A stretch of DNA of 64,000 bases from Bacteroidales bacterium. GTDB lineage: Bacteria; Bacteroidota; Bacteroidia; Bacteroidales; GWA2-32-17. The stretch's first letter is position 1. The number at the start of each line of letters is the position of its first letter. Location: assembly GCA_026416095.1 (NCBI GenBank), contig JAOAFV010000017.1, positions 1-64,000 on the forward strand. Reading direction: 5' to 3'. Made by a program: the position numbers and the translations under genes. The notes beneath the pieces were generated by a model. The model saw only the letters and a program-made list of their open reading frames with translations. It made no database searches and was not told where the DNA came from. Positions 1 through 64,000 of this stretch are shown in pieces.

Positions 1-1905
1 GTTAGGTAAATTGGCATTATCGCTGAAAAAGTGAAAACCAAATCTACGATTTGTACCACCACTTGTAACTTTAGCTACAAAATGATACAAATATCTATTC
101 GATAATGTTTGATTTAGGTAAGCATATATATTAGTATTTGCTAGAGTAGTGTCGTTTTGTATTAATTGACCATTACTAACTGTCCAACTACCATTGTATA
201 TTTGCCAATGAGGCTGCAATATGTCGAAATTGTCGCCAAAAAAACCACGCTTGCTATTTGCCCCCCAATACTGCCCATCGTAATCGAGAACCTGATAAAA
301 TGCTTTCTCTACTTGATTGTTATCACTATCGGTAAATGTTGCCACAAAATCTTGGGTTTTCCATTCGCCTATAGTAGTAACGGAAGTGACTGGTGGCACA
401 TTATCAATGTTACATTGCCATATAGCCATCCAACCAGGACGAGTAGTAGAGGCATTACTTTTAAATTTTAAAGTCAAATGAGGTTGAGTTGTGGTAATAA
501 CTCCTGGATTATTTGTGCCAGTAAAAGCACCTAATAGTGGTGAAGATAAAGAAGGACCATCAAATAGCCATAAGGTATCAGAATTTGCTTCAACATCGAA
601 CGAATTAAATGTTAATGAAACTGTTGATGCGTTCTGAGGAGAAATTGTATACCAATAATTTTCGTTATCGTAGTAATTCCAAGCAGGACCACCCATATCA
701 AAAATAGTATCTACACAGGCTTGAGTAAAACACGTTGTAAGTTTTTCTTCAATTTTATTCCATAAATCTGGGTAGCCATCATCATAACCAAGAGCCCAAA
801 TTCCTATACCAGCAATTCCACGTTTCCAAACAAGTTCCATTTTTTTGCCAAGAGAATAAGCATCGTCTGCCCAGCATTGCCGCCAACTAGATCCATCGTT
901 ATATACATAATAAGGCACATAACTATTTGTGTTAAAATTCTTATTAGAATTAGTATAATAACCTGAAGAATTGTTTCTTATAGCTTTATATGTTCTTGAA
1001 CTCCCAGAACCAGTAGTATTTGAGGGTACTGAATTCGAAGTAGTAGGCCAATCATAACCATAATAAGGCAAACCTAAAACCAATTTGTGTTTAGGAACTC
1101 CTGCATTTAAATAATAATTTATAGATCTACATACATTATAATTGTAACTACTAGTTAAACTATATAAAGGTGAAGTTGGTCCTGCTTGTGAACTTCCACT
1201 ATAATAATAATCATAACCCATTATTATAAACAGATCGATATAATCTTTAATTAAAGGTATATCGTAAACAGAACTCCAATCTACAGCAGGTAATGCAATA
1301 CTCACTTGAGAACCTGGTATTGCCGAATGAAATTGATTACATAAATTAATTAAAAAGTTCATATATTGAGTTTTTAAAGAAGAAGGCACTCCTTCAAAAT
1401 CAATGTTAACACCATGAGCACCTCTACTTTGAACTAGATTAATCAAATTAGAAATTAAAGTTTGTTGAGCTGTTGAACTATTAAAAAAAGTGCTGTGGTT
1501 TGAAAACAACGTAACACATAAATTTACTCTTACACCATTTGCTAAAGCTTGGGTAACAACGTTCGCCGTTGCCCAATTATTTGTTGTTGTTGGGTTTCCA
1601 GTTGATGGATCAACTGCATAGCAGAAATATGATAAATCACTTATTAAAGACCAATCATAATTCACTTCTAAACCATTGCACCAATAAGGATGCCAACCAA
1701 AAACAATCTTATTTAATTGACAATTCTTATTTTTCGACCTTTTATTTTCTTTTGCTGGATAACCTCGTATATAATTCCACGCACTATCATTGGAAATATT
1801 GAACTGTCTATAATATTCATTCTCGTAATAATGTATGCTATAATGTTGTGAGAAAACATAACAAAACACTAAGGAAAAAATAAAAAATAATACTTTTGAT
1901 ACCAT
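1..1905 (-). CDS. Secreted glycoside hydrolase family 18 (chitinase-like) protein, C-terminus truncated by window edge
   Basis: Reverse-strand reading frame from ATG at 1905 (MVSKVLFFIFSLVFCYVFSQ signal peptide ... FGWHPYWCNGLEVNYDWSLISDLSYFCYAVD ... RGAHGVNIDFEGVP), the last being a GH18 DxxDxE-like active-site motif. Runs off the left edge, so absent from the ORF track. Confidence 0.85.
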   Translation of the reverse strand, partial: MVSKVLFFIFSLVFCYVFSQHYSIHYYENEYYRQFNISNDSAWNYIRGYPAKENKRSKNKNCQLNKIVFGWHPYWCNGLEVNYDWSLISDLSYFCYAVDPSTGNPTTTNNWATANVVTQALANGVRVNLCVTLFSNHSTFFNSSTAQQTLISNLINLVQSRGAHGVNIDFEGVPSSLKTQYMNFLINLCNQFHSAIPGSQVSIALPAVDWSSVYDIPLIKDYIDLFIIMGYDYYYSGSSQAGPTSPLYSLTSSYNYNVCRSINYYLNAGVPKHKLVLGLPYYGYDWPTTSNSVPSNTTGSGSSRTYKAIRNNSSGYYTNSNKNFNTNSYVPYYVYNDGSSWRQCWADDAYSLGKKMELVWKRGIAGIGIWALGYDDGYPDLWNKIEEKLTTCFTQACVDTIFDMGGPAWNYYDNENYWYTISPQNASTVSLTFNSFDVEANSDTLWLFDGPSLSSPLLGAFTGTNNPGVITTTQPHLTLKFKSNASTTRPGWMAIWQCNIDNVPPVTSVTTIGEWKTQDFVATFTDSDNNQVEKAFYQVLDYDGQYWGANSKRGFFGDNFDILQPHWQIYNGSWTVSNGQLIQNDTTLANTNIYAYLNQTLSNRYLYHFVAKVTSGGTNRRFGFHFFSDNANLPN

Positions 1906-2784
1906 AATTTTTTTTTGCAAATATATTAAAGTTTTATCTTATTAAATAGAATTACAAACTTTATAGTTAAGACTTTAATTTTATGTTATCAAATTACAAC
2001 AACACTTTATGCTAAAAATCTCTAAATATTACAAAAAAACACAATATACTTAACTTTAATACAATTTTTTTCTAACATTATGTAATGAGCCAAATTTTAT
2101 AAAGATAACGAATTTAGAAACAAATTTAAACATGTCAATAATTAACTAATTTCATTGAAACAACATTAATACTTTCGATTAAATTATACATTTTTAATTC
2201 ATGGTATTTTAACATTAGTTTCTGGTAAAGATGAATTATTTAAAAAATCAAAAGTAATTATTAAACTATAAAAGTTACTTTAAAAATTTTACTATTTTAT
2301 TAAAATGGTAAAGTTTAATAAGTCATTAAAAAATTAATCAGAAAGTCAAAATTTTGACAATTTAGTAGCTTAGTCATTATATAGTAAACTTACTCAATTT
2401 AACATTATTATGTAAAAGCATAACTTATTTTGGTGTATATGATGAATGTTTAAAAAAAGTTTTTATATTAAAAATTGAACAACACCTAAATTAGTTGAGA
2501 GTTATATTTGCAATCTTCAATTTTATATTTCACGTAAGTTCATACATTTTGTTCTTCTTTTCCTCTGTACCTTGCATGGACTTTACAAATTAAAAATAAA
2601 TATAATACGAAATAACAAGTAGCTCTGTACTATCTTGATGTTCGACAAATTTTTCACTAAAAAAGTCATATTTTTTTAAATCATTAAATTCTCTTTTCTC
2701 ATATTTTAGCTACTTCTATTACGACCATTTATTTTCATTTTTAAAAACAACCATAATTTTTAAAATTACGTAAAATCAAAACAT

Positions 2785-2895
2785 GAGACCTTTGCAAGAC
2801 TACCTAAAAATAAGTTTTTTACAATTAAACATAATTGAAAATCAACATTTTCCAAAATGTTTAATGACATTTATAAAAGGTTTTGCAAAGTTTTC
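2785..2895. repeat. 111-bp MITE-like element, copy 1
   Basis: Imperfect terminal inverted repeats GAGACCTTTGCAAGACT ... GTTTTGCAAAGTTTTC; diverged copy of equal length at 3741-3851. Confidence 0.6.
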
Positions 2896-3055
2896 AACAT
2901 ATTAAAAAATACTAACTATGAAAAAATTTACTGTATTTAAATTCGTAAAAACTAACTATAAAAGTTGTCCAAAAAAAATAAAGATCTTGATTCAAATAGC
3001 ATAAAAATTTTTTTAAAAGACAATTTTTTAATGTATAATTGCAAAAAAAAAGACT

Positions 3056-3322
3056 ATGGTAAAAATAGAATCACTAACTAATGAACAATTAGAAAAAAAA
3101 GGTGTTTTTAATTGGCCCATTTGGGAAAAAGAAGTTTCAGAATTTGATTGGTATTACGATACAGTTGAACAGTGCTATTTTTTAGACGGTGAAGTCGAAG
3201 TTACCACAAAAACAGGTGAAAAGTTTCATATAAAGAAAGGCGACTTTGTTACCTTTAATAAAGGCCTTGCTTGTACTTGGAAAGTAATAAAACCTGTTAG
3301 AAAACATTATAATTTTGATTAA
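3056..3322 (+). CDS. Small cupin-domain protein
   Basis: 88 aa; FDWYYDTVEQCYFLDGEVEVTTKTGEKFHIKKGDFVTFNKGLACTWKV is a cupin_3/ureidoglycine-type cupin signature. Confidence 0.8.
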   Translation: MVKIESLTNEQLEKKGVFNWPIWEKEVSEFDWYYDTVEQCYFLDGEVEVTTKTGEKFHIKKGDFVTFNKGLACTWKVIKPVRKHYNFD

Positions 3323-3740
3323 AAACAATAAAAAATTAAAATTACAGTAACAAATCCTTTAAAATAAAATGTGAGTTTTTTAATTTACTACCCTTTTGGG
3401 AAGTTATACATTTTTTTAATCACTTTACTTACTATTTCAGGAACCCAAAAGAATACCTAAAAAGTTTTTAATGGTAAAAACAAATTAATTTGCCATAATG
3501 ATTAAAGCTATGTTAAGCTTTTTTATTAAAAAACATATCAATCAAATCTCCATGAAAAATCAATTAAAATAAAAGGCAACAATGAGTTACTTTCAAACAA
3601 ATAAAAAATAAAGGAAATTATCTTTTCGATACTAATAATCTTAGAATATAAAACGCTTTAAAGTATTTTAGAAATTGAAAAAAGTAAGATCTATCGCATA
3701 AAATCTTAGTTAAAAGTATTTAAACGATGAATGCAAAATT

Positions 3741-3851
3741 GAAGCCATTTGTAAAACTCTTAAAAATAGTTTTTTACAACCAAATTATTATTAAAAATCA
3801 ACATTATTCAAAATATCTCGAAATCTTTATAAAAGGTTTTGCAAAAGTCTC
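3741..3851. repeat. 111-bp MITE-like element, copy 2
   Basis: GAAGCCATTTGTAAAACTCTTAAAAATAGTTTTTTACAA...TTTATAAAAGGTTTTGCAAAAGTCTC, same length and order as copy 1. Confidence 0.6.
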
Positions 3852-4063
3852 GGACTGAGTTACTACCTCAAAACTCTAACATATATAAACATCTCATCAG
3901 AAATTAGCTGGATATTCAAAATAGTTTAAATTTAACATTTAGTCAGATGTCCAAAAAATGTGCAAAAATTTTTGAAAATATGAAATTAAAATAGTTTTAA
4001 TAAGCTTTTATGGCTTATTATATTTAGTTTTTAAAGATCGTAAAAAATTGTAATTAAATTTTT

Positions 4064-4071
4064 TACCTTTG
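4064..4071 (+). promoter_or_regulatory. Putative Bacteroidota -7 element (TACCTTTG) upstream of pheT
   Basis: Matches TAnnTTTG just upstream of the likely start at 4093. Confidence 0.45.
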
Positions 4072-4092
4072 TGGTTGAAAAAGATTATTCTT

Positions 4093-6537
4093 ATGAAAAT
4101 TTCATATAAATGGCTCCTTGAATATCTTAAAGTAAGTTATTCTCCAGAATATCTTGCAAACATTATGACCAATATTGGAATTGAAGTTGAAAATATAGAA
4201 AATTATAGCAATTATAAACTTGACTTTAATAACATTGTAATTGGAGAAACAATAGAATGCATAAAACACCCTGAATCAAACAAGCTAACAATAGCTAAGG
4301 TTGATATTGGTACAGAAAAATTAACTATTGTATGTGGAGCACCAAATATTAAAGAACGACAAAAAGTTGCGGTTGCAAAAGAAGGAGCAAAAGTTTTAAT
4401 TAATAACAAATTAACAGAAATAAAAAAAGTAAAAATTCTCAATGTATTATCGGAAGGAATGATTTGCGCCGAAGATGAACTTGGCCTTGGAAGCAATCAT
4501 GAAGGAATAATGATATTCGACAATAACATTCAAAATGGTACCCCCCTAATAGAAATAATAAGACCATATACCGATGTTGTATTTGAAATTAGCTTAACCC
4601 CCAACCGAACCGACGCAACCTCACATTATGGAGTAGCCCGAGACATAGCAGCCTATTTACAACATCGTACACCTGTAATACTGGAAAAACCTTCAACCGA
4701 CGAATTTAAGTTCGACGAAGAAAAAAAGATTTTAGATATTATCATTGAAAACACAGAAGGATGTAAAAGATATACAGGTATCGTAATAAAAGACATAGAG
4801 GTAAAAGAATCTCCAAATTGGTTGAAAAATTATCTTAAAGCAATAGGTTTAAAGCCAATAAATAACGTTGTTGATATATCGAACTTTGTAATGTTTGAAA
4901 CAGGCCATCCTATTCATGTTTTTGATCTTGCAAAAATAAAGGGAAATAAGATTATAATAAAAACCACCGAAGAAGGTACTCCCTTTATAACACTAGATAA
5001 TATTGAACGTAAGCTAAAGGCAACTGATTTAATGATTTGCAACGAAATTGAACCAATGTGTATTGCTGGAATTTACGGAGGGCTTTATAGTGGTATAAGT
5101 AACGAAACAAAAGATATTTTTATCGAAGTTGCTTACTTTAACCCTTTGTATATTAGAAGAACTTCTCGATATCATAACATAATAACCGATAGTTCATACC
5201 GATTCGAAAGGGGTGTCGATCCTAACGACACAGAATATGTTTGCAAACGTGCTGCAATGTTAATTAAACAAATATGTGGTGGTAAAATACTTTCACCTAT
5301 TTACGATATTTACCCACACCCAATAAAAGGCGAAATATTAAATCTAGACTATAATTTTATTGATGAAAATGCAGGAATAAAAATTGACCCTCAAACAATA
5401 AAAGAAATATTACGCTCCCTTGAATTTAATATTTTAGCAGAAAAAGAAAAAGGAGTTTTAGTAGAAGTCCCAACATATCGTGTTGACGTCACTAGACCTA
5501 TAGATATCGTCGAAGAAATATTGCGAATTTACGGCTATAATGAAGTACCTATTCCAGATACTCTAAAAATTACTATTACACATAAAGAAAATAAAGAAGA
5601 AGAATATAGATATTTAATTTCAGAATTACTTGTTAATAACGGTTTTCACGAAATTATTACAAATTCTATTTCCAATGAAAATTATTACAAAAACGAACCT
5701 CATTTTAATGAATCATCTCTAATAAAACTCCTTAACCCACTTAATAATGAATTATCAGTAATGCGACAAACAATGCTATATTCTATGCTTGAAGTTGTTA
5801 AGTTTAATATAAACCATCAAATTGAAAACTTAAAACTATTTGAATTCGGAAAAACATATTTTCTTAAAGATAATACCAATCCAGCAGACTTAAAAAATTA
5901 TGTAGAAACCCAACATTTAGCATTCTGCATTTATGGACATAAAAGCGAACAAAATTGGTTAGTTAAATCTTTGAAATCCGATTTTTTCTTTTTAAAGTAT
6001 TTTGTAGATCTAATTTTAAAAAGACTAAATATTACCCCCGATGCATTGAGTGAAATTGAAAATTACTTTTATGAAATTGGTTTAATTTATTTTATTTGCA
6101 ATAATCCAATATGCACATTTGGTAAGATTTCTAAGCATCAATTAAAAAAGTTCGAAATTAACGATGAGGTATGGTATGCCGAATTTAATTGGGAAAATAT
6201 AATACATATAATAAAAAATAAGGACAAAATTACATACAAGGAAATTTCAAAATATCCGGTTGTAAGGCGCGATTTATCTATGATTTTAGATAATAATGTC
6301 AAATACGAAGATATAAAAAAACTTACTTTTAAGGTTGCTGGAAATATCTTAACAAATATAAATTTATTTGATGTTTATATAAGTCCCTCTTTAGGTGAAA
6401 ATAAAAAATCATACGCAATTAGCTATTACCTCCAATCGCACGAAAAAACCTTAACAGATGAAGAAATAAATAATATAATGAAAAAAATAATAAACGCTTA
6501 CGAAAAAGAATTAAATGCAAAAATTAGATGCTTATAA
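4093..6537 (+). CDS. pheT: Phenylalanyl-tRNA synthetase beta subunit
   Basis: MKISYKWLLEYLKVSYSPEYLANIMTNIGIEVE..., tRNA-binding, B3/B4 and FDX-ACB regions. Track start 4069 (TTG) overlaps the promoter motif; ATG 4093 is preferred. Confidence 0.97.
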   Translation: MKISYKWLLEYLKVSYSPEYLANIMTNIGIEVENIENYSNYKLDFNNIVIGETIECIKHPESNKLTIAKVDIGTEKLTIVCGAPNIKERQKVAVAKEGAKVLINNKLTEIKKVKILNVLSEGMICAEDELGLGSNHEGIMIFDNNIQNGTPLIEIIRPYTDVVFEISLTPNRTDATSHYGVARDIAAYLQHRTPVILEKPSTDEFKFDEEKKILDIIIENTEGCKRYTGIVIKDIEVKESPNWLKNYLKAIGLKPINNVVDISNFVMFETGHPIHVFDLAKIKGNKIIIKTTEEGTPFITLDNIERKLKATDLMICNEIEPMCIAGIYGGLYSGISNETKDIFIEVAYFNPLYIRRTSRYHNIITDSSYRFERGVDPNDTEYVCKRAAMLIKQICGGKILSPIYDIYPHPIKGEILNLDYNFIDENAGIKIDPQTIKEILRSLEFNILAEKEKGVLVEVPTYRVDVTRPIDIVEEILRIYGYNEVPIPDTLKITITHKENKEEEYRYLISELLVNNGFHEIITNSISNENYYKNEPHFNESSLIKLLNPLNNELSVMRQTMLYSMLEVVKFNINHQIENLKLFEFGKTYFLKDNTNPADLKNYVETQHLAFCIYGHKSEQNWLVKSLKSDFFFLKYFVDLILKRLNITPDALSEIENYFYEIGLIYFICNNPICTFGKISKHQLKKFEINDEVWYAEFNWENIIHIIKNKDKITYKEISKYPVVRRDLSMILDNNVKYEDIKKLTFKVAGNILTNINLFDVYISPSLGENKKSYAISYYLQSHEKTLTDEEINNIMKKIINAYEKELNAKIRCL

Positions 6538-6579
6538 AACTTTTTAATCAAAATTTTTTGAAATAAAAAAAACAAATAA

Positions 6580-6587
6580 TAACTTTG
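6580..6587 (+). promoter_or_regulatory. Putative Bacteroidota -7 element (TAACTTTG) upstream of rpmB
   Basis: TTTTTTG at ~6554-6560, 19-bp spacer, then TAACTTTG. Confidence 0.55.
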
Positions 6588-6611
6588 CAACTTGTTATTA
6601 AAACATTAATT

Positions 6612-6854
6612 ATGTCGCGCAGATGTCAAATAACAGGTAAAAAACCAATGAATGGACACAATGTTTCACATGCTAATAACAAAACAAAAAGAAAATTTTA
6701 TCCTAACTTGCAAACCAAAAAGTTCTTTTTACCCGAAGAAAATCGTTGGATAACACTGAAAGTTTCTGCTCATGGACTAAGAATAATAGCTAAAAAAGGC
6801 TTATATCAAGCTTTAAAAGAATCAAAAGAAAAAGGCTATATTAAAACTTATTAA
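6612..6854 (+). CDS. rpmB: 50S ribosomal protein L28
   Basis: [39 protein letters not shown]. Confidence 0.97.
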
Positions 6855-6864
6855 TTAATAAGTT

Positions 6865-7059
6865 ATGGCTAAAGGTAAAAAAGGAAAAGGCAATAGAGTA
6901 CAGGTAATTCTTGAATGTACTGAGCAAAAAAAGACAGGTGTTCCTGGTATTTCAAGATATATTACTACTAAAAATAAGAAAAACACCCCAGATCGATTAG
7001 AATTAATGAAATACAATCCTTACTTAAAAAAATATACGCTTCATCGAGAAATAAAATAA
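6865..7059 (+). CDS. rpmG: 50S ribosomal protein L33
   Basis: [51 protein letters not shown]. Confidence 0.97.
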
Positions 7060-7070
7060 AAAAATAAAAT

Positions 7071-7238
7071 ATGGCTAAAAAAGTAGTAGCTTCGTACAAA
7101 TCTGGCAAAGAAAATAAAACTTTTGTTAAAGTTATAAGAATGGTAAAATCACCAAAAACAAACGCTTATACATTTAAAGAAGAAATGGTTGGAAGCGATT
7201 ACCTAAAAGAATACTTACAAAACAAGGTTAATAATTAA
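7071..7238 (+). CDS. DUF4295 family small basic protein
   Basis: Manual translation: MAKKVVASYKSGKENKTFVKVIRMVKSPKTNAYTFKEEMVGSDYLKEYLQNKVNN*. 55 aa, so below the ORF track cutoff; the L28-L33-DUF4295-ftsY order is typical of Bacteroidota. Confidence 0.9.
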   Translation: MAKKVVASYKSGKENKTFVKVIRMVKSPKTNAYTFKEEMVGSDYLKEYLQNKVNN

Positions 7239-7260
7239 TGAAGAATAATATTTTAAAATA

Positions 7261-7293
7261 AAAAGCCTTTCTCAGACGAGAAGGGCTTTTTTT
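7261..7293 (+). terminator. Rho-independent terminator
   Basis: AAAAGCCTTTCTC-AGAC-GAGAAGGGCTTTTTTT: 13-bp stem with one G-U pair, 4-nt loop, T-tract. Confidence 0.85.
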
Positions 7294-7306
7294 ATTTACT
7301 ATAAAA

Positions 7307-8251
7307 ATGAAATGGCTTAACTTATTCAGTAAAGAAAAAAAAGAAAAAATTGAAAATTCTCTTACAAAAACTAAAGAAAGCTTTTTTAAAAAAATTAAAA
7401 ATCTTATATTTAATAAACCCAACATAACCGAACAAACTCTTGACGAGATAGAAGAAACCTTAATAAGTGCCGATGTTGGCATTAAAACCACTATTAAAAT
7501 TATCAATAACATAAAAGAATATTTTGATAAAAACAAAATTTACAACGAAGACGATATTAACCAACATATAAAGCAAGTTATAGCCGATATAATGATTGAC
7601 GCTGGTGAGATAAAAGATTTTTCGTTTGTAGAAAAACACAAACCTTACGTATTTATGATTGTTGGAGTAAATGGGGTAGGAAAAACCACTACAATAGCAA
7701 AATTAGCTTACCAATTTAAAAAAATAAATAAAAGAGTACTTTTAGGAGCTGCCGACACTTTTAGAGCAGCTGCTATTGACCAGCTTTCTATATGGGCCGA
7801 CAGAGTAGGTGTACCAATAATAAAACAAAAAATGGGCGCCGATCCTGCTGCTGTTGCATTCGATACATTAAATTCAGCTCTCAAAAATAACTTTGATGTT
7901 GTAATAATCGACACTGCTGGACGTTTACACAACAAAGTTAATCTTATGAATGAGCTTTCAAAAATACGTAGAGTTATGCAAAAGGTTATTCCAGATGCTC
8001 CTCACGAAGTTTTACTTATTTTAGATGCAACAACTGGCCAAAATGCTTTTGAACAAGCTCGTCAGTTCCTTGCAGCAACCCAAGTTAATGCTATTTGCGT
8101 AACTAAACTCGATGGAACAGCAAAAGGGGGCGTTGTAATTGGAATATCACACGAATTTAACATTCCTGTTAAGTACATTGGTATTGGCGAATCTTTAGAC
8201 GATATTGAAATATTTAATAAGTATGCTTTTGTTGAGTCGCTATTTTCATGA
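7307..8251 (+). CDS. ftsY: Signal recognition particle receptor FtsY
   Basis: GVNGVGKTTTIAKLA, DTFRAAAIDQL, DTAGRLHNK, TKLDGTAKGG SRP-GTPase motifs. Confidence 0.97.
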   Translation: MKWLNLFSKEKKEKIENSLTKTKESFFKKIKNLIFNKPNITEQTLDEIEETLISADVGIKTTIKIINNIKEYFDKNKIYNEDDINQHIKQVIADIMIDAGEIKDFSFVEKHKPYVFMIVGVNGVGKTTTIAKLAYQFKKINKRVLLGAADTFRAAAIDQLSIWADRVGVPIIKQKMGADPAAVAFDTLNSALKNNFDVVIIDTAGRLHNKVNLMNELSKIRRVMQKVIPDAPHEVLLILDATTGQNAFEQARQFLAATQVNAICVTKLDGTAKGGVVIGISHEFNIPVKYIGIGESLDDIEIFNKYAFVESLFS

Positions 8252-9537
8252 ACAAAACAATTAAAATTCTTACCCTCGGTTGCCCTAAAAATTTAGTTGA
8301 TTCCGAAAAATTATCGTATAAATTAAATAATTACAAAATTGTACATACTAATAAAGTATCACAAGCCGAAATTTTAATCATAAATACATGCGGTTTCATT
8401 GTCGATGCTAAAAAAGAATCAATCAGCACAATACTAAAAGCAATAGATCTTAAAAACAAAAGCAAAATAAAAAAAATTTATGTAATTGGTTGTTTTGTAC
8501 AAAATAATAAAAAAATATTAAAACAAGAGCTACCAGAAATAGATGGTTTCTTTGAAATAGGTGAATATAATAAATTAATAAAAGAAATTAATCCAAAATC
8601 ATTCCCATTAAAAAATAAATATGGACGAATATTTTACAATACAAACCCTGCTACAGCATACATTAAAATTGCCGACGGTTGTAATAGAAAATGCTCCTTT
8701 TGCATTATTCCAAACATAAAAGGAAAATATCACTCCGAAACAATTACCAACATTATTAATGAAGCAAAATACTTAACTGAAAATAATGTTAAAGAAATTA
8801 TTCTTATTGCTCAAGATACAACTTATTATGGTTACGACTTGTACAAAAAACCTATGCTGAATATTTTACTTAACGAACTTGAAAAAATTGACAAAATAAA
8901 ATGGATAAGAATACTCTATGCATACCCACAGTTTATAACTAAAGAATTATTAAATACTATTAAACAAAGCTCAAAAGTATGTAAATACATAGACTTACCT
9001 ATCCAACATATAAGCGATAAAATGTTAAAGTTAATGCGTAGAAATATTTCTGCAAATAAATTAAAAGAAACCTTGTATAAAATAAAAAATACTATACCTA
9101 ATATTGTAATTAGAACAACTGTAATTGTAGGACATCCGTACGAAACAAAAAAAGATTTTAATGAATTATTAAATTTTATAAAAGAATTTAAATTCGATAA
9201 GCTTGGTGTATTTAAGTATTCGCACGAAGAAGGGAGTTATGCTTTTAATCACTATAAAAATAATGTAGCTGAAAATATCAAAAATGAACGATATCATGCT
9301 ATAATGGAACTACAGCAAGAAATTTCTCGTGAAAAATTAAAAAAATTTATAGGTACAATTCAAGAAGTATTGGTAGACGAAAAAAAGAAAAATTTATGTA
9401 TTTGCAGAACGCAATACGATGCTCCCGAAATCGACGGAGTTGTTTATATAAAAAATAATAACTTAAAGACTGGAAACTTCTACAATGCTTATATTATAAA
9501 TAGTTACGATTACGACCTAGAAGCAATTGTTACGTAA
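8248..9537 (+). CDS. rimO: Ribosomal protein S12 methylthiotransferase
   Basis: LGCPKNLVDSEKL, INTCGFIVDAKKES, IADGCNRKCSFCIIP; 4-bp overlap with ftsY. Confidence 0.96.
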   Translation: MNKTIKILTLGCPKNLVDSEKLSYKLNNYKIVHTNKVSQAEILIINTCGFIVDAKKESISTILKAIDLKNKSKIKKIYVIGCFVQNNKKILKQELPEIDGFFEIGEYNKLIKEINPKSFPLKNKYGRIFYNTNPATAYIKIADGCNRKCSFCIIPNIKGKYHSETITNIINEAKYLTENNVKEIILIAQDTTYYGYDLYKKPMLNILLNELEKIDKIKWIRILYAYPQFITKELLNTIKQSSKVCKYIDLPIQHISDKMLKLMRRNISANKLKETLYKIKNTIPNIVIRTTVIVGHPYETKKDFNELLNFIKEFKFDKLGVFKYSHEEGSYAFNHYKNNVAENIKNERYHAIMELQQEISREKLKKFIGTIQEVLVDEKKKNLCICRTQYDAPEIDGVVYIKNNNLKTGNFYNAYIINSYDYDLEAIVT

Positions 9538-9538
9538 C

Positions 9539-10561
9539 CTACTTTCTTAAAATTACCATTGTTGCTCCTTCACCATATTCAGAATATGGAGCATCTTGGT
9601 AGTCGTAATGAGCATATTCTTTTTGCAATATTTTACATATCTCAAGCTTTAAGGTTCCATTTCCTACTCCATGTATAAAAACAACTCTCTTTACATTCTT
9701 ATCGTCTATACATTCTTCCATTTTCTTACGAAAATGAGCTAATTGAATATTCAAAATTTGATAAGGAGAAAGATTTTTATAGTCATTTAACAAAGCTTCA
9801 ATATGTAAGTCAACCTCTACAATTCCTCTTTTTTCAGATGCTTTAAGCTGTTCTTTTTTATTTTCCTCGCTATCATCTTTTATTTCATCTAAATCTTTTC
9901 CCATTTTTTCTGCTACTTGCAACATTGTTTCTTTTTCCTTTATACCTAGTATCGGAAAAATTACAGCTTTTTGGCTAAAAAAATCATTCAATATGTACGA
10001 TTTAGGGTCGATAAGAGTAAATCCCTTTATCTCCAATTCTTTTTCAATTAATAATCCTTTTTCATTTCTACTATCATTATATTTAATAAACTGTAACAAA
10101 ATTTTTTCGATCCTAATAAATGCACTCTTATCAAACTCTGTAATGCTAATTGTCGTGGCCGGTTCTAGTTTATCACTATCTAAATACTTAATTTCACCAT
10201 CTTGAATTATAAAAACACAATATAAAATAAAATCACTAGTATCGTTAACTAAATTTAGTATCACTTTTTCGACCGTGGTTGTAGTTGCACTTTCTATGGT
10301 TATTGCAACATAAACTTCTTCAGTTAAATTCGCTAAATATTTCTCTTCTATACATTTATTATTTTCATCTACATTAACCCTAATATGCTCACTTTTTCTA
10401 TTATTTTCATTTTCTATATTTATTAAAATTAATTGCTCAGGTTTAAAAGGTATCTCAAATCCTTCTTCAATAGTAACAAAAACATATTTATCATCAATTC
10501 TCGAAACTATACCTTCTCCTTTTTCGTCCTTAAACTTAACTTTATCGCCTATTTTAAACAT
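9539..10561 (-). CDS. DUF2027 / C-terminal Smr-domain protein
   Basis: N-terminal FKIGDKVKFKDEKGEGIVSRI; C-terminal VDLHIEALLNDY...VVFIHGVGNGTLKLEICKIL Smr motifs. Confidence 0.85.
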   Translation of the reverse strand: MFKIGDKVKFKDEKGEGIVSRIDDKYVFVTIEEGFEIPFKPEQLILINIENENNRKSEHIRVNVDENNKCIEEKYLANLTEEVYVAITIESATTTTVEKVILNLVNDTSDFILYCVFIIQDGEIKYLDSDKLEPATTISITEFDKSAFIRIEKILLQFIKYNDSRNEKGLLIEKELEIKGFTLIDPKSYILNDFFSQKAVIFPILGIKEKETMLQVAEKMGKDLDEIKDDSEENKKEQLKASEKRGIVEVDLHIEALLNDYKNLSPYQILNIQLAHFRKKMEECIDDKNVKRVVFIHGVGNGTLKLEICKILQKEYAHYDYQDAPYSEYGEGATMVILRK

Positions 10562-10695
10562 TTTTTGCGCAAATTAAATAAAAAGTTTTCTGTTAGTAAA
10601 TAACATACTATTTTAGGAGTACAACATAAACAACATTTTTGCTATCAAAAAAAGCCAATAAAGCTCTTAATTATGTTCAAAACAAAAATTTAAAT

Positions 10696-10703
10696 TATCT
10701 TTG
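10696..10703 (+). promoter_or_regulatory. Putative Bacteroidota -7 element (TATCTTTG) upstream of queA
   Basis: TAnnTTTG 17 bp upstream of ATG 10720. Confidence 0.45.
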
Positions 10704-10719
10704 TAACAAATTTAAAAAA

Positions 10720-11922
10720 ATGTATTCTATTCCCAAAATAAGAAAAGAAGAATTATATTATGACCTCCCAGATAATTTAATTGCTAAATTTCCAATGAAT
10801 CCAAGGAATCATTCAAAACTCCTTATTTACCAAAACAATAAAATAATAGACGATATTTTTAAAAACATACACAATTATATAAAACCACAAACACTAATAG
10901 TTTTCAACGACACCAAGGTTATTCCAGCAAGAATAAAAATTCCTAAAGAAACAGGAGCTATTATAGAAATTTTTTTACTTGAGCCTTGTAATCCTCCTTC
11001 TTATGAAAAAATATTTAATTCAAAAAAATGTTGTGAATGGTACTGTTTTATCGGAAATGCTAAAAAGTGGAAAACTTCTATCCTAAAATTAAAACTTAAT
11101 AATAATACAAACGAAGAAGTTACTTTTTTAAAAAAACAAAAAATAAACGACACATTTCAAATAGAAATAAGCTGGAATTCCGATTCATCATTTGAAAACT
11201 TGCTTTCACAAATAGGCGAGATTCCCTTACCACCATACATCAAAAGAGACCCCGAACCCTCAGATAATTACGACTATCAAACAATTTTTTCACGTAACAA
11301 AGGTAGCGTTGCTTCTCCAACTGCTTCTTTGCATTTCACCGACGAAGAATTTTCAAAATTTAATGAGAAAAATATTCATTACGATTTCATAACATTACAT
11401 ATTACAGCGGGGACTTTTAAACCCATTGAATCTGAATTTATAGAACAACACACAATGCATAAAGAAACAGTTATAATTTCATCGGAATTAATAAAAAAGT
11501 TAATTTTATTTTACCCCAATATTATTTCGTCGGGCACAACCACTCTACGGGCTTTAGAAAGTCTTTATCATTTTGCCAATAAAAAACTTTACAATGAAAA
11601 GTTATGTTTAGTTGAGCAATGGATCGAGTTCGATAACTCATATAAAAACGACTTTAAACAAGTTCTTTACGACTTACTTAATTTTATGGAAAAGAAAAAC
11701 ATAAAAACTATTTCATTTTCAACACAGCTTATGATAATCCCATCATATAAAATAAAATCGTCGATTGGTTTAATCACAAATTTTCATCAACCCTGTAGTA
11801 GTTTATTAGCTTTAATAGCTGCTTTCGTTGGCAATGAATGGAAAAAAATATACCAACATGCCATAAATAACAACTATAGATTCTTAAGCTATGGCGATGG
11901 TTCATTATTATTTAACCATTAA
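10720..11922 (+). CDS. queA: S-adenosylmethionine:tRNA ribosyltransferase-isomerase
   Basis: YDLPDNLIAKFP, LIVFNDTKVIPARI, GEIPLPPYIKR, HITAGTFKPI. Start moved from 10639 to 10720. Confidence 0.95.
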   Translation: MYSIPKIRKEELYYDLPDNLIAKFPMNPRNHSKLLIYQNNKIIDDIFKNIHNYIKPQTLIVFNDTKVIPARIKIPKETGAIIEIFLLEPCNPPSYEKIFNSKKCCEWYCFIGNAKKWKTSILKLKLNNNTNEEVTFLKKQKINDTFQIEISWNSDSSFENLLSQIGEIPLPPYIKRDPEPSDNYDYQTIFSRNKGSVASPTASLHFTDEEFSKFNEKNIHYDFITLHITAGTFKPIESEFIEQHTMHKETVIISSELIKKLILFYPNIISSGTTTLRALESLYHFANKKLYNEKLCLVEQWIEFDNSYKNDFKQVLYDLLNFMEKKNIKTISFSTQLMIIPSYKIKSSIGLITNFHQPCSSLLALIAAFVGNEWKKIYQHAINNNYRFLSYGDGSLLFNH

Positions 11923-11970
11923 ATCAATATTTTATTTTAATGAAGTTTTTAGTAATTTTGAAAAAAAAAT

Positions 11971-13440
11971 ATGAGAAAGTGTTTTTTGTTTGTAGTGTGT
12001 TTAGGATTAATACAAGTAAATATATATGCTCAACCCGGTGCTACGTGCAGTGAAGCTGTTATTATCGACGATATTCCTTATGTGGCTTCGGGTTTAACAA
12101 CTGTAGGAACAATTTATAATAGCTTGCCATGCAGTGGTTCGGGGTTTGCAAATTACATGTCTGGTAAAGATTTTCTTTTTAAAATTATTCCCGACCAAAC
12201 TGTAAGTTATACTATAAAGCTTAGTAACACATCATATAGTGTTGGATTATTTGTTACCAATGCATGCCCCGACGCTCCAAATGTCCAATGTATTGCCTAT
12301 AATACATCTCCTATGGGCAATCCGTCAGTAACAGCTACCTTAAGCGAAGGCCAAACATACTATATAATTGTGTCGAGTGTTTCATTTATAACTCCTCAAA
12401 CCAATTTTGATATAAGAATTGATACATGTTCTGTTTTACCTGTTTCTTCTTTTACTTATCAGCAAAATGGTTTAGAAGTTACTTTTATTAACACCTCACA
12501 AAACGCAGTTTCTTACCTTTGGTATTTTGGCGATGAACTATTTCCACCGCCATTTTCGCCCGGCGATACTTCTACGAATCCCGTTCATACTTATGCTCAA
12601 TACGGAACTTACCAGGTTACTTTAATTTCTTACAATTCTTGTGGTCAAACCGATACTCTGTATCAGCTAATAACACTCGAATGTCCGTATGAGCTACCAC
12701 AAGCTAATTTTACATACATCGCAAACGATTTAACAGTTAATTTTATAAACTTGTCGATAAATGCAACTTCTTATCAATGGTATTTTGGCGATGAATTGAT
12801 ACCAATTATTCCTTCCGATACAACCGAAAATCCTACACATACATATCAACAATATGGTGAATACAATGTAACCTTAATAGCATGTAATGAATGTGGGTGC
12901 GATACAATTACATTACCTGTTGCTACAGAATGCCCAACATCTTTACCTGTTGCTGCATTTACTTATCAGCAAATTGATCAGAATGGTACAGTAGCTTTTA
13001 ACGATCAATCGAGCAATGCAAATGAGTGGCTTTGGTTCTTCGGCGACTTCGACTATTACCCTTATATACCAGGCGATACTGTTCAAAATCCTATTCATAC
13101 ATATCTTATAAGTGGAAGTTATACAGTACACTTAATAGCATGTAACGAATGTGGCTGCGACACTACCGAACAAACAATATATGTTACTGTTTCCAATATA
13201 AAAGACATTTACTTCTCTTCTTCAATAATTGTAAGTACTACAGCCAATAATTATTTAATTCTACCAGAAAATGTAAAAATTCGCATTTTAGAGATTTTTG
13301 ATTCAAACGGAAAGCTTGTATTTAATGCTAAATCGCCAATTACAAACAAAATATCTCTTTACAATTTAAATAAAGGAGTGTATCATATAAGAATAACAAC
13401 AGACAATAAACTTCTTTATTATAAATTGATTATTAACTAA
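11971..13440 (+). CDS. Secreted protein with three PKD-like repeats and a type-A-like T9SS sorting domain
   Basis: Signal peptide MRKCFLFVVCLGLIQVNIYAQ; three repeats of FTY...F.N.S..A..Y.WYFGDE...NP.HTY..YG.Y.V.LI; C-terminus EIFDSNGKLVFNAKS...SLYNLNKGVYHIRITTDNKLLYYKLIIN. Confidence 0.85.
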   Translation: MRKCFLFVVCLGLIQVNIYAQPGATCSEAVIIDDIPYVASGLTTVGTIYNSLPCSGSGFANYMSGKDFLFKIIPDQTVSYTIKLSNTSYSVGLFVTNACPDAPNVQCIAYNTSPMGNPSVTATLSEGQTYYIIVSSVSFITPQTNFDIRIDTCSVLPVSSFTYQQNGLEVTFINTSQNAVSYLWYFGDELFPPPFSPGDTSTNPVHTYAQYGTYQVTLISYNSCGQTDTLYQLITLECPYELPQANFTYIANDLTVNFINLSINATSYQWYFGDELIPIIPSDTTENPTHTYQQYGEYNVTLIACNECGCDTITLPVATECPTSLPVAAFTYQQIDQNGTVAFNDQSSNANEWLWFFGDFDYYPYIPGDTVQNPIHTYLISGSYTVHLIACNECGCDTTEQTIYVTVSNIKDIYFSSSIIVSTTANNYLILPENVKIRILEIFDSNGKLVFNAKSPITNKISLYNLNKGVYHIRITTDNKLLYYKLIIN

Positions 13441-13449
13441 ACATCTTTA

Positions 13450-13983
13450 GTGAAATATTTATTAACTTTAATAATAACTTTTAGGTACGTTATTCAATAT
13501 GCTCAAAACAATGCCATTGGAATAGCTGCAGTGTTTAACCCTCAAACCGAAAGTTTTGGAGCAAATTTTAGGTTTTCATATAAAATAAATTCTTTATGTA
13601 TTGTGCCACAAGTTACTTATTACCCTTCTTTTAATAAAATTCACGAATATTATATTGGCATAAGCTTTCAACGCGATATGGTTTTCTACAAAACACTTAC
13701 TCTTTATGTTGTAATTCATGGGGGCTATAATGGATGGATAAATTATAAAAATTCAGCCGTAAAGAACGCAAAATATTCTAATTGGAATTTGGAAGGAGGC
13801 ACAGGTTTAAAAACAACTCATTGTATATTTCCTTTCATTGAATATAGGTACAACATTAAATGGAAGGAAACTAATTTTAATTTAGGATTTATGTACAAAT
13901 TTGGATGCAAAAGTGGAAAGACAAAAAGTGCAAAAAATTATAAATATGGGAAAAGTAAAACTTGTCCTGCTTACGATTTTTAA
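13450..13983 (+). CDS. Hypothetical protein, possibly outer-membrane-associated
   Basis: 177 aa with GTG start and signal-like N-terminus (YLLTLIITFRYVIQYAQ). Confidence 0.5.
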   Translation: MKYLLTLIITFRYVIQYAQNNAIGIAAVFNPQTESFGANFRFSYKINSLCIVPQVTYYPSFNKIHEYYIGISFQRDMVFYKTLTLYVVIHGGYNGWINYKNSAVKNAKYSNWNLEGGTGLKTTHCIFPFIEYRYNIKWKETNFNLGFMYKFGCKSGKTKSAKNYKYGKSKTCPAYDF

Positions 13984-14842
13984 AGTATTACTTTTAATAG
14001 CTATTATGTCATGCAGTAAAGAAAGAATAAAAGAAAAACAACAATTAAATACGTATGAACCCATTAATAATTACTTCGACACAAAAAAAGAACCAGAACA
14101 AATATTTGTAGTCGACACCAATGGTACAGGAGCAATTGTTGGCACTCATGGCACAAGAATCTACGCCGACAAATCTAAATTAATGTTTCCAAATGGAAAC
14201 GATGTTCATTACCCTTTCGAAGTAAGACTTATAGAACTTTATTCTCCTAAAGAAATGGTTTACTATCAAGTATCAAACCAAAAATACGATACCATTTTAA
14301 GCACTCACTGTGTTATTAAATTAACCGCCACAAAAAACAATCAACAATTACAACTAAAGCCTAACTGTACATGGTATATTGAAATACCAGCATCAAACCC
14401 TTCTAATAACATGAAATGCTTTTATTCTATTTCAACATCATTAAACAATTGGGTCGACATTAATAGTAATTATTTTATAACCACATCCACAGGTTATGCT
14501 GGAGAAATTAAGCAATTAGGATGGTTTTCATGTGCTAAAATTCCTGATAATTATAATACTTTTTCTTTGGTTAATACTTCTTTTACTTCAACTACCGACG
14601 ATCTTTCAAATGTTCCTATATTTATGTACTTTCCTAACTTTAAATCTTTAGTTACGGCAAATCTTGGGTTTCCAAAAACTCCTAAGAACCAAAACATAAA
14701 ATCATTTGCAATAGGTATAAACAACTTATCGGAATTATTTTATTTTTATAAAGAATTTCAAGCAACTCAAAACACCACCATAAATATACAAATGATCCAA
14801 ACAACCGACAATTATATAACCAATTTACTTAATAACTTATAG
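13946..14842 (+). CDS. Predicted lipoprotein
   Basis: ATG 13946 gives MGKVKLVLLTIFKVLLLIAIMSCSKE with a lipobox-like AIMSC; overlaps the previous ORF by 38 bp. Confidence 0.7.
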   Translation: MGKVKLVLLTIFKVLLLIAIMSCSKERIKEKQQLNTYEPINNYFDTKKEPEQIFVVDTNGTGAIVGTHGTRIYADKSKLMFPNGNDVHYPFEVRLIELYSPKEMVYYQVSNQKYDTILSTHCVIKLTATKNNQQLQLKPNCTWYIEIPASNPSNNMKCFYSISTSLNNWVDINSNYFITTSTGYAGEIKQLGWFSCAKIPDNYNTFSLVNTSFTSTTDDLSNVPIFMYFPNFKSLVTANLGFPKTPKNQNIKSFAIGINNLSELFYFYKEFQATQNTTINIQMIQTTDNYITNLLNNL

Positions 14843-15058
14843 AAAAGTTAATAAAACAACATAAAAACTTTTACCCCACTATCAGCTATTTTAATATAGA
14901 TAAAAAGTTTATGCCATAGATGCAATAAGTGATAAGTGTAATTATTTTATTTTCATAACAAGAATAATAAATTCTTTTTGACATTTGTAATTAATTTTAC
15001 TCATGTTTTATCATTTGTTTTTATTATCAAAGAATTTATACTTGCTAAAAATTTATAA

Positions 15059-15742
15059 ATGAATTTTTTACAAGAACTAAAAAAAGATATAAGATTTCAG
15101 GAAGGAATAAAAAACTGTATTAACTGTGGAATGTGTACTGCAATTTGTCCGGCAGCCGAGTATTACGAATATGACCCACGTCAAATAATGGAAATAGTAC
15201 AACGCCAGAAAGAAGAAGAGATAATAAATTTACTTAAAGATGATACTATTTGGTATTGTGGAGAATGTATATCTTGCAAAGCTCGATGTCCTAAGGAAAA
15301 TGTACCTGCTTATATTATACAATCATTAAAAACATTATCTGTCAAATCTGGTTTATTTAAATTCTCTAAAAAAGGCTTACAACAAATTGCCTTACTTAAA
15401 ATGGTAGGGTACACCATTATTAACACTGGTTACTGCGTACATTTTAGTCATATCGACACCAAACTTTTTCCAGAACAAGGGCCAGTATGGGATTGGATTA
15501 AAGAAAATTATAACCTATTATTCGAAAATTTTGGAATTCCATATAACAGCGAAAAACCAGGTCCATTAAGAAAAATTCCCGATAAATCGCTTATTGAACT
15601 AAGAAAAATTTTTGAAGTAACAGGCGGTTTAGAATATTTCAACCAAATTGAAAAAATTGCAAAAGAATATTCACAACAAAACAATATAGCTTATTCTACT
15701 TACGAAAAAGACGAATTGTTTAACAAGTTATACAATGAATAA
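15059..15742 (+). CDS. HdrC-like 4Fe-4S protein
   Basis: CINCGMCTAICP and CGECISCKARCP. Confidence 0.85.
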   Translation: MNFLQELKKDIRFQEGIKNCINCGMCTAICPAAEYYEYDPRQIMEIVQRQKEEEIINLLKDDTIWYCGECISCKARCPKENVPAYIIQSLKTLSVKSGLFKFSKKGLQQIALLKMVGYTIINTGYCVHFSHIDTKLFPEQGPVWDWIKENYNLLFENFGIPYNSEKPGPLRKIPDKSLIELRKIFEVTGGLEYFNQIEKIAKEYSQQNNIAYSTYEKDELFNKLYNE

Positions 15743-16778
15743 ATATACCAACTCAACAAAAAAAATACCAGACGATAATTATTTTTACGTTAGAAGTTGC
15801 ATAAGGCAAAATTTTTTTCCCTTAGCAGAAGAAGCTTTTGTTAAGATTATAAAAAATAATCTAAAAAAAAATATCTGCGACAACACCGATCATACAACCT
15901 GTACAGGAATTGGTTATCACACGGCAATAGTACCTTTCGAAACATCAATGACTGTTGTTGCGCGCCAGTTTTCGTTAATGAAAGAAGAAGGTTTAAAAAA
16001 TTTTGTTTGTTCGTGTGTTACTTCTTTTGGGTTGTACCTTGAAGTACTTGAAACATGGAAACATAATCCAGAAATATTAGAAAAAACTCGCCAAAACCTA
16101 TATAAGGCAACAGGCAGAGAATTCGATTTACCTGAAACTCTGGTACATGCAAGCGATATCATTCATCATTTTAGGCATGAAATATCAAAGCAGTTAAAAT
16201 ATAAACTAATAAATATAAAAACTAATGAACCTTTAAAGGTGGTGGAACATGTAGGCTGTCATTATTCAAAAATTTTCCCTCAATATGGAATAGGAGGAGC
16301 CGAATTCCCAAAAGTCTTATACGATTTAATTATTGCTTTTGGTGGTACACCTATCGATTATCCTGAACGTAGGCATTGTTGTGGGTTTGGGTTTCGACAA
16401 TATTTAATTAAAGCAAATAGAGGATACAGTTATTACCATTCCAAGAAGAAATTTGAATCGATGCAGCCTTTCAATGTAGATTTAATAATTACAAATTGTC
16501 CTGGTTGTAATTACTTTCTCGATAGGTGGCAGTATGTTGCAGCTATAACCGAAAAAAAATATTATGGAAATGAAAATTTGCCAATACCAGTACTAACCTT
16601 CGAAGAAATAACTGCTCTACTTCTTGGTTATGACCCATGGGAAATAGGATTACAAATGCATGTGGTACCTGTTGAACCTTTGCTTGATAAACTGGGAGTT
16701 AAATATAATAAAAAAGAAAAATATTTAGGACAAAAAAAACCAAATATTAACATAGAAAAGTTTATTACAAATGAATAA
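15735..16778 (+). CDS. HdrB-like subunit (CCG domain)
   Basis: VGCHYSKIFPQYG...RRHCCGFGFRQ...NCPGCNYFLDRWQ; 8-bp overlap with HdrC-like gene. Confidence 0.85.
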   Translation: MNKYTNSTKKIPDDNYFYVRSCIRQNFFPLAEEAFVKIIKNNLKKNICDNTDHTTCTGIGYHTAIVPFETSMTVVARQFSLMKEEGLKNFVCSCVTSFGLYLEVLETWKHNPEILEKTRQNLYKATGREFDLPETLVHASDIIHHFRHEISKQLKYKLINIKTNEPLKVVEHVGCHYSKIFPQYGIGGAEFPKVLYDLIIAFGGTPIDYPERRHCCGFGFRQYLIKANRGYSYYHSKKKFESMQPFNVDLIITNCPGCNYFLDRWQYVAAITEKKYYGNENLPIPVLTFEEITALLLGYDPWEIGLQMHVVPVEPLLDKLGVKYNKKEKYLGQKKPNINIEKFITNE

Positions 16779-17799
16779 AACTGTAACAATAATAGGAGGA
16801 GGAATTGCAGGTATTAATTGCGCTAATATATTAGCGTCGTTCGGAATAAATGTTATTTTAATTGAAAAAGAAAACGAAATTGGTGGTAAATTAAATAAGT
16901 GGCATAAATTATTCCCTAATTTCGAAGACGCTCAACAATTATTAGCTAACATTAAGAACAATATAGAAAACAACGAAAAAATAAAAATATTAACAAATAC
17001 CATTGTGAACGATATAAAAAAACAAAATAATAAATTTATTATTCAAACCAACACAAATAAGACAATTGAGTCGGATGCTTTAGTTTTATCTACTGGCTAC
17101 GACTTATTTGATGCAAGAATTAAAGAGGAATATGGATACGGAATTTATGAAAATATTATAACATCTGCTGAACTCGAAGAAATGTTTAAGAAAAAAGAAA
17201 TAAAACTAAAACATAATAACAAAGATCCTCGAAGAATTGGCTTTGTACATTGCGTAGGATCGCGCGATAAAAAAATTAACGTAATTTATTGCTCGCGTAT
17301 TTGTTGTGTAACTGCTGTTAAACAAGCTATCGAAGTACGAAAACTTTTGCCCTTTTCAGAAGCATACTGTTTTTATATGGACTTACGAATGTATGATTTG
17401 CCTTTCGAAGAATTATATAACGAATCACAAGAAAAATATAACATAACCTTTATAAGAGGAAGAGTATCAGAAGTATCAAAAGATCATGAAAATAAGATAA
17501 TTGTAAAAGTTGAAGATACCTTACTGGGTCGCCCTTTAAGAATGTCGCTCGATTTACTTGTATTAATGGTTGGATTTATTGCATCAAAAGATACTATAAA
17601 AATTGCAAAAGCACTTAATCTTACTCTAAATACCAATAATTTTATTTTACCTTTAAACGAACAAATAAATTCTAATGCAACAAACACAGAAGGAGTATTC
17701 GTTACTGGTACGGTAACATCGCCCAAAAGTATTGATCATACAATTACCGATAGTAAAGCATGTGCATTAAGCGTAATAAAGTATATTAAAAATTTATAA
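16771..17799 (+). CDS. HdrA-like FAD protein (short form)
   Basis: GGGIAGINCANILASFGINVILIEKENEIGGKL; HCVGSRDKKINVIYCSRICCVTAVKQAIE; 8-bp overlap with upstream gene. Confidence 0.85.
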   Translation: MNKTVTIIGGGIAGINCANILASFGINVILIEKENEIGGKLNKWHKLFPNFEDAQQLLANIKNNIENNEKIKILTNTIVNDIKKQNNKFIIQTNTNKTIESDALVLSTGYDLFDARIKEEYGYGIYENIITSAELEEMFKKKEIKLKHNNKDPRRIGFVHCVGSRDKKINVIYCSRICCVTAVKQAIEVRKLLPFSEAYCFYMDLRMYDLPFEELYNESQEKYNITFIRGRVSEVSKDHENKIIVKVEDTLLGRPLRMSLDLLVLMVGFIASKDTIKIAKALNLTLNTNNFILPLNEQINSNATNTEGVFVTGTVTSPKSIDHTITDSKACALSVIKYIKNL

Positions 17800-17801
17800 G
17801 A

Positions 17802-18137
17802 ATGAATATATTTGGTTTTTCGGTAAATAAAAGTCGTGAAATAAATTACGATAATAACGATAGGGCTCTTTATTATTACCTTATTAGAGTAGAACCCACA
17901 ACAACCTTGTGTATAGCATGTGGGGCTTGTTCAGCAACATGTCCAAGTGGTATAAATTCAGGGTTAAATTTTCATAAAATAATGCTTTATGTGAGACGAG
18001 GCGAAAATGTTCAAATAGCAAAAGAAATAAACAAATGTTTCTTATGTGGCAAATGTCAACTTACCTGCCCAAGAAACGTTAATACAAGAAATGTAATACT
18101 AAATATTCTCTCTTTTCTTAAAGTTTCTTCAATATGA
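17802..18137 (+). CDS. Second HdrC-like 4Fe-4S protein
   Basis: CIACGACSATCPSG and CFLCGKCQLTCPRN. Confidence 0.85.
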   Translation: MNIFGFSVNKSREINYDNNDRALYYYLIRVEPTTTLCIACGACSATCPSGINSGLNFHKIMLYVRRGENVQIAKEINKCFLCGKCQLTCPRNVNTRNVILNILSFLKVSSI

Positions 18138-19900
18138 AATTCAATTATTTTGTAATACCATTTACTATTGGCATTATATTTTGCATATTTACAATTATCA
18201 TAAAGTTTATCCAATGGTTCCAAAAATTAGATTCATTCGAGAAAAGGAAACTCTTTAAAACATTCAAATCACCAAAGAAACTTATATTTATTGCAACAGA
18301 AATATTTTTAGAATCACTACTACACCGCAGAATATTTAAAACTAACTTACTTTTAGGATACATGCATTCGAGTTTTGCTTTTGGTTGGTTTTTACTTATT
18401 ATTTTTGGTTTTTTAGAAACCACGTTACATTATAAAACCTTAATACACCCGATTTATGAACCAATTTTTTTTAAATTTTTTCATCACCAAGTATATAACA
18501 AAACAATAAACTTTTTAATGGACTTATTTCTATTATATATTCTAACAGGCATAGCACTGGCAATATTTAAAAGGCTTTATAAAAAAATTTTTGGTATAAA
18601 AACAAACACAAAATTAAATTTACTTAATAAAATTGCCCTTATAGCGTTATGGTTAATATTTCCGTTAAGACTAATTGCCGAAAGTACAACAGCGGCTATA
18701 TATAATAACGGTGACTTTTTAACTCAAAATTTTGCATCTATTATTAATGTTATAGTTAATCCTAAAAAAATAGAAATTTATACATGGTGGTCATATTCGT
18801 CTGTTCTATTTTTATTTTTTACACTTCTACCATTTACCCGCTACATGCACATACCAACTGAAATGTTTTTTATTACATTAAAAAAAGCAGGTATCGAATT
18901 CAACACAAAAAATAAAGGTATAAAAAATATAGAAATATATTCTTGTTCAAGTTGTGGCATATGTATTAGTAATTGCCAAATGTATAACTATTTAAATAAA
19001 TCTTCTATGGTTCCTTCATATTACTTATATAACCTTCGCAAAAACGAAACCACTAAAAAAAGTACTTATGAGTGCCTGATGTGTGGACGATGTGAAGAAT
19101 TTTGTCCTGTTAAAATTGATATTTTGGAAATTAAAAGTACACTTAGGCAAAAATATATTAATAATCTACTTCAGAATTATATTTTTATTAAATATCCAAT
19201 CATTAATTCCAATAATACAAAAATTGGATATTTTGCAGGTTGCATGACACACTTAACTCCATCTATAATAGAATCTCTAAATAAAATTTTCAAAAAATTA
19301 AATACAGAATGTGTTTTTATAGATAAAGACAGTACTATATGTTGTGGCAGACCTTTAAAACTAGCAGGTAAATTAAACGATGCCAAAAACATAATTTCCA
19401 AAAACACCGAATATTTTAATAGTTTAAACTTGAATTTAATAATAACTTCATGTCCTATTTGTTATAAAACTTTTAAAGAAGATTATAATGCTTTAAATAC
19501 AAAAGTAATTCATCATTCACAATGGCTTGCAGATTTAATAAATGCTGGGAAACTAAATTTAAAAAAAACAAACGAAACCGTAGTATATCACGACCCTTGC
19601 GAATTAGGACGTGGCACAGGTATTTACGAAGAACCTAGAAGAGTAATAACTGCTATATATGATTTAGCCGAAAGTAAATTTTCTAAAAACAACTCGTTAT
19701 GTTGTGGTGGAAGTTTAGGTAATTTTTACACTAATGAAATAGAAAAAATAAAAATTGCTCAAGATACCTTAACTATAATAAATACTTTAAAAGTTAATAA
19801 AGTAATTACTGCTTGTCCATTATGTAAAAAAACATTCCAAAAATCTTCCGAAAACTTTATTATAAAAGATATTAGCGAAATAATTGCAGAAAATTTGTAA
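18134..19900 (+). CDS. Membrane/HdrD-like fusion: N-terminal transmembrane (NarI/HdrE-like) region, two 4Fe-4S motifs, two CCG domains
   Basis: Hydrophobic N-terminal segments; CSSCGICISNCQ, CLMCGRCEEFCP; GYFAGCMTH...TICCGRPLKLAG...TSCPICYKTF; HDPCELGRG...SLCCGGSLGNF...TACPLCKKTF. Confidence 0.8.
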   Translation: MKFNYFVIPFTIGIIFCIFTIIIKFIQWFQKLDSFEKRKLFKTFKSPKKLIFIATEIFLESLLHRRIFKTNLLLGYMHSSFAFGWFLLIIFGFLETTLHYKTLIHPIYEPIFFKFFHHQVYNKTINFLMDLFLLYILTGIALAIFKRLYKKIFGIKTNTKLNLLNKIALIALWLIFPLRLIAESTTAAIYNNGDFLTQNFASIINVIVNPKKIEIYTWWSYSSVLFLFFTLLPFTRYMHIPTEMFFITLKKAGIEFNTKNKGIKNIEIYSCSSCGICISNCQMYNYLNKSSMVPSYYLYNLRKNETTKKSTYECLMCGRCEEFCPVKIDILEIKSTLRQKYINNLLQNYIFIKYPIINSNNTKIGYFAGCMTHLTPSIIESLNKIFKKLNTECVFIDKDSTICCGRPLKLAGKLNDAKNIISKNTEYFNSLNLNLIITSCPICYKTFKEDYNALNTKVIHHSQWLADLINAGKLNLKKTNETVVYHDPCELGRGTGIYEEPRRVITAIYDLAESKFSKNNSLCCGGSLGNFYTNEIEKIKIAQDTLTIINTLKVNKVITACPLCKKTFQKSSENFIIKDISEIIAENL

Positions 19901-19919
19901 CTTAAGTTTTATTTAAAAA

Positions 19920-21386
19920 ATGAAACGTAAGTTATATTTAACTGTTGTTGTAAGTGTTTTAATATTTTTTTTAATAATTTTTTTTTTAAAAGAAAAAATT
20001 CTTAATAACTCGATTATAGTTCAAAAAGTTTACTTTAGTAACAATGAAATAGTAACGATATATAATAACACAAATACAGAAGTTAATTTTAATTTCAAAT
20101 TAAACAATTTATTTTTCTATTCAACTAACGACATCATTAATACAGCACTACAGATAAAAAATGAAAACCATGATTTTAAAAAAATTTTTAATTTAATAAC
20201 AGAATCATTAGTACAAAACTCAACCTTTAATAGTTGGGAACTTAATCCTTTATCTATAATAAATTCACTTGGCTATGCGCTTTGCGACAAACAATCAGCA
20301 ATATATGGATTATTATGTAAAAAAATTGGATATGAAGCAAAATTAGTTGAACTTACTGGCCATGTTATGTGCGAAATAAAAGATAAAAACAATAAGAAAA
20401 TATTAGTCGATGTTAGTCATAAACATTTTTTTAAGTTAAATAACAGATTGCTTTCTTATAAAGATATTGTAAATAAGCCAGAAGTATTAAAACTTATAAC
20501 AGATTCGTTGAATTCTAAAATTGCTAATTTTTCTTCATTAAAACCAAAGTATTATAATATCATAAGAACCACATCAGATAATTTTTTCAGAAACATTAAT
20601 TGGAAGTTTAAAGATACCTTTTTGATAACCCTACCACCAAAATCATATTTTTCTTTTCCATATAAACCAAATTATACGACAGATATATACCCATACAACA
20701 CAAAAGCAAAATTGAAGTTTTCAGAATTCAATGAATATTTAATTAAGAATAATACATTAGTAATAATTGATTTCGAAGGGAAAGGAGTAGTAAAAATAAA
20801 AAATAAAACATTTAATCTACCTTACGATAGAGAAAAACTTCAATTTTATCTAACCAAAAGTAATTATCCTTTAAAAACAATAACCGTAATCCCAAAAGAT
20901 ACTAATTTTGCAATTATATATGCGTTAAACCCCAGATTTACTAAATTGTCGAATCAAAACGAATTATTAGTTAATTCCGACAAAATTCTTAAAATTAAAA
21001 AGTTTAAATATAAAAAGTTAGATGGTGATTTCGAGGCCAATCATATTCAATGGTTAGACCATTATTCTTATGAGATATTAAATTTTTACAAAAAAAATAA
21101 ACACTTGAAATTTAATAAATTTGTCGAAGCTTATTCACTTTTAAAAAACAATTCACTCACATTTGATAACAAACCTACCATTGATACTATAAAAATTAAA
21201 ACCCGACTTATTGCTATTGATTCTCTTATTATTAATTCAAATATAGGAGATTTTGACGAAATTAAAACATTTATTTTAGGTCTTGCTATCTTTCTAAACG
21301 ATCAAGAATTTTCGATCATTTTTAAACAATTTTCTCGTAGATTTGCAATAGATAAAAAATACAATAATTACTTTTATCGAAAATAG
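19920..21386 (+). CDS. Membrane-anchored or secreted transglutaminase-like protein
   Basis: N-terminal TM segment; ALCDKQSAIYGLLCKKIGYEAKLVELTGHVMCEIKDKNNKKILVDVSHK gives a plausible Cys-His-Asp triad. Confidence 0.6.
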   Translation: MKRKLYLTVVVSVLIFFLIIFFLKEKILNNSIIVQKVYFSNNEIVTIYNNTNTEVNFNFKLNNLFFYSTNDIINTALQIKNENHDFKKIFNLITESLVQNSTFNSWELNPLSIINSLGYALCDKQSAIYGLLCKKIGYEAKLVELTGHVMCEIKDKNNKKILVDVSHKHFFKLNNRLLSYKDIVNKPEVLKLITDSLNSKIANFSSLKPKYYNIIRTTSDNFFRNINWKFKDTFLITLPPKSYFSFPYKPNYTTDIYPYNTKAKLKFSEFNEYLIKNNTLVIIDFEGKGVVKIKNKTFNLPYDREKLQFYLTKSNYPLKTITVIPKDTNFAIIYALNPRFTKLSNQNELLVNSDKILKIKKFKYKKLDGDFEANHIQWLDHYSYEILNFYKKNKHLKFNKFVEAYSLLKNNSLTFDNKPTIDTIKIKTRLIAIDSLIINSNIGDFDEIKTFILGLAIFLNDQEFSIIFKQFSRRFAIDKKYNNYFYRK

Positions 21387-22110
21387 ATTTCAAAATTCGA
21401 ACCTTTGAACTTATCTCTTAGCTCATGGTAATTATTATCAACTCCTGTGGTTTCATATTGTTAATTTTTCTTGTTATTAAAAATAGTTCTTCATAATCGA
21501 GATTAAGAGCAACTTGTATGATTACTAGTGTCTTTTTTCTTCCATTAACAAATTGTTCATAAGTAAGCTTTAAAATCTTTGGAAGTCATTTGTTAATAAT
21601 TTTTTTCTATTTTATTGTTAAATTTTTCAATTTTTCTAAAATAATCTAAACACATCTTTATAATCAATATGTAAAGGATTAAGAGAAATATTTATGTTAT
21701 CGTTAGACAAAAAAACTCCTTTAGATAATTTTTGCCTTATTTTCAATGATACTAAGCTTTCTAGTAAATTTTCTCTTCTAATGTGAATAATTACATCACT
21801 TGCGTCTAATATTGAAATTATTTTACATACTTTATTATAATCTAATTGATCAAACATAATTTTAAAACCAACAGCCTTAGCATTATCATTATAATTACGA
21901 TATATTGTAGTATAAAGGATACTTATTGAAGTGTTTCTTTTTTTTCTGCAAACTTATGATGTTTCCAATAAATAAACGAGTTTTTAAATATTTCTCCATA
22001 GCAAACAACCTGCGAATGACTTATTAATAAGTTAACAAGATAAGTACTACCACACCGCTGATGTGCTATAATAATTATGAATTTTTTATAGCTTAAATTA
22101 TTACCTAACA
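21386..22110 (-). pseudogene. Decayed sulfotransferase gene
   Basis: Pieces in shifted reverse frames: KKFIIIIAHQRCGSTYLVNLLISHSQVVCYGEIFKNSF (PAPS 5'-PSB-like), ILYTTIYRNYNDNAKAVGFKIMFDQLDYNK...DVIIHIRRENLLESLVSLKIRQ, LTYEQFVN, VDNNYHELRDKFKGSNFEI. Confidence 0.75.
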
Positions 22111-22243
22111 GGGAGTGGGTTTAAATTATGATTTTTATTTGCTTCTTCAAAAAATTTTTTATACGACTTCTTTTCAAGATCTTCCTTTTTGAGATCATAT
22201 ACAGAAGGTACTAATAATTTTTTTCTAAAAAAACACTAATAAG

Positions 22244-23446
22244 TTATCTTTTTAAATATATCATACCCTTCATATCAACAGTTTTGTTATTAGCATTAGT
22301 AGCTCTAATAACATAATAATACACCCCATCGGGTGCTACTGTATTTGTGTTCAAAATTTTTCCATCCCATTTTATTGTTTCATGTTTAACCGAGTAAACT
22401 AATATACCATTCCTATCGAATATATTGCATTCTTCAATTTTTAATCCTTTAAGTTCAGGTTCAAAATAATCATTTATTCCATCATTGTTAGGAGTAAAAA
22501 TATTCTGAATCTTATCATAACTTACAGGAATACTAACAACATATTTTTTCAACACCGAATCTTTACAAACATTCTGATAATTACTTACAAGCTTAATATT
22601 ATATGTTCCATTTTGAACAAATTGATAAACAACATTACTTTCATCAGAAATTTTTTGATTATTTATATACCAACTAAAACTTAAATTACTATAATTAGAC
22701 CAAGGTTTACGATCTATTGTAGAAGTATTTTCTAAATATACGGTTAAGAAGTTATTATCTGGTAATTCAAAAATATTAAAATTTGTACTTAATTTTAAAC
22801 TATCCTTTACAAAAGCCGATAAAGTATCTATAATTCTTGTCCCTTTTTTAACATATATTTTATAAAAGCCAGAAGCAATATTCTCTTTTTTGCCTTGAAT
22901 GATTTCGTTGTTAAGTATAAATTCTATATCATTGCAATTACTACAGGTAATGTATATACCTCCATTTTTACTATTACATACATTAGGCTTAGTATAAACC
23001 CGATAATCATAAAAATTATTAGTGTTATTCATCTGATGTTCTGTATTTTCTGGGTAATCATTTTTTTCTGTAATAGTGGATTCACGGTAAATGCTATGGT
23101 TTAAGTTAACCTTGGTGTTCTTATGAATGTCAATCTTACTATAAGGTTCATTGTTCTTTACTAGATCACTTTGAAAATTAAAAAAAATATTGTTCAATCT
23201 AAATTCCTTATAATGTGCTATTAAAGGCATAACGGATACTTTTGATTCATTAATCTTAATCAAAATCGCTGCAATGCTTGCAACAACAAAACTTCCTAAA
23301 ATTAAATACTTCCATAAATATTTTGTTTTAATAGTGTTAATAATCTTCACAAAAGTATCATCAGGCGGTGTTATTTCGAAATTATTAAATTTTTCTCTAA
23401 TAAAATTATCGAACTCTTCTATTTTATAATCTTTATAATTTTTCAT
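22244..23446 (-). CDS. Anti-sigma-factor-like single-pass membrane protein with PKD-like region and T9SS type-B (CHU_C) C-terminal domain
   Basis: Short acidic N-terminus then TM (YLWKYLILGSFVVASIAAILI); C-terminal NIFTPNNDGINDYFEPELKGLKIEECNIFDRNGILVYS...WDGKILNTNTVAPDGVYYYVIRATNANNKTVDMKGMIYLKR; ORF overlaps the upstream sigma gene. Confidence 0.75.
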   Translation of the reverse strand: MKNYKDYKIEEFDNFIREKFNNFEITPPDDTFVKIINTIKTKYLWKYLILGSFVVASIAAILIKINESKVSVMPLIAHYKEFRLNNIFFNFQSDLVKNNEPYSKIDIHKNTKVNLNHSIYRESTITEKNDYPENTEHQMNNTNNFYDYRVYTKPNVCNSKNGGIYITCSNCNDIEFILNNEIIQGKKENIASGFYKIYVKKGTRIIDTLSAFVKDSLKLSTNFNIFELPDNNFLTVYLENTSTIDRKPWSNYSNLSFSWYINNQKISDESNVVYQFVQNGTYNIKLVSNYQNVCKDSVLKKYVVSIPVSYDKIQNIFTPNNDGINDYFEPELKGLKIEECNIFDRNGILVYSVKHETIKWDGKILNTNTVAPDGVYYYVIRATNANNKTVDMKGMIYLKR

Positions 23447-23969
23447 AGCTCTTTATTTTACATTTATCTAAATTCTTATTTAAGTTTTTCATTAATAAAC
23501 GTCTAGCCTTAAAAAGTTGAGTTTTAGAAGTTGACTCACTTATATTAAGAATTTGTGCTATTTCTTTATGACTGTACCCTTCAATAACAAACATATTAAA
23601 TACCATTCTATAGCCATCTGGTAAAGAATTGATTTCTCTAAGTATATCTTCGAGCTGCATGTCTTCAAACGATATAAGCTCATCTTTTTCTTCATCAGGA
23701 ATATTAACATCGGGTTCCTCAAGAAAGCTACGATTAATAAACTTATGGTAGAAATTAATAGCAGTAGTAACAAATATCCTACGAAGCCACCCTTCAAAAG
23801 AACCAATACCTTTGTAATCTTTAAGGCATAAAAAAGCTTTTACAAAACCATCATGTAATATATCTTTTGCATCGTTTGCATTACGAGCATATCTTAAACA
23901 AATTCCGTACATTTTCTTACTATATTCTTTATATACTTGTTCCCATTGCTTTTTTATTTCTTCATTCAT
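23433..23969 (-). CDS. ECF-type RNA polymerase sigma factor
   Basis: YGICLRYARNANDAKDILHDGFVKAF (region 2) and LPDGYRMVFNMFVIEGYSHKEIAQILNISESTSKTQLFKARRLL (region 4). Confidence 0.92.
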   Translation of the reverse strand: MNEEIKKQWEQVYKEYSKKMYGICLRYARNANDAKDILHDGFVKAFLCLKDYKGIGSFEGWLRRIFVTTAINFYHKFINRSFLEEPDVNIPDEEKDELISFEDMQLEDILREINSLPDGYRMVFNMFVIEGYSHKEIAQILNISESTSKTQLFKARRLLMKNLNKNLDKCKIKSYEKL

Positions 23970-24093
23970 ATCAGTACTTAAAAGACAAGATAAAACAAAA
24001 AAAGTTGTCTATAACTAATTTATAAATTTAATTTTTTTTTGACAAAAATAAAATTATAAATGATTAAATTTTAAAAAAAACTAATTTTTAATG

Positions 24094-24101
24094 TAATTTT
24101 G
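24094..24101 (+). promoter_or_regulatory. Putative Bacteroidota -7 element (TAATTTTG) upstream of dapD
   Basis: TAnnTTTG 38 bp upstream of the GTG start. Confidence 0.4.
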
Positions 24102-24138
24102 CATAAGTATTTATTTGGATAAAGTATTTAATTAAATT

Positions 24139-24963
24139 GTGTTTGATAATATAAATTATAAAGAACAAATAGATAAAATTTGGGAGAATAAAGTACTATT
24201 AAAAAATAAAGAAAATCAAGATATCATTGCAAAAGTTATTGAAAGTTTAGACAAAGGTGAAATTAGAGCTGCCGAAAAAAAAGACGGCAAGTGGCAAACA
24301 AATGAATGGGTAAAAAAAGCGATACTTTTATATTTTGAAATTCAACCTCTTTCAGTTATTGAAAACGAACCATTTTACTTTTACGACAAAATACCTTTAA
24401 AGAAAAACTACGATAAACTCGAAGTTAGGGTTGTACCTCATGCTATTGCACGATATGGTTCTTATATAGCTCCAGGAGTTATTTTAATGCCAAGTTACGT
24501 AAATATTGGCGCATATATTGACAGTGGTACTATGATCGATACTTGGGCAACTATAGGCTCTTGTGCTCAAATTGGAAAAAATGTACACATAAGTGGTGGA
24601 GTTGGCATTGGTGGAGTATTGGAGCCACTACAGGCAAATCCTGTAATAATTGAAGATGGTTGTTTTATTGGTTCTCGATGTATAATTGTAGAAGGTGCAA
24701 TTATTGGTGAACAAGCAGTGCTTGGTGCAAATGTAGTTATTACAGCCTCAACTCATATAATTGATGTTACTGAAAGTAAACCCAAAGAATATAAAGGTTT
24801 TGTACCCCCTTATTCGGTGGTAATTCCTGGAAGTTACTCGAAAAAATTCAAAGCAGGTACATATTATGTTCAATGTGCTCTGATAATTGGAAAAAGAAAT
24901 AAAAATACCGATTTAAAAATATCGTTAAACGAAACTTTAAGAAAATTTAAATTAAGTGTGTAA
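24139..24963 (+). CDS. dapD: 2,3,4,5-tetrahydropyridine-2,6-dicarboxylate N-succinyltransferase
   Basis: GTG start; RVVPHAIARYGSYIAPGVILMPSYVNIGAYIDSGTMIDTWATIGSCAQIGKNVHISGGVGIGGVLEPLQANPVIIEDGCFIGSRC. Confidence 0.96.
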   Translation: MFDNINYKEQIDKIWENKVLLKNKENQDIIAKVIESLDKGEIRAAEKKDGKWQTNEWVKKAILLYFEIQPLSVIENEPFYFYDKIPLKKNYDKLEVRVVPHAIARYGSYIAPGVILMPSYVNIGAYIDSGTMIDTWATIGSCAQIGKNVHISGGVGIGGVLEPLQANPVIIEDGCFIGSRCIIVEGAIIGEQAVLGANVVITASTHIIDVTESKPKEYKGFVPPYSVVIPGSYSKKFKAGTYYVQCALIIGKRNKNTDLKISLNETLRKFKLSV

Positions 24964-26090
24964 TGATTATAGGTTTCGATGCAAAAAGAGCATATACAAA
25001 TAAAACAGGGCTTGGCAACTACAGCAGAAATCTTTTGTTACAACTTTTTAAAGAATACCCATCTCATAAATTCTTGCTTTTTACTCCTAAAAAAACGCAA
25101 TTATTACAAGTAGAACAATACGAGAACGTAAATGTAATTTGTCCTAATAATATATTTGGAAAACTTTTCAAAAGCTATTGGCGTTCTTTTCTTATTACCG
25201 AACAGATGAACAAAATAAAACCCCAAATATTTCACGGGTTAAGTAATGAAATACCATTTGGTATAAATAACTTAAATATAAAAACAGTTGTTACAATTCA
25301 TGATGTAATTTTCAAAAAATTCCCCCAGTGGTATAACAAAATAGATACAAAATTGTACGATACAAAAACAAAATATGCGGTTAAATACGCCGATTTAATA
25401 ATTGCCATTAGTGAACAAACAAAAAAAGATCTCATTGAATTTTACAACGCTAACGAAGAAAAAATAAAAGTAGTTTACCAAAATTTTAATCCCGTTTTCT
25501 ACAAGCTTCTTTCACCACAAGAAATAGAAGAAATTAAAGCTAAATATAAGTTACCAAAAGAATATATACTCTATGTTGGTACTATTGAAGAAAGAAAAAA
25601 CTTGGCATTAATTGTTGAAGCTTTAAAAATAGGAAAAATAAATTTACCATTGGTAGCCATAGGAAAAAAAACAAAATATTATACAAAAACAGTAGAACCA
25701 TTAATTAACCAACTTTCACTGGCCGACAAGTTTATTCATATAGACCAAGTGAAAAACGAAGTTTTACCTGCAATATATCAAGGGGCTAAAATTTTTGTTT
25801 ATCCATCTTTTTACGAAGGGTTTGGTATTCCAATATTGGAAGCACAAGCATCGGGTGTACCTGTAATAACTTCTAAAAATGGCTGTTTTAAAGAAGTGGC
25901 CGGAGAAGCTGCTTGTTTTATAGACCCATCTAATCCATACGAACTTGCTCTTTCAATAAAAAGACTCTTGACAAACAAAGAACTATATGCAAAATTAATA
26001 GAAGAAGGACGTTTAAATTCATTAAAATTTCTTAAAAACAATCAATCTCAAAAATTGATTGAAATTTATGAAAAACTTATTTCAAATTGA
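24963..26090 (+). CDS. GT4-family glycosyltransferase
   Basis: KYILYVGTIEERKNL and YPSFYEGFGIPILEAQASGVPVITS. Confidence 0.9.
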   Translation: MIIGFDAKRAYTNKTGLGNYSRNLLLQLFKEYPSHKFLLFTPKKTQLLQVEQYENVNVICPNNIFGKLFKSYWRSFLITEQMNKIKPQIFHGLSNEIPFGINNLNIKTVVTIHDVIFKKFPQWYNKIDTKLYDTKTKYAVKYADLIIAISEQTKKDLIEFYNANEEKIKVVYQNFNPVFYKLLSPQEIEEIKAKYKLPKEYILYVGTIEERKNLALIVEALKIGKINLPLVAIGKKTKYYTKTVEPLINQLSLADKFIHIDQVKNEVLPAIYQGAKIFVYPSFYEGFGIPILEAQASGVPVITSKNGCFKEVAGEAACFIDPSNPYELALSIKRLLTNKELYAKLIEEGRLNSLKFLKNNQSQKLIEIYEKLISN

Positions 26091-26646
26091 CGTAGAAATA
26101 AAAAATTGTATTTTTCACCTTCAGCAAGGTAATGTTATATTATGTCCGACCGATACTATTTGGGGGTTAAGTTGCGATGCAACTAACCCAAATGCAATTA
26201 ACAAAATTAATAAAATAAAAGGTCGCACTTCAAAGCCCTATATTATACTTGTACACAGTATGGCTATGGTGTTAAAGTACGTGAAAGAAGTACCAGAAGT
26301 AGCCTACGAATTGGTTGAAAAAACAGAAGAACCATTAACAATAATATACCCACAAGCTAAAAACTTACCTGAAATCTTATTACCTCCCGATAAAAGCATT
26401 GCTATAAGAATTGTAAAAAATGAGTTTTGTAATAAATTGATAAAACAATTCAAAAAACCTATAGTAAGCACATCTGCTAACTTTTCAAACGATCCTCCTC
26501 CATTATCTTTTAAAGAAATAAACGAAAAAATAAAAAGCCAGGTAGATTATATAGTTAATTACAATATCGACGAAACAACAACAAAAAAACCATCGAAGAT
26601 AATTAAAGTAAATGCAGATAATTCTATCATCGTTATTAGAGAATAA
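26059..26646 (+). CDS. L-threonylcarbamoyladenylate synthase (YrdC/Sua5/TsaC family)
   Basis: GNVILCPTDTIWGLSCDATNPNAINKINKIKGR...SIAIRIVKN...PIVSTSANFS. Confidence 0.93.
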   Translation: MKFMKNLFQIDVEIKNCIFHLQQGNVILCPTDTIWGLSCDATNPNAINKINKIKGRTSKPYIILVHSMAMVLKYVKEVPEVAYELVEKTEEPLTIIYPQAKNLPEILLPPDKSIAIRIVKNEFCNKLIKQFKKPIVSTSANFSNDPPPLSFKEINEKIKSQVDYIVNYNIDETTTKKPSKIIKVNADNSIIVIRE

Positions 26647-27408
26647 ATGCGAGTTTATTGGTTTTATAAGAATATTAATGGACATGAATTATTATTTAAA
26701 AAAATTACTAACACAAAGGCCGATAATACAAACGTTACCATTATTCTATTACATCATGGGCTTGGGAGCATTCAACAATGGAAAAATTTCCCTGAACTTT
26801 TATATAACAAAATAGGCATTTCTTTAATACTTTATAATCGTGTAGGTTATAATAAAAAATTTAGCACAGCTTTACCACATAATTTCTTATATTATGAAGC
26901 TTTTATTATACTGCCAGAAATTATAAAAACCTTAAATCTTACAAACTACATACTACTTGGCCACAGCGATGGTGCAACAATTGCATTATTACATGCATCG
27001 CAAAACCCTTCCTCTCTTAGTAAAATTATTGCTATTGCACCTCATGTGTTTATAGAACCCCAAACCATAACAGGACTTAAAATGAACATTAAAAACTCAA
27101 AACATATTATCGAATTATTAAAAAAATACCATAGCAACAATTCTGAAATATTATTTGAAAAATGGCATAATTTTTGGTTAAGCCATCAAAATAAAAATTG
27201 GAACATATTTAAAGAATTACAAAACATAAAAATTCCGCTTCTCATAATCCAAGGTAAAAACGATGAATTTGGCACAACTAATCAAATCAATCACATAAAA
27301 AAATACTGTCTTGCCAAAACATTATTATTAAATAATTGTAAACACTTTCCACATCTCGAATACTCCGAAAAAGTTATTCATAATATTTTTGAGTTTATTA
27401 AAAATTAG
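26647..27408 (+). CDS. Alpha/beta hydrolase
   Basis: ILLHHGLGSIQQWKNFP, LLGHSDGATIALLHA nucleophile elbow, LLIIQGKNDEFG and late histidine. Confidence 0.85.
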   Translation: MRVYWFYKNINGHELLFKKITNTKADNTNVTIILLHHGLGSIQQWKNFPELLYNKIGISLILYNRVGYNKKFSTALPHNFLYYEAFIILPEIIKTLNLTNYILLGHSDGATIALLHASQNPSSLSKIIAIAPHVFIEPQTITGLKMNIKNSKHIIELLKKYHSNNSEILFEKWHNFWLSHQNKNWNIFKELQNIKIPLLIIQGKNDEFGTTNQINHIKKYCLAKTLLLNNCKHFPHLEYSEKVIHNIFEFIKN

Positions 27409-27712
27409 ACTTTAATTACACAAAACTAATATGCAGTTTAGCAATTTTTTTATTTTTTTATACAAATCCAACATATAAATTTCAAATATATTTTATTTTT
27501 TTAATTTCATACTTATTAATAATTTCAAAATACCATTAAACAAAAATATAGGCACAACTCTATAATGTTAAATCAAATTTTTTAATTGATTGTCATCGTA
27601 AGTATAATATTTTTTCGTTTTTGTGTTTAATTATAAGGTAACCATTAAAAACTTTGCTAATGAATTCTTACCGAATTATGAATTAGCACAGCTCTACTGG
27701 AATACAAAAACT

Positions 27713-28927
27713 TTAAAGCCTTATAATATTCATTTTTTCTTTTTTTCTCCAAGTTCTACCTTTCCATTTAACAGGTAAAAATAACGATAATACTGCTACT
27801 ACAAAAACATAGAATGGATAGATAAACGAAAATAATAAAAACTCGTGAAACGGAAACTTAAAATTTTTGAATATATTTTTCGTTCCTTTCTTAATGAGAA
27901 TAAAATCAACTATTAGCTTTAAACAAAAAATGTATAAAAAAACACCTAGAAAGACTCTATCGATAAATAAATAAAAAAAAGAAAAAACTAAAGTAAACGA
28001 AGTAAGAAAAACCACGATACTCACTAATAAGGCAGTTTTGTTTTTATAGTATTTGGTTTTTGATGCCCATCGTATACGTTGTAGTAAAAATCTTCTAACA
28101 CTTAAAGCAGGATAAGTATAAACAATTGATTTGTAAAAGTCATTTACACAAATTTTATTACCTTTTTTCAAATAAGAATGTAATAAAAAAACATCATCGC
28201 CAGAAGGGGTTTTATTATTAATGTCATTTATAAGCTCTGCTAAAACAGTATGTTTAACGCAAAAATTAGAGCCACTACATAAAAATGGTTTTTTGAAGTA
28301 CAGAAATCCTATATTTACAAGTTGCATAGCAACATATTCAATTCTTTGAAATCGCTCAAGTAAGTTATCTACAAGCTCTTCTATACTAACCATACCAATT
28401 ATAAAATCATAATCATCCATAGTTTTAATATAGTAGCTTTCTAACCAATCTTCATCTATTGTAACATCAGCATCAATAAATATAATATATTTACCAAGTG
28501 CTATGTTTATGCCTGTTATAATAGCATCTTTTTTACCTTCTTTTTCAGATGCTAACCGAAATAATTTTACGCGTTGATCGATATATTTCCCTGCAAGTTC
28601 AAAGGTTTCATCTTCAGAATGATCATCTATAATTATAAGTTCAAAATCGATAAATGATTGACCAAGAATTTGATTAATCATATGTTCAATATTTCCTCGT
28701 TCATTTCTTACTGGTAATATTATTGAAAAATGTGGTGTAGGTGCACCTATTATTAAGTATTTTTTATCGATTTTCTTAAACTTAGTATTACTAATACCAA
28801 ATATTGCTATAATTATAATCCATGAATATAATAAGACAGGGATATAAATTAATACTATTAGGATATCAAATAAAACCATTCTAAAATAATATTGAATTTT
28901 ATCATTTTTTTTCTTTAATATTGGCAA
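27713..28927 (-). CDS. GT2-family glycosyltransferase, membrane-associated
   Basis: FSIILPVRNERGNIEHMINQILGQSFIDFELIIIDDHSEDET...IFIDADVTIDEDW; TM segments at both ends. Confidence 0.88.
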   Translation of the reverse strand: MPILKKKNDKIQYYFRMVLFDILIVLIYIPVLLYSWIIIIAIFGISNTKFKKIDKKYLIIGAPTPHFSIILPVRNERGNIEHMINQILGQSFIDFELIIIDDHSEDETFELAGKYIDQRVKLFRLASEKEGKKDAIITGINIALGKYIIFIDADVTIDEDWLESYYIKTMDDYDFIIGMVSIEELVDNLLERFQRIEYVAMQLVNIGFLYFKKPFLCSGSNFCVKHTVLAELINDINNKTPSGDDVFLLHSYLKKGNKICVNDFYKSIVYTYPALSVRRFLLQRIRWASKTKYYKNKTALLVSIVVFLTSFTLVFSFFYLFIDRVFLGVFLYIFCLKLIVDFILIKKGTKNIFKNFKFPFHEFLLFSFIYPFYVFVVAVLSLFLPVKWKGRTWRKKEKMNIIRL

Positions 28928-28928
28928 T

Positions 28929-28936
28929 TATCTTTG
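28929..28936 (+). promoter_or_regulatory. Putative Bacteroidota -7 element (TATCTTTG)
   Basis: TAnnTTTG 19 bp upstream of ATG 28955. Confidence 0.45.
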
Positions 28937-28954
28937 CAAAAATAAGAATAAATT

Positions 28955-30199
28955 ATGGAATCATCTAAAATATTAAATGTAACAAACGACGTAAAATGGG
29001 TAGGAGTTTTAGATTACGACATAGTTACTTTCGATATTGTAATGGAAACTAAAAGCGGAACAACCTATAATTCTTACTTAATAGAATCGGACGACATTGC
29101 AATAATAGACACAGTTAAAGAAAAATTCAGCGATGAATTTTTAGCAAAAATTGAAAAGATTACACCTTATGAGAGAATAAAGTATATAATTGTAAACCAT
29201 ACAGAACCCGATCATTCTGGCGCTTTAAAAAATTTACTAAGAAAAGCTCCTCACGCAATTGTAGTAGGTACTTCCACTGCATTGAAGTATCTTGACGACA
29301 TGGTTGATGTTCCTTTTAAAAAGCTAACTGTAAAAGAAGACGATATTATATCGCTTGGGAAAAAAACATTAAAATTTATTATGGCTCCTAACTTACATTG
29401 GCCTGATAGTATGTACACATACCTTATAGAAGATAAAATACTTTTTACTTGCGATTCGTTTGGAGCTCACTTTTGCCACGAAGGTATGTTTGAACATTTA
29501 GTTCCCTCATGGGACGAAGAGTTTAAATATTATTTCGATGTTATTCTTAAGCCATACAGTCAATATATGTTAAAAGCAATTGAAAAAATAAAAAACTTAG
29601 AAATTAATGCACTTTGTACTGGTCATGGACCCATTTTAACCAATTCCCCTAAAAAGTATATAGAATTAACGGAGCAATATGCAAAAGAATACCTTAATTC
29701 GCTTAAACACGATAACTTAACAGTATTAATTGTTTATGTTTCTGCTTACGGTTATACTGCCAAATTTGCAAATGCAATAGCAGAATCAATAAAAGAAGAG
29801 AATTTAAAAGTTATTATTAAAGACATCGAAAAAACCGACCTTGGCGAAATGGAAAGTTTAATTGTACAATCCGATGCAATATTAATTGGTTCACCTACCA
29901 TTAATCAAAATACTTTATTACCTATATATAAATTTTTAGCTGTAATAAATCCTATAAGAGACAAAAACAAGCCAGCAAGTGTTTTTGGGAGCTATGGCTG
30001 GAGTGGCGAAGCAGTAAAAATTATCAGTGCTGCTCTTAAAGAATTAAAATTAAATGTTGTAAAAAACGAAGGTATTCAAGCTAAATTTAATTCTTCTAAC
30101 CTTTCTTCCTTTAAAGAATTTGGAAAAAATTTTGCAGATTATATAAAACAACATTATAAAAACTTTCAATTTTCACGGGCTAATGAAAAACAGGAGTAA
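28955..30199 (+). CDS. FprA-family A-type flavoprotein (flavodiiron protein)
   Basis: NHTEPDHSGAL metal-ligand motif, GHGPI, C-terminal flavodoxin VSAYGYTAKFANAIAE...SPTINQNTLLP. Confidence 0.93.
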   Translation: MESSKILNVTNDVKWVGVLDYDIVTFDIVMETKSGTTYNSYLIESDDIAIIDTVKEKFSDEFLAKIEKITPYERIKYIIVNHTEPDHSGALKNLLRKAPHAIVVGTSTALKYLDDMVDVPFKKLTVKEDDIISLGKKTLKFIMAPNLHWPDSMYTYLIEDKILFTCDSFGAHFCHEGMFEHLVPSWDEEFKYYFDVILKPYSQYMLKAIEKIKNLEINALCTGHGPILTNSPKKYIELTEQYAKEYLNSLKHDNLTVLIVYVSAYGYTAKFANAIAESIKEENLKVIIKDIEKTDLGEMESLIVQSDAILIGSPTINQNTLLPIYKFLAVINPIRDKNKPASVFGSYGWSGEAVKIISAALKELKLNVVKNEGIQAKFNSSNLSSFKEFGKNFADYIKQHYKNFQFSRANEKQE

Positions 30200-31259
30200 A
30201 TCGGCTCTAAAGATCAACGAAAGCATAGCACATCCTCCTAACATAAACCCATATATCAATACTTTAAAAACAAAAAAAGAAAGAATTTCAATAGATGAAT
30301 ATTACAATGGTATTATTAAGAATAACAGGGCAATACTTGCTAAAGCAATTACTTTAATAGAGAGCTCATTACAATCGGATCAAAAAATAGCCCGTAAAAT
30401 AATAGAAAAATGTTTGCCTTATACAGGCAACAGTTATCGAATAGGCATAACAGGTGTGCCAGGCGTTGGTAAAAGTACTTTTATAGAAGTGTTTGGTAAT
30501 TACCTAATATCGCTTGGTTATAAAGTAGCTGTGCTTGCTATAGATCCAAGCAGTACAATAACAAAAGGCAGTATACTGGGCGATAAAACAAGAATGGAAA
30601 ATTTAGCTCGAAATCCATCAGCTTTTATTCGCCCAAGCCCATCAGGCGGCACTCTTGGTGGTGTTGCTCGTAAAACCCGTGAAGCTATGCTTTTATGCGA
30701 AGCAGCCGGTTATAATGTAATACTCATAGAAACCACCGGCGTAGGACAATCGGAAACAGCAGTTCATAGCATGACCGATACCTTTATACTTCTAATGCTT
30801 GCTGGTGCTGGCGATGAATTACAAGGAATAAAACGCGGAATCATTGAAATCTCCGACTTTATTGTAATAACTAAAGCCGATGGTGATAATTACAATAAAT
30901 GCATTGCAGCAGCTCACCAATATAAAGAAGCCCTTAATTATTTGCCGTTACCAGAATCAGGTTGGAAATGCAAAGTACATGTTGTTTCTGCTAAAAATAA
31001 TATGGGAATAAAAGAACTATTTGACCAAGTACAGGAGTATTTTTCTTTTATAAAGAATAACGGATATTTTCACATTCAGCGTCAAAATCAAAATAAATAC
31101 TGGATGTACGAAACCATAAATAACTTGATAAAAGATAACTTGCTTAATAATCCAAAACTCAATGCAAAATTATTGCAATTTGAAAAAAAAGTTATCGAAA
31201 ACAAGATTACTTCGTTTGAAGCAGCTGAAAGAATTTTTAACTTAATAAAGAAAATTTAA
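30183..31259 (+). CDS. meaB: Methylmalonyl-CoA mutase-associated GTPase
   Basis: GITGVPGVGKSTFIE, VLAIDPSSTITKGSILGDKTRME, FIRPSPSGGTLGGVARKTREAM, ETTGVGQSE. Confidence 0.95.
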   Translation: MKNRSKSALKINESIAHPPNINPYINTLKTKKERISIDEYYNGIIKNNRAILAKAITLIESSLQSDQKIARKIIEKCLPYTGNSYRIGITGVPGVGKSTFIEVFGNYLISLGYKVAVLAIDPSSTITKGSILGDKTRMENLARNPSAFIRPSPSGGTLGGVARKTREAMLLCEAAGYNVILIETTGVGQSETAVHSMTDTFILLMLAGAGDELQGIKRGIIEISDFIVITKADGDNYNKCIAAAHQYKEALNYLPLPESGWKCKVHVVSAKNNMGIKELFDQVQEYFSFIKNNGYFHIQRQNQNKYWMYETINNLIKDNLLNNPKLNAKLLQFEKKVIENKITSFEAAERIFNLIKKI

Positions 31260-31260
31260 G

Positions 31261-31950
31261 CTATTTTTTTGTTTTTTTCAATTCAACAAATCTTACTGGC
31301 ATTAAATATTGCTGTTCTGTTTTTCCATTCTTTTTTTCAATTAAGACCAAGTATTGATCGCTGTAAATGCTTCCAACAGGTATAATCATTCTTCCTCCTT
31401 CTTTTAATTGATCAACTAACTTCGGAGGCACATTTTCCGCTGCTGCTGTTACCACAATAGCATCAAAAGGAGCATATTCTTCCCATCCTTCATGACCATC
31501 GCCTAATTTAAACTTTATGTTTTTATATCCAAGATCATTCAATAAACTTCGGGCCCTATTATACAATGGTTCCACCAACTCTATTGTATATACTTCTTTT
31601 ACTATTTCGGCCAAAATAGCTGCTTGATATCCCGAACCAGTGCCAATTTCAAGCACTTTCATGTTCTTATTTGGTTTGATTATCTCAGTCATAAATGCAA
31701 CAATATAAGGTTGCGATATTGTTTGTTCAAAACCAATGGGAAGAGGCGTATCCTGGTATGCATATTTAACAAGATCGGCAGGAACAAATTTATGACGTTC
31801 CACCTTTCGCATTGCCTTTAATACATTTTTATCTTTTATGCCACGTGCTTCAATTTGCTCAGAAACCATTAATTCTCTCAACTTCGAATAATCTTGCCCT
31901 TTACAGCTAAACGAAAAAGCCACAATAATTATCGAAAATATTTTAAACAT
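31261..31950 (-). CDS. pcm: Protein-L-isoaspartate O-methyltransferase
   Basis: VLKAMRKVERHKFVP, QPYIVAFMTE, VLEIGTGSGYQAAILAE; N-terminal signal/lipobox-like (VAFSFSCKGQ). Confidence 0.93.
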   Translation of the reverse strand: MFKIFSIIIVAFSFSCKGQDYSKLRELMVSEQIEARGIKDKNVLKAMRKVERHKFVPADLVKYAYQDTPLPIGFEQTISQPYIVAFMTEIIKPNKNMKVLEIGTGSGYQAAILAEIVKEVYTIELVEPLYNRARSLLNDLGYKNIKFKLGDGHEGWEEYAPFDAIVVTAAAENVPPKLVDQLKEGGRMIIPVGSIYSDQYLVLIEKKNGKTEQQYLMPVRFVELKKTKK

Positions 31951-31975
31951 TTTTTTTGTAAAGTTATAAAAAAAG

Positions 31976-31983
31976 TATATTTG
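31976..31983 (+). promoter_or_regulatory. Putative Bacteroidota -7 element (TATATTTG) upstream of the 32-kb cluster
   Basis: TAnnTTTG 21 bp upstream of ATG 32004. Confidence 0.45.
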
Positions 31984-32003
31984 TTAAAATATTTATTCCA
32001 AAA

Positions 32004-33104
32004 ATGGTTATAGATTTTTATGGCTTAAAAAAATTTTATGAAATAAACAAAAAAACTATAAATGAAATATTCAACAAAAATATAAGTAATGGTCAAATAC
32101 TTAACGACAACATAGTTAACAATTTTGAGAACTATTTGGCCGAATTTTGTAATAGAAAATATTGTGTAACATTTTCAAGCTGTACCGACGCTTTAATATG
32201 TGCCGGTGATATACTTAATTTAAGAAATAAAACCATATACGTACCTGTTTATTCTTTTATTGCTAGTGCATCGGCATTTAAGTATTTAAATTGTAAAATT
32301 ATTTTTTACGATTTAAATCCTTTTGATTTCACAATAAACTTTGATGATTTAGAAAATAAATTATCGACAAAGGAGAAAAATTACGTTGTTGTTGTTCATT
32401 TATATGGTTATCTTAATGACTTTAACAAAATAGAAACTTTAAAGAAAAAGTACGATATTGAAATTATCGAAGATTTTGCTCAATCGTTAGGAGCAAAATT
32501 CTACAATAAGCCAGCAGGTTCGCTTGGTTTAATAAGTTGCACAAGCTTCGACCCAAGCAAAATTATACATGCATTCGGTACAGGCGGAGCCCTTTTAACA
32601 GATGATGAAAAAATATACAATATTGCAAAAAGATATCGCTACCATGGCAAAAATAACAATGATTTTTGTTATCCTGTAGGTTTTAATAGCCGTATTACAT
32701 CATATCAAGCAGAACTACTATTATGGCAACTGAGCAATATAAACACATATATTGCTTTCCGTAATCAGATAGCACAAACATACCAAAATAGTTTGTCTGA
32801 AATTCCACAAATCAGTTTTCCTAATTATAAAGACCACATTCTTCATACATTTCATAAATTTGTAATATTTACCGAAAAACGAGATGAGTTAAGAAAATTT
32901 TTAAAGGAAAAAGGCATAGAAACAAATATTCATTATCCACGCTTATTAATCGACTATTCATTATTTAAAGAAACTCACTCTACCTTAAATGAGTTCAATA
33001 TTGGAAAAATTACATCTAAAATTTTAAGTTTACCTATATATCCACATTTAAGCGATAGAGAAGTAAAATATATTGTCGAAACCATTAAACAATTTTATAT
33101 ATGA
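32004..33104 (+). CDS. DegT/DnrJ/EryC1/StrS-family PLP aminotransferase
   Basis: YCVTFSSCTDALICAGDIL, EDFAQSLGA, SFDPSKIIHAFGTGGALLTDD (PLP Lys), RYHGKNN. Confidence 0.92.
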   Translation: MVIDFYGLKKFYEINKKTINEIFNKNISNGQILNDNIVNNFENYLAEFCNRKYCVTFSSCTDALICAGDILNLRNKTIYVPVYSFIASASAFKYLNCKIIFYDLNPFDFTINFDDLENKLSTKEKNYVVVVHLYGYLNDFNKIETLKKKYDIEIIEDFAQSLGAKFYNKPAGSLGLISCTSFDPSKIIHAFGTGGALLTDDEKIYNIAKRYRYHGKNNNDFCYPVGFNSRITSYQAELLLWQLSNINTYIAFRNQIAQTYQNSLSEIPQISFPNYKDHILHTFHKFVIFTEKRDELRKFLKEKGIETNIHYPRLLIDYSLFKETHSTLNEFNIGKITSKILSLPIYPHLSDREVKYIVETIKQFYI

Positions 33105-33694
33105 TTATTATTGGTGCAGGTGGTTTAGGCCAAGAAACATTAGGTATTCTTATACAAAACAATTATAAAAATAATATAATTTTTTTCGATGAAAACGAAA
33201 ATATAAATAATCTCTATCAAAAGTATACAGTTATACATAACTATAATGACTTGTTAGAATATTTAAAATTCGATAATGAGTTTGTAGTGGCAATTGGTTC
33301 TCCTAGATTGAGAGAAAAAATTTACAAAAAAGTAAAATCTTTTGGAGGAAAACCTGTGTCTGTAATTTCTAAATTCTCTCATATATTTCAATTCAATAAG
33401 TTACCTGAATTTTGTATAATTCAACCTTCGGTAGGAATTTCATGGGGAGTTGAAATTGGCGAAGGTTGTGTTATTCATATTAACAGCACGATAGGTCATA
33501 AGAGTAAAATTGGCAATTTTGTTAATATTGGGCCTGGTGTTAATATAATAGGTCCATGCGCAATAGGTAATTACGTGTATATTGGGGCAGGTTCTATTAT
33601 TTTAAATGGGATAACAATAGAAAATAATGCAATTATACCAGCTGGTAAAGTAGTAACTCGTGATGTAAAAGAATTTGAAGTTTTCGAAAAATAA
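33101..33694 (+). CDS. NeuD/PglD-like sugar O/N-acyltransferase (left-handed beta-helix)
   Basis: MIIIGAGGLGQETLGIL and hexapeptide repeats GEGCVIHINSTIGHKSKIGNFVNIGPGVNIIGPCAIGNYVYIGAGSII. Confidence 0.88.
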   Translation: MIIIGAGGLGQETLGILIQNNYKNNIIFFDENENINNLYQKYTVIHNYNDLLEYLKFDNEFVVAIGSPRLREKIYKKVKSFGGKPVSVISKFSHIFQFNKLPEFCIIQPSVGISWGVEIGEGCVIHINSTIGHKSKIGNFVNIGPGVNIIGPCAIGNYVYIGAGSIILNGITIENNAIIPAGKVVTRDVKEFEVFEK

Positions 33695-33700
33695 TTTTTA

Positions 33701-34798
33701 TTAGTTAAACGATTTGCTCATTAAATACATTCTATAATAATCTTTAAAATTTTTTTCAGTTATGACTTCTAATTTAGCTAATTCCTCTTCGTTTAACTCA
33801 TCAATAAAACAAGTTGGATCTTCTTCGAATACATCATTAGAATAATAATAAGCCATACTCCTACACCCCCCACACGTCCACACATATTTACATTTTTTAC
33901 ATTTACCACTTAAATTATTTCTATTAGTAATTTTATTCATTAATTCACTTTCATACAAAATACTTTCAAGCGATGTAGTATACACATTACCAGCACTTAT
34001 TTTATCGGAGAGCAACGGACAAGGAGCAACATCGCCTGCTGGGTTAATTGCATAAAACGACCCTACCCAACAACCCACTGAAGGATTTAAAGGTACTCTC
34101 GTTTTTTCCGTATTTCCTGTTACTCTAAAATAACTATCTTCTCGTAAAAAAAGTGGTGTATAACTTGTAAAACCATTGAAACAACTAATATAACCACAGT
34201 ATATTTTTTTTTGTAAAACATTTTTATCTAGCATATCTTTTCTATTATCTGAATTTCGTGGAGCATAAGGTATTCTATTGTATGGTAATCCAAGTTCTTT
34301 TATTTTTTCAACGGTTTTACAAAATGTTTCTGAATTAAACTTACCTACCGTTACAGATACATTAACTGCTATGTTGTTTTTATTTAGCAATTTTAGTTTT
34401 TCGATAAAAAAATCGTAATCGGTAATACGTGTTTCTTTGTTTTGCTCATCAAAAGAATTTATTCCAAGAGATACAACAAAGGTATTACCTGCAATCTTTA
34501 ACAATTCATCTATTAAATCTTGATTTAACAATAAACCATTAGTTGCAATACCAAATCTGAAGTTATGAGTAACTACTTCTTTAACTAAATTAATAAAATC
34601 ATGATAAATTAAAGGCTCCCCTCCTGAAAAAACAATAAAACGAGTACCTATTTTTTTTGCTGGTTTTAAAATATAGTTAACTATATCGCTTACGGGCTTT
34701 TCTTTTTCCCAATTTTCTTTTTTATTTGATCCTGCCGAGCAATAAGGACATAAGTTATTACACCTTCGGGTAATTTCTAAGTATAAGGTATGATACAT
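33701..34798 (-). CDS. Radical SAM/SPASM-domain protein
   Basis: LEITRRCNNLCPYCSAGS; SGGEPLIYHDF; C-terminal SPASM cysteines CGYISC...GCWVG...APCPL...CKKCKYVWTCGGCRS. Confidence 0.88.
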   Translation of the reverse strand: MYHTLYLEITRRCNNLCPYCSAGSNKKENWEKEKPVSDIVNYILKPAKKIGTRFIVFSGGEPLIYHDFINLVKEVVTHNFRFGIATNGLLLNQDLIDELLKIAGNTFVVSLGINSFDEQNKETRITDYDFFIEKLKLLNKNNIAVNVSVTVGKFNSETFCKTVEKIKELGLPYNRIPYAPRNSDNRKDMLDKNVLQKKIYCGYISCFNGFTSYTPLFLREDSYFRVTGNTEKTRVPLNPSVGCWVGSFYAINPAGDVAPCPLLSDKISAGNVYTTSLESILYESELMNKITNRNNLSGKCKKCKYVWTCGGCRSMAYYYSNDVFEEDPTCFIDELNEEELAKLEVITEKNFKDYYRMYLMSKSFN

Positions 34799-34846
34799 TT
34801 TTTTTTTCTACAAAAGTACATTATTTTTATGAAAATTTAGTGTATT

Positions 34847-35614
34847 ATGTGGGCCGTGGTACTAGGTGGTTCAAGTGGTATTGGTTGGGCATGTGTAAAA
34901 GAATTAGTAAAATTAAAATATAATGTTTTTATAGTACACAGAGATGGTAAAATTGCAACAAGAAATTTTTTAGACGAAGTTGAAAAATTACGCCATGAAT
35001 ATTCGGTGCAAATTCAAACATTAAATGCAAATATTAATATAGAAGAAAGCAAGAATTTAATAAAAGAAAATTTATTACTTATTCCTAAAAATCATGTTAA
35101 TGTTTTCATTCATTCTATAGCCGATGGACATATTAAACCACTATTTTCAAATGAAAATTTTTTAACCGAAGAAGATCTTTTATACACATTAAACTCGATG
35201 GGCGTTAGCTTTTACAGTTGGACAAAATTTTTATTTGATAATAAGTTGTTTGCAGAAAATTCATACATCTTTGGGTTTACAAGCGAAGGTTCTCGTCGAG
35301 TAATAAAAAATTATGCGGCAGTGGGAACTGCAAAAGCTGTACTTGAAACTTTATGCAAATACATGGCTTACGAATTAGCTCAATATAAAATATATGTGAA
35401 CTTATTATCACCTGGTGTAACTAAAACAAAAGCAATAAGAGTTTTTCCTGATGTTGACAATTTTATTACAGAAGTAGAACGAAAAAATCCATTCAAAACG
35501 TTAACCACACCCGAAAAGGTGGCAACGTTTTTAAGTGCTATTGTAAAAAACAAAATAGATTGGTTGTCGGGAGAAGTAATACATATTGATGGAGGTGAGC
35601 AAAATGTATTCTGA
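34847..35614 (+). CDS. SDR-fold enoyl-ACP reductase, FabL/FabI-like (Y-x6-K)
   Basis: GGSSGIGWA; YAAVGTAKAVLETLCKYMAYELAQYKIYVNLLSPGVTKTKAIRVFP...NPFKTLTTPEKVATFL...GEVIHIDGG. Tyr-x6-Lys spacing is the ENR type, not the usual YxxxK. Confidence 0.75.
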   Translation: MWAVVLGGSSGIGWACVKELVKLKYNVFIVHRDGKIATRNFLDEVEKLRHEYSVQIQTLNANINIEESKNLIKENLLLIPKNHVNVFIHSIADGHIKPLFSNENFLTEEDLLYTLNSMGVSFYSWTKFLFDNKLFAENSYIFGFTSEGSRRVIKNYAAVGTAKAVLETLCKYMAYELAQYKIYVNLLSPGVTKTKAIRVFPDVDNFITEVERKNPFKTLTTPEKVATFLSAIVKNKIDWLSGEVIHIDGGEQNVF

Positions 35615-36050
35615 ACTATCAAAAAAAATATTAAATTGTTTGCCATTCTGTGAACCATTTTTATTCATAGACAAAATAACTTATGTAGACGACAAAAAAA
35701 TTATAGGAGAATTTTTCTATCGTAAAGATCTTTTCTTTTATAAAGGTCACTTTAAAAATAAACCAATAACTCCAGCTACAATTCAAATAGAAACAATGGG
35801 TCAAATAGGTGTAGCTCATGGCATTTATCTTTTAAATATTCACACTACTAATAAAAAGTTCGATGTTTATGCGGTAACAATTGAATCGGAACATAATAAA
35901 ATAATTTTACCAGAAACACATGTTTTTATAGAAAGTAACCTTATTTTTTTCAGGCTTAATTATCTAAAATGTAAATGTTTAATTAAAAATTCAGAAAACC
36001 AAATTTTAGCTCACTCTATTTATTTATTAAAATTTATAATTTATGACTAA
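35604..36050 (+). CDS. Hotdog-fold 3-hydroxyacyl-ACP dehydratase (FabZ/FabA-like)
   Basis: PFLFIDKITYVDDKKIIGE...YKGHFKNKPITPATIQIETMGQIG. Likely start 35604, overlapping the SDR stop. Confidence 0.8.
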   Translation: MYSELSKKILNCLPFCEPFLFIDKITYVDDKKIIGEFFYRKDLFFYKGHFKNKPITPATIQIETMGQIGVAHGIYLLNIHTTNKKFDVYAVTIESEHNKIILPETHVFIESNLIFFRLNYLKCKCLIKNSENQILAHSIYLLKFIIYD

Positions 36051-37323
36051 CAGGGTAGTAGTAACAGGAATGGGCGTTTTATCACCTATAGGTAACAATA
36101 TAAAAGAATTTACTGAAAATTTAAAATCTGGCATAAGCGGAATAAAATATATTCCTGAACTCAAAGATTTTGGTTTTCGTTGCCAAATTGGTGGACTTAT
36201 AAACTACTCCTTTGAATACGACGAGATATTAAGAAATTTTTTTTTAGAGTCTGCAAGTAAATTTGTAAAATACACAATTATTACGGCACATGAAGCATTT
36301 AAAACTGCAAATTTACAATTTGAATATGATCCCGACTCAGAACCCGACTTTGATACTGGGGTAATTATTGGAAGTTCAATTGGAGCAATAGATTACTACA
36401 TTAATACTATTTATCAAAAAGTTATTAATAAAGAAATAAGGAAACTTAGAAGTACAACAACAGAATATTCTATGATAAGCGCACCATCGGCAATTCTTGC
36501 TGGAATAATTGGTGCAGCAAATTATGTTGGGTTTAATTCATCGGCTTGTGCTACTGGATTAGAATCCATTATACTTGGCTATAATAGAATAAAAAATGGA
36601 GAAGCAAAGCGAATGATTACAGGAGGGGTAGATATATATTCTCCTTACGCATGGGCTGGCTTCGAAGCCTTACGTATTCTACCTATCGATTATAACGATA
36701 AACCAACTAAAGCAAGTCGTCCTATGAGCAAAAGTGCAAGTGGTTTTGTACCTGCCGAAGGCTGTGGTATAATTATTCTCGAAAATTTAGAGGTAGCCAT
36801 AAAAAGAAATGCACCAATTTTTGCCGAAATAATTGGTGCAGCAATAAATAGCGGTGGTCAAAGAAATGGCGGCTCAATAACAGCTTCCAATCCTCAGGGG
36901 TTAATAAGTTGTATTCAAAATGCTCTTCATAGTGCCAATATTAATGCACAAGAGATAGATTATATCTCAGGTCACTTAACTTCTACTTCAAACGACACAA
37001 AAGAAATATATTGTTGGGCAAAAGCATTAAACCGTTATAATGAAGACTTTCCTTATATTAATGCTTTAAAATCACTAACAGGTCATTGTCAAAGTGCCGC
37101 TGGTACCATCGAAACAATTGCTGCAATAATTCAAATGAATGAAAATTTTTTACATCCTTCACTAAACTGTGAAGATTTACACCCCGAAATAGAACACATT
37201 GTATCACACACTAAAATTCCTTTTTTTACAAAAAGTAACTTATATTTGCAAACTATAATAAAAGCAAATTTAGGGTTTGGTGATATAAATGCTGTTTTAA
37301 TACTAAAAAAGTTTAACTTATGA
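36043..37323 (+). CDS. Beta-ketoacyl-ACP synthase (KAS II-like)
   Basis: RVVVTGMGVLSPIGNN, NSSACATGLESI (Cys), YISGHLTSTSNDTKE (His), KSLTGHCQSAAG (His). Confidence 0.93.
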   Translation: MTNRVVVTGMGVLSPIGNNIKEFTENLKSGISGIKYIPELKDFGFRCQIGGLINYSFEYDEILRNFFLESASKFVKYTIITAHEAFKTANLQFEYDPDSEPDFDTGVIIGSSIGAIDYYINTIYQKVINKEIRKLRSTTTEYSMISAPSAILAGIIGAANYVGFNSSACATGLESIILGYNRIKNGEAKRMITGGVDIYSPYAWAGFEALRILPIDYNDKPTKASRPMSKSASGFVPAEGCGIIILENLEVAIKRNAPIFAEIIGAAINSGGQRNGGSITASNPQGLISCIQNALHSANINAQEIDYISGHLTSTSNDTKEIYCWAKALNRYNEDFPYINALKSLTGHCQSAAGTIETIAAIIQMNENFLHPSLNCEDLHPEIEHIVSHTKIPFFTKSNLYLQTIIKANLGFGDINAVLILKKFNL

Positions 37324-37580
37324 ATAATAACGAGATTAAAGAAATTGTGTTGAACATAATTAAAAAGTACACTTTAAAAAAAGAAGAACTAGAAAATTTG
37401 CCAGAAAATCCGCATATAATAAACGATTTAAAAATTAATTCAGCACGAATTGTTGAGATCATTATCGACATTGAAGAAAAATTTAACATCGAAATAGAAA
37501 ATGAGCTACTAAAAAAAATTAACTACTTAAACGATATAATTGACATTATTAAATCAAAAGTAGAGAAAAAAAACAATTAA
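37320..37580 (+). CDS. Acyl carrier protein with atypical phosphopantetheine-site motif
   Basis: 86 aa; INDLKINSARIVEIIIDIEEKFNIEI aligned to ACP; Ser in 'NSA' instead of 'DSL'; 4-bp overlap with KAS. Confidence 0.8.
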   Translation: MNNNEIKEIVLNIIKKYTLKKEELENLPENPHIINDLKINSARIVEIIIDIEEKFNIEIENELLKKINYLNDIIDIIKSKVEKKNN

Positions 37581-37638
37581 TAAGTTTTACTAACATTGTA
37601 AGAAATTAAAGAAAATGATAAAATTTAATTAACTCAAG

Positions 37639-38586
37639 ATGAAAAATTCTAGTGTTTCCGACATAACCATTGCAATATTTTCACACAATCATTTTAATAC
37701 AATAGAAAAAGCCATTGAAGGCATATTGCATCAAAAAACAAAATATTCCTATACAATATATTTAGTTGACGATGGTAGTAGCGATGGCACACAAGATATC
37801 ATTCACAAATACAGCCAACAATACCCAGATATAATAAGACCTTTAATATTTAAAGAAAATGAAGGTGTATTTAAGCGAGCAGTACAAATATATATAAGCT
37901 CTAAAAGCAAGTACCTGAGTTGGCTCGATGCAGATGATTATTGGATATATGAATATAAACTCCAAAATCAAATAGATTTTTTAAATAAAAATCCAGATTT
38001 TGCAGGATGTTTTCACGATGCCAAAATTATCTCGGAATTTTCTTACGAAAACCCCTCAATTAATCAAATAATCTATTTTTATAAGTATTATAGTCAGTTT
38101 AACCATTACACTCCTATATTTTATCCATATCAATTACTTGAACGAAATATAATACCAACTGCATCATTAGTATTTAGAAATGTCGATTTAAACGAATTTT
38201 TCGAAAAATATAAAAAGTATAATCTAACTCAACATTCCTTAAGTTGGGCACTTCATCTTTACATAATAAAAAACAGTAAATTTTATTACTTTAACGAACC
38301 CTGGTCGGTATACTATGACCATAAAAAAGGTTATAGTAAAACAGAAAATAAAAAACTTTTTGTGTTAAACAATATAAAAATCTATAAGATTTTATCATCT
38401 GACAACTACTACAAGCATTACAAAAACAAAATATATCAAATGATTGCTCGCCACTACGAAGAGCTTTCATATTCAGAAACACCTATAAACATTGAATATG
38501 GATTTTATACACAATTGTATTATTTATTTTTTATAAAATCAAACATATGGTATTACATCCAGAGGGCATTAAAAAAACTAATTTAA
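37639..38586 (+). CDS. GT2-family glycosyltransferase
   Basis: DITIAIFSHNHFNTIEKAIEGIL...YLVDDGSSDGTQDII...YLSWLDADDYW. Confidence 0.9.
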   Translation: MKNSSVSDITIAIFSHNHFNTIEKAIEGILHQKTKYSYTIYLVDDGSSDGTQDIIHKYSQQYPDIIRPLIFKENEGVFKRAVQIYISSKSKYLSWLDADDYWIYEYKLQNQIDFLNKNPDFAGCFHDAKIISEFSYENPSINQIIYFYKYYSQFNHYTPIFYPYQLLERNIIPTASLVFRNVDLNEFFEKYKKYNLTQHSLSWALHLYIIKNSKFYYFNEPWSVYYDHKKGYSKTENKKLFVLNNIKIYKILSSDNYYKHYKNKIYQMIARHYEELSYSETPINIEYGFYTQLYYLFFIKSNIWYYIQRALKKLI

Positions 38587-39245
38587 TTTTTAGAAAAATA
38601 ACTTCTCCTTTCAGGTATTTACCAACTTACTTAATAATAGGTGGTCAAAAATGTGGTACAGCTTCTTTGTTTTATAATCTTGGAGCTCATCCACAAATTA
38701 AAAATTCTATTTAAAAAAAATTCACTATTTTGAACATAATTTTCATAGAACATTAAGCTGGTATAGGTCTTTTCCTCACTTAAAAGACCTCATTTGAAAA
38801 AAGCTGCTGTAGGCGAAGCTATTCCTACTTACCTTTTCCATCCACTGTGTGCCGAAAGAATATATAAAACCTTACCAAAATATAAAATTAATTGTTTTAT
38901 TACATAATCGTGTCGAAAAGAGCAATATCCCATTATTTTCAAGCAATAAGGAAAAAATAATGAAACAAGGAATATAAAAAAAGAATTATTATGCGATAAA
39001 GAAAATGTTAAGACTAATGAAATTTTAACTACAACTAAAATAGGGATAAAACTTTACAAAAACCGTGGCAAATATGCCGAACAATTAGAACGATATTTTA
39101 AGTTTACAGCAAAACTGGGATAAAATTCCCGAAATGGTTAATTTTTTCAACAAAAAAGGTATAACAATTTTTTTTAATAATGTTGATTTCCCTATAAAAT
39201 ATTCTTTACATAGCAAAGTTTAGCTGAATTATTTAAAATAAAAAA
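38547..39245 (+). pseudogene. Decayed sulfotransferase (heparan-sulfate-sulfotransferase-like)
   Basis: PTYLIIGGQKCGTASLFYNLGAHPQIKNSI*KKIHYFEHNFHRTLSWYRSFP; VGEAIPTYLFHPLCAERIYKTLPKYK; KLIVLLHNRVE; RAISHYFQAIRKK; KNRGKYAEQLERYFK, across several frames with stops. Confidence 0.85.
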
Positions 39246-39261
39246 CTTTTTAATATGCAAA

Positions 39262-39552
39262 ATGCCAAACTTTAATATGCTTAAAGAAAATCATAACGCT
39301 TATATGTCGCTGATAAAATACATTGATTATGTTGTAAAAAGTAATAAAAAATTTGAAAGTCTTCACTCAAAAATTAAATCAAGTAAAGAATTTTGTTTTA
39401 CTAATTCTTATAGGTGTACATTTTCGAAATTAAAACTTTGTTCCAAAGAGATTAATAATGCCGTGGAGCAATTACATAATGTAATCGCTACTTTTAATCA
39501 AGACTTATTAGAAACAAAATTAATATCTCTCTATAAAATACCCGATTATTAA
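39262..39552 (+). CDS. Hypothetical short ORF, possibly part of the decayed region
   Basis: 96-aa ORF; no recognised domain. Confidence 0.25.
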   Translation: MPNFNMLKENHNAYMSLIKYIDYVVKSNKKFESLHSKIKSSKEFCFTNSYRCTFSKLKLCSKEINNAVEQLHNVIATFNQDLLETKLISLYKIPDY

Positions 39553-39620
39553 AGATTAATTCTTTTAAACAACGATGAAGATACCAATTTTTTTAAAGTA
39601 GCTTAAAAAATTCTTATAAT

Positions 39621-40925
39621 TTAAATTTCAACTTTCTCAATGTTTCTAAGTAAGAATAAAAGAAAATCATTTTCTCTAACCTCTAATTCTAAAAACAAAC
39701 GCTCAACTGGAAGGAGTAATAATGCTTTATAAAAAAGTAATAATTCAGTTTTGTTTAACTGATTTGTTATATCATTTAATTTTTTTGCAAATTCATATCT
39801 TTTCAGAAAAAAACATTCCTTATATCTATTAATAACAGCCTTGTATAACAATGGTATTCTATTTTTATTTACTATAATGAATTCATTTAGCGAGAGTATT
39901 TTCTTTAACGTACGTAACATCTCTTTCCATCTAATAAAATTATAGATATGTTCACCATTATTTTTAAAAGGATTATTAAGAACCAAGTATCTATAAATTT
40001 CTTTTATTTTCTCATACTTTAAGAGAAGTACAGAATGCTCAAAAGGATAAAAAACTTCGTTCAAAAAAATATTTACTTTTAGATCATTGAAGTATTTAAA
40101 TATTTCTGGTAATTCGTAAATATTATCTCTTAGAATACATGATTTTACATTAAAATGTGTATTATTTTCTTCTGTATAATTTTTAAATTTAAAAAAATTA
40201 TTCATAACAATTTCAAATTTCAGACCTTTTCTTATTTTCTCATACGTACTTTTATTAATACTATCAAGAGATATAGTTATATTAAACTTAAGCTTACTTA
40301 AAATATTTTGCACTTTTTCGTTGTAAATCGATGCATTAGTATTCACCGAAACTTTTATATTTGGATTAGCAGAATGCAAAAAATTCCACAATTCATAATA
40401 TTCATTGATATAAAAAGGTTCGCCACCGCTAAATGAAATTTCTTTTAAATAAGGTAAGTACTGATTAAGTATTTCTTTTACTTTTTGAATGTTAACATTA
40501 ATAGATTCATCTTTAGAAACAACACACATTATACAATTGGAATTACAATAATTAAATAATTGAAGCTCAAATGATGTTGGAAAAAAATATTGTTTATTAT
40601 AAATCAAATTACTATATCTTCTCGCATAAACACTAAACAAATCTCCATCTTGTATTTTTTGTTTGCAAAAAAAACAACCAAAGTTTAAGCTCTTTGTTAT
40701 AATCGATTCTCTTATTTCTTTCAATTTTTCGCTATTCCAAATTTCTTGAATAGAATTATTAAGGTAATCGCCAATTTTTATCTTATTGGCAAAACAACAA
40801 TAAACATTTCCTTTGTAATCGAAATATAAATTACAGAAAGGGGCTTTACATAACATTTGTTGTTTTGTTTCACACAAAAATTTTTTGACATTAATTTTGT
40901 AAATAATATTTTTAAGTAAACTCAT
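39621..40925 (-). CDS. Radical SAM protein with N-terminal SPASM-like cysteine cluster
   Basis: N-terminal CKAPFCNLYFDYKGNVYCCFANKIKIGDYLNNSIQEIWNSEKLKEIRESI...CFFCK precedes radical SAM CNSNCIMC and SFSGGEPF. Confidence 0.8.
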   Translation of the reverse strand: MSLLKNIIYKINVKKFLCETKQQMLCKAPFCNLYFDYKGNVYCCFANKIKIGDYLNNSIQEIWNSEKLKEIRESIITKSLNFGCFFCKQKIQDGDLFSVYARRYSNLIYNKQYFFPTSFELQLFNYCNSNCIMCVVSKDESINVNIQKVKEILNQYLPYLKEISFSGGEPFYINEYYELWNFLHSANPNIKVSVNTNASIYNEKVQNILSKLKFNITISLDSINKSTYEKIRKGLKFEIVMNNFFKFKNYTEENNTHFNVKSCILRDNIYELPEIFKYFNDLKVNIFLNEVFYPFEHSVLLLKYEKIKEIYRYLVLNNPFKNNGEHIYNFIRWKEMLRTLKKILSLNEFIIVNKNRIPLLYKAVINRYKECFFLKRYEFAKKLNDITNQLNKTELLLFYKALLLLPVERLFLELEVRENDFLLFLLRNIEKVEI

Positions 40926-41551
40926 TTTTTCATAATTAAAGTTATACCATCTCTAAATGGCAAGATAGTTGCAGTAACTCTATTATCGTTTTTAACGATT
41001 TCATTAAATAATTTTATACCTTTTGTTTTATTATCTATATCGTTAGTAGTAACAACTTTCCCAGCCCATAACGTATTATCGGCAATAATTACTCCTCCTT
41101 TTTTCACTTTATCAATTGTTACATTGTAATAAGATGGATACTCATCTTTATCTCCATCAATGTAAACCAAATCAAAGGTATCGTTTAATTTAGGAATAAT
41201 TTGAATAGCATCACCTATAAGCAATTTTATTTTCTTATAAAAAGGTGTATCTTTAATATGTTCATATATAAAATCTTCAAGTTCATCGTTTTTTTCTATA
41301 GTATACAATATACCGTTTTTTTTTAACCCTTCTGCTAAACAAAGAGCAGAATACCCTGTAAACGTTCCTATTTCCAGTATTCTTTGTGGCTTTATGAGTT
41401 TACTCAAAAAACTCAAAAACCTGCCCTGAATATGACCACATATCATTCGTCCATTATATATTTTCTCAATTGTATCTCTGTGTAATTTTTTCAAATAATC
41501 TTTTTCTGGTTCTATGTTTTCGGTTATATATTCTAACAACTCCCTGTTCAT
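40922..41551 (-). CDS. SAM-dependent O-methyltransferase (COMT/CCoAOMT-like)
   Basis: RILEIGTFTGYSALCLAEGLKKNGILYTIEKNDE...DLVYIDGDKDEYPSYYN...VIIADNTLWAGKV. Confidence 0.92.
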   Translation of the reverse strand: MNRELLEYITENIEPEKDYLKKLHRDTIEKIYNGRMICGHIQGRFLSFLSKLIKPQRILEIGTFTGYSALCLAEGLKKNGILYTIEKNDELEDFIYEHIKDTPFYKKIKLLIGDAIQIIPKLNDTFDLVYIDGDKDEYPSYYNVTIDKVKKGGVIIADNTLWAGKVVTTNDIDNKTKGIKLFNEIVKNDNRVTATILPFRDGITLIMKK

Positions 41552-41718
41552 TATAATTCAAACATTATTAATTCACAAATATTATTAACATTTAACAATG
41601 ACATTAGCCTAAAAAAAAACTACTACTAATCAATTTTTTATAAAATAATGATTTTTTTCAAAAAAAATAAAAATAATTGTTTCTTTTAACAAAAAAAAAG
41701 ATATTTGAGTTTCATAAA

Positions 41719-42774
41719 ATGTACCTTTCTCTTAAAGATAGAATTAATATTTTAGCAGAAATAGGAGAATTTATAAGAAGGTACTTTACTAATAACCTCG
41801 ATAACAATACTTATTACGAATTTAATAAAATAATCACAGAAGAAAAAAATCATAACTATTGGTTCACCGAAGACAATGTAATTTTTGCTTTAAAATACTG
41901 GGCAAAAATATTAACAAAAGAAAATATTGAAACATGGATAACACCTTACTTACCTAAAATTGAGCAAGTTTTTCCAAAAACCATTGCAATTATTGCAGCT
42001 GGTAATATTCCTTTAGTATGCTTTCACGACGTAATATGTTCGTTTATCGCAGGGCATAAAACAAAATTAAAACTTTCAAAAAAAGATTCAAGGATATTAA
42101 AATTTATATTAACACATTTTTTCAATAAAAATCCTATATTAGCAAATTACATAACCTTAATCGAAGAAGAATTTCTAAAAGAGTTTGACGCAATAATAGC
42201 AACTGGAACAAATAATACTATTAAGTATTTCGAATACTATTTTGGCAAATATCCTCATTTATTCAGGCACAGCCGACATAGTATTGCTGTTTTAACAGAA
42301 GAAGAAACTGCCGAAGAATTAGAACTACTCTCTAACGATGTCTTTATATACTTTGGTTTAGGTTGTCGCAATGTCACTAAAATATATGTACCACAAAATT
42401 ATAATTTCAATAAATTAATCAACGCATTTAATAAGTGGAGTAATATTATATATAACCATCATTATGCTAATAATTACAATTACCATAAAGCAATATATCT
42501 AATTAACCAAGAAAAATTCATAGATACTGGCTTTTTAATTTTAAAAGAAAATAAACAAATTTCTGCTTCAGTAGGCGTATTATTTTATGAATACTACGAT
42601 AACTTTAAAAACTTGGAAGAAAAAATAAAACTCGAAAAAAATAATATTCAATGTATTGTTTCAAAAAAAAATGTTTTATTTTTGCCAACAGTTTTTTTCG
42701 GAAAAACCCAAGAGCCAAATTTATGGGATTATGCCGATAATATTGATACTATTAATTTTTTGATAAATATTTAA
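41719..42774 (+). CDS. Acyl-CoA reductase, LuxC family
   Basis: TIAIIAAGNIPLVCFHDVICSFIAGHKTKLKLSKKDS...FDAIIATGTNNTIKYFEYYFGKYPHLFRHSRHSIAVL...FGLGCRNVTKIYVP. Start at 41719 preferred. Confidence 0.82.
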   Translation: MYLSLKDRINILAEIGEFIRRYFTNNLDNNTYYEFNKIITEEKNHNYWFTEDNVIFALKYWAKILTKENIETWITPYLPKIEQVFPKTIAIIAAGNIPLVCFHDVICSFIAGHKTKLKLSKKDSRILKFILTHFFNKNPILANYITLIEEEFLKEFDAIIATGTNNTIKYFEYYFGKYPHLFRHSRHSIAVLTEEETAEELELLSNDVFIYFGLGCRNVTKIYVPQNYNFNKLINAFNKWSNIIYNHHYANNYNYHKAIYLINQEKFIDTGFLILKENKQISASVGVLFYEYYDNFKNLEEKIKLEKNNIQCIVSKKNVLFLPTVFFGKTQEPNLWDYADNIDTINFLINI

Positions 42775-42778
42775 AGCT

Positions 42779-43921
42779 ATGATATACAAATTTAGAGCTA
42801 CTATCGACGAAGACAAAGAATTTATGATGGACATAGAAATTAAAGACAACTCCACCTTTTATGATTTCCATACTTTTATCCAAGAAGAATTAGAATACGA
42901 TAAAAGTTATCTTGCTTCGTTTTATATTGCTTCTCATAGCTGGCGGCCACTCATCGAAATTCCACAAATAATAATAAATCCCGACTCAGAGAAAAAAGTA
43001 TGTACAATGGAGAATGCTATCTTAAAAGACTATATAAAAGATGCTCATCAGAAAATTTTATATCTTTTTGATAATATTTACAATAGATACTTAAAACTTG
43101 AACTTATTGAGACCAAAGATGAAAATCCTGACCTTTACTATCCTATATGCACAAATTTTAAAGGAAAAATTCCTCCTCAAATTGGCCCTGTTTACACAGA
43201 AAATGAAAACGACGATATAAATTTTTCAAAATCAGCATATTTTACAAGAATCATTGAAAACGACATAGAAGACGATATAAATATTGCTATTTCCGACAGC
43301 TTAAGTATGCCCGATGTTTCCGACGATTTAATATTAGAAGAAGATATACAATCAACAGCAAGCGATATATCTCAAAATGAAATTGACGACGAAGAAGCTG
43401 AAACAATTATAACAAGCCTACCAGAAGATTATCTCGACGATGAAGCTTTTGATGAATTTATCACAAAAAGAAGAGCAACTAACAGAGTAGATAAAAGAAA
43501 ATTAACTAAAGAAACGCTTCAACAAAAGCCAGAAAGCAATCAAAAAACAAATTCAAAAGCTAAAACAAAATCTGAAAAAAAATTACAAAAAGCAAATAAA
43601 ACCACAGGAAAAATAAAAGGCCAAAAAGAAAAATTAAATAAAGACGCAAATGAGTCAAGTAAAACAAAAGCTAAACCTTTAAAAGAAGCAAAAACATTAG
43701 ATAAAACAACAAAAAAGACACCCGATAATATCAAAAATAAATCTAAATCTGATTCAATTAAATCAGCTGAAGATTCTAGAAAAAAAATAAAAATTAAAGA
43801 AAATAAGCAAAAAAAGTCGTTATTACCAAAAAAAGAAACAAGTTCAAGCAAAACAGTAAATGAAGAGACAAAGAAAAATAACAAAACAAAATCTAAAGAG
43901 TCTGGGAAAAAAAAGAAATAG
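42779..43921 (+). CDS. pRiA4b ORF-3-like domain protein with long Lys-rich tail
   Basis: MIYKFRATIDEDKEFMMDIEIKDNSTFYDFHTFIQEELEYDKSYLASFYIASHSWRPLIEI; C-terminal >110 aa low-complexity K/S/T/E. Confidence 0.75.
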   Translation: MIYKFRATIDEDKEFMMDIEIKDNSTFYDFHTFIQEELEYDKSYLASFYIASHSWRPLIEIPQIIINPDSEKKVCTMENAILKDYIKDAHQKILYLFDNIYNRYLKLELIETKDENPDLYYPICTNFKGKIPPQIGPVYTENENDDINFSKSAYFTRIIENDIEDDINIAISDSLSMPDVSDDLILEEDIQSTASDISQNEIDDEEAETIITSLPEDYLDDEAFDEFITKRRATNRVDKRKLTKETLQQKPESNQKTNSKAKTKSEKKLQKANKTTGKIKGQKEKLNKDANESSKTKAKPLKEAKTLDKTTKKTPDNIKNKSKSDSIKSAEDSRKKIKIKENKQKKSLLPKKETSSSKTVNEETKKNNKTKSKESGKKKK

Positions 43922-43924
43922 TTT

Positions 43925-44836
43925 ATGACAATTCCCAGACCTAATCTTGTAGTGATAAGTGGTCCTACAGGAGTAGGTAAATCTGAAGTAGCTTTTCAGC
44001 TAGCACAAAAATTTAATAGTATTATTATTAGTGCCGATAGCAGACAGTTTTACAAAGAAATGCTTATTGGCACTGCAATACCGCCAGATGAGTATCTAAG
44101 AAAAATACCACATTATTTCATAAGATTTATTTCTATAAAGGATTATTATAACGCTAACAAGTACGAGAAAGATGTGTTGGCATTATTAGACGATTATTTT
44201 AAGAAAAATAATATTGCTTTCTTAGTTGGTGGTTCTGGCCTATATATAGATGCTGTTTGCTATGGAATAGATGAAATGCCCGATTATGACCCAAATTTAA
44301 GAAATTACTTAATTAAACAATGTAATATATATGGATTATCATGGTTAAGAAAGCTCTTATTATATTACGATAAAACAACATATCAACATATTGATCTGAA
44401 TAATAAAAACAGAATGCTCAGAGCAATTGAAGTATCTATTTTATCTGGAAAGCCATATTCTACAGTCATTACTAAAACTAAAAAGCAAAGGTATTTCAAT
44501 ATAATTAAGATTGCTTTAAATACCAACAGAACCCTATTATATAATAAAATTGATAGCCGTGTCGATCAAATGATCGAAAGAGGATTAATTCAAGAAGCCA
44601 AGGAACTTTATAATTATAAAAATTTAACTCCCCTTAATACTTTTGGATATAAGGAGCTTTTTTTGTACTTCGACGGAATATACTCTTTAGACGAAGCAAT
44701 AAAAAAAATAAAATTTAACACTCATAAATATGCAAGAAAACAACTAACATGGTTAAAACGCGATAAAAATTATAATTGGTTTGAGCCAACAGATACTAAT
44801 AAAATTATTAACTTTATTTTTAAAAGTTTAAAATAA
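43925..44836 (+). CDS. miaA: tRNA dimethylallyltransferase
   Basis: VVISGPTGVGKSEVAFQLA, SADSRQFYKEM, GTAIP, FLVGGSGLYIDAV. Confidence 0.96.
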   Translation: MTIPRPNLVVISGPTGVGKSEVAFQLAQKFNSIIISADSRQFYKEMLIGTAIPPDEYLRKIPHYFIRFISIKDYYNANKYEKDVLALLDDYFKKNNIAFLVGGSGLYIDAVCYGIDEMPDYDPNLRNYLIKQCNIYGLSWLRKLLLYYDKTTYQHIDLNNKNRMLRAIEVSILSGKPYSTVITKTKKQRYFNIIKIALNTNRTLLYNKIDSRVDQMIERGLIQEAKELYNYKNLTPLNTFGYKELFLYFDGIYSLDEAIKKIKFNTHKYARKQLTWLKRDKNYNWFEPTDTNKIINFIFKSLK

Positions 44837-44842
44837 AATTCA

Positions 44843-44850
44843 TACTTTTG
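44843..44850 (+). promoter_or_regulatory. Putative Bacteroidota -7 element (TACTTTTG) upstream of phoH-like gene
   Basis: TAnnTTTG 28 bp upstream of ATG 44878. Confidence 0.4.
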
Positions 44851-44877
44851 TAAAATGAAAAATACTTTATTAGAAAA

Positions 44878-45834
44878 ATGAGAAAAATATCTTTAAAGGT
44901 AGATATTGATAACCCTGCAGGTTTTTTTGGTCCAAAACATGTAAACTTTTACTCGTTACAATCATACTTTAAAGATATAGAAATTATTGCTCGTGGAAAT
45001 AAATTAATAATGAAAGGCGAAAAAAAACACCTTGACGACGCAGTTAATAAAATTAAATCTTTGATAGAAATTTATAAAACAAAAAAGTATTTAACTTCAG
45101 AAATTATCGAGAATTTTATGGTCAATTTGAATAATAATAAAGTCGACATAAATAATACAGAAGAAGTTATCATTATACACAACAAAGACGGCAAACCAAT
45201 AAAAACTTATACTCCAAACCAAAAAAAGATAGTAGATTTTGTGGAAAAATACGATTTAATTTTTATAACAGGACCAGCTGGAACCGGTAAAACTTACACA
45301 GCCATTGCTCTAGCTGTAAGGGCTTTAAAAACCAAACAAATAAAAAGAATAATATTAAGCCGTCCTGCTGTTGAAGCTGGCGAAAGTTTAGGTTATTTGC
45401 CTGGTAATATAAAAGAAAAACTAGACCCTTATCTGCAACCTTTATACGATGCTATATTAGATATGATACCTGCTTATAAACTAGAAGAATATATTAGAGA
45501 TAAAGTCATCGAAATTGCTCCACTTGCATACATGCGAGGTAGAACGCTGGATAATGCATTTGTAATTCTCGATGAAGCCCAAAATTCTACCATAATGCAA
45601 CTAAAAATGTTTCTTACTCGAATGGGCAAAAATGCTAAATTCATAATTACGGGAGATATAACACAAGTAGATCTTGTCGACCCTAAAAAATCTGGAATGA
45701 TACTTGCTCTTAAAATTCTTAAAAATATTAAAGAAATCGGTTTTGTTAACTTAGATGAAACCGATATAATACGACATAAGTTAGTAAAAGAAATTGTTAA
45801 GTCGTTTAATAACTGGAATAAAAAGATTAAATAA
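44878..45834 (+). CDS. PhoH-family ATPase
   Basis: FITGPAGTGKTYTAIALAVRAL, LSRPAVEAGESLGYLPG, FVILDEAQNST, ITGDITQVDL. Confidence 0.95.
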   Translation: MRKISLKVDIDNPAGFFGPKHVNFYSLQSYFKDIEIIARGNKLIMKGEKKHLDDAVNKIKSLIEIYKTKKYLTSEIIENFMVNLNNNKVDINNTEEVIIIHNKDGKPIKTYTPNQKKIVDFVEKYDLIFITGPAGTGKTYTAIALAVRALKTKQIKRIILSRPAVEAGESLGYLPGNIKEKLDPYLQPLYDAILDMIPAYKLEEYIRDKVIEIAPLAYMRGRTLDNAFVILDEAQNSTIMQLKMFLTRMGKNAKFIITGDITQVDLVDPKKSGMILALKILKNIKEIGFVNLDETDIIRHKLVKEIVKSFNNWNKKIK

Positions 45835-45848
45835 AAAATTTTTAGATT

Positions 45849-46790
45849 ATGAAAACTTTAACAAAAACAAATTTCAATTTTAAAGGCCAAAATAAGGTAT
45901 ATTATGGCAAAGTAAGAGATGTTTATTTTCTTGAAAATGACACTCTTATAATGATTACTACCGACCGAATTTCTGCTTTTGATGTTATATTACCTCAGGG
46001 AATACCATACAAAGGACAAGTACTAAATCAAATTACTGAACACTTTTTAGACAGTGTTTCAGACATCGTACCTGTTTGGAAAAAAGCATGCCCCGACCCT
46101 AATGTTATGATTGGCATTAAATGTGAACCATATCCTGTAGAAATAATAATTAGAAAGTATATAACTGGTTCTTTGTGGCGCTTGTACAAAGAAGGAGTAA
46201 GAAACGTATGTGGAATTAAGTTACCAGATAATTTAAAAGAAAATCAGGAATTCGAAGAACCAATACTCACACCCACTACTAAAGCACAAATCGGACACGA
46301 TGAAAACATAAGCCGCGACGATATTATAAAACAAAAATTAATTCCTGAAGAAGAATATCAGCAAATCGAAGAATACGCCTTTAAGCTTTTTGAACGTGGT
46401 TCTAAAATCGCAAGCGAAAGAGGTCTAATATTAGTCGACACAAAATACGAATTCGGTAAATATAATGGTAAAATTTATTTAATCGACGAGGTTCATACTC
46501 CCGATTCATCTCGCTTCTTTATAAAAGAAGAATATGAAACACGATTTAAAAATAACCAACCACAAAAGCAATTGTCAAAAGAGTTTGTTAGGGAGTGGTT
46601 AATGCAGCAAGGATTTAAAGGTGAACCTGGACAAGTACCTCCTACTATGCCAGAAGACTTTATTGAAGAAGTAAGTAATAAATACATACAACTCTATGAA
46701 TATATAACAGGCAAAAAGTTTAATAAGCTTGAAACCGACAATATTGAAGAAAGAATATTTAAAAATATAGAAAATTACTTAAATAGTTAG
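45849..46790 (+). CDS. purC: Phosphoribosylaminoimidazolesuccinocarboxamide synthase
   Basis: [68 protein letters not shown]. Confidence 0.96.
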
Positions 46791-46984
46791 CATATTTAAA
46801 TATGCAAATAGCTGAACTAAAGTTGGTAAAATAACAGGCGCAATTAATTTTAAAATTTAAATAATTTTATATTTTTCATTCCAAAATACGAACATTTAAA
46901 AAATAGAACGTTTACTTATATTAATCATTAAAAAAGATATTAATATCTGTTACTTTATTTTTACATATAATAAAAAATTTTTAT

Positions 46985-46992
46985 TATATTTG
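46985..46992 (+). promoter_or_regulatory. Putative Bacteroidota -7 element (TATATTTG)
   Basis: TAnnTTTG 25 bp upstream of ATG 47017. Confidence 0.4.
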
Positions 46993-47016
46993 TGATAAAT
47001 TAAAAAAAATTAATTT

Positions 47017-47526
47017 ATGAAAATATCAGAAATTTGCGAAGTATCTAAGTTTGTGTTAAGCAGTCTTAGCCCAAAAGAAGAAAATGGTCTTTTACTTATA
47101 ATATCAGTCGATCAAGAGCATATTCTTAGAGAAATTGCTAATAGACTTGCAACATGCCTTTCTCCAGATAACCCATTACCTATTTATACAATCAAGGCCG
47201 AATCTATACCAAACGATGGTACTCCTTTTTCAAGGGTTAATAAAACAGATTTTTCAAAAAATTATAAAGACGGAATTTTAGTAAAAGGTATAAGTAATTT
47301 AATACTACCTCAAGATAGAAGGATTATAGTACTTGTAGAACATTTTGATAAGTTAAGTTACAATCACCAAAGAGCTTTTTCGCACCTTGTTGATGGTGAA
47401 GGTGGATTTTATTCTCTCCACCAAGGTAGCATCCTTATAGCAGGCTTAGTAGCTACGAACTTAAATAAAATTGAACCAGGTGTTAATGTCAGAGGAATGT
47501 ATTTTGATCAAATTGAAATTGATTAA
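47017..47526 (+). CDS. Uncharacterised 169-aa protein
   Basis: Open frame with promoter-like motif; RRIIVLVEHFDKLSYNHQRAFSHLVDGEGGFYSLHQGSILIAGLVATNLN weakly resembles AAA+ Walker B/sensor 1, no Walker A. Confidence 0.6.
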   Translation: MKISEICEVSKFVLSSLSPKEENGLLLIISVDQEHILREIANRLATCLSPDNPLPIYTIKAESIPNDGTPFSRVNKTDFSKNYKDGILVKGISNLILPQDRRIIVLVEHFDKLSYNHQRAFSHLVDGEGGFYSLHQGSILIAGLVATNLNKIEPGVNVRGMYFDQIEID

Positions 47527-48050
47527 TAAAAATTAAAGATCCTTAAAATGTTGACACTAATTTTTTTAATAAAAATTTATAATAAGCTATTGTAGTATTT
47601 AAATTAATAAAATTTTATCTTAAGCAAAATTTTTAAAACTTTGAAATCTTTGCAAATTTAGCAAAAAATAAATTTTTTAACTTAAAAATGATTCAAAATT
47701 TTAATTTTCTACAATAAAATTCAAAAAAAATTATGTACAATTTTCATAATTCTATGCTGTAAAACAACAAAAGTTGTTCATAAAACACCCAATTTTAACA
47801 CATTTTTGGTTCATAGTTTCATTTTGGGTAAATGTGTACATAAGTACAGCAAAAGCCACTAACATTAATCTAAGCTTTTATTTGCTGTTTTAAAAAATTT
47901 GCTAAGTCTTATTTTTCATCTCGCACATAATAAAAACTTAATTTGCATAATCTTCATGTCATAAAAGAATACAATATTTTTTAATAAAATGTATCTAATG
48001 TATTATAAGACAATCTATCCACAATATATTAGAATGGTCTGAAAAAGTTA

Positions 48051-49040
48051 CTATTTTAATAGTAGTTGCAAATGATTTAACAATTCGTTTGCTGTAATAG
48101 GTACAACTCCAATTTTCTGACAAACTATTCCAGCAGCAACATTAGAAACAAATGCTATGTCGTATACACTCAAACCAGCTAAAAGACATAAAGTAGAAAT
48201 GCTAATAACAGTATCACCTGCTCCAGAAACATCGGCAACTTCGATAACTTGTGTTGGTAAATAATGTGTTTCGTTATCAGTTACTATTAACATTCCCTTT
48301 TCAGATAAAGTGATCAATATTATTTTTATACTGTTTTGTATCCTAAAATTGTTTACAAAATTAGTTAATTCGTTTATATTATTTTTGTTTAATCTTAAAT
48401 TACCTATACCTCTTGAAAATTCTTTAAAATTTGGTTTGAATAAAGTACAGTTTGCATAGTAATTAAAGTTTCTAAATTTTGGGTCAACAGTAGTTACTAT
48501 TGAGTTTTTATTACAATAATCAATTAAGAAAGAAATACTATTTTTTGTGAGTACACCTTTATCATAATCTTCAAAAATTACAGCATTAAAATTTTCAGAC
48601 GATAAAAGATGATTGAGAGTTTTTATAAATTTATTTTCTTCATTGTCGTTCAGAATATCGTCGTTCTCGTTATCTATTCTAAGCAAATGCTGTCTTTGTG
48701 AGATTATTCTAGTTTTCACCGTAGTAGGTCTGTTATCGCTAAAAACAAAGTTCGTTTTAATATTGTTTTGACGACATAAATTTACAATAATTTCGGAATT
48801 TGCATCATTACCGATTACGGAACATAACGAAACAGTAGCTCCTAACGATCTAATATTAAGAGCGACATTTGCAGCGCCTCCTAAACGTTGTTGTTTGTTC
48901 TTTATGTTCACAACAGGAATAGGTGCCTCTGGCGATATTCTCTCTACATCGCCATAAATATATTCATCAAGCATTACATCGCCCACTACTAAAATATTAA
49001 ATTTACTAAAATTATTAATAACTTCTCTATAATCTTTCAT
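48051..49040 (-). CDS. PfkB-family kinase, D-glycero-beta-D-manno-heptose-7-phosphate kinase-like (RfaE/HldE domain I)
   Basis: ILVVGDVMLDEYIYGDVERISPEAPIPVVNIKNKQQRLGGAANVALNIRSLGA; DVSGAGDTVIS. Confidence 0.92.
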   Translation of the reverse strand: MKDYREVINNFSKFNILVVGDVMLDEYIYGDVERISPEAPIPVVNIKNKQQRLGGAANVALNIRSLGATVSLCSVIGNDANSEIIVNLCRQNNIKTNFVFSDNRPTTVKTRIISQRQHLLRIDNENDDILNDNEENKFIKTLNHLLSSENFNAVIFEDYDKGVLTKNSISFLIDYCNKNSIVTTVDPKFRNFNYYANCTLFKPNFKEFSRGIGNLRLNKNNINELTNFVNNFRIQNSIKIILITLSEKGMLIVTDNETHYLPTQVIEVADVSGAGDTVISISTLCLLAGLSVYDIAFVSNVAAGIVCQKIGVVPITANELLNHLQLLLK

Positions 49041-49046
49041 TCTTTG

Positions 49047-50591
49047 CTAGTTTGTATTTTGTTCATTTATATCTTTTTCAAGATAATATAATAATTTTTC
49101 AATAAATCCATAATACCCAATAATTTGCTTATCTTTATCAAGCAAGAAAAAAGTTGGAGTAGCATATATGCCATATTTTTTTGAAATTTCGCCTTTCCAT
49201 CCTTTTAGTTCAGAATAATTAATCCAAGAAGAAAGATTGTTTTGTAAAACATAATTTTTCCAATCATAAAAATTTGTATCTAACGAAATAGCTACTACTT
49301 GAATAAACTTATTTGGATATTTAGCAATTGTTTCGTCTATAAGCTTTTTTGCGTGTGGTACTTCTTTTTTACAATGAAAACACCACGAACTCCAAAAAAC
49401 AATAATAATATAATCGGCAGGAATACTATATAAACTTAAAGATTCTTTTCCACCAGCTAACGACATTTCAAAATCGGGAGCAGAGCTACCTGGTATTATA
49501 TTTTTGTATATATTTGCTTTCCGATGAGCCCAGTCCCATTTGTTATTTTCTTTACCACATTCTGTAAAACTCGATGCAAGCCACTTATCGTAAACTTGGA
49601 CAAACATAGTTTTATCTTCATCCATATCTAACTTTTTTAAAGCATATCTTAATACCATCTCAAAATTTTGTTTATTTTTATTTATTTTAGCAAGGTAACT
49701 ATTAATTCCATTAACAATATCTTCTTTATCAAGATAAAGACCTGCAATATCTTTTTTATGATGGTGATGCAAAAAAACCCATTCTTCGAGTTTATCGATT
49801 AATACACTGCTAAATAAAAATATACTATCGTTAGGATCGAAATAATCCCAGAAATGCATACGTAATGTATCAAAACGTAAACCATCGGGAGTAGTGTAAT
49901 GAGGTACTTTTGGTCTATAGTATGCAAGCGCAATACGCTTTGCTGGTGAATCTGGCTTTTTTAGTAGCCCCTTAATAAAATTTTCCATCTTTTTGTAACG
50001 CTTTTCATATTCTTTAATTAATACTTTCGAAAATTCATCGCTATATGGAAACAAACGGGCCATTTCAAGCAACCAGCCATCGGCAATTTTAACTTTACGA
50101 TAATGGTTCAAAAAATCGTATAAAATCTTATTTTCATAGTTATATTCAACTTCACCACTATCCATTGAAAAATTATTCCATTGAGATGGTCGAAATGTTG
50201 TATTGAAAATTATATCTTTTTCTATATCTGTTTTCAGAGGAATTTCCTTTCTTGGTACCTTTAATGCATTATTACTCTGCGAAAATGTATTGTAAACTAT
50301 TAGGTCGGCAAATTGATTCCAATTAAATTGCAATCTTACAATAATTTTCTGAGGTAATTTAATATCATCGAACACGACTTTTTCACTAGCACTCTTTAAG
50401 TCGTATTTATAAAAGCCAAAAGCATCAGTATAAACAGAATCAATAAAAATTAAACTATCACCATAAACTATAAATAGGCTAAATGCTTTGTTATTAAAGT
50501 TTCTTATTTTACCCGATAAAACTTGCGAAATAGTTATTTTACAAAAAACAAACAAAATTAATACGCATACAAAACGCATAAAGCATTTCAT
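49047..50591 (-). CDS. Secreted thioredoxin-like (TlpA/AhpC-TSA) protein
   Basis: N-terminal signal sequence; C-terminal PGSSAPDFEMSLAGGKESLSLYSIPADYIIIVFWSSWCFHCKKEVPHAK (CxxC) and YATPTFFLLDKD. Confidence 0.9.
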   Translation of the reverse strand: MKCFMRFVCVLILFVFCKITISQVLSGKIRNFNNKAFSLFIVYGDSLIFIDSVYTDAFGFYKYDLKSASEKVVFDDIKLPQKIIVRLQFNWNQFADLIVYNTFSQSNNALKVPRKEIPLKTDIEKDIIFNTTFRPSQWNNFSMDSGEVEYNYENKILYDFLNHYRKVKIADGWLLEMARLFPYSDEFSKVLIKEYEKRYKKMENFIKGLLKKPDSPAKRIALAYYRPKVPHYTTPDGLRFDTLRMHFWDYFDPNDSIFLFSSVLIDKLEEWVFLHHHHKKDIAGLYLDKEDIVNGINSYLAKINKNKQNFEMVLRYALKKLDMDEDKTMFVQVYDKWLASSFTECGKENNKWDWAHRKANIYKNIIPGSSAPDFEMSLAGGKESLSLYSIPADYIIIVFWSSWCFHCKKEVPHAKKLIDETIAKYPNKFIQVVAISLDTNFYDWKNYVLQNNLSSWINYSELKGWKGEISKKYGIYATPTFFLLDKDKQIIGYYGFIEKLLYYLEKDINEQNTN

Positions 50592-51310
50592 GTTATTATA
50601 AACTCAAAGATACACAAAAATTTTAATTCAATGTAAATAAAAACAATTCAACAATAAAGGTAATCATTTTTATATACTTCCAATGAGTACTTAAATACAA
50701 AAGCCCATATTAAAGAAAACAGGAAAAGATCGAACTTTTAAGTCAATTCCTTTATAATGTTAATAATCGTCGCACTTCCTTTTTTAATATTAATTTTTTT
50801 ATAATGCTAATGAAGCTTCAATATGTAATAAATATCAAAATCTTTTATAATAAACTATTTTGCGAATACTACTGATATAACCTTAAAATTTGCCTTTTAG
50901 AGCTTCTAACTTTTTTACGATTACAAATTTCATATTAATTTTTATATTTAGTTGTTAATTACCATTGTAGATCAAAGAACGATAACATGTTTAAAGAAGA
51001 AATTTTAGTATTCTATTTACCTTGTGCACATATAAAACTTACAAAAACATTTAATTAAAGAAAAGCTTAAAAACAACGTATATATGGTTAAAAATTATAA
51101 TTTAAAAAAATTACTTATACTTTTCAAAAAATTACTATACAAGATTATATTAATCATATTAGTTAAACTTTTCTTTTTATAATTTTAATTTTACGGTATA
51201 ATTATGCTTAGTGATTAACTTAAAGATTTTAAATTTTTATTAGACCAAAAAATTAAAAATAAAAATTTCTAAAAAATAACTAAAAAATTTGTTTAATAAA
51301 AAAAATAATG

Positions 51311-51318
51311 TAACTTTG
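51311..51318 (+). promoter_or_regulatory. Putative Bacteroidota -7 element (TAACTTTG)
   Basis: TAnnTTTG 45 bp upstream of ATG 51363. Confidence 0.45.
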
Positions 51319-51362
51319 CATTGAAAAAACAACTTTTATAAAAGTTTGAAAATCAGTGAGTT

Positions 51363-51584
51363 ATGTATTGGACATTAGAATTAGCGTCAAAATTAGAAGA
51401 TGCCCCTTGGCCTGCAACAAAAGAAGAATTAATTGATTACGCTATTAGAACAGGGGCACCTGCTGAAGTAATAGAAAATCTTCAAGAACTTGAAGATGAT
51501 GGAGAAGTGTATGAAAGTATAGAAGACATTTGGCCAGATTATCCTACAAAAGAGGACTTTTTGTTTAACGAAGATGAATACTAA
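51363..51584 (+). CDS. DUF2795 domain protein
   Basis: MYWTLELASKLEDAPWPATKEELIDYAIRTGAPAEVIENLQELEDDGEVYESIEDIWPDYPTKEDFLFNEDEY. Confidence 0.85.
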   Translation: MYWTLELASKLEDAPWPATKEELIDYAIRTGAPAEVIENLQELEDDGEVYESIEDIWPDYPTKEDFLFNEDEY

Positions 51585-51591
51585 AAAGTAA

Positions 51592-52062
51592 ATGAGTAAT
51601 AGAAGTGTAAGAGAAATTTTTAGGAAAGAAGAAATTTATGAAGTCATTAACAATTGCGAAGTATGTTATGTAGGTTTTGTTGATGACAATAAGCCATATG
51701 TATTAGCATTTAATTTTGGGTTTGATACAGAGAATATCTATTTACATACATCCAAAACAGGTAAAAAATTAGATATAATCAAAAAGAACAATAATGTTTG
51801 TGTATTTTTCGACGCATTCCGTGAATTATTTGCTTACCACGAAGAAGTTGCATGCTCTTACAGAATGAAGTACAAAAGCGTAATAGCTTGGGGCAAAATG
51901 CATATTGTAGAAAATTATGATGAGAAAGTAAAAGCTTTAAATCTAATAATGCAAAAATACACTTCAAAAACATTTAACTTTTCTAAACCATCTATTGAAA
52001 ATGTTTGTGTTTTACGTATTAATATAGAACTAATAAAGGGAAGAAAGTTTGAATACTTATGA
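51592..52062 (+). CDS. Pyridoxamine 5'-phosphate oxidase-family protein (NimA-like)
   Basis: CEVCYVGFVDDNKPYVLAFNFGFDTENIYLHTSKTGKKLDIIKKNNNVCVFFD...YRMKYKSVIAWGKMHIVENYDEKVKALNLIMQKYT. Confidence 0.85.
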   Translation: MSNRSVREIFRKEEIYEVINNCEVCYVGFVDDNKPYVLAFNFGFDTENIYLHTSKTGKKLDIIKKNNNVCVFFDAFRELFAYHEEVACSYRMKYKSVIAWGKMHIVENYDEKVKALNLIMQKYTSKTFNFSKPSIENVCVLRINIELIKGRKFEYL

Positions 52063-52607
52063 TTCAGTATGAACAGCATACTTCGCTAAATTTAGATAAA
52101 TGGTTAAATGAACCTTACAATGGAAAGTTTATTTACACTTATCTTGGCAGTATTAATAGTAATGTAATAAGTGATTTTTTTAGTAAGCTTGAGAATAGCC
52201 TTAAAAACCATAAAATTGTTGACAAACCCAAAAGAGCCCTATATGTTGCAATAGAATTAACTCAAAATATATATCATCATGCACAAAAATTTGAAGAAAA
52301 AGAAAACTTTGGAGGTATAAAGGTTATTCACTTACCCAATGGAATTTTAATGGAATTTTTAAACTTAGTGAATAAAGATCAAGCAATGTTATTAAGCGAA
52401 AGAATTCAACAGTTGAATATTTTAACAAAAGAAGAACTAAAAAGACTTTACATGAAAATTCTAAGTAATTATGGATTTAATCGTCATGGAGGAGGTAATT
52501 TAGGATTAATAGATGTAACAAGAAAATTATTAACTAAGCTACATCCTGAATTTTATTTTGTTGAAAAAAATTTATATTTTTATTTGCTTAAAGTTTACTT
52601 AAATTAA
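52059..52607 (+). CDS. SiaB-family (DUF6272-like) protein kinase
   Basis: KPKRALYVAIELTQNIYHHAQ...GGIKVIHLPNGILMEFLNLV...GGGNLGLIDVTRK (degenerate GHKL N/G boxes), followed by SiaC-like gene. Confidence 0.78.
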   Translation: MIQYEQHTSLNLDKWLNEPYNGKFIYTYLGSINSNVISDFFSKLENSLKNHKIVDKPKRALYVAIELTQNIYHHAQKFEEKENFGGIKVIHLPNGILMEFLNLVNKDQAMLLSERIQQLNILTKEELKRLYMKILSNYGFNRHGGGNLGLIDVTRKLLTKLHPEFYFVEKNLYFYLLKVYLN

Positions 52608-52631
52608 CTATATTTGTAAAAAATTTTTGCT

Positions 52632-53012
52632 ATGGAAGTAATTAAAATAGAAAGCACACCTAAAACACCTGCGGTAAATTTTGATCCTAACGAAGGCATA
52701 ATAGAAATAAGGGGGCGTTCTATACCTGAAAATTCTATTGAATTTTACCGACCTCTTATCGAATGGATTGAAAAATATGCTGAAAACCCAAAACCTGAGA
52801 CAATTGTTAATGTTCAGTTTGAATATTTTAACACAAGTTCTTCAAAGTGTATTCTTGATATTTTTAAAAGAATTGAAAATATTCACAATGCTGGTCATAA
52901 AGTAATTGTTAATTGGTACTACGAAGAAGATGACGAAGATATGCTCGAAGCTGGCGAAGATTATCAAAGCATAATTAAAGTGCCTTTTAAAATGATTGAA
53001 GTACCAGCTTAA
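52632..53012 (+). CDS. SiaC-family (DUF1987) regulatory phosphoprotein
   Basis: STPKTPAVNFDPNEGIIEIRGRSIPENSIEFYRPLIEWIEKY...FEYFNTSSSKCILDIFKRIE (conserved TSSSK). Confidence 0.88.
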   Translation: MEVIKIESTPKTPAVNFDPNEGIIEIRGRSIPENSIEFYRPLIEWIEKYAENPKPETIVNVQFEYFNTSSSKCILDIFKRIENIHNAGHKVIVNWYYEEDDEDMLEAGEDYQSIIKVPFKMIEVPA

Positions 53013-53076
53013 AATTCAAACAATTTTATTGCTTTTTTTTAAGTTTTGAATAAATAAATACTTCCTAACTAAGTCC

Positions 53077-53103
53077 GATATCATGTAAACATTTTAAAAT
53101 TAG
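53077..53103. repeat. Direct repeat, copy 1
   Basis: GATATCATGTAAACATTTTAAAATTAG; one mismatch to the copy at 53140. Confidence 0.7.
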
Positions 53104-53139
53104 GTGAAGTCTATCAAAACCAAAATTTGCTCATCGCTT

Positions 53140-53166
53140 GATATCATGTAAACAATTTAAAATTAG
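53140..53166. repeat. Direct repeat, copy 2
   Basis: GATATCATGTAAACAATTTAAAATTAG, start-to-start spacing 63 bp. Confidence 0.7.
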
Positions 53167-53962
53167 TTATAAATTAAGTGTGTGTAGGTTTTTTTACGAA
53201 AAATTTTAATTATTTTTTAGTTTTTATATGTAAACTATTACAGTTTAATATACGAAATTTATTTTAATAGTATATATTCACTTTAGTGAAATCTCTTAAC
53301 ATTCTATAAGATCAACAAAAATTATAAATAAAACAAACGTAGCTAAATTTTAAATATAAAATCTAAATTTAAAATATCTAATATGTCGAAACAGTTCTAA
53401 TCTTATTGAAACTTTTGTTATCATTTGCTCAATTCAATTAACAGATAATATTAAATAATTGACCTTATTTTTGTTTCTCTCATGCAATATTTTAGATAAT
53501 ACACTTGTTCCATCATGCTGCCAACGTTTTTTTTTGAACAATGACCTTTAATAACTTTATAATTATAGTTTTAAATAACTAAAAATGTAATTTATAAAAT
53601 TTAGCCTGCAAAAACAACGGCTTTTTTTATACTTACAGAACTTTTAAATAAAATATTAAAAATGAGCATTTAGTTATAAGTCAGTTAAATTTCTAAATTA
53701 ATTTGAAATATAAATAAAACGATGTGATGAAAAAATTAATAGTAATTTAAATATTTTTAAGTGTCAAAACTAGCTGATATAAGCTTTTATTACCAATGTT
53801 TCTCTTACTTCTATTAATTTTTATAATCACTTTTCTCAGTTAATTCGATCTACAAAATTGTTGCCTATAATGGTGATTATCTTTATTAGTAGTATAAAAA
53901 ATGTATTGCAAAAGTTAACACTATAATTAATAAGAAAAATTCTTCCCTTCTATTGGAAATAA

Positions 53963-54001
53963 AAAAAGAGAAAACTAACAAAACAATTTTTATTCTCTCT
54001 T
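53963..54001 (-). terminator. Possible terminator downstream of the SprB-repeat gene
   Basis: On the minus strand AAGAGAGAA ... TTTTCTCTTTTTTT: short stem with long loop and T-tract. Confidence 0.35.
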
Positions 54002-54053
54002 GAATTATAATTCATTCCGTTAAAAAAAATTCGCCAATGGTGCGATGTCACTT

Positions 54054-57000
54054 TTACCTTATAATTGAAACTGTACCAGTGTAAGGTTTTTGATTATTGT
54101 GTAAATCTACAATAACAAAATACGATCCTATTGGTAGCTTTTTATTATTATAACAACCATCCCACTGATTATTAACATCACTATATTCTATTCCACTACC
54201 ATTAAACTTGAACAATAAATTACCCCATCGATCGTAAATTTCAATTGTAACTTCTTTAAACCTTTCAATTCCTTTAATAGCAAATTTATCGTTTTTATTA
54301 TCTCCATTTGGTGTAATAAAATTCGGAATAATAAAATCGATATCAAAATCTGCTTCAGCAATGGCTATACAACCTAAAGTGTCGGTAACTGTGACCGAAT
54401 AATGACCACTTGTAGTTATATATATGCTACTATCAACTTCTCCTGTCGACCAAATATAAGAATATGGCGAAAAGCCACCACTAACATTTACATTTGCTAT
54501 ATTGTTTTCATTATCAAAAGCTATTTGAGCAATAATTGATACAGAATTTAGAATCACAGTATCGCTATAAAGACATCCATTTTGATCTGTTATTGTAAAG
54601 TAATACATTCCTGCACTCAAGTTATTCACCTGAAAAGTTGAATCACCATTTGACCATATTATTTTATATGGAGAAGTACCACCGTTAGGCACAATAGAAA
54701 TAAAACCATCATTTAAACCTGCACAAATAAACGGAGTATAATCATCTATGTTTGCATGCAAGGCCGGAGGCTGAAGAACACTAACAGATGAGGTTGCTGT
54801 ACAATTGTTGGCATCGGTTATAGTTACTGTATATACTCCAGCAATAAGTTCTTGAATAGAATTTGTTGTTTCACCTGTGTTCCATAATATATTCAAAGGA
54901 GGTGTACCACCTGAAGCTAACACAAAGGCACTTCCATTATTGCCACCGTAACATGAAACAGGATTAGAAGAAGTAGTTACCACTAGTGGATTAGGTTCAG
55001 TAATTACAAAATTTCCAATTAATGTGCAGTTATTTTTATCTGTAACTGTTACACTATAATTACCTGCTACAAGATTTGAATTAATGTTGGAAGTGTTTCC
55101 ATTGTTCCATAAATATTGATATGGTTCAACTCCTCCAGTAACAATTATGTTAATAGAACCTGTATTATGGCCATGACACTTTACATCAATAGCAGTATAA
55201 TTAATATTTAAAGGTTGAGGTTGATTTATGGTTACTGAGGTCGCAGTAGCACAATTATTGGCGTCTGCAACATTTAAAACATAAACGCCTGCAGGTACAT
55301 TATTCAGATAATTTGTTGTATTACCATTGTTCCATAAATAAGAATATGGAGGTGTGCCACCATGAACATTAACAATTGCTGAACCATTAGATTGGCCAGC
55401 ACATGTCACATCGGTCACAGTAACCTCAAAAGATAAAGGAGATGGTTGAGTAACAGTTATAGTTGCACTTGCAGTACAATTATGACTATCTCTTACAGTT
55501 ACTGTGTAATTGCCAGCTGCAAGCATCTGCTGATTAGCACTCGATGACCCATGCTGCCATGTATATAAATAACCAGGAGTACCACCTGTAACATTTAAAG
55601 TAATTGACCCATTTGTCAAGCCATAGCATGTTACATTATTAACTGTATAATTTATAACAATTGGATTGGGTTGAGATACTGTTAATGAAACGATACTAGA
55701 ACAATTATTTTGATCGGTTACAGTTATGTAATAAGTTCCAGCAGAAAGAGTATCTATATATGATACAACGTTATTGAAACCTTGCCCATACACACCATTC
55801 GACCACTGGTAAGTTAATAATCCCGATCCTGAAGCAGTAAATGCTGCACTACCATTATGCTGTCCATAACAAGTAACATGCGATAAAACATTTGCCGTAA
55901 CTGTTGGTGCTCCTATATTACTTACATTTACCGACGATGTAATAGTACATCCTAAATTATCTGTTACTGTAACGTAATATGTACCTGCTCCTATGTTTTG
56001 TATTGTTTGTGAAGTTTGTCCGTTAGACCATAAGTAAGAATAAGGAGGTACTCCCCCACTTACAGTTACCGATGCACTTCCATTATTATTGCCACAAGAA
56101 GCATTATTAACCATAGTATTTATAATAAGTTTAGTAGGAAAAATTATTGATTGCGAATATGGTGGAGAAGCACATCCATTTTCCGTAACAGTTAAACTTA
56201 TATTGTAAGTATTACCAGCTACACCTGTTAAAATATGAGGGCCTTGTCCGGTACCTGGTGTTGCTGTTGCTCCACCAAAGTTCCATGTATACACGGCATT
56301 ACTACTTCCAGTACCAGTATACATCACAAATCCACTATCACCACTGCATGTTGGGTTATTAATTGTAAAGGTTGCTGTGGGTATATTATTAACATTAACA
56401 ATAATAGGAGTAGTGTGGCCAACACATTGAGGATTAAAATAAGCAACAAAGTAAGTTGTAGTATCATACAAAATTGGAGTTATATACGAAGAGCCTGTAT
56501 GTATGGGGTTAGTAGGTTGTGGAGTAGTATACCAATAAAAATTACCATATCCAGAAGGTTGTGATATTGTAACTGTTGCCGAATTGCCATCGCATATTGT
56601 TACATTTGGATCAACAGGTTTTGGCTCGCCCAAGATATATCCAAAAGGAGAATAATTAGACGGTAACTGTACAGAAATTGTACCATTATTTCCGCCACTT
56701 GCAGGTATTGTTGTTGTTAAAACGTACGACCAATTTGGAGTTGGGGTATAAGTTCCCCTTATCACTGAGATAATGCACTCATACATTGTAGAAATAAAAT
56801 CATACGACAAATTATAAGAAAACTGAACAGTGCCTTGCGGATTTCCAGCATCTGGTTGAATAAAAGTCCAATAATTTGAATAAAATGTGTTATTATTATT
56901 TATGCTATCCTGGTATACTAGTAAATTTGATGTACCAGTAGTATTTGTAAAATTGAAAGTTAACGGACGATATTTATTAACAATGCTATTTGATGTACCT

Positions 57001-58313
57001 ACAGGAAACACATAGGTTCCTGTTGTTATTGCTCTTTTAAACTTACCTGCAATAAAACTATTATTAGAGTAATCAGCTAAACTTGAAGAAGAGTTATTCG
57101 ATAAGTATAATTCATAAAAATTATTTCCATTGCGTGTATATACAATACCATTTGTTAAGTATAAATCATACGTTACTGTAACATTAGATCCGAGAAGCAC
57201 ACCTGCCCCTGTATTGTTTATTGTAAGTTTATATAAAGAATTATTTCCAGGTGAAAAAAGTTGCTTTTCGGTCAAACTTGTTCCATTTAATATAAGACGA
57301 CCTTGACTGGCAACAAAAGTCCCTGTAGAGTTTACTACAAAATTTTTACCAACATATAATTGCCTTACTCCATTTACATCCCAAGTGCCATTAATTACAG
57401 AAAAATTATTTAATACATAAATATTTCCAAGCGAATTATTTGGTCCTTCAATAGGAGAAACCTTTCCTTGCGATTTGTCTACTGTTAGGTTCCAAAAGGG
57501 ATTTTGTTGAGGGTTGGCTACATATATTGTCTGATTGTTAGGCTGACATGAGCTGTAATTATCATATTTAATTACTAAAGAGCTATATCCACAAACAAAG
57601 GTTCCTTTACTAACCCAATTACCATATAAATAAATAGTCTTATAACCGCCGTAAACTGTAGCTCCACTATTTATAACCACATGATTAAGATAGAAGCTAT
57701 AAGTACCTTTTAAAGAATCGATACCATCGAAAACTACTGTAGCATTAGGAAAGTTCATAGAATTCCTAGCAAAAACGCCATCTGCAATAAAATTTCCTTT
57801 AATAAAAGTTGTGTCTTGATGTAAACTTACACCTTTCCCGAGGTTATTATTTGTATTTGCAGAGCGTAAATGATAAAAAGTTGGCTTATTTCCCAACATT
57901 CTTTGAGCATCGTTTCCATTAAATGTTACAGTGCCCGTACCATGATTAAATGTTCCATATAAAATAAAATCGCCAGTTAATTGAATTGTACCTGAATTAA
58001 GATTTAGAGTCCCGTATATTTCCAAATTACCTCCTAATACAGTATTGCCAATAAGCGATAAAGTATGATCGCCAATATTTAACACACCACCACTGTTTAT
58101 TTTTAATTTATAAACGGTTGCATTTACATTTAAAGTAATATTAGCTCCACTAACTATAACAACCGAATCATTTGATGTTGGTATTACCCCTCCAACCCAT
58201 GACGAAGCAGAATTCCAATTGCCTGTTACAGCATTACTTACTATTGTTGCAGAAAAAACAATTTCATAACCTAATAACAATATAAATATTAATGAGATGC
58301 ATTTTATTTTCAT
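54054..58313 (-). CDS. Giant secreted SprB-repeat protein with CHU_C / type-B T9SS C-terminal domain
   Basis: Signal peptide; beta-helix-like N-terminal half; PKD-like middle; tandem SprB repeats; C-terminus FITPNGDNKNDKFAIKGIERFKEVTIEIYDRWGNLLFKF...WDGCYNNKKLPIGSYFVIVDLHNNQKPYTGTVSIIR. Confidence 0.92.
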   Translation of the reverse strand: MKIKCISLIFILLLGYEIVFSATIVSNAVTGNWNSASSWVGGVIPTSNDSVVIVSGANITLNVNATVYKLKINSGGVLNIGDHTLSLIGNTVLGGNLEIYGTLNLNSGTIQLTGDFILYGTFNHGTGTVTFNGNDAQRMLGNKPTFYHLRSANTNNNLGKGVSLHQDTTFIKGNFIADGVFARNSMNFPNATVVFDGIDSLKGTYSFYLNHVVINSGATVYGGYKTIYLYGNWVSKGTFVCGYSSLVIKYDNYSSCQPNNQTIYVANPQQNPFWNLTVDKSQGKVSPIEGPNNSLGNIYVLNNFSVINGTWDVNGVRQLYVGKNFVVNSTGTFVASQGRLILNGTSLTEKQLFSPGNNSLYKLTINNTGAGVLLGSNVTVTYDLYLTNGIVYTRNGNNFYELYLSNNSSSSLADYSNNSFIAGKFKRAITTGTYVFPVGTSNSIVNKYRPLTFNFTNTTGTSNLLVYQDSINNNNTFYSNYWTFIQPDAGNPQGTVQFSYNLSYDFISTMYECIISVIRGTYTPTPNWSYVLTTTIPASGGNNGTISVQLPSNYSPFGYILGEPKPVDPNVTICDGNSATVTISQPSGYGNFYWYTTPQPTNPIHTGSSYITPILYDTTTYFVAYFNPQCVGHTTPIIVNVNNIPTATFTINNPTCSGDSGFVMYTGTGSSNAVYTWNFGGATATPGTGQGPHILTGVAGNTYNISLTVTENGCASPPYSQSIIFPTKLIINTMVNNASCGNNNGSASVTVSGGVPPYSYLWSNGQTSQTIQNIGAGTYYVTVTDNLGCTITSSVNVSNIGAPTVTANVLSHVTCYGQHNGSAAFTASGSGLLTYQWSNGVYGQGFNNVVSYIDTLSAGTYYITVTDQNNCSSIVSLTVSQPNPIVINYTVNNVTCYGLTNGSITLNVTGGTPGYLYTWQHGSSSANQQMLAAGNYTVTVRDSHNCTASATITVTQPSPLSFEVTVTDVTCAGQSNGSAIVNVHGGTPPYSYLWNNGNTTNYLNNVPAGVYVLNVADANNCATATSVTINQPQPLNINYTAIDVKCHGHNTGSINIIVTGGVEPYQYLWNNGNTSNINSNLVAGNYSVTVTDKNNCTLIGNFVITEPNPLVVTTSSNPVSCYGGNNGSAFVLASGGTPPLNILWNTGETTNSIQELIAGVYTVTITDANNCTATSSVSVLQPPALHANIDDYTPFICAGLNDGFISIVPNGGTSPYKIIWSNGDSTFQVNNLSAGMYYFTITDQNGCLYSDTVILNSVSIIAQIAFDNENNIANVNVSGGFSPYSYIWSTGEVDSSIYITTSGHYSVTVTDTLGCIAIAEADFDIDFIIPNFITPNGDNKNDKFAIKGIERFKEVTIEIYDRWGNLLFKFNGSGIEYSDVNNQWDGCYNNKKLPIGSYFVIVDLHNNQKPYTGTVSIIR
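54480..56120 (-). repeat. Tandem SprB-type repeats (about 7 plus one degenerate) within the adhesin-like gene
   Basis: Repeated VxCxGxxNGSxxVxxxGGxPPYxYxWxNGxTxxxxxxLxAGxYxVTVTDxNxC at about 70-80 aa spacing. Confidence 0.85.
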
Positions 58314-58359
58314 ATTAAAAAATTTTTATTAAAAACTTAATTATAAATGCGGTTAGTAT

Positions 58360-59274
58360 TTACAATAAAGTAGATCCTTTCTGTTTACCCTCAAATACAT
58401 TAAATCCGACGAGTACTTCGTGACTACCTTTTGAATAATTATTGAGACTAGAAAATGTATAATCAAAAGCGTAGCCAACGTAAAATTTTTGATATTTAAC
58501 ACCAAGCATTATTATAAGGTCTTTACTTGTCCTATAAGATAAACCTCCCCAAAATTGATTATTATAAATAACTCTTGTATTTATGTCGATTTGCCAAGGA
58601 GTTCTGAAAGTTCCTTTAATTAACAATGAAGGTTCAACTTCTAAGGTTTCGGAAACAGGTATTTTATAACCACCAAATAAGTAATAATGCCTTATAAGTT
58701 GATTTTTCCCTAAGCTACTATCACTTACATTTAACTTCATTTGAATTATTTGAGTTGCAGATAAGCCAACGTTTAATTTTTCATTATAAAGATATGCACC
58801 AAAATCGGCATCTGGAACAAATTTTGTTGTTATCCCTTTATCTACTGTTGCATCATCGGCATCAATTAATACTGCATTACTCTTATCGAACTTAAACTGA
58901 AATGCTTTAAAAGCTAATCCAATACCCAATTTTGAATTTATTCCTTCTAATGGTAAATGATAAGCACAATTAGCTTGTAAGCCTGTTTCACTTATTGGAC
59001 CAAATTTATCGTTAAAAATAAAACCACCTACCCCTATGTTTTGATTAGTAAGTAAATAATGTGCGCTTAATACTTGTGTTGATGGTGCATCTTTTATACC
59101 TACCCACTGCTGGCGTATAGTTAATCGTATTGGGAAATAATCAACACTGCCTGTAATACCAGGATTTAGTAAAAAATTATTGAAAAGGTAAATTGAATAT
59201 AATGGAACTTGCTGACTTTTTAAAAATAAAAAACTAAAATTCGCTATAATAAATGTTATAAATAATCTTTTCAT
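58360..59274 (-). CDS. PorP/SprF-family type IX secretion membrane protein
   Basis: QQVPLYSIYLFNNFLLNPGITGSVDYFPIRLTIRQQWVGIKDAPSTQVLSAHYLL...GVGGFIFNDKFGPISETG. Confidence 0.92.
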   Translation of the reverse strand: MKRLFITFIIANFSFLFLKSQQVPLYSIYLFNNFLLNPGITGSVDYFPIRLTIRQQWVGIKDAPSTQVLSAHYLLTNQNIGVGGFIFNDKFGPISETGLQANCAYHLPLEGINSKLGIGLAFKAFQFKFDKSNAVLIDADDATVDKGITTKFVPDADFGAYLYNEKLNVGLSATQIIQMKLNVSDSSLGKNQLIRHYYLFGGYKIPVSETLEVEPSLLIKGTFRTPWQIDINTRVIYNNQFWGGLSYRTSKDLIIMLGVKYQKFYVGYAFDYTFSSLNNYSKGSHEVLVGFNVFEGKQKGSTLL

Positions 59275-59399
59275 ACTTAAATAATTTTATTGCAAAGTTA
59301 TATTAAAAATTATCAAATAAAAAAATTTTAAAGATTATTTTTTTTATACTTTTTCATTTAAACAATTATTTATTATATTATTTTGAACAATAAGTAATT

Positions 59400-60614
59400 C
59401 TAAAAAGCAGTAATTAGTAAATCTATTGGTCTATATGGAATATCATATAATTTAGAAATGTAATGATTAGTTAAAATACCATTGTATATGTATATACCAT
59501 TTCGAAATCCTATAATATTTTTTGCATAATGGGTTAAACTGCCATATTTACCAATTTCTATTAAAATAGGAGTAAGTATATTACTTATTGCATACGAAGC
59601 TGTGCGTGCAACTCTTGAGGGTATATTTGGAACGCAGTAATGAATAACTCCATGCTTTTCATAAACTGGATTAGAATGGCTTGTCATTTTAGATGTTTCG
59701 ATACATCCACCTTGATCAATGCTAATGTCAATGATAACACTACCTTTTTTCATCATTTTAACCATTTCTTCAGTTACGTAAAATTTTGGAGTATCTTCAA
59801 TGAGTCGTATTGCTCCAATTACTACATCAGCCTTTTTAATAGCATTAGCTAATATAACAGGATGAATTATTGAAGTGTATACTCTTTGGCCAAGATTAGT
59901 TTGTAACCGTTTGAGTTTATAAGTTGATGTATCAAAAACTTTGACAATAGCACCTAAACCAAGTGCTGTACGTGCAGCATACTCGCCAGCTGTGCCGGCT
60001 CCTAAAATTACTACTTCGGTTGGATTTACTCCTGTTATGCCCCCCAACATGGTACCTTTACCGTTATGTACATTGCTTAAGTATTCAGCAGCTATAAGAA
60101 TAGATGTACTACCTGCTATTTCGCTCATAGAGCGTACAATAGGATAACAATCGTTTTCGTCTTTTAAATATTCGTAAGCCACACATGTAACCTTTTTGCT
60201 CATTAATTGCTGAAAATAATTTTTAGATTTTGTTCGCACATGTAAAATTGACATTATGATCTGATTTTCTCGAATTAAATCAATTTCTTTCTCGGTAGGA
60301 GCTGATATTTTCACAATTATGTTAGAATTGTTGAATATTGTTTCTTTATCTTTAACTATTTGTGCACCTACATCGCTATATTCTATATCCAAAAAATTCG
60401 CTTTTTTGCCCGCATTAGATTGAATTAATACTTCGTGTCCGTTGTTTACAAGCAAGTCTACCATATAAGGTGTAAGAGCAACTCTGTTTTCTTCTTTATC
60501 TTCGTCGATAGGAATACCTATAATAAACTTTTTACTATCCTTTTTTACAGCCAATATTTCTTCGTGAGGCATTAATTCCGTTACTCTTAATTTATCGCTA
60601 ATAGTTTTACCCAT
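59400..60614 (-). CDS. ald: Alanine dehydrogenase
   Basis: IGIPIDEDKEENRVALTPYMVDLLVNNGHEVLIQSNAGKKANFLD...VILGAGTAGEYAARTALGLGAIVKVFD. Confidence 0.9.
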   Translation of the reverse strand: MGKTISDKLRVTELMPHEEILAVKKDSKKFIIGIPIDEDKEENRVALTPYMVDLLVNNGHEVLIQSNAGKKANFLDIEYSDVGAQIVKDKETIFNNSNIIVKISAPTEKEIDLIRENQIIMSILHVRTKSKNYFQQLMSKKVTCVAYEYLKDENDCYPIVRSMSEIAGSTSILIAAEYLSNVHNGKGTMLGGITGVNPTEVVILGAGTAGEYAARTALGLGAIVKVFDTSTYKLKRLQTNLGQRVYTSIIHPVILANAIKKADVVIGAIRLIEDTPKFYVTEEMVKMMKKGSVIIDISIDQGGCIETSKMTSHSNPVYEKHGVIHYCVPNIPSRVARTASYAISNILTPILIEIGKYGSLTHYAKNIIGFRNGIYIYNGILTNHYISKLYDIPYRPIDLLITAF

Positions 60615-60615
60615 A

Positions 60616-61029
60616 TTAGAAAGTAATTATTCGTTTACAATTATCTTCTAAATTAATATGTATTTTCAAATAATTATAATTTTTCAAATAATTTTCTGCA
60701 ATTTCAGGCCATTCAATGAAACAATATTCATTTTTATCGAGATATTCGGGAAAACCAATTTCTATAAGTTCATTTTCGTTTTTTATTCTATACAAGTCGA
60801 TATGATAAAAAATATTGCCATTAAATTCGTACTCATTAATAATTGTAAAAGAAGGACTACACGTGTTTTTAAATCCCGACAATTTTTCAATAATTTTTTT
60901 TATTAATGTAGTTTTGCCAGAACCTAAGTCGCCATAAAATGCCCATATTTTTACGTCTGAATAATTTTTTATTAAGATATTAACAATATTATCAAGTTCA
61001 CTAATAGAATTTACTATAAATTTCTTCAT
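60616..61029 (-). CDS. tsaE: tRNA threonylcarbamoyladenosine biosynthesis protein TsaE
   Basis: WAFYGDLGSGKTTLIKKI; SPSFTIINEYEFNGNIFYHIDLYRI; CFIEWPE. Confidence 0.95.
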   Translation of the reverse strand: MKKFIVNSISELDNIVNILIKNYSDVKIWAFYGDLGSGKTTLIKKIIEKLSGFKNTCSPSFTIINEYEFNGNIFYHIDLYRIKNENELIEIGFPEYLDKNEYCFIEWPEIAENYLKNYNYLKIHINLEDNCKRIITF

Positions 61030-61031
61030 AA

Positions 61032-62588
61032 TTACTTTAAAGTTAAATAAGAAAATGGTACTAAAATTTCTTCTAAACTTATACCACCATGTTGATAAGT
61101 GTTTCTGTAAAATTTAACATACTGATTGTAGTTATTTATATAGGCAAAAAAATCATTGTTTGTAGCAAAAATATATTCACCTGCAACTGTTGTTTGTGGT
61201 AAAAAAGCCTTTGACGGATTACTAATTATAAAAACTTCCTTCTCAGGATATTTTATATTTTTGCCATATTTATATCTAAGATTGGTAGTAATATTTTTTT
61301 CGCCTAAAATTTTAATTGGACTTTCAATTCTAACAGATCCATGATCGGTAGTAAGGAAAATACTAAAATTGTTTTCGCTACATATTTTTATTATTTGGTA
61401 CAATGAGCTGTACTCGAACCATGAATATATGAGATTACGATACGAAAAATTATTTGAGCTCATCTCTTTTACAGGTTTCGATTGTGGCTGAGTATGTGTT
61501 AAAATATCAATAAAGTTATATATAATAACTCCATAATTAAAATTATTTAATAATCCATTAATCTCGTTAAGTAATCGTCGGCTATCGTCGGTAGTTACTA
61601 TTTTTTTAAAGAAAAATTTCTCTCTTATACCATTTCTTATACATAATCTATTAAATAATTCTTGTTCGTACTGATTTTTCAAATCATCTTCAGTTTCATC
61701 GATCCATAAGTTTGGGTATAATTTTTGTATTTCTGAAGGCATAAGACCCGAAAATATTGAATTACGAGCATATGCAGTTGCTGTCGGAAGTATTGAAAAA
61801 TATAAGTTTGTCTCGACATTATAATACTTTGAAATTAGTGGTTGAATAAACAATAAATGATCGTATCGTAAATTATCGATAAGAAGTAAAATTGCTTTAT
61901 TATTATGTTTTAAGAAAGGAAAAAATTTTCGCTGTAAAATGTTTTGAGACATTACAATTGAATTATTTGTATCGTTGATTAACAATGTTAAATAATTATT
62001 TTTCACAAATTTAGAAAAAGCATTATTGGCTTCTTTATATTGTGCTTCAATTAACTCTAACGAATTTGTATCGTTTATTTTTTGTAATTCAATATCGTAA
62101 AATACTATGTTTCTGTAAATACTAAGCCAGTCTTCAATGGTTTGAGCGTAGTTTATAGAATTTAAAATTTTTTTAAACTCTCGATAAAAGTCGGAAAGAG
62201 TTTTTTCTTGTTGAAGTTTTTCTGTATCGGTTATTTTTTTTAGCGATGATAATAATTGTTTAGGATTTACTGGTTTAATTAAATAGTCGACAATATGAGA
62301 AGCAATAGCATTTTCAATTATATTTTCTTCTTCATTCTTAGTAAGCATTATGATAGGTATATTTTTGTAAGTTTTGTGAATTTCGCTCGTTAGAGTAAGA
62401 CCATCGATTCCCGGCATGTGTTCATCTAAAATAATAACATCGAAAATTTGCTCATTAAGAATCTTTAAGGCATCTATGCCATTATAAACAGGTGTAACAG
62501 AATATCCCTTCTCTTCTAAAAAAATGAGATACGACTTTAACATGTCTATTTCATCATCAACCCATAGTATTTTTATTTTCCTTGTCAT
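61032..62588 (-). CDS. porX: PorX-like bifunctional response regulator / PglZ (alkaline-phosphatase-superfamily) protein
   Basis: N-terminal receiver ILWVDDEIDMLKSYLIFLEEKGYSVTPVYNGIDALKIL...VIILDEHMPGIDGL...IIMLTKN; C-terminal LLIDNLRYDHLLFIQPLISKYYNVETNLYFSILPTATAYARNSIFSGLMPSEI...LTTDHGSVR. Confidence 0.92.
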   Translation of the reverse strand: MTRKIKILWVDDEIDMLKSYLIFLEEKGYSVTPVYNGIDALKILNEQIFDVIILDEHMPGIDGLTLTSEIHKTYKNIPIIMLTKNEEENIIENAIASHIVDYLIKPVNPKQLLSSLKKITDTEKLQQEKTLSDFYREFKKILNSINYAQTIEDWLSIYRNIVFYDIELQKINDTNSLELIEAQYKEANNAFSKFVKNNYLTLLINDTNNSIVMSQNILQRKFFPFLKHNNKAILLLIDNLRYDHLLFIQPLISKYYNVETNLYFSILPTATAYARNSIFSGLMPSEIQKLYPNLWIDETEDDLKNQYEQELFNRLCIRNGIREKFFFKKIVTTDDSRRLLNEINGLLNNFNYGVIIYNFIDILTHTQPQSKPVKEMSSNNFSYRNLIYSWFEYSSLYQIIKICSENNFSIFLTTDHGSVRIESPIKILGEKNITTNLRYKYGKNIKYPEKEVFIISNPSKAFLPQTTVAGEYIFATNNDFFAYINNYNQYVKFYRNTYQHGGISLEEILVPFSYLTLK

Positions 62589-64000
62589 TTCTTTAAAATT
62601 TCTTTCTGAAAAAATGTTATATATTCATCAATATTTTTATTTATTTGAAGTTTTTGTAAGTTACTTTCAGATATTATAAAAATATAATATAATTTTTCAT
62701 TGAGAGTTTCGAATATTCTATCTTTATTTTTAACAAGATGTTTGTAATATTTAAGTGACTGTATTTTATCGGAAAAAGGAAATACTCTTAAATAATTGTA
62801 TTTATCGTTGAAAATGCCATTGAAAATCTGAAAGTCAAACATACTAAAATAATCGATATTGTATTCAAACAAATTAAATTTTATAATATTCAAGTTTGCC
62901 GATTTATCTATTAAAATATAAACATAAAATTTATCGTTTTCTTCATCTTTAAATATTCCTTTATATTTTTCTTCATGTTTTTGTAGTTGTTGCTCCGATA
63001 ATTTTTCGCTTATTTTATTGTCCTGAACTTTAGCAGGATTAGGTGTAAATTGATTTAACGATGCAAGGTAGTTTGCATCATACTTTTCTAAGTTAGAAAT
63101 AAGTAATTTTGCAAGTTCACATTCTTCGGTTCCTTTATATTTGTTTATTATTTCAGTTAATTCATCTTTATATTGCTGAAACTGTCTAGAATGTCCATAA
63201 CATAACGCTTTTAATAATTTAAACTTTAACAAAATATTTAGGTTTTCATGGGTTATATTTTTTTCAGTATCGTAACATATCTTCAAAGCTTCAATATAAT
63301 TTGAATTTTTATAATAGTCGTATGCTTTTGAATAATTGGCCAGTAAATCGGCTCTTTCTTTATTTAATTTTACCAAATAATCTGGATCAGATAAAATATG
63401 TGCATATTTTGATTCGGGGTAATTCGTAATTATAATGTTTTTATATTTTTCTGCTTGTTGAGAATTATTCAGTGATTTATATACATTGTATAGTTTGTAA
63501 TATACTTCAAGCAAGAAGTTCGAAGAAGAAAATCTTTTAATAAAATCTTCTAACAACTCCCGAGCCAAATCATAATCTTTAATCTTATTAATAGAAGCTT
63601 CGGCTGCATCGATAAGTGCTTGCTCTATTTTCTTGTTAGAAAGAGCCATTAAAGAATCGTTTAATGGTAAGTCTTTAAGGTAGTATTCTCTTTGTTTAGG
63701 TGTATAATTTTTACTGGTTACTTTTTCAGATTTAAAAGTTGATGTATCTGACTCGTTTTGAGTTGTAGTAGCTACTATGTTTTTATTTTTTCTTCGCCAG
63801 TGATCTTCGAGTTTTCTATTTCCCCACCTGCGTTTAAACTCCATTGCACCTAAACTTATTGTGGCAGGATTATAAAAATACCACTTTCCGCTTCCTGTTT
63901 GATGAGCAGAAAATAAGTTATCAGGTTTGTTTTGGATAAATTGTAATCCATATATTTGTTCTTGCTCTTCTTGTAATTTTTTTTGCTCTTCTTCTATTAT
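62585..64000 (-). CDS. SprE/PorW-like TPR protein of the T9SS, N-terminus truncated by window edge
   Basis: Frame continues past the ORF-track Met at 63844 to the window end: IIEEEQKKLQEEQEQIYGLQFIQNKPDNLFSAHQTGSGKWYFYNPATISLGAMEFKRRWGNRKLEDHWRRKNK, a SprE/PorW-type motif, plus TPR-like helices. 4-bp overlap with porX. Confidence 0.82.
   Translation of the reverse strand: MIEEEQKKLQEEQEQIYGLQFIQNKPDNLFSAHQTGSGKWYFYNPATISLGAMEFKRRWGNRKLEDHWRRKNKNIVATTTQNESDTSTFKSEKVTSKNYTPKQREYYLKDLPLNDSLMALSNKKIEQALIDAAEASINKIKDYDLARELLEDFIKRFSSSNFLLEVYYKLYNVYKSLNNSQQAEKYKNIIITNYPESKYAHILSDPDYLVKLNKERADLLANYSKAYDYYKNSNYIEALKICYDTEKNITHENLNILLKFKLLKALCYGHSRQFQQYKDELTEIINKYKGTEECELAKLLISNLEKYDANYLASLNQFTPNPAKVQDNKISEKLSEQQLQKHEEKYKGIFKDEENDKFYVYILIDKSANLNIIKFNLFEYNIDYFSMFDFQIFNGIFNDKYNYLRVFPFSDKIQSLKYYKHLVKNKDRIFETLNEKLYYIFIISESNLQKLQINKNIDEYITFFQKEILKK

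Follow-up and report, generated by a model that had tools for sequence, protein, structure and literature searches.

The window, a stretch of 64,000 nt of Bacteroidales DNA (contig JAOAFV010000017.1), contains an ECF sigma factor gene and, directly downstream of it, a gene for a membrane protein which we call the partner. Both ORFs are on the minus strand and overlap by 14 nt; an ECF sigma factor with an overlapping anti-sigma-like membrane partner had been described at these positions in the original prediction, made from the sequence only. The features of the locus, with the basis of each assignment in brackets, are:

23983-24009, minus strand: predicted ECF-type promoter of the sigma gene (motif in 10 clade members)
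23433-23969, minus strand: ECF sigma gene, 178 aa (Pfam, TIGR02937 and tree)
22244-23446, minus strand: partner gene, 400 aa (ORF)
23309-23446, minus strand: partner residues 1-46, predicted cytosolic anti-sigma module, FDNFIREKFNNFEITPPDDTF..I (ortholog conservation, module homology)
23249-23308, minus strand: partner residues 47-66, single transmembrane helix (hydropathy, structural model)
22984-23248, minus strand: partner residues 67-154, disordered periplasmic linker (pLDDT, low identity)
22511-22983, minus strand: partner residues 155-312, Ig-like strands including a PKD-like domain (PKD_3, model)
22247-22510, minus strand: partner residues 313-400, type B sorting domain (CHU_C / TIGR04131) of the type IX secretion system, T9SS (profiles, conservation, pLDDT)

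The sigma factor matches Sigma70_r2 (6e-11) and Sigma70_r4_2 (2e-17) of Pfam, regions 2 and 4 both being present, and it scores above the cut-off of TIGR02937, the model for the ECF superfamily. At least four related sigma factors, this one included, are encoded in the genome (G000). The four sigma/partner pairs found there comprise two with a CTD-type partner (the window's and L019), one with a barrel-like partner (L017, so called by eye and without a Pfam barrel match) and one with a short partner (L018). In L019 (G000:C14; sigma gene near 73321, partner at 73799-75037) the partner consists of module, transmembrane helix, PKD and CHU_C, and the sigma factor branches elsewhere in the sigma tree.

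A single hydrophobic stretch is present in the partner (residues 47-65, KD mean 2.28). In the structural model, the overall confidence of which is low, two N-terminal helices are followed by a membrane helix (residues 52-65), disorder at approximately residues 66-154 (pLDDT < 50 in the linker), Ig-like beta strands across residues 155-312 and a confidently modelled C-terminal domain (pLDDT 80-95). PKD_3 of Pfam was detected with 5e-5, slightly below its cut-off. The start of the protein does not look like an N-terminal Sec signal peptide, since a conserved, charged segment of 46 aa lies ahead of the hydrophobic stretch. Foldseek with the partner model returned generic Ig-repeat matches only, and a PDB sequence search with the CTD-type partner only PKD or FlgD-like pieces. 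No curated anti-sigma model (ZAS, RskA, FecR) in Pfam or NCBIfam matches the window's partner. Relatives of the partner score weakly against NF052375, e.g. 15-16 bits at a cut-off of 100; the NF052375 and RsgI_N matches in some relatives were set aside as being far below the cut-off or isolated.

The C-terminus gave no barrel match and is instead covered by CHU_C (PF13585; residues 312-398, 9e-18, 64.6 bits at a cut-off of 27) and TIGR04131 (residues 313-400, 51.6 bits at a cut-off of 35), the latter reaching the last residue. The CHU_C/type B domain claimed in the original prediction is therefore found above both cut-offs. Among the 31 type B domains above the cut-off in its own genome that of the partner ranks 17th, and thus it is no more degenerate than the domains of ordinary cargo: the type B sorting domain of the partner is intact and genuine. 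SprA and 16 PorP-family barrels above the cut-off are encoded in the same genome, which consequently has the T9SS core.

Using the partner alone, and not the sigma factor, as query, we searched 60 related genomes for orthologs. Full-length orthologs were found in eight of the nine genomes of the same genus or family (the ninth is 74% complete); in each case the gene immediately follows a sigma gene and overlaps it, and the transmembrane helix is at residues 47-70. Comparing the orthologs pairwise, we obtained the highest mean identity for the sorting domain (51%), followed by the PKD domain (42%) and the N-terminal module (41%), and the lowest for the linker (17%). The terminal basic residue that is usual in type B domains is absent from some orthologs, so that their export competence may differ.

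The scan of named genomes with the sigma alignment yielded 80 loci. Where an adjacent downstream gene is present, it nearly always encodes a partner of the same kind, with a module of about 45 aa (D..fr.kl.nfE..PP..vW..I) and one transmembrane helix. Scanning 71 partners (70 loci plus the window) revealed the barrel domain OMP_b-brl_2 in 17, CHU_C/TIGR04131 in 12 (the window included) and a type A sorting domain in two; pairs arranged like that of the window occur repeatedly in Bacteroidota. When the N-modules of the CTD-type partners are compared with those of the barrel-type partners, they align with a hhalign probability of 98.7% and a score of 67, as compared to 16 or less in 200 column shuffles; judged by this profile comparison, they are homologous. 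In the sigma tree the window's sigma factor belongs to an all-CTD clade of ten rows (99/87*), while over the tree as a whole the sigma factors of barrel-type partners intermix with the window's sigma factor. The CTD-type ending requires at least seven changes over this tree, four of them forced by well-supported branches, and the outer end of the partner was therefore exchanged repeatedly. Type B and type A sorting domains are recurring alternative C-termini of one partner family.

In the model of a barrel-type member, module, transmembrane helix and long disorder precede a beta-barrel with OmpA/OmpW-like structural matches; no solved relative of these partners was found by PDB sequence search. 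This is the architecture of the dual membrane-spanning anti-sigma factors (Dma): Dma1 and Dma2 of B. theta are inner-membrane anti-sigma factors with an outer-membrane C-terminal domain (PMC13088901). The short N-terminus, which together with the single transmembrane helix had been read as anti-sigma-like, is indeed a module that sigma-linked proteins of Dma architecture also carry. With this published precedent, calling the placement of a sorting domain on an inner-membrane protein paradoxical, as was done in the original prediction, is too strong.

Several further observations concern this family. The type A sorting domain was found at the C-terminus of the N-module partners L058:4503-6134 and L096:4484-6163. 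At L084, L099, L107 and L122 a related ECF sigma gene is directly followed by a gene whose Sec-exported product has a type A-like C-terminus, and a module-bearing partner is lacking. In Chitinophagaceae and allies (L055-L057, L060, L064, L067, L074, L077, L078, L081, L091, L095 and L097) the partners have about 130-330 aa and no outer-membrane domain; in several of them the PP..W module is doubled ahead of the transmembrane helix, and many share a conserved short C-terminus. These short partners are another branch of the same partner family. L017 (G000:C14; sigma gene near 18139, partner of 437 aa) is a Dma-like pair of the window's genome, and beside it lies a third ECF sigma gene, which is divergently transcribed. 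When 396 genomes of the phylum were searched with the alignment of the full partner, ordinary PKD+CHU_C cargo dominated the hits. Nor is co-occurrence with SprA informative: SprA is encoded in 46 of the 48 genomes that have a partner of any type.

Upstream of the sigma gene, a -35 element GACAAC (24009-24004) is separated by 15 nt from a -10 element TTGTCT (23988-23983), which ends 13 nt before the sigma start. Every one of the ten clade members (nine orthologs and L054) has the motif GRCAAC-N15/16-TTGTCT ahead of its sigma gene. ECF promoters carry AAC in the -35 and GTC in the -10 element, and the motif resembles them more than it resembles the housekeeping type of Bacteroidota. With this motif before the sigma gene and a partner gene overlapping it, the operon may be autoregulated. 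Within 300 nt upstream of the three remaining related sigma genes in the window's genome there is no such site, and the motif is absent from the promoter of L019. In L266 (G004:C99) and L297 (G008:C59), another ECF sigma gene with a module-like partner is preceded by the variant TGCAACCC-N15-TTGTCT; the start of the -35 element may set which sigma factor reads a site. In the whole window's genome, CAACN{15,16}TTGTC occurs 15 times, as compared to 61 times for the reversed control pattern, which possibly reflects avoidance of stray promoters or just composition.

All other exact matches to CAACN{15,16}TTGTCT were retrieved from five genomes (G000-G004). Thirteen of the 15 sites with the GRCAAC start lie 17-101 nt ahead of a gene whose product has a signal peptide; signal peptides were called in all sets of sites by one and the same simple rule based on hydropathy. 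Of the control sites without the GR prefix, only 4 of 44 lie ahead of genes for exported proteins, and all four are TGCAAC (Fisher p=5e-8; since the genomes are related and some sites orthologous, this value overstates independence). The same words at the wrong spacing (N11-12) in G004 were found before such genes in none of 12 cases, and none of them has the GR prefix. Five of the 13 GRCAAC targets have a type A T9SS domain above the cut-off, one scores just below it and one is thioredoxin-like without a type A domain; six are cut by contig ends, themselves or in their second gene, and the respective C-termini are therefore unread. Sites found by eye in G006-G008, left out of the Fisher test, precede seven further genes, the products of which score above the cut-off for the type A domain in five cases and for the type B domain in two. 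No T9SS machinery gene was found behind any motif site.

In the sister genomes the regulon has much better support than in that of the window, where there is only one further GRCAAC site (C11), before a cargo-like operon encoding an exported protein of 126 aa and a choice-of-anchor L protein whose gene is cut by the contig end. Two type A proteases of this genome are preceded by a weaker TGCAAC site, but the presence of TGCAACCC-N15-TTGTCT upstream of another ECF sigma gene means that TG sites are not assigned here. The spacers of the self promoter and of the targets agree: N15 for both in the window's genome, N16 for both in G001-G003, with respect to the GRCAAC targets. Given the predicted autoregulation and the agreement of the sites in prefix and spacer, it is probably the window's sigma factor, and not another ECF sigma factor, that reads the GRCAAC motif.

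With moderate confidence we propose that the partner is a Dma-like anti-sigma factor with a T9SS sorting domain as its outer-membrane end, which governs T9SS cargo genes and plausibly senses the export machinery. The proposal builds on computed results: the pairing of the genes, the architecture of the partner with its intact sorting domain, the homology of the module, the promoter motif in common and the association with cargo. From these we infer sigma binding, docking, sensing, the direction of the signal, and release by proteolysis or pulling. The module of 46 aa would hold the sigma factor at the inner membrane, as module homology and the Dma precedent suggest, one helix would cross this membrane, and the disordered tether with the Ig/PKD domains would span the periplasm. 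At the outer membrane the type B domain would meet a part of the T9SS. Type B CTDs (those of PG1035 and SprB) bind PorP-like outer-membrane barrels (PorP/SprF) (PMC9143113), so the natural docking partner would be such a barrel, most plausibly, or the SprA translocon. No porP gene lies beside the sigma/partner pair, and the partner may thus sample a shared pool. One could speak of a split Dma, in which the fused barrel would be replaced by a domain docking onto a barrel borrowed from the T9SS.

The sigma factor, in turn, would use GRCAAC-N15/16-TTGTCT promoters to transcribe T9SS cargo genes as well as the operon that encodes it. Since the predicted targets are cargo genes, the simplest function would be the matching of cargo synthesis to export: whether the sigma factor is released or held would depend, in a cargo-supply loop, on the T9SS state that the sorting domain reads. 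The sign of this loop may be FlgM-like, with release when the tag is engaged by a free machine, or release may occur when excess cargo displaces the tag. A full FlgM-like checkpoint of secretion competence is conceivable, although we regard it as rather doubtful: a functional and unoccupied T9SS would capture or pull the C-terminus, destabilise the partner and free the sigma factor for cargo genes, and with the T9SS saturated or absent cargo synthesis would be shut off.

Could the C-terminal domain have lost its connection to export? The partner would then be a true anti-sigma factor that had recruited CHU_C as a plain Ig-like domain for sensing or anchoring, its interaction with the T9SS being lost. 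CHU_C has an Ig-like fold related to FlgD_ig, and the generic Ig hits of Foldseek and the missing terminal basic residue of some orthologs would fit such a history. However, the match covers the full length of the domain and exceeds the cut-off, its rank among the cargo of the same genome is intermediate, no other part of the partner is conserved as well as the sorting domain, it is type B and type A sorting domains rather than random Ig domains that recur at this position, and the predicted targets are T9SS cargo; we therefore consider this explanation unlikely. A normal type B signal would also be expected if the protein were ordinary T9SS type B cargo, with the hydrophobic stretch as a cleaved signal peptide and an incidental overlap with the sigma gene, which is the case that the original prediction had named as its refutation. 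It is highly improbable, since the charged, conserved 46-aa module stands before the transmembrane helix in every ortholog and in the barrel-type partners, the overlapping pair is kept over a large divergence, and exported proteins in these genomes typically start with short signal peptides.

A different objection concerns the regulon. The pair may be real and the GRCAAC cargo promoters nevertheless be read by a different ECF sigma factor, so that cargo control and T9SS sensing would be unconnected to the pair. The genome offers at least four related sigma factors, and the similar TGCAACCC-N15-TTGTCT stands before another ECF operon. Against this, the GR prefix and the spacing match the self promoter in every clade member, the change from N15 in the window's genome to N16 in G001-G003 affects self and target sites alike, and no such site lies within 300 nt upstream of the genome's other three related sigma genes. 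Reading by another sigma factor is thus quite improbable, and control of cargo genes by the window's pair is the interpretation we retain.

The earlier idea that the partner monitors the T9SS has gained strength, in that the promoter motif of its sigma factor marks T9SS cargo genes; the sensing itself we infer. The accompanying link to PorX and SigP is not supported. The porX gene does lie about 37 kb away, as a receiver + PglZ gene at 61032-62588, but none of the motif sites found precedes T9SS machinery genes, and we leave this link aside because its basis is proximity only. The region 54054-62588 of the window carries, on one strand, a gene for SprB-repeat type B cargo (54054-58313), a PorP-family gene (58360-59274) and porX.

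The GRCAAC-N15/16-TTGTCT motif before the sigma genes of the clade and before genes for exported proteins is new. T9SS regulation as described so far (PorXY-SigP) concerns the machinery (PMC7712824), and the literature searched gave no account of how T9SS bacteria match their supply of large exported proteins to export capacity. The cell may match cargo production to its export machinery, and the sorting tag on an anti-sigma factor together with the motif on cargo genes makes the question of cargo supply directly testable. For Bacteroidota in general, our data suggest a swappable family of envelope-spanning anti-sigma factors with a beta-barrel, a type B tag or a type A tag as outer ends, which may read different outer-membrane systems. 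An anti-sigma factor with a T9SS sorting domain was not described in the literature searched, the coverage of which excluded most subscription papers, so that a prior description is possible.

Among known systems, FlgM of flagella, the anti-sigma factor of FliA, is a small soluble protein that is exported in its entirety. A possible common logic is an anti-sigma factor recognised by an export apparatus, with a sigma factor that controls late cargo; there is no homology, and export or capture of the window's partner is hypothetical. Cargo such as PG1035 and SprB has a C-terminal domain of the same family. However, these are Sec-exported surface proteins, whereas the partner starts with a cytosolic module and a transmembrane helix and has no neighbouring porP.

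In P. gingivalis the surface protein PorA, which has a type A domain, signals via the two-component system PorXY to SigP, and SigP governs T9SS machinery genes (PMC7712824). There, too, a sorting-domain protein acts upstream of an ECF sigma factor in T9SS control; in the window, by contrast, the putative anti-sigma factor itself carries the sorting domain, and the predicted targets are cargo genes. For Dma of B. theta, control of an ECF21 sigma factor by the anti-sigma factor was demonstrated experimentally (PMC13088901). The partner resembles Dma in its N-terminal module, single transmembrane helix, disordered periplasmic tether, outer-membrane-directed C-terminus and adjoining ECF sigma gene, a likeness drawn from the published architecture and from the module of the local barrel-type partners, not from the B. 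theta Dma sequences. It differs from Dma in that Ig/PKD and type B domains stand in place of the terminal beta-barrel, and in that the predicted targets of its sigma factor are T9SS cargo genes.
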